DNA of 35,615 bases from a virus. Below the pieces are notes generated by a model. It made no database searches, was not told where the DNA came from, and saw only the letters and a program-made list of their open reading frames with translations. The stretch covers positions 1-35,615 of the IMG/VR virus record IMGVR_UViG_3300027963_000014; one strand, written 5' to 3'. Each line of letters opens with the position of its first letter. Position 1 is the first letter of the stretch. The translations under genes and the position numbers were made by a program. Shown here one piece after another: positions 1-35,615 of the stretch.

Positions 1-59
1 CTGGGGTTGTTCTGGCTGAACCTGCTCGCGCAGTTCTTGATCCTTCGCAATTACAGTAG
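1..59 (+). CDS. C-terminal tail of the large ejection-type protein (continuation across the circle join)
   Basis: These bases encode the last 19 residues and the TAG stop of the protein that starts at 33463. They duplicate 35489-35547 and belong to the same gene once the genome is circularised. The fragment has no start of its own. It ends in the hydrophobic alanine-rich stretch and proline-containing tail seen at 35490-35547. It should not be counted as a separate gene. Confidence 0.9.
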   Translation, partial: GVVLAEPARAVLDPSQLQ

Positions 60-192
60 ATCGGTGGTTGGCTGAGGGGAATGACTTAACCCCAGCCATT
101 CTTCTCATTTGAGCAGCTTCTTCTGCCGCGGTAAGATTTATCGCAATGATTTCGGTAAAACCGTTTGGGTGTGTGATGTATTTGTATGGCAT
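1..192 (-). CDS. Small hypothetical protein at the end of the leftward operon (crosses the join)
   Basis: An ATG at 190-192 on the minus strand is preceded by an AGGGGG Shine-Dalgarno six to seven bases upstream. Sixty-four codons lie in this piece. On the circle the frame continues through 35488 to a TAA at 35471-35473, giving 69 residues. The protein begins MPYKYITHPNGF, has a short alanine/glutamate-rich helical middle, and a C-terminus rich in Q, E and P. I do not recognise a family. It lies 16 bp downstream of the oxygenase gene and is the last gene of the leftward operon. Its end is antisense to the 3' end of the + strand ejection-protein gene. Confidence 0.75.
   Translation of the reverse strand, partial: MPYKYITHPNGFTEIIAINLTAAEEAAQMRRMAGVKSFPSANHRSTVIAKDQELREQVQPEQPQ
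70..105 (+). terminator. Candidate terminator hairpin behind the late operon
   Basis: GGCTG(A)GGGG at 70-79 can pair with CCCCAGCC at 90-97, with one bulged A and a 10-base loop. It is followed by a U-rich but interrupted stretch (attcttct). It lies just after the stop codon of the last + strand structural gene, where a late-operon terminator is expected, but inside the small minus strand gene. The U-tract is weak, so function is uncertain. A copy is at 35558-35593. Confidence 0.4.
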
Positions 193-208
193 TGTTTCCC
201 CCTAAAAA

Positions 209-913
209 TTAAACACGACTTCTTAGCGCAATAAGCTCAAGCACATTAGGATCATTTTCCTGACCCTTTGCTGGTGAGTACAGCGCTCGGTATCTTTCCT
301 CTGCTTGAGGTCTTGGCTCGCACAAGTAGTAAACCGCAAGGGACTTGCGTGCAAAGTCTTCTGGGCATTGCACAGGTCGTGAGAGTCCATGCAATGAGTT
401 TGTTGTGTCAAACAAAACAGCGCGATTAAATTTAGGCATCACTTCTTTTACGAGGTTGGATGGCTCGCTCCACATTCCTAAATGACCGCCAAAGTCTTTG
501 TGCCAGTCTGGTGTCAGATACACAATTAGATTTAACCGTCTCTCAAGCAAGAGCTTTGGGTGTATGGAGTAGTCCAGATGCGGGTTTAGCTTTCCCCCAG
601 AGATGTGTCTGTGCATACCAGCACCATGCAGACCAGAGTCAGCGTATAGCGTGCATCCAGTCAGGTGAACAAGGTGCTGCACAAAGTCAGGAGACACAAG
701 GTGCTGCATTGCTTTATAGATGCTGGCTGGGAAAGCCCCCCAATGATTCATGGTTGACTTGTGTTCTAGTGCATTGTTGTAATGCACCCAGAAGTCTTTT
801 ACTGTGTCAAATTCTTGAGATATTTGTAACGCTACTTGCGTTGGAAAGAAGTCATCAATTACCAAGTGCTTGAACGGGTGCTCGGACTGCCAAGCGAATG
901 TGTGTGTGTTCAT
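209..913 (-). CDS. Fe(II)/2-oxoglutarate-dependent oxygenase (prolyl 4-hydroxylase-like)
   Basis: The 234-residue protein has the pattern of the 2OG-Fe(II) oxygenase superfamily: an HxD iron motif (H112, D114 in NPHLDYS), a distal histidine (H175 in NSLHGLS) and a basic residue about 14 positions later (R189/K190 before SLAVYYL) that would bind 2-oxoglutarate. The N-terminal segment HPFKHLVIDDFFP is typical of phage P4H-like enzymes. Such enzymes hydroxylate protein side chains, nucleobases or small molecules; the substrate here cannot be read from sequence. ATG 911-913 overlaps the stop of the preceding gene as ATGA. It is the largest gene of the leftward operon and the only one there with a clear enzymatic assignment. 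Confidence 0.85.
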   Translation of the reverse strand: MNTHTFAWQSEHPFKHLVIDDFFPTQVALQISQEFDTVKDFWVHYNNALEHKSTMNHWGAFPASIYKAMQHLVSPDFVQHLVHLTGCTLYADSGLHGAGMHRHISGGKLNPHLDYSIHPKLLLERRLNLIVYLTPDWHKDFGGHLGMWSEPSNLVKEVMPKFNRAVLFDTTNSLHGLSRPVQCPEDFARKSLAVYYLCEPRPQAEERYRALYSPAKGQENDPNVLELIALRSRV

Positions 914-1281
914 ATCTCACCAAAGAATGCTGCCGTCAACGGGTCGCGCTTGACCTTACGCTTGAGCTGTCTCTGCTTGGCTAGTCTTCTCTCTTTTGCG
1001 TCTGCATCTTCTTTGGCTCGGTGCTTACGCAACCGCGAGCTGCTGCTCACAGGCTCAGGTTTCTCTGCATCGACTCCAATGCCGTAGCGGTACACGGCAG
1101 ACCATTGAGTGACGCTGGTCTTACGCCACGACTGGATGTGTACATTGCCTTCTTTGCGTAGCTTGGCGATCATGTCTCTGCTGGACCTGAGTGTGCAATG
1201 GAGCAGGTCAGCCAACTCGACGGCTGTGTATCCCTTCTGAGTGATCATGTTGACCAGTTTGGGCAGTCTGGTGGACTTCAT
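910..1281 (-). CDS. Winged-helix DNA-binding protein
   Basis: The chosen start is the ATG at 1279-1281, preceded by AAGGA; a longer frame using TTG at 1338 lacks support and would overlap the small membrane gene. The 123-residue product has an N-terminal helix-turn-helix/winged-helix fold (roughly residues 1-60: TAVELADLLHCTLRSSRDMI, then a wing with VHIQSW and AVYRYG). A basic, charged C-terminal tail ends in RDPLTAAFFG. That arrangement, including the RDPL-x-A-FFG ending, is familiar from phage DNA-binding proteins of unknown role. It is probably a regulator of phage or host transcription, or a replication accessory. It overlaps both neighbours by ATGA. Confidence 0.7.
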   Translation of the reverse strand: MKSTRLPKLVNMITQKGYTAVELADLLHCTLRSSRDMIAKLRKEGNVHIQSWRKTSVTQWSAVYRYGIGVDAEKPEPVSSSSRLRKHRAKEDADAKERRLAKQRQLKRKVKRDPLTAAFFGEI

Positions 1282-1394
1282 TTGTCCTTGTCCAGACTCA
1301 TGTATAAAACCGCAAAGATGACTGCCACGCCTATGCAAGCGCCAGTAAACAGCAAAACAAATAAGGTCAAGATACTGTGTAGTGCGTCAATCAT
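1278..1394 (-). CDS. Very small membrane protein (38 aa)
   Basis: ATG 1392-1394 follows an AAGGGG ribosome site. The frame gives 38 residues and ends in TGA overlapping the next ATG (ATGA at 1278-1281). Residues about 8-31 form one hydrophobic segment (LTLFVLLFTGACIGVAVIF) followed by a short charged tail (SLDKDK), so it should be a single-pass inner-membrane peptide. The start overlaps the end of the upstream gene by 8 bp. Coupled overlap on both sides and a good ribosome site argue that it is real despite its size. No family recognised. Confidence 0.65.
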   Translation of the reverse strand: MIDALHSILTLFVLLFTGACIGVAVIFAVLYMSLDKDK

Positions 1395-1584
1395 AATTAA
1401 GCCCCTTGAGTTTTAATTCAATGTTCTTGGCGGTCTGCTCGATGTCGCAGCCCCCTTTGGCATACGCAATACACTTGTGTACCTGCTCGTCGGTAAGGGA
1501 CACCCACGCTCTTTTGTAGGTCTGGATATCGTCGTCCTCATCAACCCTGCGGTGCGGGATTGAGATGCCTATGTGTCGTGTCAT
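1387..1584 (-). CDS. Small hypothetical protein (65 aa)
   Basis: ATG at 1582-1584 is preceded by GGAG and overlaps the previous stop as ATGA. The product has an acidic patch (DEDDD, residues 15-19) and then a helical region with two cysteines (C38, C46). It has no recognisable domain. Tight coupling to both neighbours supports translation. Function unknown. Confidence 0.7.
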   Translation of the reverse strand: MTRHIGISIPHRRVDEDDDIQTYKRAWVSLTDEQVHKCIAYAKGGCDIEQTAKNIELKLKGLNYD

Positions 1585-2057
1585 GCCGTCTTCTCCTCTA
1601 TTACTCGTGCCTTGCGTGACTTTATCTCATTGGTAACAATATCGAGTGCCTTCTCAAGCTGGGCGATGGTTGTGATGTCGAGCTGTAAGTCGTGCAGTTC
1701 CATCACATAGTTGATCGCTGTCAGCTCGGCAGCCTTCGCCACAAACCTGTCTTCTCGATTGATACCGCGACGCGATAACTCCAGCAAGGCATCCTGTCCT
1801 TCCCTGATCTCGTCGGTGTACTCATGCCCAATGCCGAGGCGAGACAAGGCTTCGGAGACATTCAGAGCAGAGATGATGGAGTCTAGGTCGTATCTCTTTG
1901 CCTGACCCGTCCTGAGCGCTTCTAAGGCAGAGTGGTTCTTTATCTTTAGATCGAGAACCGCGCTGCCAGTAGCGGACACAAGTCTAAAACCGTTCAAGAC
2001 ATAAGTGGTGGCATCGAGGCGCACACCTTTGGGTTTGTATTTACTTCTTTTTCGCAT
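1581..2057 (-). CDS. Conserved phage hypothetical protein (158 aa)
   Basis: The product starts MRKRSKYKPKGVRLD, a basic N-terminus I associate with a conserved family in phages and prophages of Burkholderiales and related bacteria. The rest is mostly helical: a segment with LKIKNHSALEALRTGQA, then EYTDEIREGQDALLEL, and a C-terminal helix with LEKALDIV and IKSRKAR. No enzyme motif is visible. The family has no function that I know of. The gene sits in the middle of the leftward operon; its start lies within the tail of the upstream cysteine-containing gene and its TGA overlaps the next ATG. Confidence 0.8.
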   Translation of the reverse strand: MRKRSKYKPKGVRLDATTYVLNGFRLVSATGSAVLDLKIKNHSALEALRTGQAKRYDLDSIISALNVSEALSRLGIGHEYTDEIREGQDALLELSRRGINREDRFVAKAAELTAINYVMELHDLQLDITTIAQLEKALDIVTNEIKSRKARVIEEKTA

Positions 2058-2190
2058 TGCGTTGTTTTAACCTTGGGCAGTTTATGCAGAACACTTTTTC
2101 CTTGGACTGACACACGCCAAGGGTCTCGCACTTGGTGCGTAGCGTTACCCACGGTGGCGGTGTCACCCATCTGGTTTTGACTTCTGTCAT
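2041..2190 (-). CDS. Small cysteine-containing protein, possible zinc ribbon (49 aa)
   Basis: ATG 2188-2190 overlaps the stop of the upstream gene as ATGA and the frame ends with TAA at 2041-2043. The 49 residues carry four cysteines spaced C21-x5-C27-x7-C35-x2-C38, suggesting a small metal-binding knuckle. A proline/tryptophan-rich N-terminus (WVTPPPWVTL) and a lysine-rich C-terminus (NAKKK) flank it. A longer open frame over the same DNA (1994-2203) is out of register with the ATGA coupling and is rejected. Function unknown. Confidence 0.7.
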   Translation of the reverse strand: MTEVKTRWVTPPPWVTLRTKCETLGVCQSKEKVFCINCPRLKQRNAKKK

Positions 2191-2450
2191 TGCTGAGACG
2201 CAATCATTTGCATCTCTAACTCTTTAACACGCTCGGTCAACTCTTTGACGGTTAGCTCTGCAACCTCCAGCTCGTTGCCGTGGGTGCGTTGTGCCATCTT
2301 CATTCCACTATCGTATCCAAGCATTGCACCCTTGTGCATCGCGTCTCTGGCTAGTTTGCCGACATCTTGTGGCGACATGATGCGTGCTTTACCTTCGGTC
2401 TTCAGAATGTATTGCAAGACCATCTCGTCGATTTTCTTTTCTACTGACAT
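2187..2450 (-). CDS. Small helical/coiled-coil hypothetical protein (87 aa)
   Basis: The product is almost entirely helical. The C-terminal half (ELEVAELTVKELTERVKEL and onward) shows heptad spacing of L/V and E/K expected for a coiled coil, so it probably oligomerises. The N-terminal half contains a basic stretch (KTEGKARIMSPQDVGKLARD). No family recognised. It follows the 47-residue membrane gene by one base and couples to the cysteine protein by ATGA. Confidence 0.7.
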   Translation of the reverse strand: MSVEKKIDEMVLQYILKTEGKARIMSPQDVGKLARDAMHKGAMLGYDSGMKMAQRTHGNELEVAELTVKELTERVKELEMQMIASQQ

Positions 2451-2451
2451 A

Positions 2452-2595
2452 TTAGTACCCCATTGTTAGCATTGCTGCAATCAGACCGACAGATACGCCA
2501 GCCAAGAAGATAAACACACAATCCACTAAAGAGATGCGTTGGTCGAGGTACGGACCATCTACCTCAAAGTTTTCTGTGTAGTTTTGATGTTTCAT
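2452..2595 (-). CDS. Small membrane protein (47 aa)
   Basis: ATG 2593-2595 shares a base with the upstream TAA (TAATG) and the frame ends TAA at 2452-2454, one base before the next ATG. The N-terminal 20 residues are polar (MKHQNYTENFEVDGPYLDQR). Residues about 21-45 are hydrophobic (CVFIFLAGVSVGLIAAML), giving one transmembrane segment with a glycine-rich face. It is the second tiny membrane protein of this operon. No family recognised. Confidence 0.65.
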   Translation of the reverse strand: MKHQNYTENFEVDGPYLDQRISLVDCVFIFLAGVSVGLIAAMLTMGY

Positions 2596-2828
2596 TATTC
2601 GCTTTCAGAGTTAAATGTTGTGAGGGCTTCTTCGCAGATGTGATCTGCAATACTTTGCATAAGAAGGTGGGCGATGTCAATGTCACCGCAATAGGCGTTG
2701 ACCAGATTCATGCAAGCAGAGAAGTCTGGCGCTTCCCCGTGATTGAATTCTGCTGGTTCGTGTTCGAGAAAGCAGACGAGCGTGACCCCTTCCACTTCGC
2801 ACTTGAATCTGTACAGGTCTTCTAACAT
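2595..2828 (-). CDS. Small hypothetical protein (77 aa)
   Basis: The ATG at 2826-2828 is preferred over an in-frame upstream start at 2879 because AAGGAGC lies at good spacing before it and the shorter form does not overlap the previous gene. The acidic 77-residue product starts MLEDLYRFKCEVEG and contains four cysteines without a clear metal-site spacing. No domain recognised. Confidence 0.7.
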   Translation of the reverse strand: MLEDLYRFKCEVEGVTLVCFLEHEPAEFNHGEAPDFSACMNLVNAYCGDIDIAHLLMQSIADHICEEALTTFNSESE

Positions 2829-2841
2829 TTTGTTTGCTCCT

Positions 2842-3087
2842 TTAATAATCTTGACCAGCGCGTGCGGGTTGTGCACCAAGGAATTGAGGGTTGTAGGGTG
2901 CGTTGTGATTCCAAGTTTTGTCTTGGTTCAAGATGGCTAATGCTTCTTTGGCGCTGGATGCCTCATAGTCACGGCAGATAGCAAGCTCGATGCCGTTGTC
3001 GTACACCGCAACCCATGCACCTGACACGGTGCAATTAAGGCGTGGATTGAACTTCTCTTCTTGGCAATAAACTTCTACGATTTTCAT
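2842..3087 (-). CDS. Small hypothetical protein (81 aa)
   Basis: ATG at 3085-3087 follows an AAGGA ribosome site. The product has a predicted beta-rich N-terminal half (VEVYCQEEKFNP, GAWVAVYDNGIELAICRDYE), a short alanine-rich helix and a proline/asparagine-rich C-terminus. No family recognised. It is separated from the upstream gene by a GGGGC-GAAA-GCCCC hairpin that may reduce its transcription. Confidence 0.7.
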   Translation of the reverse strand: MKIVEVYCQEEKFNPRLNCTVSGAWVAVYDNGIELAICRDYEASSAKEALAILNQDKTWNHNAPYNPQFLGAQPARAGQDY

Positions 3088-3099
3088 AATGTTTTCCTT

Positions 3100-3120
3100 A
3101 AAAGATGGGGCTTTCGCCCC
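3100..3120 (-). terminator. Weak intrinsic terminator or attenuator hairpin in the leftward operon
   Basis: Read on the minus strand, GGGGC-GAAA-GCCCC (3120-3107) is a five-pair GC stem closed by a GNRA tetraloop and followed by ATCTTTT. It lies just after the stop of the first leftward gene (3126). The short U-tract suggests partial termination or mRNA stabilisation rather than a full stop, since the operon continues beyond. Confidence 0.5.
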
Positions 3121-3125
3121 GTTGG

Positions 3126-3377
3126 TTAAGCAGTTAACAAAGACTCTAAATGCTCTGGTGTGCCTTCACGATACACACCGTTAACAAATGCGTAGTAACG
3201 AATACCTTTGATATTTGTCAATATACCGATGGCTGGATGTAAGTCTGTGCGTGGTGTGAATTTAGCAATAAGTGCTTTTTGCTTGGCATCAGATTTAGCC
3301 CAACGCACTTGCTCTGCATCGCTTTCATTGCGACGGGCTTCGAGTACATCTGAGAGATATTGGTATTTGTTTGTCAT
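3126..3377 (-). CDS. First gene of the leftward operon, hypothetical (83 aa)
   Basis: ATG 3375-3377 has a CGGAG ribosome site and lies about 25 bases downstream of the start expected from the promoter at 3410-3437. As the promoter-proximal gene it is probably expressed immediately after infection. The N-terminal half is a charged helix (SDVLEARRNESDAEQVRWAK); the C-terminal half is predicted mixed alpha/beta with IRYYAFVNGVYREGTPEHL. No family recognised. Position and size would suit an early host-directed or anti-defence protein, but that is only inference. Confidence 0.75.
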   Translation of the reverse strand: MTNKYQYLSDVLEARRNESDAEQVRWAKSDAKQKALIAKFTPRTDLHPAIGILTNIKGIRYYAFVNGVYREGTPEHLESLLTA

Positions 3378-3409
3378 TTCGTTTACTCCGTTTCGTTGTT
3401 GATGAGTGA

Positions 3410-3437
3410 ATCATATCACGCTTGACTACCTTGTCAA
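3410..3437 (-). promoter_or_regulatory. sigma70 promoter of the leftward operon
   Basis: On the minus strand TTGACA (3437-3432) and TATGAT (3415-3410) are separated by 16 bases. The -35 is a perfect match and the -10 matches five of six. Transcription would begin near 3403 and produce a short leader carrying the CGGAG site of the 3126-3377 gene. This is the best promoter seen in the window. Confidence 0.8.
3422..3437. promoter_or_regulatory. Candidate operator palindrome over the leftward -35 box
   Basis: TTGAC-TACCTT-GTCAA is an inverted repeat of 5-base arms with a 6-base spacer. One arm is part of the -35 box of the leftward promoter. A weaker related repeat, TTGA-N5-TCAA, lies at 3600-3612 within the putative promoter of the HTH gene. 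A protein bound here would block leftward transcription; the HTH regulator encoded at 3634 is the obvious candidate. Confidence 0.45.
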
Positions 3438-3451
3438 ACATTATTTATTAG

Positions 3452-3589
3452 ACCCTACAACTTTGTCGGGTATTACCGCCATAAAATACATACCGACAGG
3501 GTGTAGTTTCCCTGTCTGCTGTGACTTATGTCTCCGCAAGAGTCGCAGTTGCCTTATAGGGGTGAGCGTCAAACCTCACCCCTTTTTTT
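3452..3589 (+). ncRNA. Candidate structured leader or small RNA with alternative stems
   Basis: No convincing gene lies here. On the + strand, 3455-3473 can pair with 3490-3506 (about 17 pairs with two bulges, including TGTCGG/CCGACA). A second perfect stem GACAGGG (3495-3501)/CCCTGTC (3510-3516) uses part of the same bases, so the two are mutually exclusive. The RNA would end at the strong terminator at 3559-3589. A possible promoter is TTGACT (3422-3427), 18 bases, TATTAG (3446-3451). This could be a free small RNA or an attenuator in front of the HTH gene. Confidence 0.45.
3559..3589 (+). terminator. Strong rho-independent terminator upstream of the HTH gene
   Basis: GGGGTGAG (3559-3566) pairs perfectly with CTCACCCC (3575-3582) around an 8-base loop, followed by seven Ts. 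It would stop rightward transcripts that start in the control region before they reach the regulator gene at 3634, or end a small RNA. Confidence 0.85.
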
Positions 3590-3596
3590 GTTTGCC

Positions 3597-3626
3597 TTGT
3601 TGAAGTAATCAATTCTAGGTTAACAT
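3597..3626 (+). promoter_or_regulatory. Putative promoter giving a leaderless HTH transcript
   Basis: TTGTTG (3597-3602), an 18-base spacer and TAACAT (3621-3626) lie directly before the ATG at 3634. Transcription would start at about 3633-3634, at the start codon, and no Shine-Dalgarno is present. The arrangement recalls the leaderless cI transcript from lambda PRM. The boxes match the consensus only moderately. Confidence 0.4.
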
Positions 3627-3633
3627 AGTCAGC

Positions 3634-3846
3634 ATGAACTACCTAACTGAAATAATTGAACGCGCTGAAAAGGCGGGTTTCAAGATGGCTGATATATGCC
3701 GTGAAGCTGGCATTGATCAGGCTCAGATGTCTCGCTGGATGGCGGGGCATACCGTACCCCTGATCACCTCAATAGAGAAACTCAGAACCGCCACAGATCG
3801 CTTGATCATTGGTCGCATCAAGTCGCTTGAGGTCAAGAATGATTAG
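3634..3846 (+). CDS. Small HTH (Cro/XRE-like) transcriptional regulator
   Basis: The 70-residue product has a helix-turn-helix at about residues 17-40 (MADICREAGIDQAQMSRWMA) of the XRE/Cro type. The length suits Cro-like or YdaS-like repressors with only a DNA-binding domain. It is the first rightward gene, facing the leftward operon, the position of a phage switch regulator. No ribosome site precedes the ATG and a promoter-like sequence abuts it, so the mRNA may be leaderless. The candidate operator at 3422-3437 would let it control the leftward promoter. No second repressor or integrase is seen, so a lysogenic role is not shown. Confidence 0.75.
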   Translation: MNYLTEIIERAEKAGFKMADICREAGIDQAQMSRWMAGHTVPLITSIEKLRTATDRLIIGRIKSLEVKND

Positions 3847-4309
3847 GGTGATGGGTGTGGATGTGGGCGCACTCGGAGCATTTTCTCTGTATGTAGACGG
3901 CAAGTTTGAGCAGGTTGTCGATATGCCCATCGTGGAGGTGCTTAGAGGTGGCAAGAACAAGCGCCAAGTCTCTGCGCAGGGCGTTGCATCCATCATCAAG
4001 GTCTTCGCCCCTACGCACGCATTTGTAGAACGCACAGGCGCAATGCCAAACCAAGGCACAGCGAGTATGTATGCCTTCGGCAGAGCTGCTGGAATTATTG
4101 AAGGCGCACTCGCGTCTTTCTCAGTACCCATTACCTACATCAACCCCTTGGTGTGGCAGAAGGCTACGGGTTGTGCCAAGGGTAAGGACGCTATACGCCA
4201 CAGGTGCATGGAACTGCACCCAGAACACCAGCAAATGTTTTCTCGCGTCAAGGACTCTGGCAGGGCTGACGCAACCATGATCGCTTACTTTGGGAGTCAG
4301 GCTAAATGA
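3839..4309 (+). CDS. RuvC-like Holliday junction resolvase
   Basis: The start at ATG 3839 overlaps the regulator's end by 8 bp and follows GAGG; a frame starting at 3809 would overlap far more. The 156-residue protein fits the RNase H-fold RuvC family: D8 in VMGVDVG, E64 in AFVERTG, and the C-terminal acidic pair D139/D144 in KDSGRADATMIAY. The segment MYAFGRAAGIIEG and the NPLVWQK motif are typical of phage RuvC-like nucleases. It would resolve branched DNA before packaging. It ends in an ATGA overlap with the next gene. Confidence 0.85.
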   Translation: MIRVMGVDVGALGAFSLYVDGKFEQVVDMPIVEVLRGGKNKRQVSAQGVASIIKVFAPTHAFVERTGAMPNQGTASMYAFGRAAGIIEGALASFSVPITYINPLVWQKATGCAKGKDAIRHRCMELHPEHQQMFSRVKDSGRADATMIAYFGSQAK

Positions 4310-4491
4310 TCGATCAAGTCAACGCAACCTACAACCACGAGCTAGTCAAGCGCATGATCGAAGAGGCGGTCTTAGCCGAGCGCGAAGCCTGTGCTGCTAT
4401 TTGCGACGAACTGCACGAAGCCAGAGTCGGCAAGGACAACTACTTCGCATTTGCAGCAAACGCAATAAGAGAACTGAGAGCAAAACAATGA
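4306..4491 (+). CDS. Small conserved phage protein with AEREACA motif (61 aa)
   Basis: ATG 4306 overlaps the resolvase stop (ATGA). The helical product contains LAEREACAAICDEL, a motif that recurs in many small phage proteins of unknown role, often near replication genes. Two cysteines (C29, C33) lie in that helix. It ends in ATGA with the next gene. Function unknown. Confidence 0.7.
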   Translation: MIDQVNATYNHELVKRMIEEAVLAEREACAAICDELHEARVGKDNYFAFAANAIRELRAKQ

Positions 4492-4682
4492 TCGACGAAG
4501 AACGCAACGCAATGCGAGAGCACATTGTCTGGCTCACTAAGGAGTTGGAGGACACCAGAACCAAGCTCAAGATTAGAGACGAGTTGCTGTCTGAGTTACT
4601 CGATCCAGAGCAGCTCGGTCACGCAGTCACCAACGAGGTGCGCGGTCGCATCTACACAATTTTGCACTTACAAGAGCAATGA
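4488..4682 (+). CDS. Small coiled-coil protein (64 aa)
   Basis: The start at ATG 4488 is set by the ATGA overlap with the preceding gene; a longer in-frame extension to 4290 has no support. The product is charged and helical with heptad-like leucines (HIVWLTKELEDTRTKLKI), likely a coiled coil. No family recognised. It overlaps the acetyltransferase start by ATGA. Confidence 0.65.
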   Translation: MIDEERNAMREHIVWLTKELEDTRTKLKIRDELLSELLDPEQLGHAVTNEVRGRIYTILHLQEQ

Positions 4683-5221
4683 TCCGCAAAGCAACATTAC
4701 AAGATATGCAGTACATAGTCAGTCTTTCAAAGAAAGAAAGTCTGTGCCTTGGATTCATTCCGAAGGTTGCGTATGAGGCTGCGATTACTGGCTACAAAGG
4801 CGGTAAGCGTTGGAGCACGACTTGTAATGATCAGTTATTTGTGTGTGTAGAAAACAATGATCTTGTTGGCTTTGTGATGTTTAGTTATGGCAAATACTCC
4901 AAGGTAAACCAGATATGTATTCAAGCAGATGCAAGGCTTATCTCCAGAGGTAAAGCGTTGCTTAGTGCTGGCATCTCACACGGCAATCTGCGTGGCATTG
5001 AGGACTTCTCTTGTGGCTGCGCAGACGACTTACCAAGTAACTTCTTTTGGAAGCAAATGGGTTGGGTCAAGGTCGGTGAGCGCCAAGGGATAAGCCACAA
5101 GAACACATGGAAAGAGACATCTAAACGCAAGGTAAATATTTATCGATACATGACAAGCAGTTTGTTTGTCAATGACTTCGGTCTAATACTGCCTAAAGAA
5201 AATGTTGAGATAGTTATTTAA
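4679..5221 (+). CDS. GNAT-family N-acetyltransferase
   Basis: The 180-residue protein shows the GNAT order: an N-terminal IRKATLQDMQYIVSL helix, a central strand (LFVCVENNDLVGFVMF, about 53-68), an acetyl-CoA loop region with ARLISRGKALL (85-95), and a late FWKQMGW motif (123-129), typical of the helix and strand near the GNAT C-terminus. It would transfer an acetyl group from acetyl-CoA to an amine; the substrate is unknown. Phages use such enzymes on host proteins or as virion components. Base composition is slightly more AT-rich than its neighbours. It is coupled to the upstream gene by ATGA and followed after 14 bp by the nuclease gene. Confidence 0.7.
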   Translation: MIRKATLQDMQYIVSLSKKESLCLGFIPKVAYEAAITGYKGGKRWSTTCNDQLFVCVENNDLVGFVMFSYGKYSKVNQICIQADARLISRGKALLSAGISHGNLRGIEDFSCGCADDLPSNFFWKQMGWVKVGERQGISHKNTWKETSKRKVNIYRYMTSSLFVNDFGLILPKENVEIVI

Positions 5222-5235
5222 ACGCAAGGAAAACA

Positions 5236-6336
5236 ATGATCAAACTACGCCCTAGTGCAGCTACGCGCTGGCTCTCTTGTCCTGCATCTGTGAGACTGTG
5301 TGCAGACATTCCTTATCAGCCAGCAGGTGAGGCTGCGCAGATCGGTACTGCCATTCACGAGGTGGCTGAGACTGCATACCTCACCAACGCAAGCCCCTAT
5401 GACTGGATAGGACAGACGGTCAAGGACATTCTTATCACCGAGCAGAACGCTGACTTTGCACAAGCCCATGTCGAGCACATCAGGGATTTGGAGTTAAGAC
5501 TTGGCACGCTAAAGGTCGAGCAGTATGTCACCGTGTACAAGGACAAGGACATTGAGCTGGGTGGTACTGCCGATGTCGTGGCGTGGAACGACGAGAAGTC
5601 AACCTTAGTCATTGCTGACTTGAAGACTGGCAGAGGGTATGTGGACGCTGACTCAGACCAGATGAAGATATACGCCATCGGTGCGATGCGTCACGCAAAA
5701 ATTGAATTTAGCAACATCGAGCTGTCGATCATTCAACCGCACCACGGTGAACCCCGTACACACAAGATAACATTCAAGGAATTAAACGACTGGGCTGAGA
5801 CGCAGTTAACACCAGCGATCCAAGCAATCAAGAAGGGCGACACAGAACCCACGCCTACTGAGTCGGGTTGCCAATGGTGTCCAGCAAAAGCAATCTGTCC
5901 TGCGCAAAGAAAAGGGTTCGAGGTTATTGCTGCCACGCCTAATCTTGCTGTGATGACTAAGGAAGAGATGAAATCTGTGGTGGTGACGCTGACACCAGAG
6001 CAGATCGCAGACCTACTTGAACGCGCACCGCTTGTAGAGAAGTTTATCGACGCTGTTAGAGACCACGCAGTCAAACGCATCGAGGACGGTGAAGTTATCA
6101 AGGGCTGGCAGATGCAGCCCAAGCGTGCGTACCGCAAGTGGATTGACGAGCACGACGCAAAGAATCAGTTACACGACGCTGGTATCCCTGCGGATAAGTT
6201 GGTTACTAGCGAACTAATTAGTCCATCTGAGGCAGCCAAACTCTTACCTAAAGAATCAAAAGACTTAATTGACAAGCTCACACGCAAAGAGAGTAGTGGT
6301 TTAACTCTTGCGCGTGACTATTCTTTAGGTCAATAA
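5236..6336 (+). CDS. DUF2800-type PD-(D/E)XK nuclease with Cas4/AddB-like cysteines
   Basis: The 366-residue protein matches the DUF2800 family of phage RecB-like nucleases. Visible motifs are H41 in GTAIHEVAE, D113 in GGTADVVAW, D128 and K130 in VIADLKTG, and Q142 in DSDQMKIYA, the PD-(D/E)XK core. C212-x2-C215-x5-C221 together with an early cysteine (C15) have the spacing that holds a 4Fe-4S cluster in Cas4 and AddB. It probably processes DNA ends during recombination-linked replication. It is followed by a hairpin and the SSB gene, the usual partner in phage recombination modules. AAGGA precedes the ATG. Confidence 0.85.
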   Translation: MIKLRPSAATRWLSCPASVRLCADIPYQPAGEAAQIGTAIHEVAETAYLTNASPYDWIGQTVKDILITEQNADFAQAHVEHIRDLELRLGTLKVEQYVTVYKDKDIELGGTADVVAWNDEKSTLVIADLKTGRGYVDADSDQMKIYAIGAMRHAKIEFSNIELSIIQPHHGEPRTHKITFKELNDWAETQLTPAIQAIKKGDTEPTPTESGCQWCPAKAICPAQRKGFEVIAATPNLAVMTKEEMKSVVVTLTPEQIADLLERAPLVEKFIDAVRDHAVKRIEDGEVIKGWQMQPKRAYRKWIDEHDAKNQLHDAGIPADKLVTSELISPSEAAKLLPKESKDLIDKLTRKESSGLTLARDYSLGQ

Positions 6337-6352
6337 TCCATTCCCCCAAACC

Positions 6353-6378
6353 GTTGCAAATAAATGCAACATTTTTTT
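6353..6378 (+). terminator. AT-rich intrinsic terminator between nuclease and SSB genes
   Basis: GTTGCA (6353-6358) pairs with TGCAAC (6365-6370) around a 6-base loop, followed by A and seven Ts. The stem is short, so read-through is likely and the element probably attenuates rather than ends transcription before the SSB gene. Confidence 0.6.
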
Positions 6379-6395
6379 AAACTCGAAAGGCTCAA

Positions 6396-7001
6396 ATGCT
6401 TAATCTATCTAGTTCTTCTGGCGGTGGTAATTACATTCGCTTTATGCCATCTGCTAACGCATGGCTCAACTCAAACAAGGAAGAATTTACACCAAAGAAA
6501 ATGGTTGTCGATACTGCCAGTCTTCAGACTGGTTGGATGCACCTTGGAGAAGGTGTGCGCGACTGGCAACCAGACGCAAGTCTTGGAAAGAAGGGTGCTC
6601 AACCGTCACCAGACCACAAGCGTGGCTTCTCCATCAAGTTCTACAACAAGGAGATGGGACTCGCAGAATGGTCAGCAAACGGCACAGGTCCAAACATGGG
6701 ACTGGAGAAGCTGTGGAAGGCAATCGAAGCAGGTCAAGCAGCCAATGCTGGCAAGTTACCAGTCATTGAGTACAAAGGCTCGACGCTGGAGAAGATCGGC
6801 AAAGGCACGACTCGTATCCCTAACTTTGATGTGGTGTCGTGGATTGAGAGACCTGCTGGCATGGATGCGGTGGACGACGGCACGCAATCATTTGATAGTG
6901 ACGGCAAGATCAGCATGGCAGCACCAGCTCCAGCACCGCAACCTAAAGCAGCGCCTAAGACTGCAATGGCTCAAGCCGTCGAAGACGACGAGATGTTTTA
7001 A
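6396..7001 (+). CDS. ssb: Single-stranded DNA-binding protein
   Basis: The 201-residue protein has an OB-fold-like body without a classical bacterial SSB signature. It carries the hallmark C-terminus: a proline/alanine-rich linker (APAPAPQPKAAPK) leading to an acidic tip ending EDDEMF, comparable to the DDDIPF tip by which SSBs recruit partners. Such phage SSBs are commonly placed between a RecB-like nuclease and primase/helicase genes, as here. It would coat ssDNA during replication and recombination. AAAGG precedes ATG 6396. The gene is bracketed by hairpins at 6353 and 7014, which would set its own transcript level. Confidence 0.75.
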   Translation: MLNLSSSSGGGNYIRFMPSANAWLNSNKEEFTPKKMVVDTASLQTGWMHLGEGVRDWQPDASLGKKGAQPSPDHKRGFSIKFYNKEMGLAEWSANGTGPNMGLEKLWKAIEAGQAANAGKLPVIEYKGSTLEKIGKGTTRIPNFDVVSWIERPAGMDAVDDGTQSFDSDGKISMAAPAPAPQPKAAPKTAMAQAVEDDEMF

Positions 7002-7013
7002 CTCTTAGGAGAG

Positions 7014-7048
7014 ACGGGGCTGGCTGAAAGGTCAGTCCCGTTTTTTTT
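7014..7048 (+). terminator. Strong rho-independent terminator after SSB
   Basis: A 12-pair stem (7014-7025 with 7030-7041, including a few G-U pairs) is closed by a GAAA loop and followed by eight Ts. It lies 12 bases after the SSB stop. The left arm and loop (7013-7029) are repeated exactly at 10725-10741. Confidence 0.9.
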
Positions 7049-7053
7049 CCTCT

Positions 7054-7170
7054 ATGGAAAACACACAAGAATTTTGGATGCTGCTACTTATTGCGTTGGC
7101 TCAAAGGGTCTACGAGTTGGAGCAGAGATTAGAACAATTAGAAGGACAAGAATGCAAGCCGAACAAATAG
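7054..7170 (+). CDS. Small helical protein upstream of primase (38 aa)
   Basis: The frame begins at ATG 7054, right after the terminator U-tract, and ends TAG at 7168-7170, overlapping the primase start by 19 bp. The product MENTQEFWMLLLIALAQRV continues into a leucine/glutamate coiled coil (ELEQRLEQLEGQ), a layout I associate with tiny phage proteins of unknown function. No Shine-Dalgarno is visible, so translation may be weak. Its reading may couple to the primase-helicase. Confidence 0.5.
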   Translation: MENTQEFWMLLLIALAQRVYELEQRLEQLEGQECKPNK

Positions 7171-9197
7171 CGCAAGCGCTTGGCAACGCAAAGAAGGTAA
7201 ACGGGCAATGGATGGCGAGCTGTCCTGTAAGCAATCACGGTCAAGGTAACGGGGACAGGAATCCAAGTCTTTGCGTATCAGAGACAGACGAAGGCAAGCC
7301 GTTGTTTAAGTGCTTTAGTGGGTGCTCTCAGGAGTCTGTCTTTAATGCGGTCAAGGACTACGGTCTGCTTGACGACTTACCAAACCCGACAGACTTTCTC
7401 ACCCAGATCAAACCGTTACCGAAACAGCAAGAACCTGTGCTCGAACAGGAGTGGCACTACACCGACGAGGATGGAGTCGTCCAGCACATCAAGCAGAGAT
7501 ACAAGACCTTTGACTCCAAAGGAAAAACATACAAACAGTACCGCGTGGACGAGAACGGCAGACGGCACGCATCAATGACGGGTGCGAACATCGTGCCGTA
7601 CAACCTTCCCGAAGTGGACTTTGCACGCAAGACAGGCAGAACTGTATTCCTTTGCGAAGGCGAGAAGGCTGCCGACGCTCTCAAGTCTTTAGGTGTAGTG
7701 GCAACCTGTACGCACAACGGTGCAAGTAACTTCCCAGAAGATGTAGTTAAGCACCTAGTCGGACTCACCATTGCAATAGTCCCTGACAACGACACGGTTG
7801 GCTGGGAGTACGCAAGGAAAGCAGTTGCAGCTCTCAAGTCGGTTACAAAAAGTATCCGAGTGGTTGACCTCCAGCTCGACGAGGTGAAGGAGGACGCATA
7901 CGAGTTCGTCCACAAGTATGGCGGGGACAAGGATCGGCTGGTTGACCTGACAAAGGCAACGCAAGCAATCGCAAGTGAACTGGATGTAACGACTCCTGCA
8001 AGATTAAATAATTCTGTGGAAACACCAGTATCGGAAGAGTTGGAGCTGCCACAAGTACCGCTACAACGCGAAGGATTTAAGCTCGAAGCGTGGGACAGCA
8101 TCGAGGACGAACCAGTCGAGTGGCTAGTTAAAGGAGTCATACCGCAACGATCATTTGTGGCTTTATATGCACCGCCAGCTAGTTTCAAGTCTTTTATTGC
8201 CTTGGACATTGCCGAGTGCATCGCCACAGGCAGAGCATTCCTTGGCAACGAGATAACCCGTAAAGGCGCAGTCCTGTACATCGCAGGGGAGGGGCATGGA
8301 GGTATCGGGTCAAGGATCAAGGCACTCAAGACGCACCACAACACACCAGTTGGAGCGCCAGTCTATTTCCTCAGACGGCAGGTCAATCTCAGATCAAGTA
8401 AGACAGACCTGCAAGACCTAGTTAACGCAATAGACGACCTCAAGGCTATGGCAGAGATCAACTTTGAGCTGATCATCATTGACACCTTGGCTAGAGCATT
8501 TGGCGGTGGAAACGAGAACGCATCAGAGGATATGGGTGCATTCATTACGGCTGCTGGCGCTATACAAGGTCGGTATGAGTGTGGTCTTTTGGTAGTCCAT
8601 CACGCTGGTAAGGACGCAACCAAGGGCTTGAGAGGTCACTCCTCATTACTAGGCGCAGTAGACACAGAGCTGGAGATTATCAGGATCGAAGGCGCTAAAC
8701 CGCCAAAGGGAATACTCCATGTGTCCAAACAGAAGGACGGTGTGGACGGGCAACGCATTGGATTCAAGATGATTGAGGTCACGACTGGATCAAGTGGAAT
8801 CGTGGACTTTGACGGTGCATCCAGTCTGGCGGTTGAAGTAGACGGGGAGTTAGACACGACGGTCAAGCAGAAGGTAAAGGCTGCACCTCCAAATAGAAAA
8901 TTGAAAGGTCACGCTCAGACATTATTTGATAGTTTGCACATTGCTATTAAGAAGTTTGGCGAGATGCAGGTAGTTGATGGAATGCGAAATAAGTGCATTA
9001 CGCTGGATCAATGGAAGGCTGAATTTCGCAAAAAGGTTATTCATGGAATGAGTGAATCGACATTTACAAGGACTTTTGATAGGGTTAAGTTGAATCTTCT
9101 TAACGAGAAAAAAGTAGTAATAAATGATCCATTGGTATGGGCTGTTTTTGAAGAGAAAGATGACCACAAAGACAATGTTATTTCGTTTAATAAGTAG
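7152..9197 (+). CDS. Primase-helicase (zinc, TOPRIM and RecA-like helicase domains)
   Basis: ATG 7152 with AAGGA is chosen; a frame from 7074 starts with TTG and lacks a ribosome site. The 681-residue protein has an N-terminal zinc-finger-like set (C24, H29, C54, C58), a TOPRIM domain (E169 in FLCEGEKAAD, D212-x-D214 in PDND), and a RepA/DnaB-like ATPase with a Walker A variant PPASFKS (341-347), Walker B ELIIIDT (439-445) and VVHHAGK (481-487). Residues about 585-670 look like a winged helix (CITLDQWKAEF, ESTFTRTFDRV). It would prime and unwind phage DNA. An iteron-like repeat cluster begins one base after its stop, so the C-terminal domain may recognise it, as in P4 alpha protein. No phage DNA polymerase is present. 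Confidence 0.9.
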   Translation: MQAEQIAQALGNAKKVNGQWMASCPVSNHGQGNGDRNPSLCVSETDEGKPLFKCFSGCSQESVFNAVKDYGLLDDLPNPTDFLTQIKPLPKQQEPVLEQEWHYTDEDGVVQHIKQRYKTFDSKGKTYKQYRVDENGRRHASMTGANIVPYNLPEVDFARKTGRTVFLCEGEKAADALKSLGVVATCTHNGASNFPEDVVKHLVGLTIAIVPDNDTVGWEYARKAVAALKSVTKSIRVVDLQLDEVKEDAYEFVHKYGGDKDRLVDLTKATQAIASELDVTTPARLNNSVETPVSEELELPQVPLQREGFKLEAWDSIEDEPVEWLVKGVIPQRSFVALYAPPASFKSFIALDIAECIATGRAFLGNEITRKGAVLYIAGEGHGGIGSRIKALKTHHNTPVGAPVYFLRRQVNLRSSKTDLQDLVNAIDDLKAMAEINFELIIIDTLARAFGGGNENASEDMGAFITAAGAIQGRYECGLLVVHHAGKDATKGLRGHSSLLGAVDTELEIIRIEGAKPPKGILHVSKQKDGVDGQRIGFKMIEVTTGSSGIVDFDGASSLAVEVDGELDTTVKQKVKAAPPNRKLKGHAQTLFDSLHIAIKKFGEMQVVDGMRNKCITLDQWKAEFRKKVIHGMSESTFTRTFDRVKLNLLNEKKVVINDPLVWAVFEEKDDHKDNVISFNK

Positions 9198-9318
9198 TCG
9201 GACAAATGGGGACAAATGGTGGACAAATGGTGGACAGTTGTCTCGCCATTTGTCCGAGGATTTCGGACAGACAAATGGTGTGTGTGTATGTAATACACAC
9301 CATCTGTCCGTTGTCCGA
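9198..9318. repeat. Iteron-like repeat cluster GGACAAATGG, candidate replication origin
   Basis: GGACAAATGG occurs at 9200-9209, 9210-9219 and 9221-9230, with a partial copy at 9232. An inverted copy lies at 9246-9255; extended to CCATTTGTCCGA it is the exact complement of 9198-9209. A further degenerate forward copy is at 9263-9279, and an inverted one at 9300-9310 plus TTGTCCGA at 9311-9318. The last pair forms a long imperfect palindrome around ATGTAAT. The cluster starts directly after the primase-helicase stop. It could be its origin or a multi-site operator for the 9368 gene. Confidence 0.75.
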
Positions 9319-9367
9319 GTGGTTGCCATGTGTATTTTTTTAATTATTGCGTTGGAAGGATTTTGAG

Positions 9368-10057
9368 ATGTCTAAAAAGAGTTTGAAGAAAGTTGTTGGT
9401 GGTCTAAAACAGCCAGATTTCCCGATGAATGCTTTTGATGTATTTATGAATTCGAGGTTGGTTGAGCTGTCTGTGGTGAAGAGAGACCACGAAAAGCGTT
9501 GGGGCATCAATCGCTTGATCGAGTTGGTGGACTCTGAGTTTCGGATCAAGGTGTGGCGACAGGCTGAACGAGTGTTCGAGGCTTCGGTGTCCAGAGATGA
9601 GGTGAAGCTGGATCGTGCGGTTGGTGGCATGGTCAAGGCTTACGCAGCTCTTGAAGCGTGGGCGGTCGAGAACGGTGTGCCTGAGATGCCAGCGATAGTT
9701 GCCGTTGAGCATGAGATGCAGGACGGGTCGGTGATGGTGGTCGTTGGTACACATCACGACGCGACGCTTTACCAGCAGTTCAGACCCGATGTCCAGAACA
9801 GACACATCTGGACGATGGAAGAGCTGGAGCTGATCATGGAGTCGCCAGTTCTCAAGGAGACCATGAAGATTAAGGCTTTGATTCCTTGTGCTGCAATGGT
9901 CAGGCTGGACAAGGACGCGAAGGAGTTTCCGATGGGTGGTGCGACGGGCTTTGATGATGTCAAGTCTGACGAGCTGGAGGCTTCGTCATTGCCGAAAGTC
10001 TTTGACACCAGCAAGATAGGCAAAAATAGGGCTAACAAGGCTTTGGAGGAGATTTAA
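9368..10057 (+). CDS. Unknown phage protein (229 aa)
   Basis: ATG 9368 follows GGAAGGA at 7-base spacing; an in-frame TTG at 9347 is not preferred. The product is predicted mostly helical in its first half (residues 20-110, charged, including VVKRDHEKRWGINRLIELV) and mixed in its second half, with VAVEHEMQDGSVMVVVG as a likely beta hairpin and a basic C-terminus (KIGKNRANKALEEI). No catalytic motif or family is recognised. It is placed between the iteron cluster and the terminase small subunit, so a replication or packaging accessory role is possible. The iteron cluster may act as its regulatory region. Confidence 0.75.
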   Translation: MSKKSLKKVVGGLKQPDFPMNAFDVFMNSRLVELSVVKRDHEKRWGINRLIELVDSEFRIKVWRQAERVFEASVSRDEVKLDRAVGGMVKAYAALEAWAVENGVPEMPAIVAVEHEMQDGSVMVVVGTHHDATLYQQFRPDVQNRHIWTMEELELIMESPVLKETMKIKALIPCAAMVRLDKDAKEFPMGGATGFDDVKSDELEASSLPKVFDTSKIGKNRANKALEEI

Positions 10058-10114
10058 ATGCTTGTTGATACTTTGTGGTGTGTAAGTGGTTCTGATCGCT
10101 TGGAGGGCTTTTAA
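10058..10114 (+). CDS. Possible 18-residue leader peptide before terminase small subunit
   Basis: ATG 10058 has a strong GGAGGAG ribosome site, and the 18-codon frame ends in TAA directly followed by the small terminase ATG at 10115. The peptide MLVDTLWCVSGSDRLEGF has no recognisable motif. Its main role may be translational coupling to the terminase gene, whose own GGAGGG site lies inside it. Confidence 0.35.
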   Translation: MLVDTLWCVSGSDRLEGF

Positions 10115-10546
10115 ATGGCTGGGAGACCAAAACGCAAAGCAGACTTGGCTGCACTTGATTCTTTGCCGAAGGAACATATCGTGTCGATGCTTGAGGCTGG
10201 ACAGCCGATTGCTCGCATCTGTTACGCGCTTGGAGTTGGTCGCGTTGCACTCGAAGATTGGCTCAATAAACCAGAGAACGAAGGTCTCTCCTCGCGTGCG
10301 CGCGCGAAGGCTGCGGATGACATGGTAGCAGAAAGCATACTAATTGCTGACGAAACAGATGTGGAAGAGGTACAAAAGGCTAGATTACGGGTGCAAACGC
10401 GCCAATGGGTGGCTGAAAGATGGAATCCAGCAGCGTATGCGCAGAACAAAATGCCTTCGGTGCAGGTCAATTTGTCTGGAATGCGACTGGACGCGTTGCG
10501 TCGGATCGAGGTCGTCGAAGATGTATCCACAGACAAGTTGTCCTAG
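10115..10546 (+). CDS. terS: Terminase small subunit
   Basis: The 143-residue protein begins MAGRPKRKAD, has a helix-turn-helix at about residues 23-50 (LEAGQPIARICYALGVGRVA), and a helical stretch with ARLRVQTRQWVAERWNPAAY (89-108). That last motif is characteristic of a widespread family of phage small terminases. It would recognise the packaging site and load the large subunit at 10843. The gene is separated from the large subunit by nearly 300 bp holding DnaA boxes and a C-rich leader, unusual for a terS-terL pair. GGAGGG precedes the ATG. Confidence 0.8.
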   Translation: MAGRPKRKADLAALDSLPKEHIVSMLEAGQPIARICYALGVGRVALEDWLNKPENEGLSSRARAKAADDMVAESILIADETDVEEVQKARLRVQTRQWVAERWNPAAYAQNKMPSVQVNLSGMRLDALRRIEVVEDVSTDKLS

Positions 10547-10648
10547 TTATCCACATTTGTGTTGAAACTGGCAAAGTTATCCACAAAAACGCTTACAAAC
10601 TTGTGGATAACAGCAAAATAACTTTACATAATGAACATAGTGTAAAGT
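10523..10648. other. DnaA-box cluster with adjacent palindrome, candidate origin
   Basis: TTATCCACA, the consensus DnaA box, occurs at 10547-10555 and 10577-10585 (30 bp apart) and inverted at 10602-10610. A near match, GTATCCACA, is at 10523-10531. A palindrome ACTTTACA-N12-TGTAAAGT at 10621-10648 and a short one GACAAGTTGTC at 10532-10542 accompany them. The sequence then becomes AT-rich. The first box lies inside the 3' end of the small terminase gene. The cluster suggests host DnaA-dependent initiation or DnaA-mediated regulation. Confidence 0.7.
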
Positions 10649-10703
10649 AGGTGTAGAGATTAGTATTCATTTCTGCTTGTTTTCTGCTGACTGATTAGGG
10701 TTT

Positions 10704-10842
10704 ACCCCCCCCTTCGATCTGCGCGACGGGGCTGGCTGAAACTGCACCCCGATAGATACCGAACCCACACCCCCCGCACCCCCCTACTCACACCGCCACA
10801 CTCCCACAAAAAAAATAAAAAAAATCAAGGCACAATTCCCAC
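10704..10842 (+). promoter_or_regulatory. C-rich, G-poor leader before large terminase (rut-like), with hairpin
   Basis: No gene is seen here. The stretch holds a run of nine Cs near 10704-10712, a CGGGG...CCCCG hairpin at 10727-10751, a very C-rich and G-poor segment at 10752-10805, and two A-tracts at 10808-10825. C-rich, G-poor unstructured RNA is what Rho binds, so this may be a Rho-dependent control point between early and late genes. It could also contain the packaging site. The terL ATG has only a distant AAGG as ribosome site. Confidence 0.4.
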
Positions 10843-12342
10843 ATGACGACAGAATCAACTGCACCAGTAAAAAAGGGACTACACCCACAGGTCAAGGAGA
10901 CGCTAGACCGCATCCACGACAAGCGACAAGACGAACTCTCCAAAAATCCCTTTGTTGCGTTCACCATACGCTACAAGAACAATCCAGTCCTCTTCGTCAA
11001 GGAAGTCTTAAATGCCAACCCCGACACTTGGCAAGAAACCTTCCTAACGCACATCGCAAAGGGCAACCGACGCATATCTGTCAGGTCAGGGCATGGCGTG
11101 GGAAAGTCCACAGCAGCGAGCTGGGCGATCATCTGGTACTTACTTCTCAGATACCCCGTCAAGGTGGTGGTAACAGCACCCACATCCAGCCAGCTATACG
11201 ACGCGCTCTTTGCGGAACTAAAGCGCTGGGTGAAGGAACTGCCTGAGACCCTGCGCGATATGCTCGAAGTCAAGCAGGACAGGATCGAGGTCAAGGAGGC
11301 AGCGACAGAGGCTTTCGTGTCCGCAAGGACTTCAAGGGCAGAGCAGCCCGAAGCCCTGCAAGGTGTCCACAGCGAGAATGTGATGCTGGTGGCTGACGAG
11401 GCATCGGGTATCCCAGAGGCAGTCTTTGAGGCTGCTGCTGGCTCGATGTCTGGACACAATGCCGTCACCCTTCTGCTGGGCAACCCTGTACGCTCTAGCG
11501 GGTTCTTTTACGACACCCAGAACCGACTCGCAAATGACTGGGTGACGATGAAGGTGAGCTGCAAAGACTCGCCAAGGGTCAGCGATGCCTATGTCGAAGA
11601 GATGAAGGCGCGGTACGGTGAAGAGTCGAATGCCTACCGAATAAGGGTACTGGGCGAATTTCCAAGGTCTGACGACGACACCATCATCCCGATGGAGTTA
11701 CTGGAGCTGGCAAAGCACCGCGATGTCGAGACATCTCAGCACGCAAAACTGATCTGGGGTCTGGATGTCGCACGCTTTGGTGGCGACAGGTCTGCACTCT
11801 CGAAAAGACAGGGCAACGCGCTCATAGAACCCACAAAGACTTGGAAAAATCTTGATTTGATGCAACTCACAGGCGCTGTCGTCGCAGAGTGGGAAGCACT
11901 ACCGCCAAGCCAGAGACCGCACGAGATCATGGTGGACTCGATTGGACTTGGTGCTGGCGTAGTAGACCGTCTCAGAGAACTCGGTCTTCCCGCTAGAGGC
12001 ATCAATGTCTCAGAGTCCCCCGCGATGGGTACGACTTACAGGAATCTAAGGGCAGAGCTTTGGTACAAGGCGAAGGCATGGTTTGAGGCGCGTGACTGCC
12101 GTATCCCCAATGACGAGGAGCTGGTGGCTGAACTGGCTACCGTCAGGTACTTCTTTAGCAGCGCGGGGAAGATGCAGGTCGAGGGCAAGGACGACATCAG
12201 AAAGCGTGGCTTGAAATCCCCCGACAAGGCTGACTCGTTTGTGTTGACCTTTGCGAGTGACGCTGCCGTCTCTATGTTTGGTGCGAATACAAGCCAGAAG
12301 TGGTCTCAGCCGTTGAAAAGAAACCTGTCAAGGGTTGCATAA
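10843..12342 (+). CDS. terL: Terminase large subunit (ATPase and nuclease)
   Basis: The 499-residue protein has the two TerL domains. The ATPase part has Walker A SGHGVGKST (82-90), a likely coupling/adenine-binding region VVVTAPTSSQ (108-117) and Walker B VMLVADE (180-186) with the catalytic glutamate E186. The RNase H-like nuclease has D308 in WGLDVARFGGD, D365 in IMVDSIGLG and a late acidic site D461/D464 in SPDKADS. It cuts concatemers or circles and pumps DNA through the portal. Its length is usual for the family. The headful or cohesive-end mode cannot be read from sequence. Confidence 0.95.
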   Translation: MTTESTAPVKKGLHPQVKETLDRIHDKRQDELSKNPFVAFTIRYKNNPVLFVKEVLNANPDTWQETFLTHIAKGNRRISVRSGHGVGKSTAASWAIIWYLLLRYPVKVVVTAPTSSQLYDALFAELKRWVKELPETLRDMLEVKQDRIEVKEAATEAFVSARTSRAEQPEALQGVHSENVMLVADEASGIPEAVFEAAAGSMSGHNAVTLLLGNPVRSSGFFYDTQNRLANDWVTMKVSCKDSPRVSDAYVEEMKARYGEESNAYRIRVLGEFPRSDDDTIIPMELLELAKHRDVETSQHAKLIWGLDVARFGGDRSALSKRQGNALIEPTKTWKNLDLMQLTGAVVAEWEALPPSQRPHEIMVDSIGLGAGVVDRLRELGLPARGINVSESPAMGTTYRNLRAELWYKAKAWFEARDCRIPNDEELVAELATVRYFFSSAGKMQVEGKDDIRKRGLKSPDKADSFVLTFASDAAVSMFGANTSQKWSQPLKRNLSRVA

Positions 12343-12373
12343 TTCGTCTATCCCAATTCAAGGAGTCATTGAC

Positions 12374-12541
12374 ATGATGAAGAAGACAAAGACAGAGAAG
12401 AAAATCTCTAAGGTTTACAACGAATTCAAGGCTGGAAAACTGCACTCAGGCAAAGGCGGTCCAGTCGTCAAGAGCAAGGCTCAAGGCTTGGCTATTGCAT
12501 TGTCTGCTGCTGGCGTGAAGCCTAAGAAGGGAATGAAGTAA
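12374..12541 (+). CDS. Small basic protein, DUF6496-like (55 aa)
   Basis: The start at ATG 12374 has AAGGAG 8 bases upstream; an upstream in-frame ATG at 12335 would overlap terL and lacks a site. The lysine-rich product has the pattern KISKVYNEFKAGKLHSG followed by KSKAQGLAIALSAAG, which I recognise as the short DUF6496-type domain common in phage genomes. Function is unknown; the basic charge suggests nucleic-acid binding. TAATG overlap couples it to the next gene. Confidence 0.65.
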   Translation: MMKKTKTEKKISKVYNEFKAGKLHSGKGGPVVKSKAQGLAIALSAAGVKPKKGMK

Positions 12542-12951
12542 TGGACTATCAGTTCCAGCAGTTCTTAGGGTTGCTGTCTGATCCTGAGTCTGTCAAAAGA
12601 ATGCAAGACGAGGCGCGTCTTCGCGCTAACGACTATGAGCGCATGGCTTATCAAAAGTATGGCGAAGATAGGGGAAGCGTGCAGCTTAATGGCAATATGG
12701 TTGCAATACCAGATGGCTTTGCTGGCGGTGGAAGAATATCTGGCGCAATACCTCTTACCGAAGAGCAGCGCTTAATACTTGGCTTAACTGGTGGCGGTTA
12801 CCGTTCTAGATACGGTGGAGACTTAAAGGCGCAGGGCTTAGACGCAATGATCCAAGGAAATGATCAGTCGTTTGGCGTGCAGTACAACAGACCTCAACCT
12901 AATAACCCAGCCATACCGCGCTGGATGTTGAATTATTCAAGGAGTTTTTAA
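12541..12951 (+). CDS. Hypothetical protein (136 aa)
   Basis: The ATG shares a base with the previous TAA (TAATG), and the gene ends in the same way before the next. The N-terminal half is charged and helical (PESVKRMQDEARLRANDYER). The C-terminal half is glycine, asparagine and proline-rich (GFAGGGRISG, GLTGGGYRSRYGG, NRPQPNNPAIP) and probably disordered or beta-rich. No family recognised. The position among small post-terminase genes suggests a minor virion or assembly protein. Confidence 0.7.
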   Translation: MDYQFQQFLGLLSDPESVKRMQDEARLRANDYERMAYQKYGEDRGSVQLNGNMVAIPDGFAGGGRISGAIPLTEEQRLILGLTGGGYRSRYGGDLKAQGLDAMIQGNDQSFGVQYNRPQPNNPAIPRWMLNYSRSF

Positions 12952-13472
12952 TGGCTACCTCATACCCCAAGAGCTTGCAAGGCGCAATGGATCAGATGAT
13001 GAATCAGAATGACACATCAAGCTGTCCAGCTCCCACGCAAGACATCACCCTTAATCTCAAAAACCGCGCCAAGGCGATCACGACTGCGAAGTATGGTCCT
13101 GAGAACCCCAATCTGCCTAACGAGGCATTCTGGAGACGCAAGGCTGATACTTGGGATGCGTCGATTGACGACGCTAAGAAGAGTCGCTGCGGGAACTGCG
13201 CAGCGTTTAATGTCTCCGACAAGATCAAGCAATGCATTGCCGACGGCATCGGCAACGAAGCAGACCCGTGGGGAACTATCAAACTCGCTGACTTAGGGTA
13301 TTGCGAGATATTTGACTTCAAGTGCGCAGCCAGTAGAACCTGTGATGCTTGGGTTGTTGGTGGTCCAAACAAGGGCGAAGGCAACTCAGGAGATGGCGAA
13401 GACATGGGCGACGGTGAGGACGACAGCGAAGGCGAGTCCTTGATCAGCATCAAAATTGGTGGAAAGGACTAA
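12951..13472 (+). CDS. Cysteine protein with HiPIP-like iron-sulfur signature
   Basis: The 173-residue protein has six spaced cysteines: C80-x2-C83 in RCGNCAAF, C95, C118 in LADLGYCEIF, C125, and C131 in RTCDAW. The segment L-x3-G-Y-C-x2-F followed 13 residues later by C-x2-W closely matches the second half of high-potential iron-sulfur proteins (GC-x2-F...WC-x2-W), and CGNC resembles their CxNC start. The gap between the halves is longer than usual. The N-terminus (YPKSLQGAMDQMM, CPAPTQDITLNLKNRAKAI) and acidic glycine-rich C-terminus are extra. It may bind a 4Fe-4S cluster or other metal; role unknown. AAGGAG precedes the ATG. Confidence 0.7.
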   Translation: MATSYPKSLQGAMDQMMNQNDTSSCPAPTQDITLNLKNRAKAITTAKYGPENPNLPNEAFWRRKADTWDASIDDAKKSRCGNCAAFNVSDKIKQCIADGIGNEADPWGTIKLADLGYCEIFDFKCAASRTCDAWVVGGPNKGEGNSGDGEDMGDGEDDSEGESLISIKIGGKD

Positions 13473-13475
13473 GCC

Positions 13476-13634
13476 ATGAAGATGGGACTCTACGCAAATA
13501 TCAACGCAAAGCAAAAGCGTATCGCTGCTGGCTCTGGCGAGAAGATGAACAAAGTCGGCTCTAAGGCTGCACCGTCTGCTGCCGACTTCAAACAGGCTGC
13601 CAAGACCGCCAAGAAGCCGAAGGCTAAGAAGTGA
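13476..13634 (+). CDS. Small basic conserved phage protein (GLYANI family, 52 aa)
   Basis: The frame starts at ATG 13476 (GGAAAGGACT upstream) and ends TGA at 13632-13634. The product MKMGLYANINAKQKRIAAG continues with GSGEKM and FKQAAKTAKK. I recognise this pattern from small conserved proteins encoded just before portal genes in many proteobacterial phages. It is strongly basic (about one quarter lysine). Function is unknown. The next gene starts inside its last codons with GTGA. Confidence 0.75.
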   Translation: MKMGLYANINAKQKRIAAGSGEKMNKVGSKAAPSAADFKQAAKTAKKPKAKK

Positions 13635-13924
13635 GTGCAGCTTGGCAGAGGAAAGAGGGAAAGTCACCAACTGGTGGCTTGAATGCTAAAGGTCGTGCCT
13701 CGGCTAAAGCTGAAGGCATGAACCTCAAGCCCCCTGTCAAGTCTGGAGATAACCCCAGACGGGCGAGCTTTCTTGCACGCATGGCGGGAAACGCAGGACC
13801 AGAGTACAAGGACGGTGAAAAGACTCGTCTTTTGCTGAGTCTCAACGCATGGGGTGCGTCCAGTAAAGCCGATGCCAAGGCAAAAGCCAAGGCGATCACC
13901 GCAAGGAATAAGGCTAAGAAGTGA
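13631..13924 (+). CDS. DUF6321-like small basic protein (97 aa)
   Basis: Translation starts at GTG 13631 within the overlap GTGA. The sequence AAWQRKEGKSPTGGLNAKGR, then PPVKSGDNPRRASFLARM and LLLSLNAWGASSKADA, matches the conserved phage family DUF6321 as I know it. It is basic and may bind DNA or another virion component. The gene ends in a second GTGA overlap with the glycosyltransferase, so three neighbouring genes are coupled. Confidence 0.75.
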   Translation: MSAAWQRKEGKSPTGGLNAKGRASAKAEGMNLKPPVKSGDNPRRASFLARMAGNAGPEYKDGEKTRLLLSLNAWGASSKADAKAKAKAITARNKAKK

Positions 13925-14610
13925 TCCCAATTTGCATATCGACGGTCAACGGCAAAGGTTTGCCAGTTCTGCTTGAGTCCATCAAGCAGTACGCACCAGA
14001 GGCGTTTGTTTACTTGCGTGGAACAGAGAGAGTCGTCTCTGGGTACAAGAACGCAAGGCTTATCTTTGGCGAACCCCGTAACTTTGGCGACGATTACAAC
14101 GAAGTAATCGACGACGCATTGAAGTACGCACAGGCTTGCATTGTCTGCAACGACGATGTGGTGCTGACACCGAACTCTTACCAGCGACTACTCGAAGATG
14201 TTGAGGTGATCCGCGAGCTGGAGGTCAATGTCGGCTGGGTGGGCGCGAGAAGTGACTATGTAAGACCTGCGCAGAACATTCGCTACAACCCCGATGGCGA
14301 TCACCTAGAGATGTGCAGATTCAAGTCCGAGCAGTTCATTCGTCACGCCAACAACATTGCACCGATCTTTGCGTACATAAGTCGGGACGCATGGCATCAC
14401 GGCAGATTCCCCCCACTTAATTGGTTCTCAGATGATGTGAGCTGCGCAGACCTCAACAATCAGGGCTACCAGCACTTTGTCTCCAGCGCCTATGTCCATC
14501 ATGTCGGCAGCCAGACAACGGGCGACGACTCAAAGCAATTAGTTGCAGCGTCTGTGCCTTGGGTCAAGGAGCACCGTCCACAGTATGTCAAGCACTTCTT
14601 TGGTTCTTAA
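13921..14610 (+). CDS. GT-A-fold glycosyltransferase-like protein
   Basis: Starts at GTG 13921 (GTGA overlap). The 229-residue protein opens with a beta strand and nucleotide-sugar loop (IPICISTVNGKGLPVLLESI) and has an acidic pair after a hydrophobic strand (CIVCNDDVVL, D78/D79), the usual place of the DxD metal site in family 2-like enzymes. A later WFSDDVSCADLNNQGY segment (167-182) fits an acceptor-side acidic motif. It would transfer a sugar from a nucleotide donor, perhaps to a virion protein or host surface. It is followed by a methyltransferase and then the portal gene. Confidence 0.7.
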   Translation: MIPICISTVNGKGLPVLLESIKQYAPEAFVYLRGTERVVSGYKNARLIFGEPRNFGDDYNEVIDDALKYAQACIVCNDDVVLTPNSYQRLLEDVEVIRELEVNVGWVGARSDYVRPAQNIRYNPDGDHLEMCRFKSEQFIRHANNIAPIFAYISRDAWHHGRFPPLNWFSDDVSCADLNNQGYQHFVSSAYVHHVGSQTTGDDSKQLVAASVPWVKEHRPQYVKHFFGS

Positions 14611-15118
14611 TCTAGGCTCTGGCAAGGACTTTCGAGACGACTGCATCAACGCAGATATTCAACTGCGCGTCAAGCACGACTGGTTACTCGACATCTGCAA
14701 TGTGCCTTGGGGCGACAGCATCTCCACAAGGCTCGGTGACTTTGAGGTGCAGTCAGAGATGTTTGACGCAATACTGGCGAATGATGTGCTTGAGCACCTG
14801 CCTGATCTGGTGGGTGCAATGACTAGTTGCAAGGAGTTACTCAAGGTCGGTGGCGAGATGCGCATCCATGTGCCGTATGACTTGAGTTATGGCGCGTGGC
14901 AAGACCCGACTCATGTGCGTGCTTTCAACGAGCATTCGTGGCATTACTACACCGACTGGCATTGGCATCTTGGGTGGGAAGACAGGTTTTATGTGACTCA
15001 CTTGGAATTTAGGTTCAATCCAGTCGCACAAGACCTAAAATTGACGCAAGAAGAACTGTTAAGGACTCCGCGAGCTGTGGACTCCATGTATGTCGTATTG
15101 CAAAAGGGCAAAAAATGA
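14585..15118 (+). CDS. SAM-dependent class I methyltransferase
   Basis: ATG 14585 inside the end of the glycosyltransferase gene is preferred over a start at 14543, because the protein then begins just before motif I. Residues 7-16 (VLNLGSGKDF) form the SAM-binding loop, 61-71 (DAILANDVLEH) the motif IV region, and MRIHVPYDLS (92-101) the next strand, as in the Methyltransf_11/23-like group. The histidine/tryptophan-rich segment after 116 is family-like. It may methylate a sugar or protein, acting with the adjacent glycosyltransferase. It ends in ATGA with the portal gene. Confidence 0.8.
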   Translation: MSSTSLVLNLGSGKDFRDDCINADIQLRVKHDWLLDICNVPWGDSISTRLGDFEVQSEMFDAILANDVLEHLPDLVGAMTSCKELLKVGGEMRIHVPYDLSYGAWQDPTHVRAFNEHSWHYYTDWHWHLGWEDRFYVTHLEFRFNPVAQDLKLTQEELLRTPRAVDSMYVVLQKGKK

Positions 15119-17307
15119 ACATTACTAACGAGCTGGGATTGAGCACCGACATTGCGTCACAGGTTGACCCAACGCTTACACCTATGAATGACACAGACCT
15201 TGAAGCCATGATGGGTCAAGAGATCACAGACGCTGTGAGCTACATCGACTCTGACCTCTCACCTATCCGCGCTCGCGGTACTGAGTATTACAGGGGCGAT
15301 CCCTTCGGTAACGAGGAAGATGGACGCTCGCAAGTCGTGGCGATGGAAGTGCGCGACACCGTGTCTGCCATGCTGCCGTCCTTGATGCGTGTGTTCTTCT
15401 CTACCGAGAACACGGTGGAGTTTGTGCCTCGCGGTCCAGAGGATGTAGAAAACGCACAGCAAGCCACAGACTACTGCAACTATGTTTTTAACAATGACAA
15501 CAACGGTTTTATGGTGGCATACGCCACATTTAAAGACGCTCTTGTCAGGAAATGTGGCATTGTCAAGGCGTGGATTGAGGACACCGAGTCTGTCCGAATT
15601 GAGGAATATTCGGGTCTAGATGACCAGACATTGCAGGTCGTCATGCAAGAAGGCGACGCAGATGTGCAGATCATTGCGAGTTACCCAGACGAGAGTATGC
15701 AAGGCGCGATGCAGATTGATCCTATGACTGGTCAGCCGTTACCCCCAGCCATGATGCACGATGTGCAGGTCAAAAGGAAGATAACCGACAAGCGTATCCA
15801 TGTGGCGTGCCTACCGCCAGAAGAATTGCTCTTGTCTCGTCAAGCAATGTCATTCAAGGACGCACCTTTTATCGGTCACCGCAAGATGGCGACTGTGGCT
15901 GAGTTGATTGGCATGGGCTACGACGAAGACGAGGTGATGGACTATGTTGGCTCGTCCGACTTGAACGACAACGAAGAGGCTTTGGCTCGCGCACCGTTGG
16001 CAAATAACCAGTATTTCAATGAGAGCGCTAACCCGATGATGCAGCGCGTTCTCTATGTCGAGGGCTACGCTAAGGTTGACTTTGATGGCGACGGCATCCC
16101 AGAGTTGCGCAAGATGTGCTTCATGGGTGCTAGTTACAAGATGGTGCGTAACCTGCCAGCGTCTTACATCCCGTTTATTGAATTTCCTTGCGATCCAGAA
16201 CCCCACACCTCACCACTTGAGGCGATGTCGATATTCGACATTACACGCGACTTGCAGGAGATCAAGTCAGAAGTCATGCGCAATACGCTTGACTCTTTGG
16301 CGCAGTCCATCCATCCACGCACCGTTATTGTTGAAGGTCAGGTCAACATTGACGACGCACTAAACAACGAGACGGGTGCGATCATTCGTGCGCGTGCTCC
16401 GAACATGGTGCAGCCGTTGGTGACTCCATTTGTCGGACAGGCTGCTTTCCCTGTGCTTTCCTACTTGGACGAGATCAAGGAAGGTCGCACAGGAATGTCC
16501 AAGGCATCTATGGGTCTCAACCCAGATGCTTTGCAGTCTTCAACTAAGGCTGCCGTGGCTGCCACAGTAAGCGCCAGCCAAGGACGCATTGAGCTGACTG
16601 CGCGTCTCATGGCTGAAGGCATGAAGGAGCTGTTTAAGACAATGCTTTTCTTGGTCACAACGCACCAAGACAAACCACGCATGATCCGATTGCGCAACAA
16701 GTGGGTGCAGATTGACCCACGCGCTTGGGACAACACGATGGATGTCAACATCAACATCGGTCTGGGTAATGGCGACACCAATGAGCGTATTGCAACCCTG
16801 ATGCAGATACTCGCAAAGCAAGAATCCATCATCAACCAGTACGGTCTTGAGAATCCTGTGGTATCTCCCCAGATGTATGTGCGCACCTTGAAGAAGGTCG
16901 TCGAACTCTCTGGATTCAAGGACGCATCGAGCTACTTTGCGGATATTCCAGACGGCTGGAAAGCACCGCAAGCACCTCAGAAGCCAACTCCAGAAGAGGT
17001 TTTGGCTCAGGTGCAAGCCGAGTCCATCAAGGCAGACATCCAGAAAAAGGCTGCCGATCTTGAGTTACAGCGCCAGAAGATGATCAGAGATGACGACTTC
17101 AGACGCGATCAAATGAACCAAGATAGACTACTTCGTCAGTACGAACTTGAGTTAAAGTACAACACACAGATCAGCACCGCCCAGATCGTGGCAGAGCAGA
17201 ATGTCAACCGAGAGGTTGTAAAAGAACAAAGTGCATTGGTACAACAAGCTATGGCGCAGCCACAGCAAGCACCAATGCAACCCATCAACCCACAAGGAAT
17301 GGTCTAA
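15115..17307 (+). CDS. Portal protein (P22/SU10-like)
   Basis: The 730-residue protein follows the terminase and small-protein block, where the portal is expected. It has features of the large podoviral portal family: an N-terminal segment with YYRGDPFGNEEDGRSQVVA and VRDTVSAMLPSLMRVFF, a clip/stem region with FDITRDLQEIKSEVMR, and GRTGMSKASMGLNPDAL typical of these portals. The last 130 residues are a charged coiled coil and glutamine-rich tail (QAESIKADIQKKAADLEL), comparable to the P22 portal barrel. It forms the twelve-subunit DNA channel at one capsid vertex and binds TerL and the adaptor. Confidence 0.9.
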   Translation: MNITNELGLSTDIASQVDPTLTPMNDTDLEAMMGQEITDAVSYIDSDLSPIRARGTEYYRGDPFGNEEDGRSQVVAMEVRDTVSAMLPSLMRVFFSTENTVEFVPRGPEDVENAQQATDYCNYVFNNDNNGFMVAYATFKDALVRKCGIVKAWIEDTESVRIEEYSGLDDQTLQVVMQEGDADVQIIASYPDESMQGAMQIDPMTGQPLPPAMMHDVQVKRKITDKRIHVACLPPEELLLSRQAMSFKDAPFIGHRKMATVAELIGMGYDEDEVMDYVGSSDLNDNEEALARAPLANNQYFNESANPMMQRVLYVEGYAKVDFDGDGIPELRKMCFMGASYKMVRNLPASYIPFIEFPCDPEPHTSPLEAMSIFDITRDLQEIKSEVMRNTLDSLAQSIHPRTVIVEGQVNIDDALNNETGAIIRARAPNMVQPLVTPFVGQAAFPVLSYLDEIKEGRTGMSKASMGLNPDALQSSTKAAVAATVSASQGRIELTARLMAEGMKELFKTMLFLVTTHQDKPRMIRLRNKWVQIDPRAWDNTMDVNINIGLGNGDTNERIATLMQILAKQESIINQYGLENPVVSPQMYVRTLKKVVELSGFKDASSYFADIPDGWKAPQAPQKPTPEEVLAQVQAESIKADIQKKAADLELQRQKMIRDDDFRRDQMNQDRLLRQYELELKYNTQISTAQIVAEQNVNREVVKEQSALVQQAMAQPQQAPMQPINPQGMV

Positions 17308-17574
17308 GTGAGCAAACAAGAAGAAGATGTAAGAAAAGGCAAGAAGGCTGAGTCGCTTATCGCTGACGAGGCTTTCTCAACTGCTTTGTTGAAGATGGAG
17401 AATGATGCCGTCTGGTTTTGGAAAGATACGAAGCCAGAGGACATCACGAAGAGAGAACACGCTTGGCATATGTTGCGTGCGATTGACAACTTCCGAACCG
17501 AGATTTCAAAGATCATGGACAACGGGAAAGTCGCACAGCGCCAGATTGAGCGTGAACAAAAGTCGTTGGTGTAA
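17308..17574 (+). CDS. Small conserved protein downstream of portal (88 aa)
   Basis: Starts at GTG 17308, immediately after the portal stop, with AAGGA upstream. The charged helical product contains REHAWHMLRAIDNFRTEI and NGKVAQRQIE. Small proteins with this kind of W-H-x-L-R-A-(I/L)-D pattern commonly follow portal genes in related phages. Function is unknown; an assembly or minor head protein is likely. Confidence 0.7.
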   Translation: MSKQEEDVRKGKKAESLIADEAFSTALLKMENDAVWFWKDTKPEDITKREHAWHMLRAIDNFRTEISKIMDNGKVAQRQIEREQKSLV

Positions 17575-17585
17575 AGGACTAGGAA

Positions 17586-18569
17586 ATGGAAATAACCCAA
17601 ACCCCTATGTCTGTGGCTGATGCAGCCAGTGCTCTTGATCAATTAATGTTGCCACTTGATGGAGAACAGCAGAAAACTGACAAGGCGCGTTTGACTGAGG
17701 ATAACTCCGAGGTCGCGGTCTCTGTCGATGAAGAACTCGATGTGCAAGACGACGAATTGAGTGAAGAAACGACAGAGGAACAGTCTGAAGAAGGTGAAGA
17801 AACCGAAGAAGAAGAACAGCCAACCGAGGTCTACACCGTCAAAGTTGACGGTAAAGAGGTCGAGGTCACGCTAGACGAACTTCAAAAAGGATATTCCCGA
17901 ACACAGGACTACACACGAAAGACACAGCAGATCGCTGAGACCCGTAAAGCGGTTGAGGCAGAGGCTAGTGCGATTCGTGCCGAGCGTGAACAGTATGCCC
18001 AGTTATTGGGAGCGTTGAAACAGCAACTTGAGTCAACTGAAGCACCTGTCGATATGGATCGTCTTTATAACGAAGACCCCATAGAGTGGGTGAGACAGTC
18101 AGAAGTGATGCGCCAGAAGCAAGACAAACTCGCAGCTATTCAGTCTGAGCAGCAGCGACTGTCGCAGCTCACAGCGCAACAAAGAGCACAGGAGATGCAA
18201 GCTCACCTTGCGACACAGCAAGAAGCCCTGATCCAAGCCGTACCCGAATGGAAAGATTCCAAGAAGGCACAGGCTGAAAAAGCTCTACTCGTCGAATTCG
18301 GCAAAAAGATCGGATTCAGCGATGATGAACTCAAGAATGTTTATGACCATAGAGCTGTCATTGCGTTGCGTAAAGCAGCGCTCTATGACCAGATGATGTC
18401 CAAGCGTGGACAGATCAAGCCTGTGATCAACAACGGTCCTCGCCCCGCCAAGCCTAGTGCAGCAGGTCGCGTCTCCACATCAACTGAAAGTACACGCGCA
18501 AAACAGCGTCTTGCAAAGTCTGGTCGCGTCGATGACGCTGCCTCCGCAATAGAACTTCTTTTGAAATAG
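17586..18569 (+). CDS. Capsid scaffolding protein
   Basis: The 327-residue product precedes the major capsid gene by 9 bp, the classic scaffold position. Its first 80 residues are very acidic (many E and D, e.g. SEETTEEQSEEGEETEEEEQ). A small domain with VYTVKVDGKEVEVTLDELQK and YSRTQDYTRKTQQI (about 82-118) then leads to a long glutamine/alanine-rich coiled coil and a basic C-terminus (SAAGRVSTSTESTRAKQRLAK) suited to binding coat protein. This order is standard in scaffolds of SU10-like and related phages. It should be absent from mature virions. Confidence 0.85.
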   Translation: MEITQTPMSVADAASALDQLMLPLDGEQQKTDKARLTEDNSEVAVSVDEELDVQDDELSEETTEEQSEEGEETEEEEQPTEVYTVKVDGKEVEVTLDELQKGYSRTQDYTRKTQQIAETRKAVEAEASAIRAEREQYAQLLGALKQQLESTEAPVDMDRLYNEDPIEWVRQSEVMRQKQDKLAAIQSEQQRLSQLTAQQRAQEMQAHLATQQEALIQAVPEWKDSKKAQAEKALLVEFGKKIGFSDDELKNVYDHRAVIALRKAALYDQMMSKRGQIKPVINNGPRPAKPSAAGRVSTSTESTRAKQRLAKSGRVDDAASAIELLLK

Positions 18570-18578
18570 GACACTCAA

Positions 18579-19541
18579 ATGGCAATCGTAACCAACACAT
18601 TCACCACATTTGATGCGAAGGGTATCCGCGAGGACTTATCCAACATCATCACTAACATCGCTCCCGAAGAGACTCCTTACATGAGCAACATCGGTCGTGA
18701 GTCAATCAGCAACTCATTGTTTGAGTGGCAGACTGACACATTGGCTTCTGCTGCTGCTAACAAGCAGTTAGAGGGCGACGATGTAACTTCTTTCGATAGC
18801 GTAACTGCTACTGTGCGTCTGCAAAACTACGCTCAGATTAGCCGTAAGACTATCGTCTTGTCTGCAACTGAAGAGACCGTCAACAAGGCTGGTCGTCGCT
18901 CTGAATTGGCATACCAAATTGCCAAGCGTAGCGCTGAACTAAAGCGTGACCAAGAGTTCTCAATGCTCAATGGCGCTATTGCTGCTGCTGGTAGCACTTC
19001 AGTCGCTCGCGGTACTGCTTCATTGCAAGCCTTCATCAAGACTAACTACGATATGCAGACGAACGGTGCTAACCCATCGTATACAACTTTGCCTAACAGC
19101 TCTCGTACCGACGGCAATGTGCGTACCTTTACAGAAACCATTTTGAAGAATGTTATTCAACAAGTTTGGACTGCTGGCGGTACACCAAAAATCTTGATGA
19201 CTGGTCCAGTCAACAAGCAGCGCGTGTCTGGCTTCTCTGGTATCGCATCTTCACGCTTCAACATTGATGGCGGTGCTCGTCCTGCAACCATCATTGGCGC
19301 AGCAGACATTTATGTGTCTGACTTCGGCAATGTGCAAGTCGTGCCTAACCGCTTCCAGCGCGAGCGTGACGCTTTCGTGATCGATCCAGATTACGCAAAA
19401 GTCACTATGTTGCGTCCTTACCAACAAGTTGAGTTGGCAAAGACTGGCGACGCTGAAAAGCGTATGCTTATCGTTGAGTGGGGTCACAAGGTGTTGGCTG
19501 AGAATGCCCACGGCATTGCTGCTGACTTGATCACTTCTTAA
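18579..19541 (+). CDS. Major capsid protein (HK97 fold, SU10/DUF5309-like)
   Basis: The 320-residue protein begins MAIVTNTFTTFDAKGIREDL and IAPEETPYMSNIG, the N-terminal signature of the SU10-type major capsid family (DUF5309). A central segment (SRKTIVLSATEETVNKAGR and AYQIAKRSAELKRDQEF) fits the long spine helix of the HK97 fold. The C-terminal LRPYQQVELAKTGDAEKRM is also family-like. AGGAC precedes the ATG. Its codon use appears more even than that of neighbouring genes, consistent with high expression. A strong terminator follows. Confidence 0.9.
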   Translation: MAIVTNTFTTFDAKGIREDLSNIITNIAPEETPYMSNIGRESISNSLFEWQTDTLASAAANKQLEGDDVTSFDSVTATVRLQNYAQISRKTIVLSATEETVNKAGRRSELAYQIAKRSAELKRDQEFSMLNGAIAAAGSTSVARGTASLQAFIKTNYDMQTNGANPSYTTLPNSSRTDGNVRTFTETILKNVIQQVWTAGGTPKILMTGPVNKQRVSGFSGIASSRFNIDGGARPATIIGAADIYVSDFGNVQVVPNRFQRERDAFVIDPDYAKVTMLRPYQQVELAKTGDAEKRMLIVEWGHKVLAENAHGIAADLITS

Positions 19542-19552
19542 TTGAACTAACG

Positions 19553-19583
19553 AAGGGTCTGGGGAAACTCAGACCCTTTTTTT
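19553..19583 (+). terminator. Strong rho-independent terminator after major capsid gene
   Basis: AAGGGTCTG (19553-19561) pairs with CAGACCCTT (19570-19578) around an 8-base loop, followed by seven Ts. It lies 11 bases after the capsid stop. It would limit transcription of the tail genes relative to capsid. Confidence 0.9.
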
Positions 19584-19585
19584 AC

Positions 19586-19900
19586 ATGATTGAAAAAAGA
19601 TTTTTTAGTAAAGATGATGATCAGGGGATCACACGCACATTTCATTACGACGAAGAGACAGATCAGGCAACGATCCAGACACAACAAGATGTGACTGCGA
19701 TCATTGAAGAGAATAAGCAAGAGTACGCACAGGTTGATGAGCGTGCTCGGTGGGGTGAATGGACGCGAGTCGCCAGCATCCCGATGTCTATCTACTTTCA
19801 GCTCAAGGCTGAAGGAAAGCTAGAAGATGAAGCCTACATGAAGCGTTGGTTAAATGATCCAGAAAACAAATACTTCAGAACTAGATCAGGACAAGTATGA
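19586..19900 (+). CDS. Conserved phage hypothetical protein (104 aa)
   Basis: ATG 19586 comes three bases after the terminator U-tract and has no Shine-Dalgarno, so translation may depend on read-through messages. The product contains TRTFHYDEETDQATIQTQQD, then RVASIPMSIYFQLKAEG and WLNDPENKYFRTRSGQV. The last motif, WLND-P-(E/D)N-x-(Y/F)FRT, is one I know from conserved proteins next to phage capsid genes. Probably a head-associated protein of unknown role. It ends in ATGA with the next gene. Confidence 0.7.
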   Translation: MIEKRFFSKDDDQGITRTFHYDEETDQATIQTQQDVTAIIEENKQEYAQVDERARWGEWTRVASIPMSIYFQLKAEGKLEDEAYMKRWLNDPENKYFRTRSGQV

Positions 19901-20580
19901 CCCAAAACTACATTGCGGTATGTACACCAGCGCGTGACATGGTTCACGCTAACTTCACCTTCTGTATGGTGAACATGGTGGCGTATCACACGATCAACAC
20001 AACTGATGCGGTGTCCTTGAAGATTATGCAAGGCACTCTCATTCAGAACCAGCGTGCTGATCTGTGTCTAGACGCAATGAGAGAGGGCTGCACCCATGTG
20101 CTATTTATTGACTCCGACATGACCTTCCCGCAAGACATGATCGAGAGACTTCTTGTGCATGACTTAGATATTGTGGCAACGAACTGTGCAAGGCGCAGGA
20201 TGCCGACAGGTCCAACCGCCCAGCGCTATGGCGAGAATGGCGAGAGAGAACTCATCTACACAATGCCAGAATCGACAGGCGTTGAGGAAGTTGGCTCTAT
20301 CGGCATGGGCGTGATGCTTATCAAACGCAAGGTCTTTGAGGCGTTAACTGAACCTTGGTTCGAGACTCCTTGGCGTACCGATAAGCGTGGCTATATTGGT
20401 GAGGACATATTCTTCTGCCGTAAAGCACAGGCTGCTGGCTTTAAAATATACATAGATCACGATGTCTCAAAAGAGATTGGACACATCGGGACATTTGAAT
20501 TTAAGCACGATCACACTTGGGTGATGCGTGACTTAGAAAAAGCACAAAAGGCTGAAAATGGCGCTCACAACTTATGCTGA
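19897..20580 (+). CDS. Glycosyltransferase (GT-A fold)
   Basis: The 227-residue protein has a clear nucleotide-sugar/metal motif, HVLFIDSDMTFP with D72-S-D74, after a Rossmann-like first half with NQRADLCLDAMREG. SIGMGVMLIKRKVFEAL and RGYIGEDIFFCRKAQAAGF later in the chain match the acceptor-side loop and acidic catalytic region of such enzymes. It is distinct from the enzyme at 13921. Placed between capsid and adaptor genes, it probably decorates virion proteins or a host glycan. ATGA overlap at its start; its end overlaps the adaptor start by 23 bp. Confidence 0.85.
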   Translation: MTQNYIAVCTPARDMVHANFTFCMVNMVAYHTINTTDAVSLKIMQGTLIQNQRADLCLDAMREGCTHVLFIDSDMTFPQDMIERLLVHDLDIVATNCARRRMPTGPTAQRYGENGERELIYTMPESTGVEEVGSIGMGVMLIKRKVFEALTEPWFETPWRTDKRGYIGEDIFFCRKAQAAGFKIYIDHDVSKEIGHIGTFEFKHDHTWVMRDLEKAQKAENGAHNLC

Positions 20581-21178
20581 ACTGAAGACCTCGGTCGGTG
20601 ACTGGCTTAACCGCACAGACCTGACGACTGCTATTCCTGACTTTATTAGTTTGGCAGAGGCTCAGATCGAGAGAAACTTGCGCACCAGACAGATGATCGT
20701 GCGTGCTACTGCGTCGATCACTACCGAATACTCGGCAGTACCCAATGACTTCTTGGAAGTCAAGTCCTTCAAGCTCGATACCAACCCCGTCACCCCATTG
20801 GGGTTTGAGACCATCGACTCAATGGACACCTTGGCGGTTACTTATCGCTCGGCTGCCAAACCTATATTTTTTACCGTGGTGGGTGAGCAGTTTCGCTACC
20901 TACCAGAACCAGACACCGCATATACAGGTGAGCTTATTTATTACGCAAAGTTGAGCAAGTTATCAACTGCGAACACAACAAACTTTTTACTAACTGCTGC
21001 ACCCGATGTTTACTTGTACGGTGCTCTCATGCAAGCAGCACCATACCTGCAAGATGATGCGAGAATTGCTGTATGGGCATCGATGTACCGAGCTGGTCTT
21101 GAAGAGGTCACGCAAGCAGATGATCGCAGCTCTTCAACTGGCGGTGTATTGATTGCACGCGCAAGGACTTTGGGATAA
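20558..21178 (+). CDS. Head-tail adaptor protein (SU10-adaptor-like)
   Basis: The 206-residue protein begins with TTYAELKTSVGDWLNRTDLT and IPDFISLAEAQIERNLRTRQ, the N-terminal helices typical of the phage adaptor family found in SU10-like and P22 gp4-like podoviruses. The middle contains a beta domain (PNDFLEVKSFKLD, GEQFRYLPEPD), and the C-terminal helices (PDVYLYGALMQAAPYLQDD) dock on the portal. It would form the ring below the portal that joins the tail nozzle. Confidence 0.85.
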   Translation: MALTTYAELKTSVGDWLNRTDLTTAIPDFISLAEAQIERNLRTRQMIVRATASITTEYSAVPNDFLEVKSFKLDTNPVTPLGFETIDSMDTLAVTYRSAAKPIFFTVVGEQFRYLPEPDTAYTGELIYYAKLSKLSTANTTNFLLTAAPDVYLYGALMQAAPYLQDDARIAVWASMYRAGLEEVTQADDRSSSTGGVLIARARTLG

Positions 21179-21181
21179 CAG

Positions 21182-21373
21182 ATGCTAGTGAACACGACAA
21201 AAGGCGAGATGGATGTCTCCTTGCTAGAGAAGCGAGAAGGCACTATCGACAACGACAACGAGACGACGAACTGGGTGGAATATTGGCTAGAAGGCGAGCT
21301 TGTGCATCGCTCAGTCCATATGACCTTAAAACGAAATGTGACTGGTGAAGCAGTCGCGCAATCTTTAAGTTAA
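21182..21373 (+). CDS. Small conserved phage protein (63 aa)
   Basis: ATG 21182 lies 3 bp after the adaptor stop. The product MLVNTTKGEMDVSLLEKREG continues with WVEYWLEGELVHRSVHMTLK. I recognise this L-L-E-K-R-x-G...W-x-EYW pattern from small proteins next to phage head-tail genes. It is probably a minor structural or assembly protein; no function is known to me. Confidence 0.65.
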   Translation: MLVNTTKGEMDVSLLEKREGTIDNDNETTNWVEYWLEGELVHRSVHMTLKRNVTGEAVAQSLS

Positions 21374-21383
21374 GGGAAATATC

Positions 21384-21842
21384 ATGGCTAACACGCAAGC
21401 AATGTGTACAAGTTTCAAGGTTGATTTACTCAACGCTGTACACGCATTTTCTACTAGCGTCCCAGCTCACACCGCAGCGACTGCCGACACCTTCAAGGCT
21501 GCCTTGTACTTGGCATCTGCCACGGTCAACGCAACGACGACTGCATACTCAGCAACTGGTGAGGTATCTGGCACTAACTACACGGCTGGCGGTGCTACGG
21601 TGACATTTGGCACAGCGCCAAGCTCTACCAGCACGACGGCATTTGTGACTCCAAGCGCCAGCATCACATACTCCAATGTGACCCTATCAACTGCATTCGA
21701 TGCCGTCTTGATCTACAACTCAAGCCAGTCTAATAAGGCAGTTAGCGTCCACACCTTCGGTTCTCAGACCGTAACGGCTGGAACATTTACCTTAACGATG
21801 CCAACAAATGATTCAGCCACAGGCTTGATCAGACTCGCGTAG
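21384..21842 (+). CDS. Virion structural protein (152 aa, Thr/Ser/Ala-rich)
   Basis: The product begins MANTQAMCTSFKVDLLNAVH and is rich in T, S and A with alternating strands (DTFKAALYLASATVN, GTNYTAGGATVTFGT, TFTLTMPTND). This matches a group of phage proteins found between adaptor and tail genes, probably beta-sandwich proteins on the head or tail. A decoration protein or tail accessory is likely. GGGAAAT precedes the ATG at modest strength. Confidence 0.65.
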   Translation: MANTQAMCTSFKVDLLNAVHAFSTSVPAHTAATADTFKAALYLASATVNATTTAYSATGEVSGTNYTAGGATVTFGTAPSSTSTTAFVTPSASITYSNVTLSTAFDAVLIYNSSQSNKAVSVHTFGSQTVTAGTFTLTMPTNDSATGLIRLA

Positions 21843-21857
21843 TAAGGAGGCAGCGCA

Positions 21858-22505
21858 ATGGCTGCTTACGGCTCTGGCTACTACGGTCTTGGTGTCTATG
21901 GCATCGGTAATGTTGTCATTAGTGGCAACTCGTCAACCCTTGGCATTGGCACGCTTGGCGTAAACATATCCGAGCAAGAAGACGGCAACATTGCTACTGG
22001 TAATGTCGGAACGGTTGGCATCTCAAGAACCGTTGCGATAACAGGCAACTCGTCAACCTTATCGCTTGGCACGCTCACACCGAATACATCACCAGCAGTT
22101 ACAGGTAACGCATCAACCTTGTCGGTTGGGACTGTTACGCCATCAAGGTCGATTGATGTATCTGGTAACTCTGCAAGCCTTTCGGTTGGCTCGGTATTGG
22201 CTGCACCGTCTGCTGCCGTATCTGGTAATGCGTCAACTGGTGCTGTCGGCACGATGTCGCCAGAGACAATCTCCTTTGTTGCTATTACTGGCGTTGAAGG
22301 TACTGGCTCAGTAGGCAGCGTTACAAACGGCATAAGTATTGAGATAATTGGGGTTGAGACATCTGGCTCGGTCGGGACAATGATTGGCTTTGGATGGGGT
22401 GCAATACCAGACACGGCAGAAACTTGGACGGCAGAGGCAGATACGCCAGAGACTTGGACAGCAATCGCAGACAATTCAGAAACATGGACGCAAGTCCCAG
22501 CATGA
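21858..22505 (+). CDS. Repeat-containing virion protein (215 aa)
   Basis: AAGGAGG precedes the ATG. After a glycine/tyrosine-rich start (MAAYGSGYYGLGVYGIG), about eight repeats of roughly 17-20 residues follow the pattern (I/V)-x-G-N-x-S-T-L-S-(L/V)-G-(T/S)-(L/V), for example ITGNSSTLSLGTLTP, VTGNASTLSVGTVTP and VSGNSASLSVGSV. The C-terminus carries three short repeats of D-x-x-ETWT. Such regular glycine-turn repeats suggest a stacked beta structure, perhaps a tail-spike shaft or cell-wall-facing protein. An open frame of 347 codons on the opposite strand is a composition artefact. Confidence 0.7.
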   Translation: MAAYGSGYYGLGVYGIGNVVISGNSSTLGIGTLGVNISEQEDGNIATGNVGTVGISRTVAITGNSSTLSLGTLTPNTSPAVTGNASTLSVGTVTPSRSIDVSGNSASLSVGSVLAAPSAAVSGNASTGAVGTMSPETISFVAITGVEGTGSVGSVTNGISIEIIGVETSGSVGTMIGFGWGAIPDTAETWTAEADTPETWTAIADNSETWTQVPA

Positions 22506-22514
22506 AGGTGAAAT

Positions 22515-23951
22515 ATGGCAGATTCCACGACGACCAACCTTTTATTAACTAAACCAGAAGTCGGGGCTAGTACCGATACATGGGGTACGAAGATCAATAC
22601 CGATCTGGACTCGGTTGATGCAATCTTTGCAGCAGCAGGTACTGGAACATCGGTCGGTCTTAATGTTGGTAGCGGTAAGAAGCTCAAACTGGTTGGCGAT
22701 GTCATTGACACCAACGGCAACGAGCTGCTCAAAGTATCCGCAACAACATCGGCAGTCAATGAAGTAACTCTTGCAAATGCTGCTACTGGAGTTGCTCCAA
22801 CTCTTACTGCATCTGGCGACGATACCAATATCGGTTTTAAGTTAGTAGCAAAGGGTACTGGTGAAATAACAGCAAAAGTCAATGGCTCGGATGTATTCAA
22901 TGCGTCCAGCAATTTCGGCTTTAAGAACCGCATCATCAATGGTGCGATGGTGATTGACCAGCGTAATGCGGGGGCTAGTGTTACTGTAAATAGTTCAACC
23001 GCAACTTATCCAGTAGATAGATTTGCTGGTCGTGGAGTTTCATCTGCTGGTGTTTTTACTGCACAACAATCATCAACTGCGCCAACAGGATTTAACAATT
23101 CAGTAGTTTGTACAGTCACCACATCTGCGACTCCAGCATCAACCGATGCTTATTTGTTTAGACAAAACATTGAAGGTTACAACGTAGCCGATTTAGGATT
23201 TGGTGCGGCTGGTGCTTCAACAGTTACTTTATCGTTTTGGGTGCGTTCTAGTCTTACTGGAACATTTGGCGGTGCTATTCAAAATGATGCTTTTAATAGG
23301 TTTTATCCTTTTAGTTATACCATTTCATCTGCAAATACCTTTGAATATAAAACAGTCACAATTACTGGGGACACAAGCGGAACTTGGCTTAAAACAAACG
23401 GCAATGGAATGACAGTAACTTTTAGTCTTGGTGCTGGAAGTAGTCGTGTAAATACTGCTGGCACTTGGACATCTTCAATTAGTGAAGGTGCAACAGGGCA
23501 AACAAATTTAATTTCTACAAATGGTGCAACATGGTATGTGTCTGGCGTACAACTAGAAAAAGGCAGTACCGCAACATCGTTTGATTACAGACCTTTTGGA
23601 ACAGAAGTTGTGCTTTGTCAAAGGTATTTTGCAAAATCGTATGACATTGCAACTGCGGTAGGAACTGCAACTAGAAATGGTTATGTGAATTGGAACTGGC
23701 AAAACTTATCTAACTATGGAACGGTTACTATATATTTGCCTGTGCGAATGAGAGCCGCACCAACTTCCACAAACTATAACCCTGACCTAACAAATACTGT
23801 GGGCGGTCGTTATTACAACGGAACATCCGAAGTTGCTTTTACTGGCTCAATGGCTGGATGGACAAATTATCAATCTAACATCCAATTTAATAAAGATGGT
23901 ACTAATAGCACTAATATGCTTATTCAATGGACTGCTGACGCGGAGTTATAA
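22515..23951 (+). CDS. Tail fibre / receptor-binding protein (478 aa)
   Basis: The N-terminal 100 residues (TTTNLLLTKPEVGASTDTWG, KINTDLDSVDAIF) are typical of virion-attachment segments of phage tail fibres. The transition RIINGAMVIDQRNAG (about 138-152) is a known junction before a C-terminal beta-sandwich, carbohydrate-binding-like domain (residues about 150-478). The DNA after about 22975 is visibly more AT-rich than the 5' part, consistent with exchange of the host-range domain. It would bind the host receptor. The ATG follows AAGGTG. Confidence 0.85.
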   Translation: MADSTTTNLLLTKPEVGASTDTWGTKINTDLDSVDAIFAAAGTGTSVGLNVGSGKKLKLVGDVIDTNGNELLKVSATTSAVNEVTLANAATGVAPTLTASGDDTNIGFKLVAKGTGEITAKVNGSDVFNASSNFGFKNRIINGAMVIDQRNAGASVTVNSSTATYPVDRFAGRGVSSAGVFTAQQSSTAPTGFNNSVVCTVTTSATPASTDAYLFRQNIEGYNVADLGFGAAGASTVTLSFWVRSSLTGTFGGAIQNDAFNRFYPFSYTISSANTFEYKTVTITGDTSGTWLKTNGNGMTVTFSLGAGSSRVNTAGTWTSSISEGATGQTNLISTNGATWYVSGVQLEKGSTATSFDYRPFGTEVVLCQRYFAKSYDIATAVGTATRNGYVNWNWQNLSNYGTVTIYLPVRMRAAPTSTNYNPDLTNTVGGRYYNGTSEVAFTGSMAGWTNYQSNIQFNKDGTNSTNMLIQWTADAEL

Positions 23952-24122
23952 ATGTACAAACTTTATCCACAAAATCCACAATCTAGCCAACCACCACAAT
24001 CTGTTGAAAGATTATCTGACGGCGCTTGTATTCCATTTGACCCCGCTAACACAGACTACCAAGCCTATTTAAAGTGGGTGGCTGAAGGCAATACGCCAGA
24101 GCCTGCGGATACACCAGCATGA
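23952..24122 (+). CDS. Small tail-fibre-associated protein (56 aa)
   Basis: The frame starts at ATG 23952, directly after the fibre's TAA, and ends TGA at 24120-24122, overlapping the holin-like gene as ATGA. The product is proline/glutamine-rich at the start, then [20 protein letters not shown] and [13 protein letters not shown]. This IPFDPAN-x-DYQ-x-YL-x-W(V/L)AEGN pattern is common in short phage proteins after fibre genes, often linked to fibre assembly. A longer open frame in another register over this DNA is not coupled and is rejected. Confidence 0.7.
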
Positions 24123-24307
24123 CCACAGAGCACACAACTGAGACGGCTACTGCAATCGTCGCCAAGGTAGCACCGCCAGTAGGCGTGTCATTGGCAACTG
24201 TCGCTGGCTATCAGGTCAGCGAAGTCTTGATCTGGGCGACTCTGATCTACACCGTCTTGATGATCTGCCACAAGTGTTACCAGATTTATAAAGAGGTCAA
24301 AGATTGA
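24119..24307 (+). CDS. Holin-like small membrane protein (62 aa)
   Basis: Residues 17-31 ([15 protein letters not shown]) are mildly hydrophobic and 33-51 ([19 protein letters not shown]) form a clear transmembrane segment, followed by a short charged tail (YKEVKD). Size and layout fit small class II-like phage holins. The gene opens the lysis cassette that leads to the M15 endolysin. It begins with ATGA overlap. Confidence 0.6.
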
Positions 24308-24323
24308 CCCTTTCTCTTTACTC

Positions 24324-25019
24324 ATGCTGGCACAGGGTGCTTTCAGCGCTATCAAGCAGGGGTGTGATTTTCTACACCAAGGTCGTATTCAGCTTGAGTC
24401 TGCTAAAGCAACCATTCAAGGAGTCCAGTCAGACCTTAAAGCAGTCAAGGGAATATTTGACTGGTTTATTGGTCTCTTTGTCTCCAAGCCAGATAAAGTT
24501 GAAGCTGCAAAGCCTGTGGCGCAAACGAAAGCCAAAGCAGTCGCAGCCAAGCATTCCTACGAAGAGATGGAGTTACAGCTCATTAAAAGTGTGGGCGACA
24601 ACATTGGTACGCTCTTTGACACGCAGCAACAAATAAACAACTACTACGCGGAACTCGAAGAGGAATCAAAGAGTAAGTACAACCCAGAACAAAACACAAG
24701 CAAAAAAGCCATTGAGCGTGCTTTGATTGAGTTGCAGATGGAGAAGTTGATGGAGCAGACCAGAGAGGCGATGGTCTATGCACCGCCAGAGCTGAAGGAC
24801 TTGTACAGTAGGTTTTTGGTGATGCATGGCAAGATTGAGCGTGAGCAGGAGTGGGCAAGGTCAGAGACAATTCGCAGGACTAGATTGGCTAGATGGAAAC
24901 GAGAACAAGAGGAGATAAGACAAATTGAGTTGATAAGTAGCGCTATTGCTGTGACATTCATTTCTTTAATTTTTGGATGGTTGATGTGGGCAATACGAAA
25001 CTTATCTGGTGGGTTTTGA
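24324..25019 (+). CDS. Membrane-anchored helical protein in lysis cassette (231 aa)
   Basis: The product is largely alpha-helical with a charged coiled-coil middle (NYYAELEEESKSKYNPEQN, IERALIELQMEKLMEQTRE) and a C-terminal transmembrane segment (residues about 205-224, SSAIAVTFISLIFGWLMWAI). A short hydrophobic patch lies at 43-53. The annotated ATG has no ribosome site. An ATT at 24303, overlapping the previous stop and 6 bases after AGAGG, would add seven residues (IDPFSLL) and may be the true start. No family recognised; a role in lysis or membrane attachment is inferred from context. Confidence 0.65.
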   Translation: MLAQGAFSAIKQGCDFLHQGRIQLESAKATIQGVQSDLKAVKGIFDWFIGLFVSKPDKVEAAKPVAQTKAKAVAAKHSYEEMELQLIKSVGDNIGTLFDTQQQINNYYAELEEESKSKYNPEQNTSKKAIERALIELQMEKLMEQTREAMVYAPPELKDLYSRFLVMHGKIEREQEWARSETIRRTRLARWKREQEEIRQIELISSAIAVTFISLIFGWLMWAIRNLSGGF

Positions 25020-25153
25020 TTGGTGTGGCGGTATGTCTCATAGTGGCAGTCACTTCGTTGTCTTACATTGAAACAATGTATATGAAGGCTCAATTAAAAC
25101 AAGAGATGAAGGAACTTCGTAAACTCAAACGAGAACTCAAGGAGTCTAAATGA
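24977..25153 (+). CDS. Small membrane protein with coiled-coil tail (58 aa)
   Basis: The frame runs from ATG 24977 (GTG 24986 is an alternative start) inside the end of the preceding gene to TGA 25151-25153, overlapping the next ATG. Residues 9-27 are hydrophobic (LIWWVLIGVAVCLIVAVTS); the rest is a charged helix (KAQLKQEMKELRKLKREL). An N-terminal anchor plus coiled coil is the layout of an Rz-like inner-membrane spanin, although it is shorter than most. No lipoprotein partner was identified. It may otherwise be an accessory to the adjacent holin-like protein. Confidence 0.55.
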   Translation: MVDVGNTKLIWWVLIGVAVCLIVAVTSLSYIETMYMKAQLKQEMKELRKLKRELKESK

Positions 25154-25647
25154 ATGAATTACTCGGTCTTCTCAAGGGTGTCGCACCCACGCTGGCAATG
25201 GCTGTCGCTGGTCCTTTGGGTGGCGCTGCTGTTACCGCTTTGGCTAGTAAGTTTGGCGTGTCTGATAGCGTTGATGCCGTTGCAAAGGCTATTGCTGGCG
25301 ATCCAAAGGCTGCTGAAAAGATAGCAGAGCTTGAGCTGGAGATGGCGAAGATTGATGCAGCCAATACTGCCGACGCAAGGAAGATGAATTCAGAAATACA
25401 AAACTCTGCCACAGCGTCTTGGTTAGCAAAGAACATTGCCTATGTCATTGATGTAGCAATCATTGCTGGCGCTCTCACCATGACCTTTGTAGTGTTTATT
25501 GTTGGCGTACCAGAGCAAAATAAGTCAATGGCTTTCACGGCTTTGGGATCGTTGTGGACTCTGACTGGTACGGTAGTGAACTTCCATCGCGGTAGTTCTG
25601 CTGGTAGCAAGGCTAAGACTGAAGAAATGATGAAAGGCGCAAAATGA
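25150..25647 (+). CDS. Putative phage holin (165 aa, 3TM-like)
   Basis: Three hydrophobic segments are visible at about 11-32 (alanine/glycine-rich), 94-117 (IAYVIDVAIIAGALTMTFVV) and 127-145 (FTALGSLWTLTGTVVNF). Between the first two lies a charged helix with AEKIAELELEMAKIDAANTA. This matches three-TM phage holins with a basic C-terminus (GSKAKTEEMMKGAK). It would form the membrane lesion that releases the endolysin. ATGA overlaps on both sides link it to the neighbouring lysis genes; AAGGAG precedes the ATG. Confidence 0.75.
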   Translation: MNELLGLLKGVAPTLAMAVAGPLGGAAVTALASKFGVSDSVDAVAKAIAGDPKAAEKIAELELEMAKIDAANTADARKMNSEIQNSATASWLAKNIAYVIDVAIIAGALTMTFVVFIVGVPEQNKSMAFTALGSLWTLTGTVVNFHRGSSAGSKAKTEEMMKGAK

Positions 25648-25961
25648 TTGAATTCTTAAAAGAGTTATTGCTGGCTAAGTTCAACCGTCCGAAGCCTACC
25701 GTCGAAGAGGTCGAAGTCCAAGTCTGGGCTTTCGTCGTCAAGTCGATCACCGTCATGGTGCTTGGCATTGCGTTTGGTACTTTGTGGCTCATCGGCTTTG
25801 AGAAGCAAGAGACCGAACTCGCACCAATCGACGCAATATTTCTTGAAATCTTGAAAGCCATTGCCTTTATGGGAGTGGGAACAATGGGTGGTATCTCAGG
25901 ACGCAAGGCATCAAATGCCATTGCAAAAGCCATTGTGGGAGAAGACGATGCAACTAAGTGA
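25644..25961 (+). CDS. Holin-like membrane protein with two TM segments (105 aa)
   Basis: Transmembrane segments are predicted at about 31-52 (VVKSITVMVLGIAFGTLWLI) and 66-86 (LEILKAIAFMGVGTMGGISG). The N-terminus is cytoplasmic-like and basic, and the C-terminus ends in a charged tail. Together with its position directly before the endolysin and its 14-bp overlap with it, this suggests a second holin or an antiholin. ATGA overlap at the start. No family recognised. Confidence 0.65.
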   Translation: MIEFLKELLLAKFNRPKPTVEEVEVQVWAFVVKSITVMVLGIAFGTLWLIGFEKQETELAPIDAIFLEILKAIAFMGVGTMGGISGRKASNAIAKAIVGEDDATK

Positions 25962-26415
25962 ACACTTCACACTTGAGGAGGCAACGCACTCCGACACCGC
26001 CACAAGGCTCGGTATAAGCAATCAACCAGACGCACAGCAACTAGAGAACATGAAGGTGGCTGCTGCTGGCATGGAGAAGGTCAGAGAGCTACTTGGTAAG
26101 CCTATCAACATAAATTCATGGATACGACTGCCAGAGGTGAATGTCGCGGTGGGCGGTAGCAAGGTATCGAGTCACATGGACGGTTGGGCTATTGACTTTG
26201 TATGCAAAGGCTTTGGCACTCCACTAGAAGTCTGTAAGGCTATCGATGCAGCAGGTATCAAGTTTGATCAGATGATCCATGAGTTTGGTGATAAGGGCTG
26301 GACTCACATCTCCTTTGCGCCAGCATTGCGTCAACAAAAGCTCACCATCTTCAGACCTCAAAATAAATACGCCATCGGTTTGTTGACGCAAGACGAATAC
26401 AACAAGGCAGTATGA
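25948..26415 (+). CDS. Endolysin, M15-family peptidase
   Basis: ATG 25948 is chosen because the conserved region begins immediately; a longer frame from 25861 lies inside the upstream gene. The 155-residue protein fits Peptidase_M15: opening LSEHFTLEEATHSDTA, zinc ligands H76 and D83 in SSHMDGWAIDF, and H120 in GWTHISF; E112 may be the catalytic acid. It would cut peptide cross-bridges of peptidoglycan. Length is typical of single-domain phage endolysins of Gram-negative hosts. No signal peptide is present, so it depends on a holin. It ends in ATGA with the next gene. Confidence 0.9.
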   Translation: MQLSEHFTLEEATHSDTATRLGISNQPDAQQLENMKVAAAGMEKVRELLGKPININSWIRLPEVNVAVGGSKVSSHMDGWAIDFVCKGFGTPLEVCKAIDAAGIKFDQMIHEFGDKGWTHISFAPALRQQKLTIFRPQNKYAIGLLTQDEYNKAV

Positions 26416-27065
26416 CGAATCTTTATCAGCAGCTTCAGACCCCTGCCACGCCAGACCTGCCTAATCCGCAGGATAGCTACGACAGGTTGACGGTTGCGCA
26501 GACGAATGCTGCCTTGCGTACATTCTTCTTGAAGTTGACGAATGTCTTACAGACCCTTGCGTCACCGCGGGGTGGCAAGTATTTAAACAACCCTTACGGG
26601 GCATTTCAAGACTCAACTGATCAGGTAGCAGCCAATACGACGACTGCTTATGCAATCACATTTAATACGACAGACTTCAACAATGGCGTAACCTTGTCGA
26701 ACTCGTCAAGGCTTAATGTGTCTCAGGCTGGAATTTATAACATCCAGTTCAGCGTGCAGCTCACAAACACAACGAATGCACCGCAAGATGTGGACATCTG
26801 GTTTAGAAAGAACGGCACTAATATCAGCAATTCAAATTCAAGATTTGGCTTTGCTGCACGCAAGTCTCCAAGCGATCCATTCCACATTATTGCTGCAATG
26901 AACTTATTTGTGAGTCTTGACACAAATGACTATGTTGAACTGATGTGGAGACCAACCGATGTTGGTGTTGCCATCGAGCACTACGCTGCCAGCTCCACGC
27001 CAACCCGACCTGTAATCCCGTCGGTTATTGCGACGGTTACCTTTGTGTCCAATCTTTCAGCATAA
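26412..27065 (+). CDS. Tail/virion protein with C1q/TNF-like jelly roll (217 aa)
   Basis: The N-terminal 55 residues (TPDLPNPQDSYDRLTVAQTN, FFLKLTNVLQTL) are a helical attachment segment. From residue 62 the sequence FQDSTDQVAANTTTAYAI, then INVSQAGIYNIQFSVQL-like strands and VDIWFRKNGTNIS follow the strand order of C1q/TNF-like beta sandwiches used in phage virion proteins. It may be a minor tail or spike protein. It is coupled by ATGA to the endolysin, an unusual link between lysis and structural genes. Confidence 0.65.
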   Translation: MTNLYQQLQTPATPDLPNPQDSYDRLTVAQTNAALRTFFLKLTNVLQTLASPRGGKYLNNPYGAFQDSTDQVAANTTTAYAITFNTTDFNNGVTLSNSSRLNVSQAGIYNIQFSVQLTNTTNAPQDVDIWFRKNGTNISNSNSRFGFAARKSPSDPFHIIAAMNLFVSLDTNDYVELMWRPTDVGVAIEHYAASSTPTRPVIPSVIATVTFVSNLSA

Positions 27066-27072
27066 TTGACCT

Positions 27073-28554
27073 ATGGCACTCGTACCCTTAAAAATCCCAG
27101 CAGGAATCTACCGCAACGGCACAGAATACCAGTCTGCGGGGCGCTGGTTCGACTCGAACCTTATCAGATGGTTTGAAAACACTTTGAGACCTGTGGGCGG
27201 GTGGCGTAAGAGATCGGCATCACAAATGACTGGTGTGTCTCGCGGGATGCTGACATGGCGAGATAACTCAGATGTGCGTTTTATTGCTGCTGGAACTCCT
27301 ACGAAGCTCTACGCAATGAGCGAGGCTGGTGTCTTGAAGGACATTACACCAGTCACCTTTACAACTGGCATTACAGACGCAACGCTAAAGACTGGCTACG
27401 GTTACAGCACCTACGGTAACTTTGCTTACGGTGTAGCGCGTCCAGACTTAGGGGGAATAATCCCCGCGACAACTTGGTCGATGGACTCATGGGGTGAATA
27501 CCTTGTTGCGTGCTCCAACGCTGACGGTCAGCTCCTTGAGTGGCAGCTAGGCTTTGTCACGCCAACAAGGGCTATTGCCATCGTCAACGCGCCAACTGGT
27601 TGCGAAGCTGTGATGACGACAGCAGAAAGATTTGTCTTTGCCCTTGGTGCGTCAGGTAATCCACGCAAGGTATCGTGGTGTGATCAAGAAAACAATACGG
27701 TCTGGACACCATCGGCTACCAATCAAGCGGGTGATTTTGAGATCAACTCTCTCGGCTCAATCAAGTGCGGGAAGCGCGTCCGAGGTGTCAATCTGATCTT
27801 TACCGATGTCGATGTACACGCTGCCAGCTACATTGGTCTGCCTTATGTGTACAGCTTTGAGAAGGCAGGATCGGGTTGTGGCGTGATCAGCTCTCAGGCG
27901 GTCGCAGCCATTGATACGGCAGCGATCTGGATGTCGAAGTCAGGGTTTTGGATATACGACGGCTATGTGAGACCTTTGCCAAGCGATGTTGGCGACTACA
28001 TATTCCAGAACATCAACTACAACCAGTCAAGCAAGGTCTACGCTGTCCACAACTCAAAGTACGGTGAGTGCATTTGGTTCTATCCATCAAGCGCCAGCAA
28101 TGAGAACGACTCCTATGTCACTTACAACTACCGCGAAAGACATTGGGCTATTGGCACTTTGTCTAGGACTGCTGGAACTGATCGTGGTGTATTCACCTAT
28201 CCCTTGATGATCTCATCTGACGGCTACATCTATGAGCACGAAGTCGGCTACGCATACGACGGGGCTTCGCCATTTGTGGAGTCTGGTCCTTACCAGATTG
28301 GTAACGGTGACAACATCATGTCGGTGCGTCAGGTTATCCCAGACGAGCAAACTTTAGGCGAAGTCGTTGTGTCCTTTAAGACAAGGATGTATCCGACTTC
28401 GACTGAGACGACTTACGGACCATACCCAGCAGCACAACCGACAGATGTGAGATTCGCTGCCAGACAGGTCAAGGTTAGATACACGGGGGCAGTTCTAGAG
28501 GACTGGCGTGTTGGCGTGAACCGATTTGATGTTGTCGCAATGGGCAAACGGTGA
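27073..28554 (+). CDS. Tail nozzle / tubular-type protein (493 aa)
   Basis: The product begins LKIPAGIYRNGTEYQSAGRW and RWFENTLRPVGGWRKRS, and continues through many short strands with W/Y and G repeats (LTWRDNSDVRFIAAGTPTKL, WSMDSWGEYLVACSNADG). That is a beta-propeller-like layout seen in podoviral tail nozzle proteins such as the P22 gp10 group. Eight bases separate it from the jelly-roll gene. It probably extends the tail tube below the adaptor. Conservation in related phages is remembered rather than checked. Confidence 0.75.
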   Translation: MALVPLKIPAGIYRNGTEYQSAGRWFDSNLIRWFENTLRPVGGWRKRSASQMTGVSRGMLTWRDNSDVRFIAAGTPTKLYAMSEAGVLKDITPVTFTTGITDATLKTGYGYSTYGNFAYGVARPDLGGIIPATTWSMDSWGEYLVACSNADGQLLEWQLGFVTPTRAIAIVNAPTGCEAVMTTAERFVFALGASGNPRKVSWCDQENNTVWTPSATNQAGDFEINSLGSIKCGKRVRGVNLIFTDVDVHAASYIGLPYVYSFEKAGSGCGVISSQAVAAIDTAAIWMSKSGFWIYDGYVRPLPSDVGDYIFQNINYNQSSKVYAVHNSKYGECIWFYPSSASNENDSYVTYNYRERHWAIGTLSRTAGTDRGVFTYPLMISSDGYIYEHEVGYAYDGASPFVESGPYQIGNGDNIMSVRQVIPDEQTLGEVVVSFKTRMYPTSTETTYGPYPAAQPTDVRFAARQVKVRYTGAVLEDWRVGVNRFDVVAMGKR

Positions 28555-28870
28555 CTTAGAATTGACGCAAGAATTAAGGGCGGGAAAAGTACCTGTATGT
28601 ATCCGAGAGGATTACACCGTGTACATGGAGTTTTTCAGAGGTAATTTGTGGATTCATGTGGAGATCAGAAGATGGTCTTCTGGGGTCAAAAAGGACTGCT
28701 TGAAGAGCATTGCTCTGATTGAGAATTTAATTGGGAAGCCTATCGTCGCGCTGATACGCGAGGATGACATCAAACTTGTAAGATTTGCCAAGTCATTTGG
28801 CTGGTCTGAGAAATGTCAAATATCACTATTAGACGGCTCTAAGGCTTTTATCTACACCAACAAGGTGTGA
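28529..28870 (+). CDS. Hypothetical protein, possible GNAT-like internal virion protein (113 aa)
   Basis: Start is uncertain: ATG 28529 lies inside the nozzle gene and no ribosome site is seen; TTG 28562 is an alternative. The core VYMEFFRGNLWIHVEIRRWS, then VALIREDDIKLVRFAKSFGW has the strand-helix-strand feel of the C-terminal half of GNAT folds and resembles small internal virion proteins of T7-like phages. The acetyl-CoA loop is not visible, so catalysis is doubtful. It precedes the block of ejection-type proteins. Confidence 0.55.
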   Translation: MLSQWANGDLELTQELRAGKVPVCIREDYTVYMEFFRGNLWIHVEIRRWSSGVKKDCLKSIALIENLIGKPIVALIREDDIKLVRFAKSFGWSEKCQISLLDGSKAFIYTNKV

Positions 28871-28883
28871 CAAGGGAGATGAT

Positions 28884-30149
28884 ATGGGTGGAGTCGTAAG
28901 CGATGTAGTTAGCGGTGTCGGTGACCTCGGTCAAGGCGTTATCAATGGCGTTAGTGATCTTGGCGTAAGCATTGATCAAGGTGTACGCAATACGCTTGGT
29001 CCACAAGGCTGGACTCTGGCTGCTTTGATGGCTGCTGGTTACTACTACGCACCAGAGATCGGGGCTTATGTAAGCGCCACAACTGGCGAGACCGTACCTT
29101 TAGCTGCCGTTGCTGATGCTGGAGCAGTCGCAACTCCAGTCACTAGCGGTTCAGTCATTGCGACAGAACTTCCAGCATTTGGCACTACGGCAGCAGGATC
29201 TGCTGCTGGAACAGCTCTGGCTAACGCTGCTGCACCTGCTGCTGAGGCTTTGACTCCATTGTCTCCAGTCGTACCAGCATTGAACTCAACAACTGCATTA
29301 AGTACCGTTGCACCAGTAACTGCTGAAGGTGCTGCTGCTGGCGGTCTAGGCTCTACGCAAACAGGTTTATTGCAAGGTGCTGGAAACCTAGCAAGTAGCG
29401 CGATTAACTGGGCTACGGCTAGTCCATCAAATGCATTGACAGCAGCAGGTTTAGGCTTAACTGCTGCCAAGGCTTTGGGTGGTAGCACTCCAACATCAAG
29501 CACCTCAACAACTAATGTTGATCCAGAGATCAAGGCAGCATATCTACGCAACTTGGAAGAAGCCAGAGCAACTGCTGCTGGTTTAGCACCAAAGCAGTTT
29601 GCTCCTTATGCTGAGTACAACCTTGGCATGGTTCAGCAATACATGAACCCATACGAGCAACAAGTCATACAAGGAACTCTTGGAGATATTGAGCGTGCTC
29701 GTCAGGGTCAAATATCAGCAGAAGGCGCAGCAGCCACAGCAGCTAAAGCCTTTGGTGGTTCACGCCAAGGTGTAACCAGATCGCTGGTTGATGAGGCAGC
29801 ATTACGCAATGCAACCAATGCCGTAGCTCAACTTCGCAATACTGGCTTTGCACAGGCTCAGAACTTAGGTCTATCACAGCAACAAATGATGCAGCAGTAC
29901 GAGCAACAAAAACTCGATGCACAACGCAACTTAGGTCTAGAGCGTTTGAATGTGGCGCAAGGCGCACTAAGTCTGCAACCTGCAAATATTGGTGGAAGCA
30001 CAACAACTCCAATCTATAAAAACCAAGCAGCATCTGCTTTAGGTGGTGCTCTTGGTGGTGCAACATTAGGTAAGTTAATCGGTGGAACTGCTAACCCTGA
30101 GTATGCTGGCTATGGTGCTGGACTTGGTGGTTTGCTTGGTTTCCTGTAA
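28884..30149 (+). CDS. Ala/Gly-rich ejection-type internal virion protein (421 aa)
   Basis: GGGAG precedes the ATG. The chain is rich in A, G, T and Q. It has an N-terminal region with VSDVVSGVGDLGQGVINGVS, an amphipathic/hydrophobic stretch (GWTLAALMAAGYYYAPE), a long coiled part (residues about 215-370, e.g. NLEEARATAAGLAPKQF and QQQMMQQYEQQKLDAQRN), and a glycine-zipper C-terminus (ALGGALGGATLGKLIGG). This composition and the position after the nozzle fit DNA-ejection proteins that form a trans-envelope conduit, as in P22 gp7/gp16/gp20. No lytic transglycosylase motif is visible. Confidence 0.65.
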   Translation: MGGVVSDVVSGVGDLGQGVINGVSDLGVSIDQGVRNTLGPQGWTLAALMAAGYYYAPEIGAYVSATTGETVPLAAVADAGAVATPVTSGSVIATELPAFGTTAAGSAAGTALANAAAPAAEALTPLSPVVPALNSTTALSTVAPVTAEGAAAGGLGSTQTGLLQGAGNLASSAINWATASPSNALTAAGLGLTAAKALGGSTPTSSTSTTNVDPEIKAAYLRNLEEARATAAGLAPKQFAPYAEYNLGMVQQYMNPYEQQVIQGTLGDIERARQGQISAEGAAATAAKAFGGSRQGVTRSLVDEAALRNATNAVAQLRNTGFAQAQNLGLSQQQMMQQYEQQKLDAQRNLGLERLNVAQGALSLQPANIGGSTTTPIYKNQAASALGGALGGATLGKLIGGTANPEYAGYGAGLGGLLGFL

Positions 30150-30156
30150 GGAGTAA

Positions 30157-31530
30157 ATGATGGCAACAATGCAAGACTTTAGTGGTTTACTCTTTGGTGG
30201 TGGCGGTACTGGACTCGAAGGCTATATCACGCCAGAACAACAACAAGCAATTCAGCAACAGTCAATGCTGCAAGCTGCTTCTGCACTCTTACAGGCTGGC
30301 GGTCCAAGCCGTCAACCAATCTCTATCGGTCAAGCCCTTGGCGGTGCTCTGCAAGCAGGTTCTCAGGGCTATCAGCAAGCACAGACAGGTGCAATTCAAA
30401 ACCTATTGACACGCCAAAAATTAAATGAAGGTGCATTAGAGCAAGCCAGAATGCAAGCCTACCTTAACGCTCTTGGCGCTGAAGGTGGTGCTCCAGCCAT
30501 AGCGGGTCAAGGCGGTATCCCAGCAATGTCTATGGGTGCTGGTGGTGTGCCTCCTGCTGGCTCTGCACCAACTGCAATGCCTATGGGCGCTCAAGCTCCT
30601 CAAGGTGGCGGTGGAATGTTTGCAGCTCTTACACCAGAGCAAAGAAGAATTCTTCCATTGATGAAACCAACCGAGGCTATCGGTGAAGCGTTTAAGGCTG
30701 CTGGACAAAGAGCTAACCAGTTAAGCGATTCAGAACTTACTGGTTTAGGTTTACCGCCAACAACGCTTGCGTACAAGATGCCTAACGGTGAGACGAAGAT
30801 TGTCTATCGTCCTGACTACCAGTACATTGAGACACCTTCTGGTGGTAAGCAGTTAATGGACATGAATAATCCACTTGGCATAGTACCTAAGCCTGTGCAA
30901 GACAGAGTGGCTGCAAGTGGAACAGTACCTAAGCCAACTGGCGGTGCTGCGACTTATGGTGGTGGCATGGCTCCAGCATTAAAGCCTGATCAGATTATGA
31001 CTGCGGTACAGGACTGGGACACCAAGTACAGAACACCAGTAGAAAGCATCTTACAGTCTTACAACATCGTCAAGGACTTAGTGCAGACTGGTGAAGGCGG
31101 TATTTCTGATTATGGTGTCTTGATCAAGTCGATCAAGGCTCTTGATCCTAACTCTGCTGTTATGCAGGGTGAGGCAAACGCTGCTGCACAGATGCAGGGT
31201 ATGGCTGACCGTATGCAGGGATTCTTGGACAAGATCGTTGCTGGTGGTGTCGGTAGTGAGCAAGCAAGGCTTGATCTTGCTAACTTAGCACGCTCATCCG
31301 CAAAGGTTGCGATTGAGACATACAACCGCCAAGCAGATCGCAAGTCTGGATTATTGAGACAGTATGTACCTCAGTCGGTGATTGATTCAACATTCCAGAA
31401 GTATGCATTGCCAGAAGAATTGACATCTAAGAAAGCATTTCAAGAGAATTTAAGAGCAAATACAGCACCTGCTGCTGCTGGAACTGTATTGACATTTGAC
31501 CCCAAAACCAAAACTTGGAGTTATAAATAA
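30157..31530 (+). CDS. Gln/Ala-rich ejection-type virion protein (457 aa)
   Basis: Tandem ATGs at 30157 and 30160 follow AAGGAG. The first 110 residues are glutamine-rich helices (YITPEQQQAIQQQSMLQAAS). A glycine/proline/methionine-rich linker lies at about 110-150. The C-terminal half is helical with VQDWDTKYRTPVESILQSYN and NAAAQMQGMADRMQGFLDKI. No enzymatic motif was seen. Similarity in composition to its neighbours and its place in the block suggest an internal virion protein released with the DNA. It overlaps the next gene by one base (TAATG). Confidence 0.6.
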   Translation: MMATMQDFSGLLFGGGGTGLEGYITPEQQQAIQQQSMLQAASALLQAGGPSRQPISIGQALGGALQAGSQGYQQAQTGAIQNLLTRQKLNEGALEQARMQAYLNALGAEGGAPAIAGQGGIPAMSMGAGGVPPAGSAPTAMPMGAQAPQGGGGMFAALTPEQRRILPLMKPTEAIGEAFKAAGQRANQLSDSELTGLGLPPTTLAYKMPNGETKIVYRPDYQYIETPSGGKQLMDMNNPLGIVPKPVQDRVAASGTVPKPTGGAATYGGGMAPALKPDQIMTAVQDWDTKYRTPVESILQSYNIVKDLVQTGEGGISDYGVLIKSIKALDPNSAVMQGEANAAAQMQGMADRMQGFLDKIVAGGVGSEQARLDLANLARSSAKVAIETYNRQADRKSGLLRQYVPQSVIDSTFQKYALPEELTSKKAFQENLRANTAPAAAGTVLTFDPKTKTWSYK

Positions 31531-33458
31531 TGACAACGGTTAATGTTCAAGGGTACGGTCTAGTAGAGCTACCAGACGGGATGACACGCGAAGACATGGC
31601 TGCTGCCATTGCTATGCTTCCAAAGCCTGAGACGCAACGCATTAGGCAGTTTGCTCAAGGCGCGACTATGGGAACTGCTGATGAAGCAGAAGCCTTGATC
31701 CAGTCTCAGCTCAAGGGTACGAAGTACGAAGACGAGCTATCTGCAATTCGCTCAAAACTTAGCGCATACAAAACTGCTTATCCAAAAGAAGCACTTGGCT
31801 ATGAAGTTACTGGCTCGTTAGCACCAGCCGTAGCACTTGCACCGTTTACTGGTGGTGGTTCTGTAGCTGCTGGAACTGTTAGCGCTGGTCCACAGCTTTT
31901 AAAACTAATGGGTATGGGTGGACTGCAAGGCGGTATTACTGGTGCAGCCAGCGCTGAAGGCGATCTAGTATCTCGTGCTCAAGCTGGTGGTGTTGGAACT
32001 GTCGGAGGCGCTCTGATCGCTCCTGTGGCACAGCAAGTCATCAAGGCTGGCGGTGCTTTGATCAATGGCGTGATCGACGCAACCCGTCGTCGTGTCGGTG
32101 ATCGTGGTGCAAAGGTCGTGGAGACCGAGATCAATCGACTGGCTACTGAGTCAGGTCTGAGTGCCGACGAAATTGTCCAAAGAATCTCTCGCGGTGAGAT
32201 CATGGCAGAGAACGCAACATTGCAAGACGCTGTGCGTGCCTTTGCGCGTGGCGGTGGTAAGGCTGCAACTGCACTCAAGGAAGCGCTTACTCGTCGTCCT
32301 CCAGCTCTTCGTGGTCAAGCCATGAATGAACTGCAAGCAGGACTTGCTGGCGACTTGGACACCAATGTCTTGAGGTCTTACCGTTTGGGTGAGCAAGAAC
32401 TTGGAAAGTTGGAGAGTGATCTGTACACGGGTGCTTATCGCATGGGTGGTGTGATCAATAAGCCAATGCTAGATGCTGCCTCAGACGCATTAAAACGCAC
32501 TCCAGAGGCTGGCAAAGCGATCAATGATGCCTATCAGTCAGCAACTGGTAAAAAACCATTCTGGACGGTTACGCCAGCAGGTGAAGTCAACTGGAGTCGT
32601 ACCCCGACATTGGAAGACATGGAGATCATTCGTCGTGGCGTGGCATCCGCAAAGAATGCTGCGTTTACTGGTGGTTATGGAGAAGTCGGTAAGAACTTAG
32701 GTGCAGCCGAGAATGCACTTCGTACCGAGATTGATACAGCATCTTTGGCTTTGAAGACTGCACGCCAGACATTTGCCAATAATCGTCTAGCGTCTGAATC
32801 ATTCGACGCAGGACGCAAGGTCTTCACAAAGAGTGCAGATGAAATTGCCTACGACTTTGAGAACTTAGCCAATAAGAGCGAAGGTGCAGCCAAGGCTTTT
32901 AGGGCTGGCGTGATGGACGCTTTGCGCAACAAGGCTAGTCTTGGTGCTGGCAAGACAATGATGCAAAAGATCAGCGATCCAGCATCCAAAGAAGGTCAGA
33001 TTTTGCGCACCATATTCCCGCAAGATGAACTTGACAATATGCTCGCAACTGTCGGTCGTGCGTCTCAGTCTCAGAAGGCTGCAACTGCAATCCTTGGTGG
33101 ATCAGCCACAGCGCCAACGGTCTTCAACCAGAACCGCATCGGCATGAACATCTCAACCGAAGAGGTTGCTGGCGCTCTGTCTGGCAACATTGGAAGTTAT
33201 GTCTCCTTGGCTAGAAAAGCCTTGGCTAAGTCTTCACCAAACCTAACAGATGACCAGAGACTCAAGGTCGCGCAGGTCTTGATCTCCGAAGACCCTAAGT
33301 TTGTAATGAATGCCTTGAATGATCAGGGTGGCATCAAGATGCTACAAGACCGTGTGGCGCAGTTATTTGGCACAGCACAGCGCGTACTGCCTTCGGCTGC
33401 TGCAATAACTGCTGGAAGCTATGCACCCAATATCTCTGGTGGACTTTTAGGGAAATAA
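31530..33458 (+). CDS. Large ejection-type virion protein (642 aa)
   Basis: The 642-residue protein opens with a small beta domain (VNVQGYGLVELPDGMTREDM), like the N-termini of large phage virion proteins. A glycine/alanine-rich hydrophobic zone (residues about 95-180, e.g. GLQGGITGAASAEGDLVS and VGTVGGALIAPVAQQVIK) that may insert in membranes follows. A long charged helical body (GAKVVETEINRLATESGLS through ARQTFANNRLASESFDA) makes up the rest. No catalytic motif was recognised. The layout suits an ejection protein forming part of the DNA conduit. Confidence 0.65.
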   Translation: MTTVNVQGYGLVELPDGMTREDMAAAIAMLPKPETQRIRQFAQGATMGTADEAEALIQSQLKGTKYEDELSAIRSKLSAYKTAYPKEALGYEVTGSLAPAVALAPFTGGGSVAAGTVSAGPQLLKLMGMGGLQGGITGAASAEGDLVSRAQAGGVGTVGGALIAPVAQQVIKAGGALINGVIDATRRRVGDRGAKVVETEINRLATESGLSADEIVQRISRGEIMAENATLQDAVRAFARGGGKAATALKEALTRRPPALRGQAMNELQAGLAGDLDTNVLRSYRLGEQELGKLESDLYTGAYRMGGVINKPMLDAASDALKRTPEAGKAINDAYQSATGKKPFWTVTPAGEVNWSRTPTLEDMEIIRRGVASAKNAAFTGGYGEVGKNLGAAENALRTEIDTASLALKTARQTFANNRLASESFDAGRKVFTKSADEIAYDFENLANKSEGAAKAFRAGVMDALRNKASLGAGKTMMQKISDPASKEGQILRTIFPQDELDNMLATVGRASQSQKAATAILGGSATAPTVFNQNRIGMNISTEEVAGALSGNIGSYVSLARKALAKSSPNLTDDQRLKVAQVLISEDPKFVMNALNDQGGIKMLQDRVAQLFGTAQRVLPSAAAITAGSYAPNISGGLLGK

Positions 33459-33462
33459 GACG

Positions 33463-35547
33463 ATGGCACTACTAGACGAAGAAGGCGCAGCATTTGGCTA
33501 TTACCCACAACTTCAGCGTCAAGCTGCAAGGATGCGAGCTGCTGCGCAAGGAAGAATTCCTGAGAACTTACCAGACCCAAGGACTTATGGGTTTATAAGT
33601 GGTTTGCTTGGAATATCTCCAGATGAACTTGGAATGAGTGTTCTTTCTCCAAATACGCAAGCAGCAAAAGAAGCTGCGTATTACGGTTACCAGCTTGGTA
33701 ATGCATCTCAAATTGCGCCTGTTGTTGTACCTGCTGCAAGAGCAACCATGAGTGGTGTTAAAAGTCTTGGTGAAGAGATGGCAACAAGAGTTGCTACTGG
33801 TCAATCAATATTACCTAGTTTGTTAGAAGAACCTCCAATAGCAATGTTTGCTGCTTCACCGACATCAGCACGACAGGGCGTTGGAAAGTCTAAAAACAGA
33901 GTTGGCACTACTGGTCAATATGTTGGTGCTCCACAGGGAATAGACAGTCCTCAAAAACTCGCAGCAATGCGTGCAAATTACATGAAAGATGTCAATCAAG
34001 GTATTGCTGGAAGAGACTGGTACGACGATGCAAGCAAATGGATTTCAGAAGTAGCGCCAGAAAATAGAAGTCAGGCTATTGCAGATGCTATTGGCGTGTC
34101 TTCTCAGGGTACTGGTGTTGACTCTAATCTTGGATTTGCTGTTAAAGGTATCAATCAATTTGCTGCTGGTTTACCTGTTGAGACTGGAAGATTTCCAAGC
34201 AATCAGTCTCCATTGATTCAAAATGCACTTGCTGGTATACAGCAACACCTTGGTCCAAAGAGACAGCCCTTTGCGTCTAATTTAAGCGTTGAGTGGAATC
34301 CATCTATGGCTCAATATCCAGTACACGATATTTGGCAGGGCAGAGCATTTGGATACAAGACACCAGAAGGAAAACCTTGGGATGCTGGATTTAGCCCACA
34401 GCAGCACGCATTTATGGATCAACAAATGGTTGCCATACAGGATCAATTAAACAACGCAAAGGCTGGTGGGTTTACAGATTGGAATCCACTTAACACGCAA
34501 GCAGCAGCATGGACTGGTGCAAAAATTCGCTCTGGCGATTTACTTCCATCTGATGCTGCAATGCACTATGGTGATTTTTCTCCTAAGTATCAGGCTATGG
34601 CTACGCATGAGCAAGCTACTGGCGCTGGAATTGGTCAAATTGAAAATTTATTGTCTATGCCTTACGAGGAAAGACTTGCATTCCAAAATGCAGTACCTTG
34701 GACAGACGCAAGAGGCAGAGACATGATTTATGGTTCTGGCGGTTTACTTGTTGAACCATCAACAAAAGCAGTCGGTGCTTACACGCCAAAAGCTACTGGT
34801 CTTCTTGAAGTAAATCCAGCAGAAGTTGCAAGACCTTTGGTGCAGCAATCTGGTGGTGCAATTATTCCAAGTGATGCACAAATGCTAAACATTGGAGAGT
34901 CATCACGCGCTTACATTGATGCGCAAAATGCTGGTGCGTGGCACAAAATAATTCCAGATACGCAAACTAGTGCTGCCGAAAGAAACAGTATAAATATTCC
35001 ATTGGACAAGAGTCCTACTCCAGAGCAGATGTCTAAACTAAGTGAGTTGGCAACGCAAAATGGTATGTTTGCTGTCGATACTGGTAAAGGCGTTAACCTA
35101 ATCAATGACCCATATTCAAATATAGGTAAGTCAAGAACTGGTATTACTTTATCAAAAGAAATAAAAGGTAATTTAGGAACAACATTAAAAGATGTAATTG
35201 GAGATACAGGTCAAAGAGTAAAAATAGAAACAGGTTACCAAGATTATGAAAGTCTTTGGAAAGATGTAGGAAAAGGAAAAGCTACAAAACAGTTCTTAGA
35301 TACTCTAAAAACAAATGAGCAATTTGCGCAAAGCATTGAACCAGCATTACAACAAAAAGCGCTTGCTAATATGCAGCGCGATGCAGAGTTTGCAAAACGA
35401 ACTGGCGGTAAAGTAAGAGACGATATACAAAAAGCCAGAGAAATATTTGCAGCAAAAGGAATTGCTGGTCTTACTGCTGCTCTGGCTTCTGGGGTTGTTC
35501 TGGCTGAACCTGCTCGCGCAGTTCTTGATCCTTCGCAATTACAGTAG
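33463..35547 (+). CDS. Large virion-associated protein with embedded DUF7178-like domain (694 aa)
   Basis: This last late gene runs over the join of the circle. Residues about 184-356 form a compact region with WYDDASKWISEVAPENRSQA, then GPKRQPFASNL, YPVHDIWQGRAFGY and WNPLNTQAAAW. The order G-P-K...F..NL, a buried D with W-x-x-R-A-x-G-Y, then NP-x3-QA-x2-W resembles a helical domain (DUF7178-like) that I know from large phage virion proteins. The remaining C-terminal half is unlike known families, and the DNA from about 35050 is strikingly AT-rich. A hydrophobic alanine-rich segment ends the protein. It is probably ejected into the cell. Confidence 0.65.
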   Translation: MALLDEEGAAFGYYPQLQRQAARMRAAAQGRIPENLPDPRTYGFISGLLGISPDELGMSVLSPNTQAAKEAAYYGYQLGNASQIAPVVVPAARATMSGVKSLGEEMATRVATGQSILPSLLEEPPIAMFAASPTSARQGVGKSKNRVGTTGQYVGAPQGIDSPQKLAAMRANYMKDVNQGIAGRDWYDDASKWISEVAPENRSQAIADAIGVSSQGTGVDSNLGFAVKGINQFAAGLPVETGRFPSNQSPLIQNALAGIQQHLGPKRQPFASNLSVEWNPSMAQYPVHDIWQGRAFGYKTPEGKPWDAGFSPQQHAFMDQQMVAIQDQLNNAKAGGFTDWNPLNTQAAAWTGAKIRSGDLLPSDAAMHYGDFSPKYQAMATHEQATGAGIGQIENLLSMPYEERLAFQNAVPWTDARGRDMIYGSGGLLVEPSTKAVGAYTPKATGLLEVNPAEVARPLVQQSGGAIIPSDAQMLNIGESSRAYIDAQNAGAWHKIIPDTQTSAAERNSINIPLDKSPTPEQMSKLSELATQNGMFAVDTGKGVNLINDPYSNIGKSRTGITLSKEIKGNLGTTLKDVIGDTGQRVKIETGYQDYESLWKDVGKGKATKQFLDTLKTNEQFAQSIEPALQQKALANMQRDAEFAKRTGGKVRDDIQKAREIFAAKGIAGLTAALASGVVLAEPARAVLDPSQLQ

Positions 35548-35615
35548 ATCGGTGGTTGGCTGAGGGGAATGACTTAACCCCAGCCATTCTTCTCATTTGA
35601 GCAGCTTCTTCTGCC
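35471..35615 (-). CDS. 3' part of the 69-aa leftward gene (second copy at the window end)
   Basis: This is the downstream piece of the minus strand gene that starts at 192. It reads from the window edge to TAA at 35471-35473. Bases 35489-35615 duplicate window bases 1-127; only 35471-35488 add new sequence, encoding KPEQQ and the stop. On the circle the gene is whole. It lies antisense to the last 77 bp of the ejection-protein gene. Confidence 0.75.
   Translation of the reverse strand, partial: AEEAAQMRRMAGVKSFPSANHRSTVIAKDQELREQVQPEQPQKPEQQ
35489..35615. repeat. Terminal direct repeat, right copy
   Basis: Identical to bases 1-127. See the left copy. After removing one copy the genome is 35,488 bp and circular in the assembly; the physical ends in the virion (headful, cohesive or other) are not shown by this. 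Confidence 0.95.

Follow-up and report, generated by a model that had tools for sequence, protein, structure and literature searches.

A short repeat array lies directly behind the primase-helicase gene of a tailed phage, and it probably serves as a cis-acting replication element and as the docking site of the phage's own primase-helicase, the reader and its site being swapped among relatives as one cassette. The array occupies positions 9198-9319 of the window, by which we mean the whole 35,615-bp stretch of viral DNA analyzed here. It sits between the stop codon of the primase-helicase gene (9195-9197), whose very next base is the first base of the array, and the following gene (the 9368 gene). 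Judged from sequence comparison, the C-terminal domain (CTD) of the protein very likely binds the array, and the array itself is likely to be the origin or an essential replication element. At the nucleotide level the window matches no known phage, and a scan of genome contigs by alignment found no host or prophage relative.

Table 1. Features of the window around the repeat array and the evidence on which each was placed.
Feature	Position	Strand	Basis
TOPRIM/zinc-ribbon primase fused to RepA-like (AAA_25) helicase	7152..9197	+	Pfam, PHROG, PDB
C-terminal winged-helix domain (CTD, predicted), residues 601-707	8874..9194	+	AlphaFold2, Foldseek, covariation
Predicted recognition helix H3, residues 661-677	9054..9104	+	AlphaFold2, residue-array association
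Three forward units GGACAAATGG	9198..9230 (starts 9200, 9210, 9221)	+	Sequence
Exact inverted 12-mer CCATTTGTCCGA	9246..9257	-	Sequence
Unit-hairpin-inverted unit palindrome (GACAAATGGTGTGTGTGTATGTAATACACACCATCTGTC), 45 bp, imperfect	9267..9311	.	Repeats and folding
AT-rich tract, 80% A+T, 99.6th percentile of window	9323..9347	.	Composition
DnaA-box cluster: GTATCCACA (+) and three perfect TTATCCACA (+ 10547, + 10577, - 10602)	10523..10610	.	

The original prediction had described three forward copies, an inverted copy and a palindrome after the primase-helicase stop, and all of these were located as claimed. The forward copies of GGACAAATGG (9200-9209, 9210-9219 and 9221-9230) are spaced by 10 and 11 bp, and the exact inverted 12-mer is the counterpart of TCGGACAAATGG at 9198-9209. 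A second forward/inverted pair (9267-9283 and 9295-9311) has arms of 17 nt that are 88% complementary across an 11-nt gap, and additional half-copies are found at 9232-9236 (GGACA), 9264-9269 (CGGACA) and 9311-9318 (TTGTCCGA). All four exact copies of the unit in the whole window fall inside the array. With one mismatch allowed there are 10 matches against 2.7 expected, six of them within 9200-9309, and none of 100 shuffles reached 10. The array is also the densest repeat cluster of the window; no other 130-bp stretch carries a 9-mer at least four times. The AT-rich tract just beyond it is a possible melting element.

The gene preceding the array encodes a primase and a helicase in one protein. 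Its open reading frame extends upstream to TTG 7074, but the start is likely ATG 7152 (MQAEQIAQ...), which is preferred because it aligns with the start of relatives. The AAA_25 RecA-fold helicase core is recognized by Pfam (E 6e-40), and residues 31-297 match the DNA primase family PHROG 6088 (E 6e-20), as well as PHROG 47. The sole sequence relative of the helicase core in the PDB is RSF1010 RepA (1g8y, E 1.7e-6). An AlphaFold2 model of the last 116 residues, built from a 30-sequence alignment, has the fold order H-E-E-H-H-E-E with a core pLDDT of about 77-90, i.e., a predicted winged helix. Foldseek searches with this model returned winged-helix domains (ORC, CRP, KAT6A) at weak E-values, all at or above 0.05.

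Loss of the repeats from close relatives that keep the primase had been named as evidence against a replication role. The array is instead retained, often with a changed unit: in IMG/VR relatives of 60-90% identity it sits in the same gap between the primase stop and the next gene. After removal of copies, the first clade comprises 73 distinct loci, the window included (72 relatives; IMG/VR), and a search with the C-terminal domain led to a second clade of 34 distinct loci. Across both clades the units are GGACAAATGG, GTCTACATATGG, GAGACGAATGG, ATAGACGAATGG, GATAGAT, CCACAAA, CTACAAA, GTGAATATGG and TCGAAAATGG. First-clade loci fall into the classes GGACA (48 loci), GTCTAC (19, including three with just two exact copies that were assigned by eye), GAGACG (3), ATAGACG (2) and GATAGAT (1). 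The layout is kept throughout this clade while the unit varies, and copies in both orientations change together. Second-clade arrays are built of CCACAAA, CTACAAA, GTGAATATGG or TCGAAAATGG, the last two being carried by second-clade backbones with an unrelated CTD. For instance, L316-L327 and L330 have a backbone 75-85% identical to that of the CCAC clade, an unrelated CTD and a GTGAATATGG array, which is a whole-domain replacement. One relative of 36 kb (contig IMGVR_UViG_3300042362_000028, loci L335 and L339) has a primase gene that spans both contig ends with overlapping residues, and it therefore looks circular or terminally redundant.

Exchange of the unit is matched by change in the CTD. 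Among locus pairs whose backbones are 85-95% identical, 484 share the unit and 246 differ in it, and the two groups have nearly the same mean backbone identity (0.908 and 0.907). Between residue 31 and about residue 570 almost all bins show equal identity in the two groups, as does the whole of the downstream 9368 gene, whereas different-unit pairs are lower by 0.18-0.28 in every 15-residue bin of residues 601-705. The two genes upstream show no effect of the unit (0.73 vs. 0.75 and 0.90 vs. 0.89), and they were rejected as array binders for want of covariation. The partial Mantel correlation between array distance and CTD distance, given backbone distance, is 0.65, a value exceeded by none of 2000 permutations, even within clusters of less than 5% backbone distance. 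Joint change of the repeats and the protein tail, against otherwise constant surroundings, argues that the protein reads the repeats. To fit the backbone trees, the unit must have changed at least 13 times in the first clade and 10 times in the second, with fewer changes forced by the well-supported branches alone, and the CTD-array cassette has therefore moved often. Locus L248 has a window-like CTD and likewise carries a GGACAAATGG array. Counting against a simple correspondence, the window CTD is just 56% identical to that of L005 despite nearly identical arrays, and the two CTDs share Asp at residue 669.

Part of this covariation comes from linked inheritance alone, because the CTD and the array are neighbors. 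Taken to its limit, this would make the array a passenger that recombines with the 3′ end of the adjoining gene, an exchange that is evident in these genomes, and the covariation would reflect linkage only. Such an account is very improbable: the following gene borders the array just as directly and does not covary, the association is strongest in H3 and picks out a single residue, and arrays recur in distant phages.

Recognition by the protein's own CTD had been predicted originally, and the covariation, confined to the CTD and peaking in the recognition helix, supports this. Among 395 variable columns ranked by how strongly they associate with the array, the CTD accounts for 28 of the first 30. 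The top column is residue 667, which is Ala in 47 of 48 GGACA loci and Leu or Val in all GTCTAC loci; residues 669, 670, 673 and 674 of H3 rank high as well. In the second clade, the three array classes, whose thresholds were chosen after the data were seen, are told apart by a single CTD column, the slot of residue 669: Gly in 14/14 CCAC loci, Leu in 8/8 CTAC loci and Ser in 3/3 mixed loci (25/25 loci). Phylogenetically independent pairs that set Gly or Leu against CCAC or CTAC number just three, all concordant (p 0.25). Residues 667 and 669 are thus candidates for specificity determinants, and the pairing of Leu with a thymine in place of cytosine would fit a methyl-group contact. The arrays of L273-L296 and L301-L339 form a near-perfect natural series from CCACAAA (Gly) through mixed (Ser) to CTACAAA (Leu), possibly a stepwise path of specificity change.

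The second half of the array folds strongly. As single-stranded DNA, 9240-9325 folds far better than shuffled sequences on both strands (z -5.3 and -5.8), and stem sequences differ among relatives with both sides changed, in pairs that were partly selected for pairing. The count of covarying hairpin pairs is not independent evidence, since pairing was itself the criterion for picking the inner six pairs; in some loci the selected stem fell outside the array. A hairpin of this strength, albeit computed as DNA, together with stems that vary on both sides, could mean that the array acts as RNA, for example as an attenuator or processing site, with the covariation of copies reflecting pairing. There is little chance of this: the unit is kept in at least three forward copies for each inverted one, which exceeds what pairing demands, and such a role would not account for the tie to the recognition helix. 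An Rfam search of the array also found no family at threshold, only sub-threshold chance matches to miRNAs.

A similar arrangement is found well beyond the two clades. Arrays at the 3′ gene end, built of a unit particular to each phage, also occur in nine more distant phages with RepA-like primase-helicases: Alteromonas XX1924 (GGTTCA), Idiomarinaceae 1N2-2 (CGGTACA), Salicola CGphi29 (GGGGACA), Manatee Spring ct3Oc712 (TGGGACA), Roseobacter CRP-406 (GCTGGAA), Roseobacter CRP-811 (L347; CTACAAA), Roseobacter CRP-821 (L355; GTATAAA), Rhizobium N65 (GGCGGAGAT) and Vibrio 1.076.O (CGGACA). In all nine, repeat density across the fetched region peaks within about 130 bp of the stop, and most of them also have the unit-hairpin-inverted-unit element. 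CRP-811 and CRP-821 present a similar picture in cultured phages, with helicase parts 97-100% identical, tails 67-77% identical and different units; parts of their N-termini differ as well. Both have the gene order PD-(D/E)XK nuclease, ssDNA-binding protein, primase-helicase, array, and by synteny with them the window ORF at 6364-7008 likely encodes an ssDNA-binding protein. With single sequences on one side of the hhalign comparison, the helicase tail of Vibrio 1.076.O showed no homology to the window CTD. Among the AAA_25 phages examined, at least eight have no gene-end array (Caulobacter GB2A, Manatee ctyzp037, Mycobacterium Ariel, Gordonia Widow, E. coli BUCT618, Vibrio 1.123.O and 1244, and Yersinia X1), and Microcystis JY30, Manatee ct76p945 and a Salmonella houtenae prophage were ambiguous.

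Several known replication systems resemble parts of this arrangement. The origin of plasmid RSF1010, oriV, has iterons and hairpins, and RSF1010 RepA is related to the helicase core described here; however, initiator, helicase and primase are separate proteins in the RepA/RepC/RepB′ system. The analogy to phage P4 drawn in the original prediction is sustained at the level of layout. P4 alpha likewise joins primase, helicase and a C-terminal DNA-binding domain in one protein, and the direct and inverted type-1 iterons of crr (8-10 bp) begin 46 bp past the alpha stop (NC_001609). The repeat unit differs, and the other array of P4, about 4.5 kb from crr, has no counterpart among exact unit matches in the window (a record that may be incomplete). 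For homology to P4 alpha, hhalign gave a probability under 1% both for the CTD, with single sequences on one side, and for the full-length protein. In plasmid pRN1 and in BIP-1, a primase-helicase with a C-terminal winged helix is followed by a stem-loop 3′ of the gene. The pRN1 stem-loop is required, and protein binding to it could not be shown (PMC4234260); unlike here, these systems have an archaeo-eukaryotic primase, an SF3 helicase and no iterons.

Closer in layout are the satellites and islands. SaPI Rep and SCCmec Cch2 use their CTDs to bind iterons that follow their own genes (PMC7581432), and the PICI ori is located 3′ of rep (PMC6092414), so that, as in the window, iterons stand immediately 3′ of the initiator gene (PMC7581432, PMC6092414). 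Their helicases belong to other families (DUF927, D5/Primase_C), and their hosts are satellites or islands rather than a ~36-kb tailed phage. The PICI ori places two iteron sets around an AT-rich core; the window has two iteron sets with the hairpin inside the second and the AT-rich tract beyond both. Another example is the PLE satellites of Vibrio cholerae, in which the DNA-binding domain of RepA covaries with ori while the rest of the protein is conserved. By experiment this domain works only with its cognate ori, and its exchange is modular, a likely response to Odn, a nuclease that mimics it (PMC8263062). PLE RepA differs in that it is a RepA_N initiator, recruits the replisome through a separate domain, is not fused to a primase-helicase and has ~30-bp semi-palindromic iterons.

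These precedents bear on whether the array could be an operator through which the primase-helicase controls transcription, either of its own operon or of the late genes and the 9368 gene, and which plays no direct part in replication. Tandem and inverted sites between two same-strand genes would suit such a role, and no terminator was found between the primase-helicase and 9368 genes, for which reason a transcription terminator was rejected as an explanation of the array. An operator is nevertheless unlikely: the array lies behind rather than before the gene of its presumed binder, 9000-9500 contains no promoter-like site, and in the measured cases DNA-binding domains that are linked to a helicase and accompanied by 3′ iterons bind origins (PMC7581432, PMC6092414). 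The specific alternative offered originally, an operator for the 9368 gene, is unsupported because that gene does not covary with the array, and it was rejected.

For the preferred reading, in which the array is a replication element read by the primase-helicase, we infer physical binding, origin activity and roles for the hairpin and the AT-rich tract as follows. The winged helix of the CTD would bind the direct and inverted units as double-stranded DNA, gathering RepA-like helicase rings with their attached primase at one spot. Melting might then begin either in the neighboring AT-rich tract or within the unit-hairpin-unit palindrome, the single strand of which may serve priming, and the host polymerase would carry on. 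CTD and array would be one cassette, exchanged among phages whose replication genes are otherwise conserved, and each exchange would alter origin specificity and leave the enzyme unchanged.

We lean towards a wider reading as well: tailed phages with RepA-like primase-helicases may share a widespread origin class, unnamed in the open-access papers that were searched, although an earlier description of the layout may exist elsewhere. This class would combine a phage-specific array of short units and a unit-hairpin-unit element, both placed where the gene ends, with a swappable winged-helix CTD as reader, and domain and array would travel as one cassette that switches often. Switching would probably serve escape from cross-recognition of origins or from origin-directed attack by competitors, and the swaps hint at selection as the force behind changes of origin type in phages, which has been shown for PLE satellites against the Odn nuclease (PMC8263062). 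If so, natural variants would let a protein-DNA code be resolved to a single residue and a single base, and the natural swaps would be a ready data set on change of DNA specificity in winged helices. Most tailed phages have no mapped origin. In the present case, sequence is enough to name the likely origin together with its reader, both in uncultured phages and in cultured ones of Roseobacter, Alteromonas, Idiomarinaceae, Salicola, Rhizobium and Vibrio/Shewanella.

A second candidate element lies 1.35 kb downstream of the array, outside it and right after a terminase small-subunit-like ORF. Three to four DnaA boxes with conserved spacing occur there in most loci of both clades, and they make doubtful the original suggestion that the phage manages without a separate initiator. 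This cluster is possibly a second element, a rival origin or melting site, or a late-promoter switch. Nor does GC skew, proposed as a check, turn at 9.2 kb; it follows gene direction and changes sign near 10.6 kb. P4, for its part, requires both ori and crr for replication. Both elements are annotated in its record (NC_001609). Together these points make it possible, if less probable than origin function at the array, that the array is an accessory element like crr, where the protein docks while melting and first priming occur elsewhere, most likely by host DnaA at the DnaA boxes with their AT-rich flank (10523-10843). The boxes could, however, equally regulate a late promoter before the terminase gene, and it is the array itself that recurs in the nine distant phages, which were surveyed for arrays only. 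In relatives the DnaA-box cluster is followed by a conserved AACTT(T/A)ACATAATG block. The noncoding gap between the terminase small- and large-subunit genes (10650-10842), where GC skew turns sharply negative, contains C runs (CCCCCCCC, CACCCCCCGCACCCCCC) that are conserved in relatives, and it is a possible packaging site. Further downstream, relatives of the ORF at 12951-13472 carry the annotation "high potential iron-sulfur protein" in phage records.
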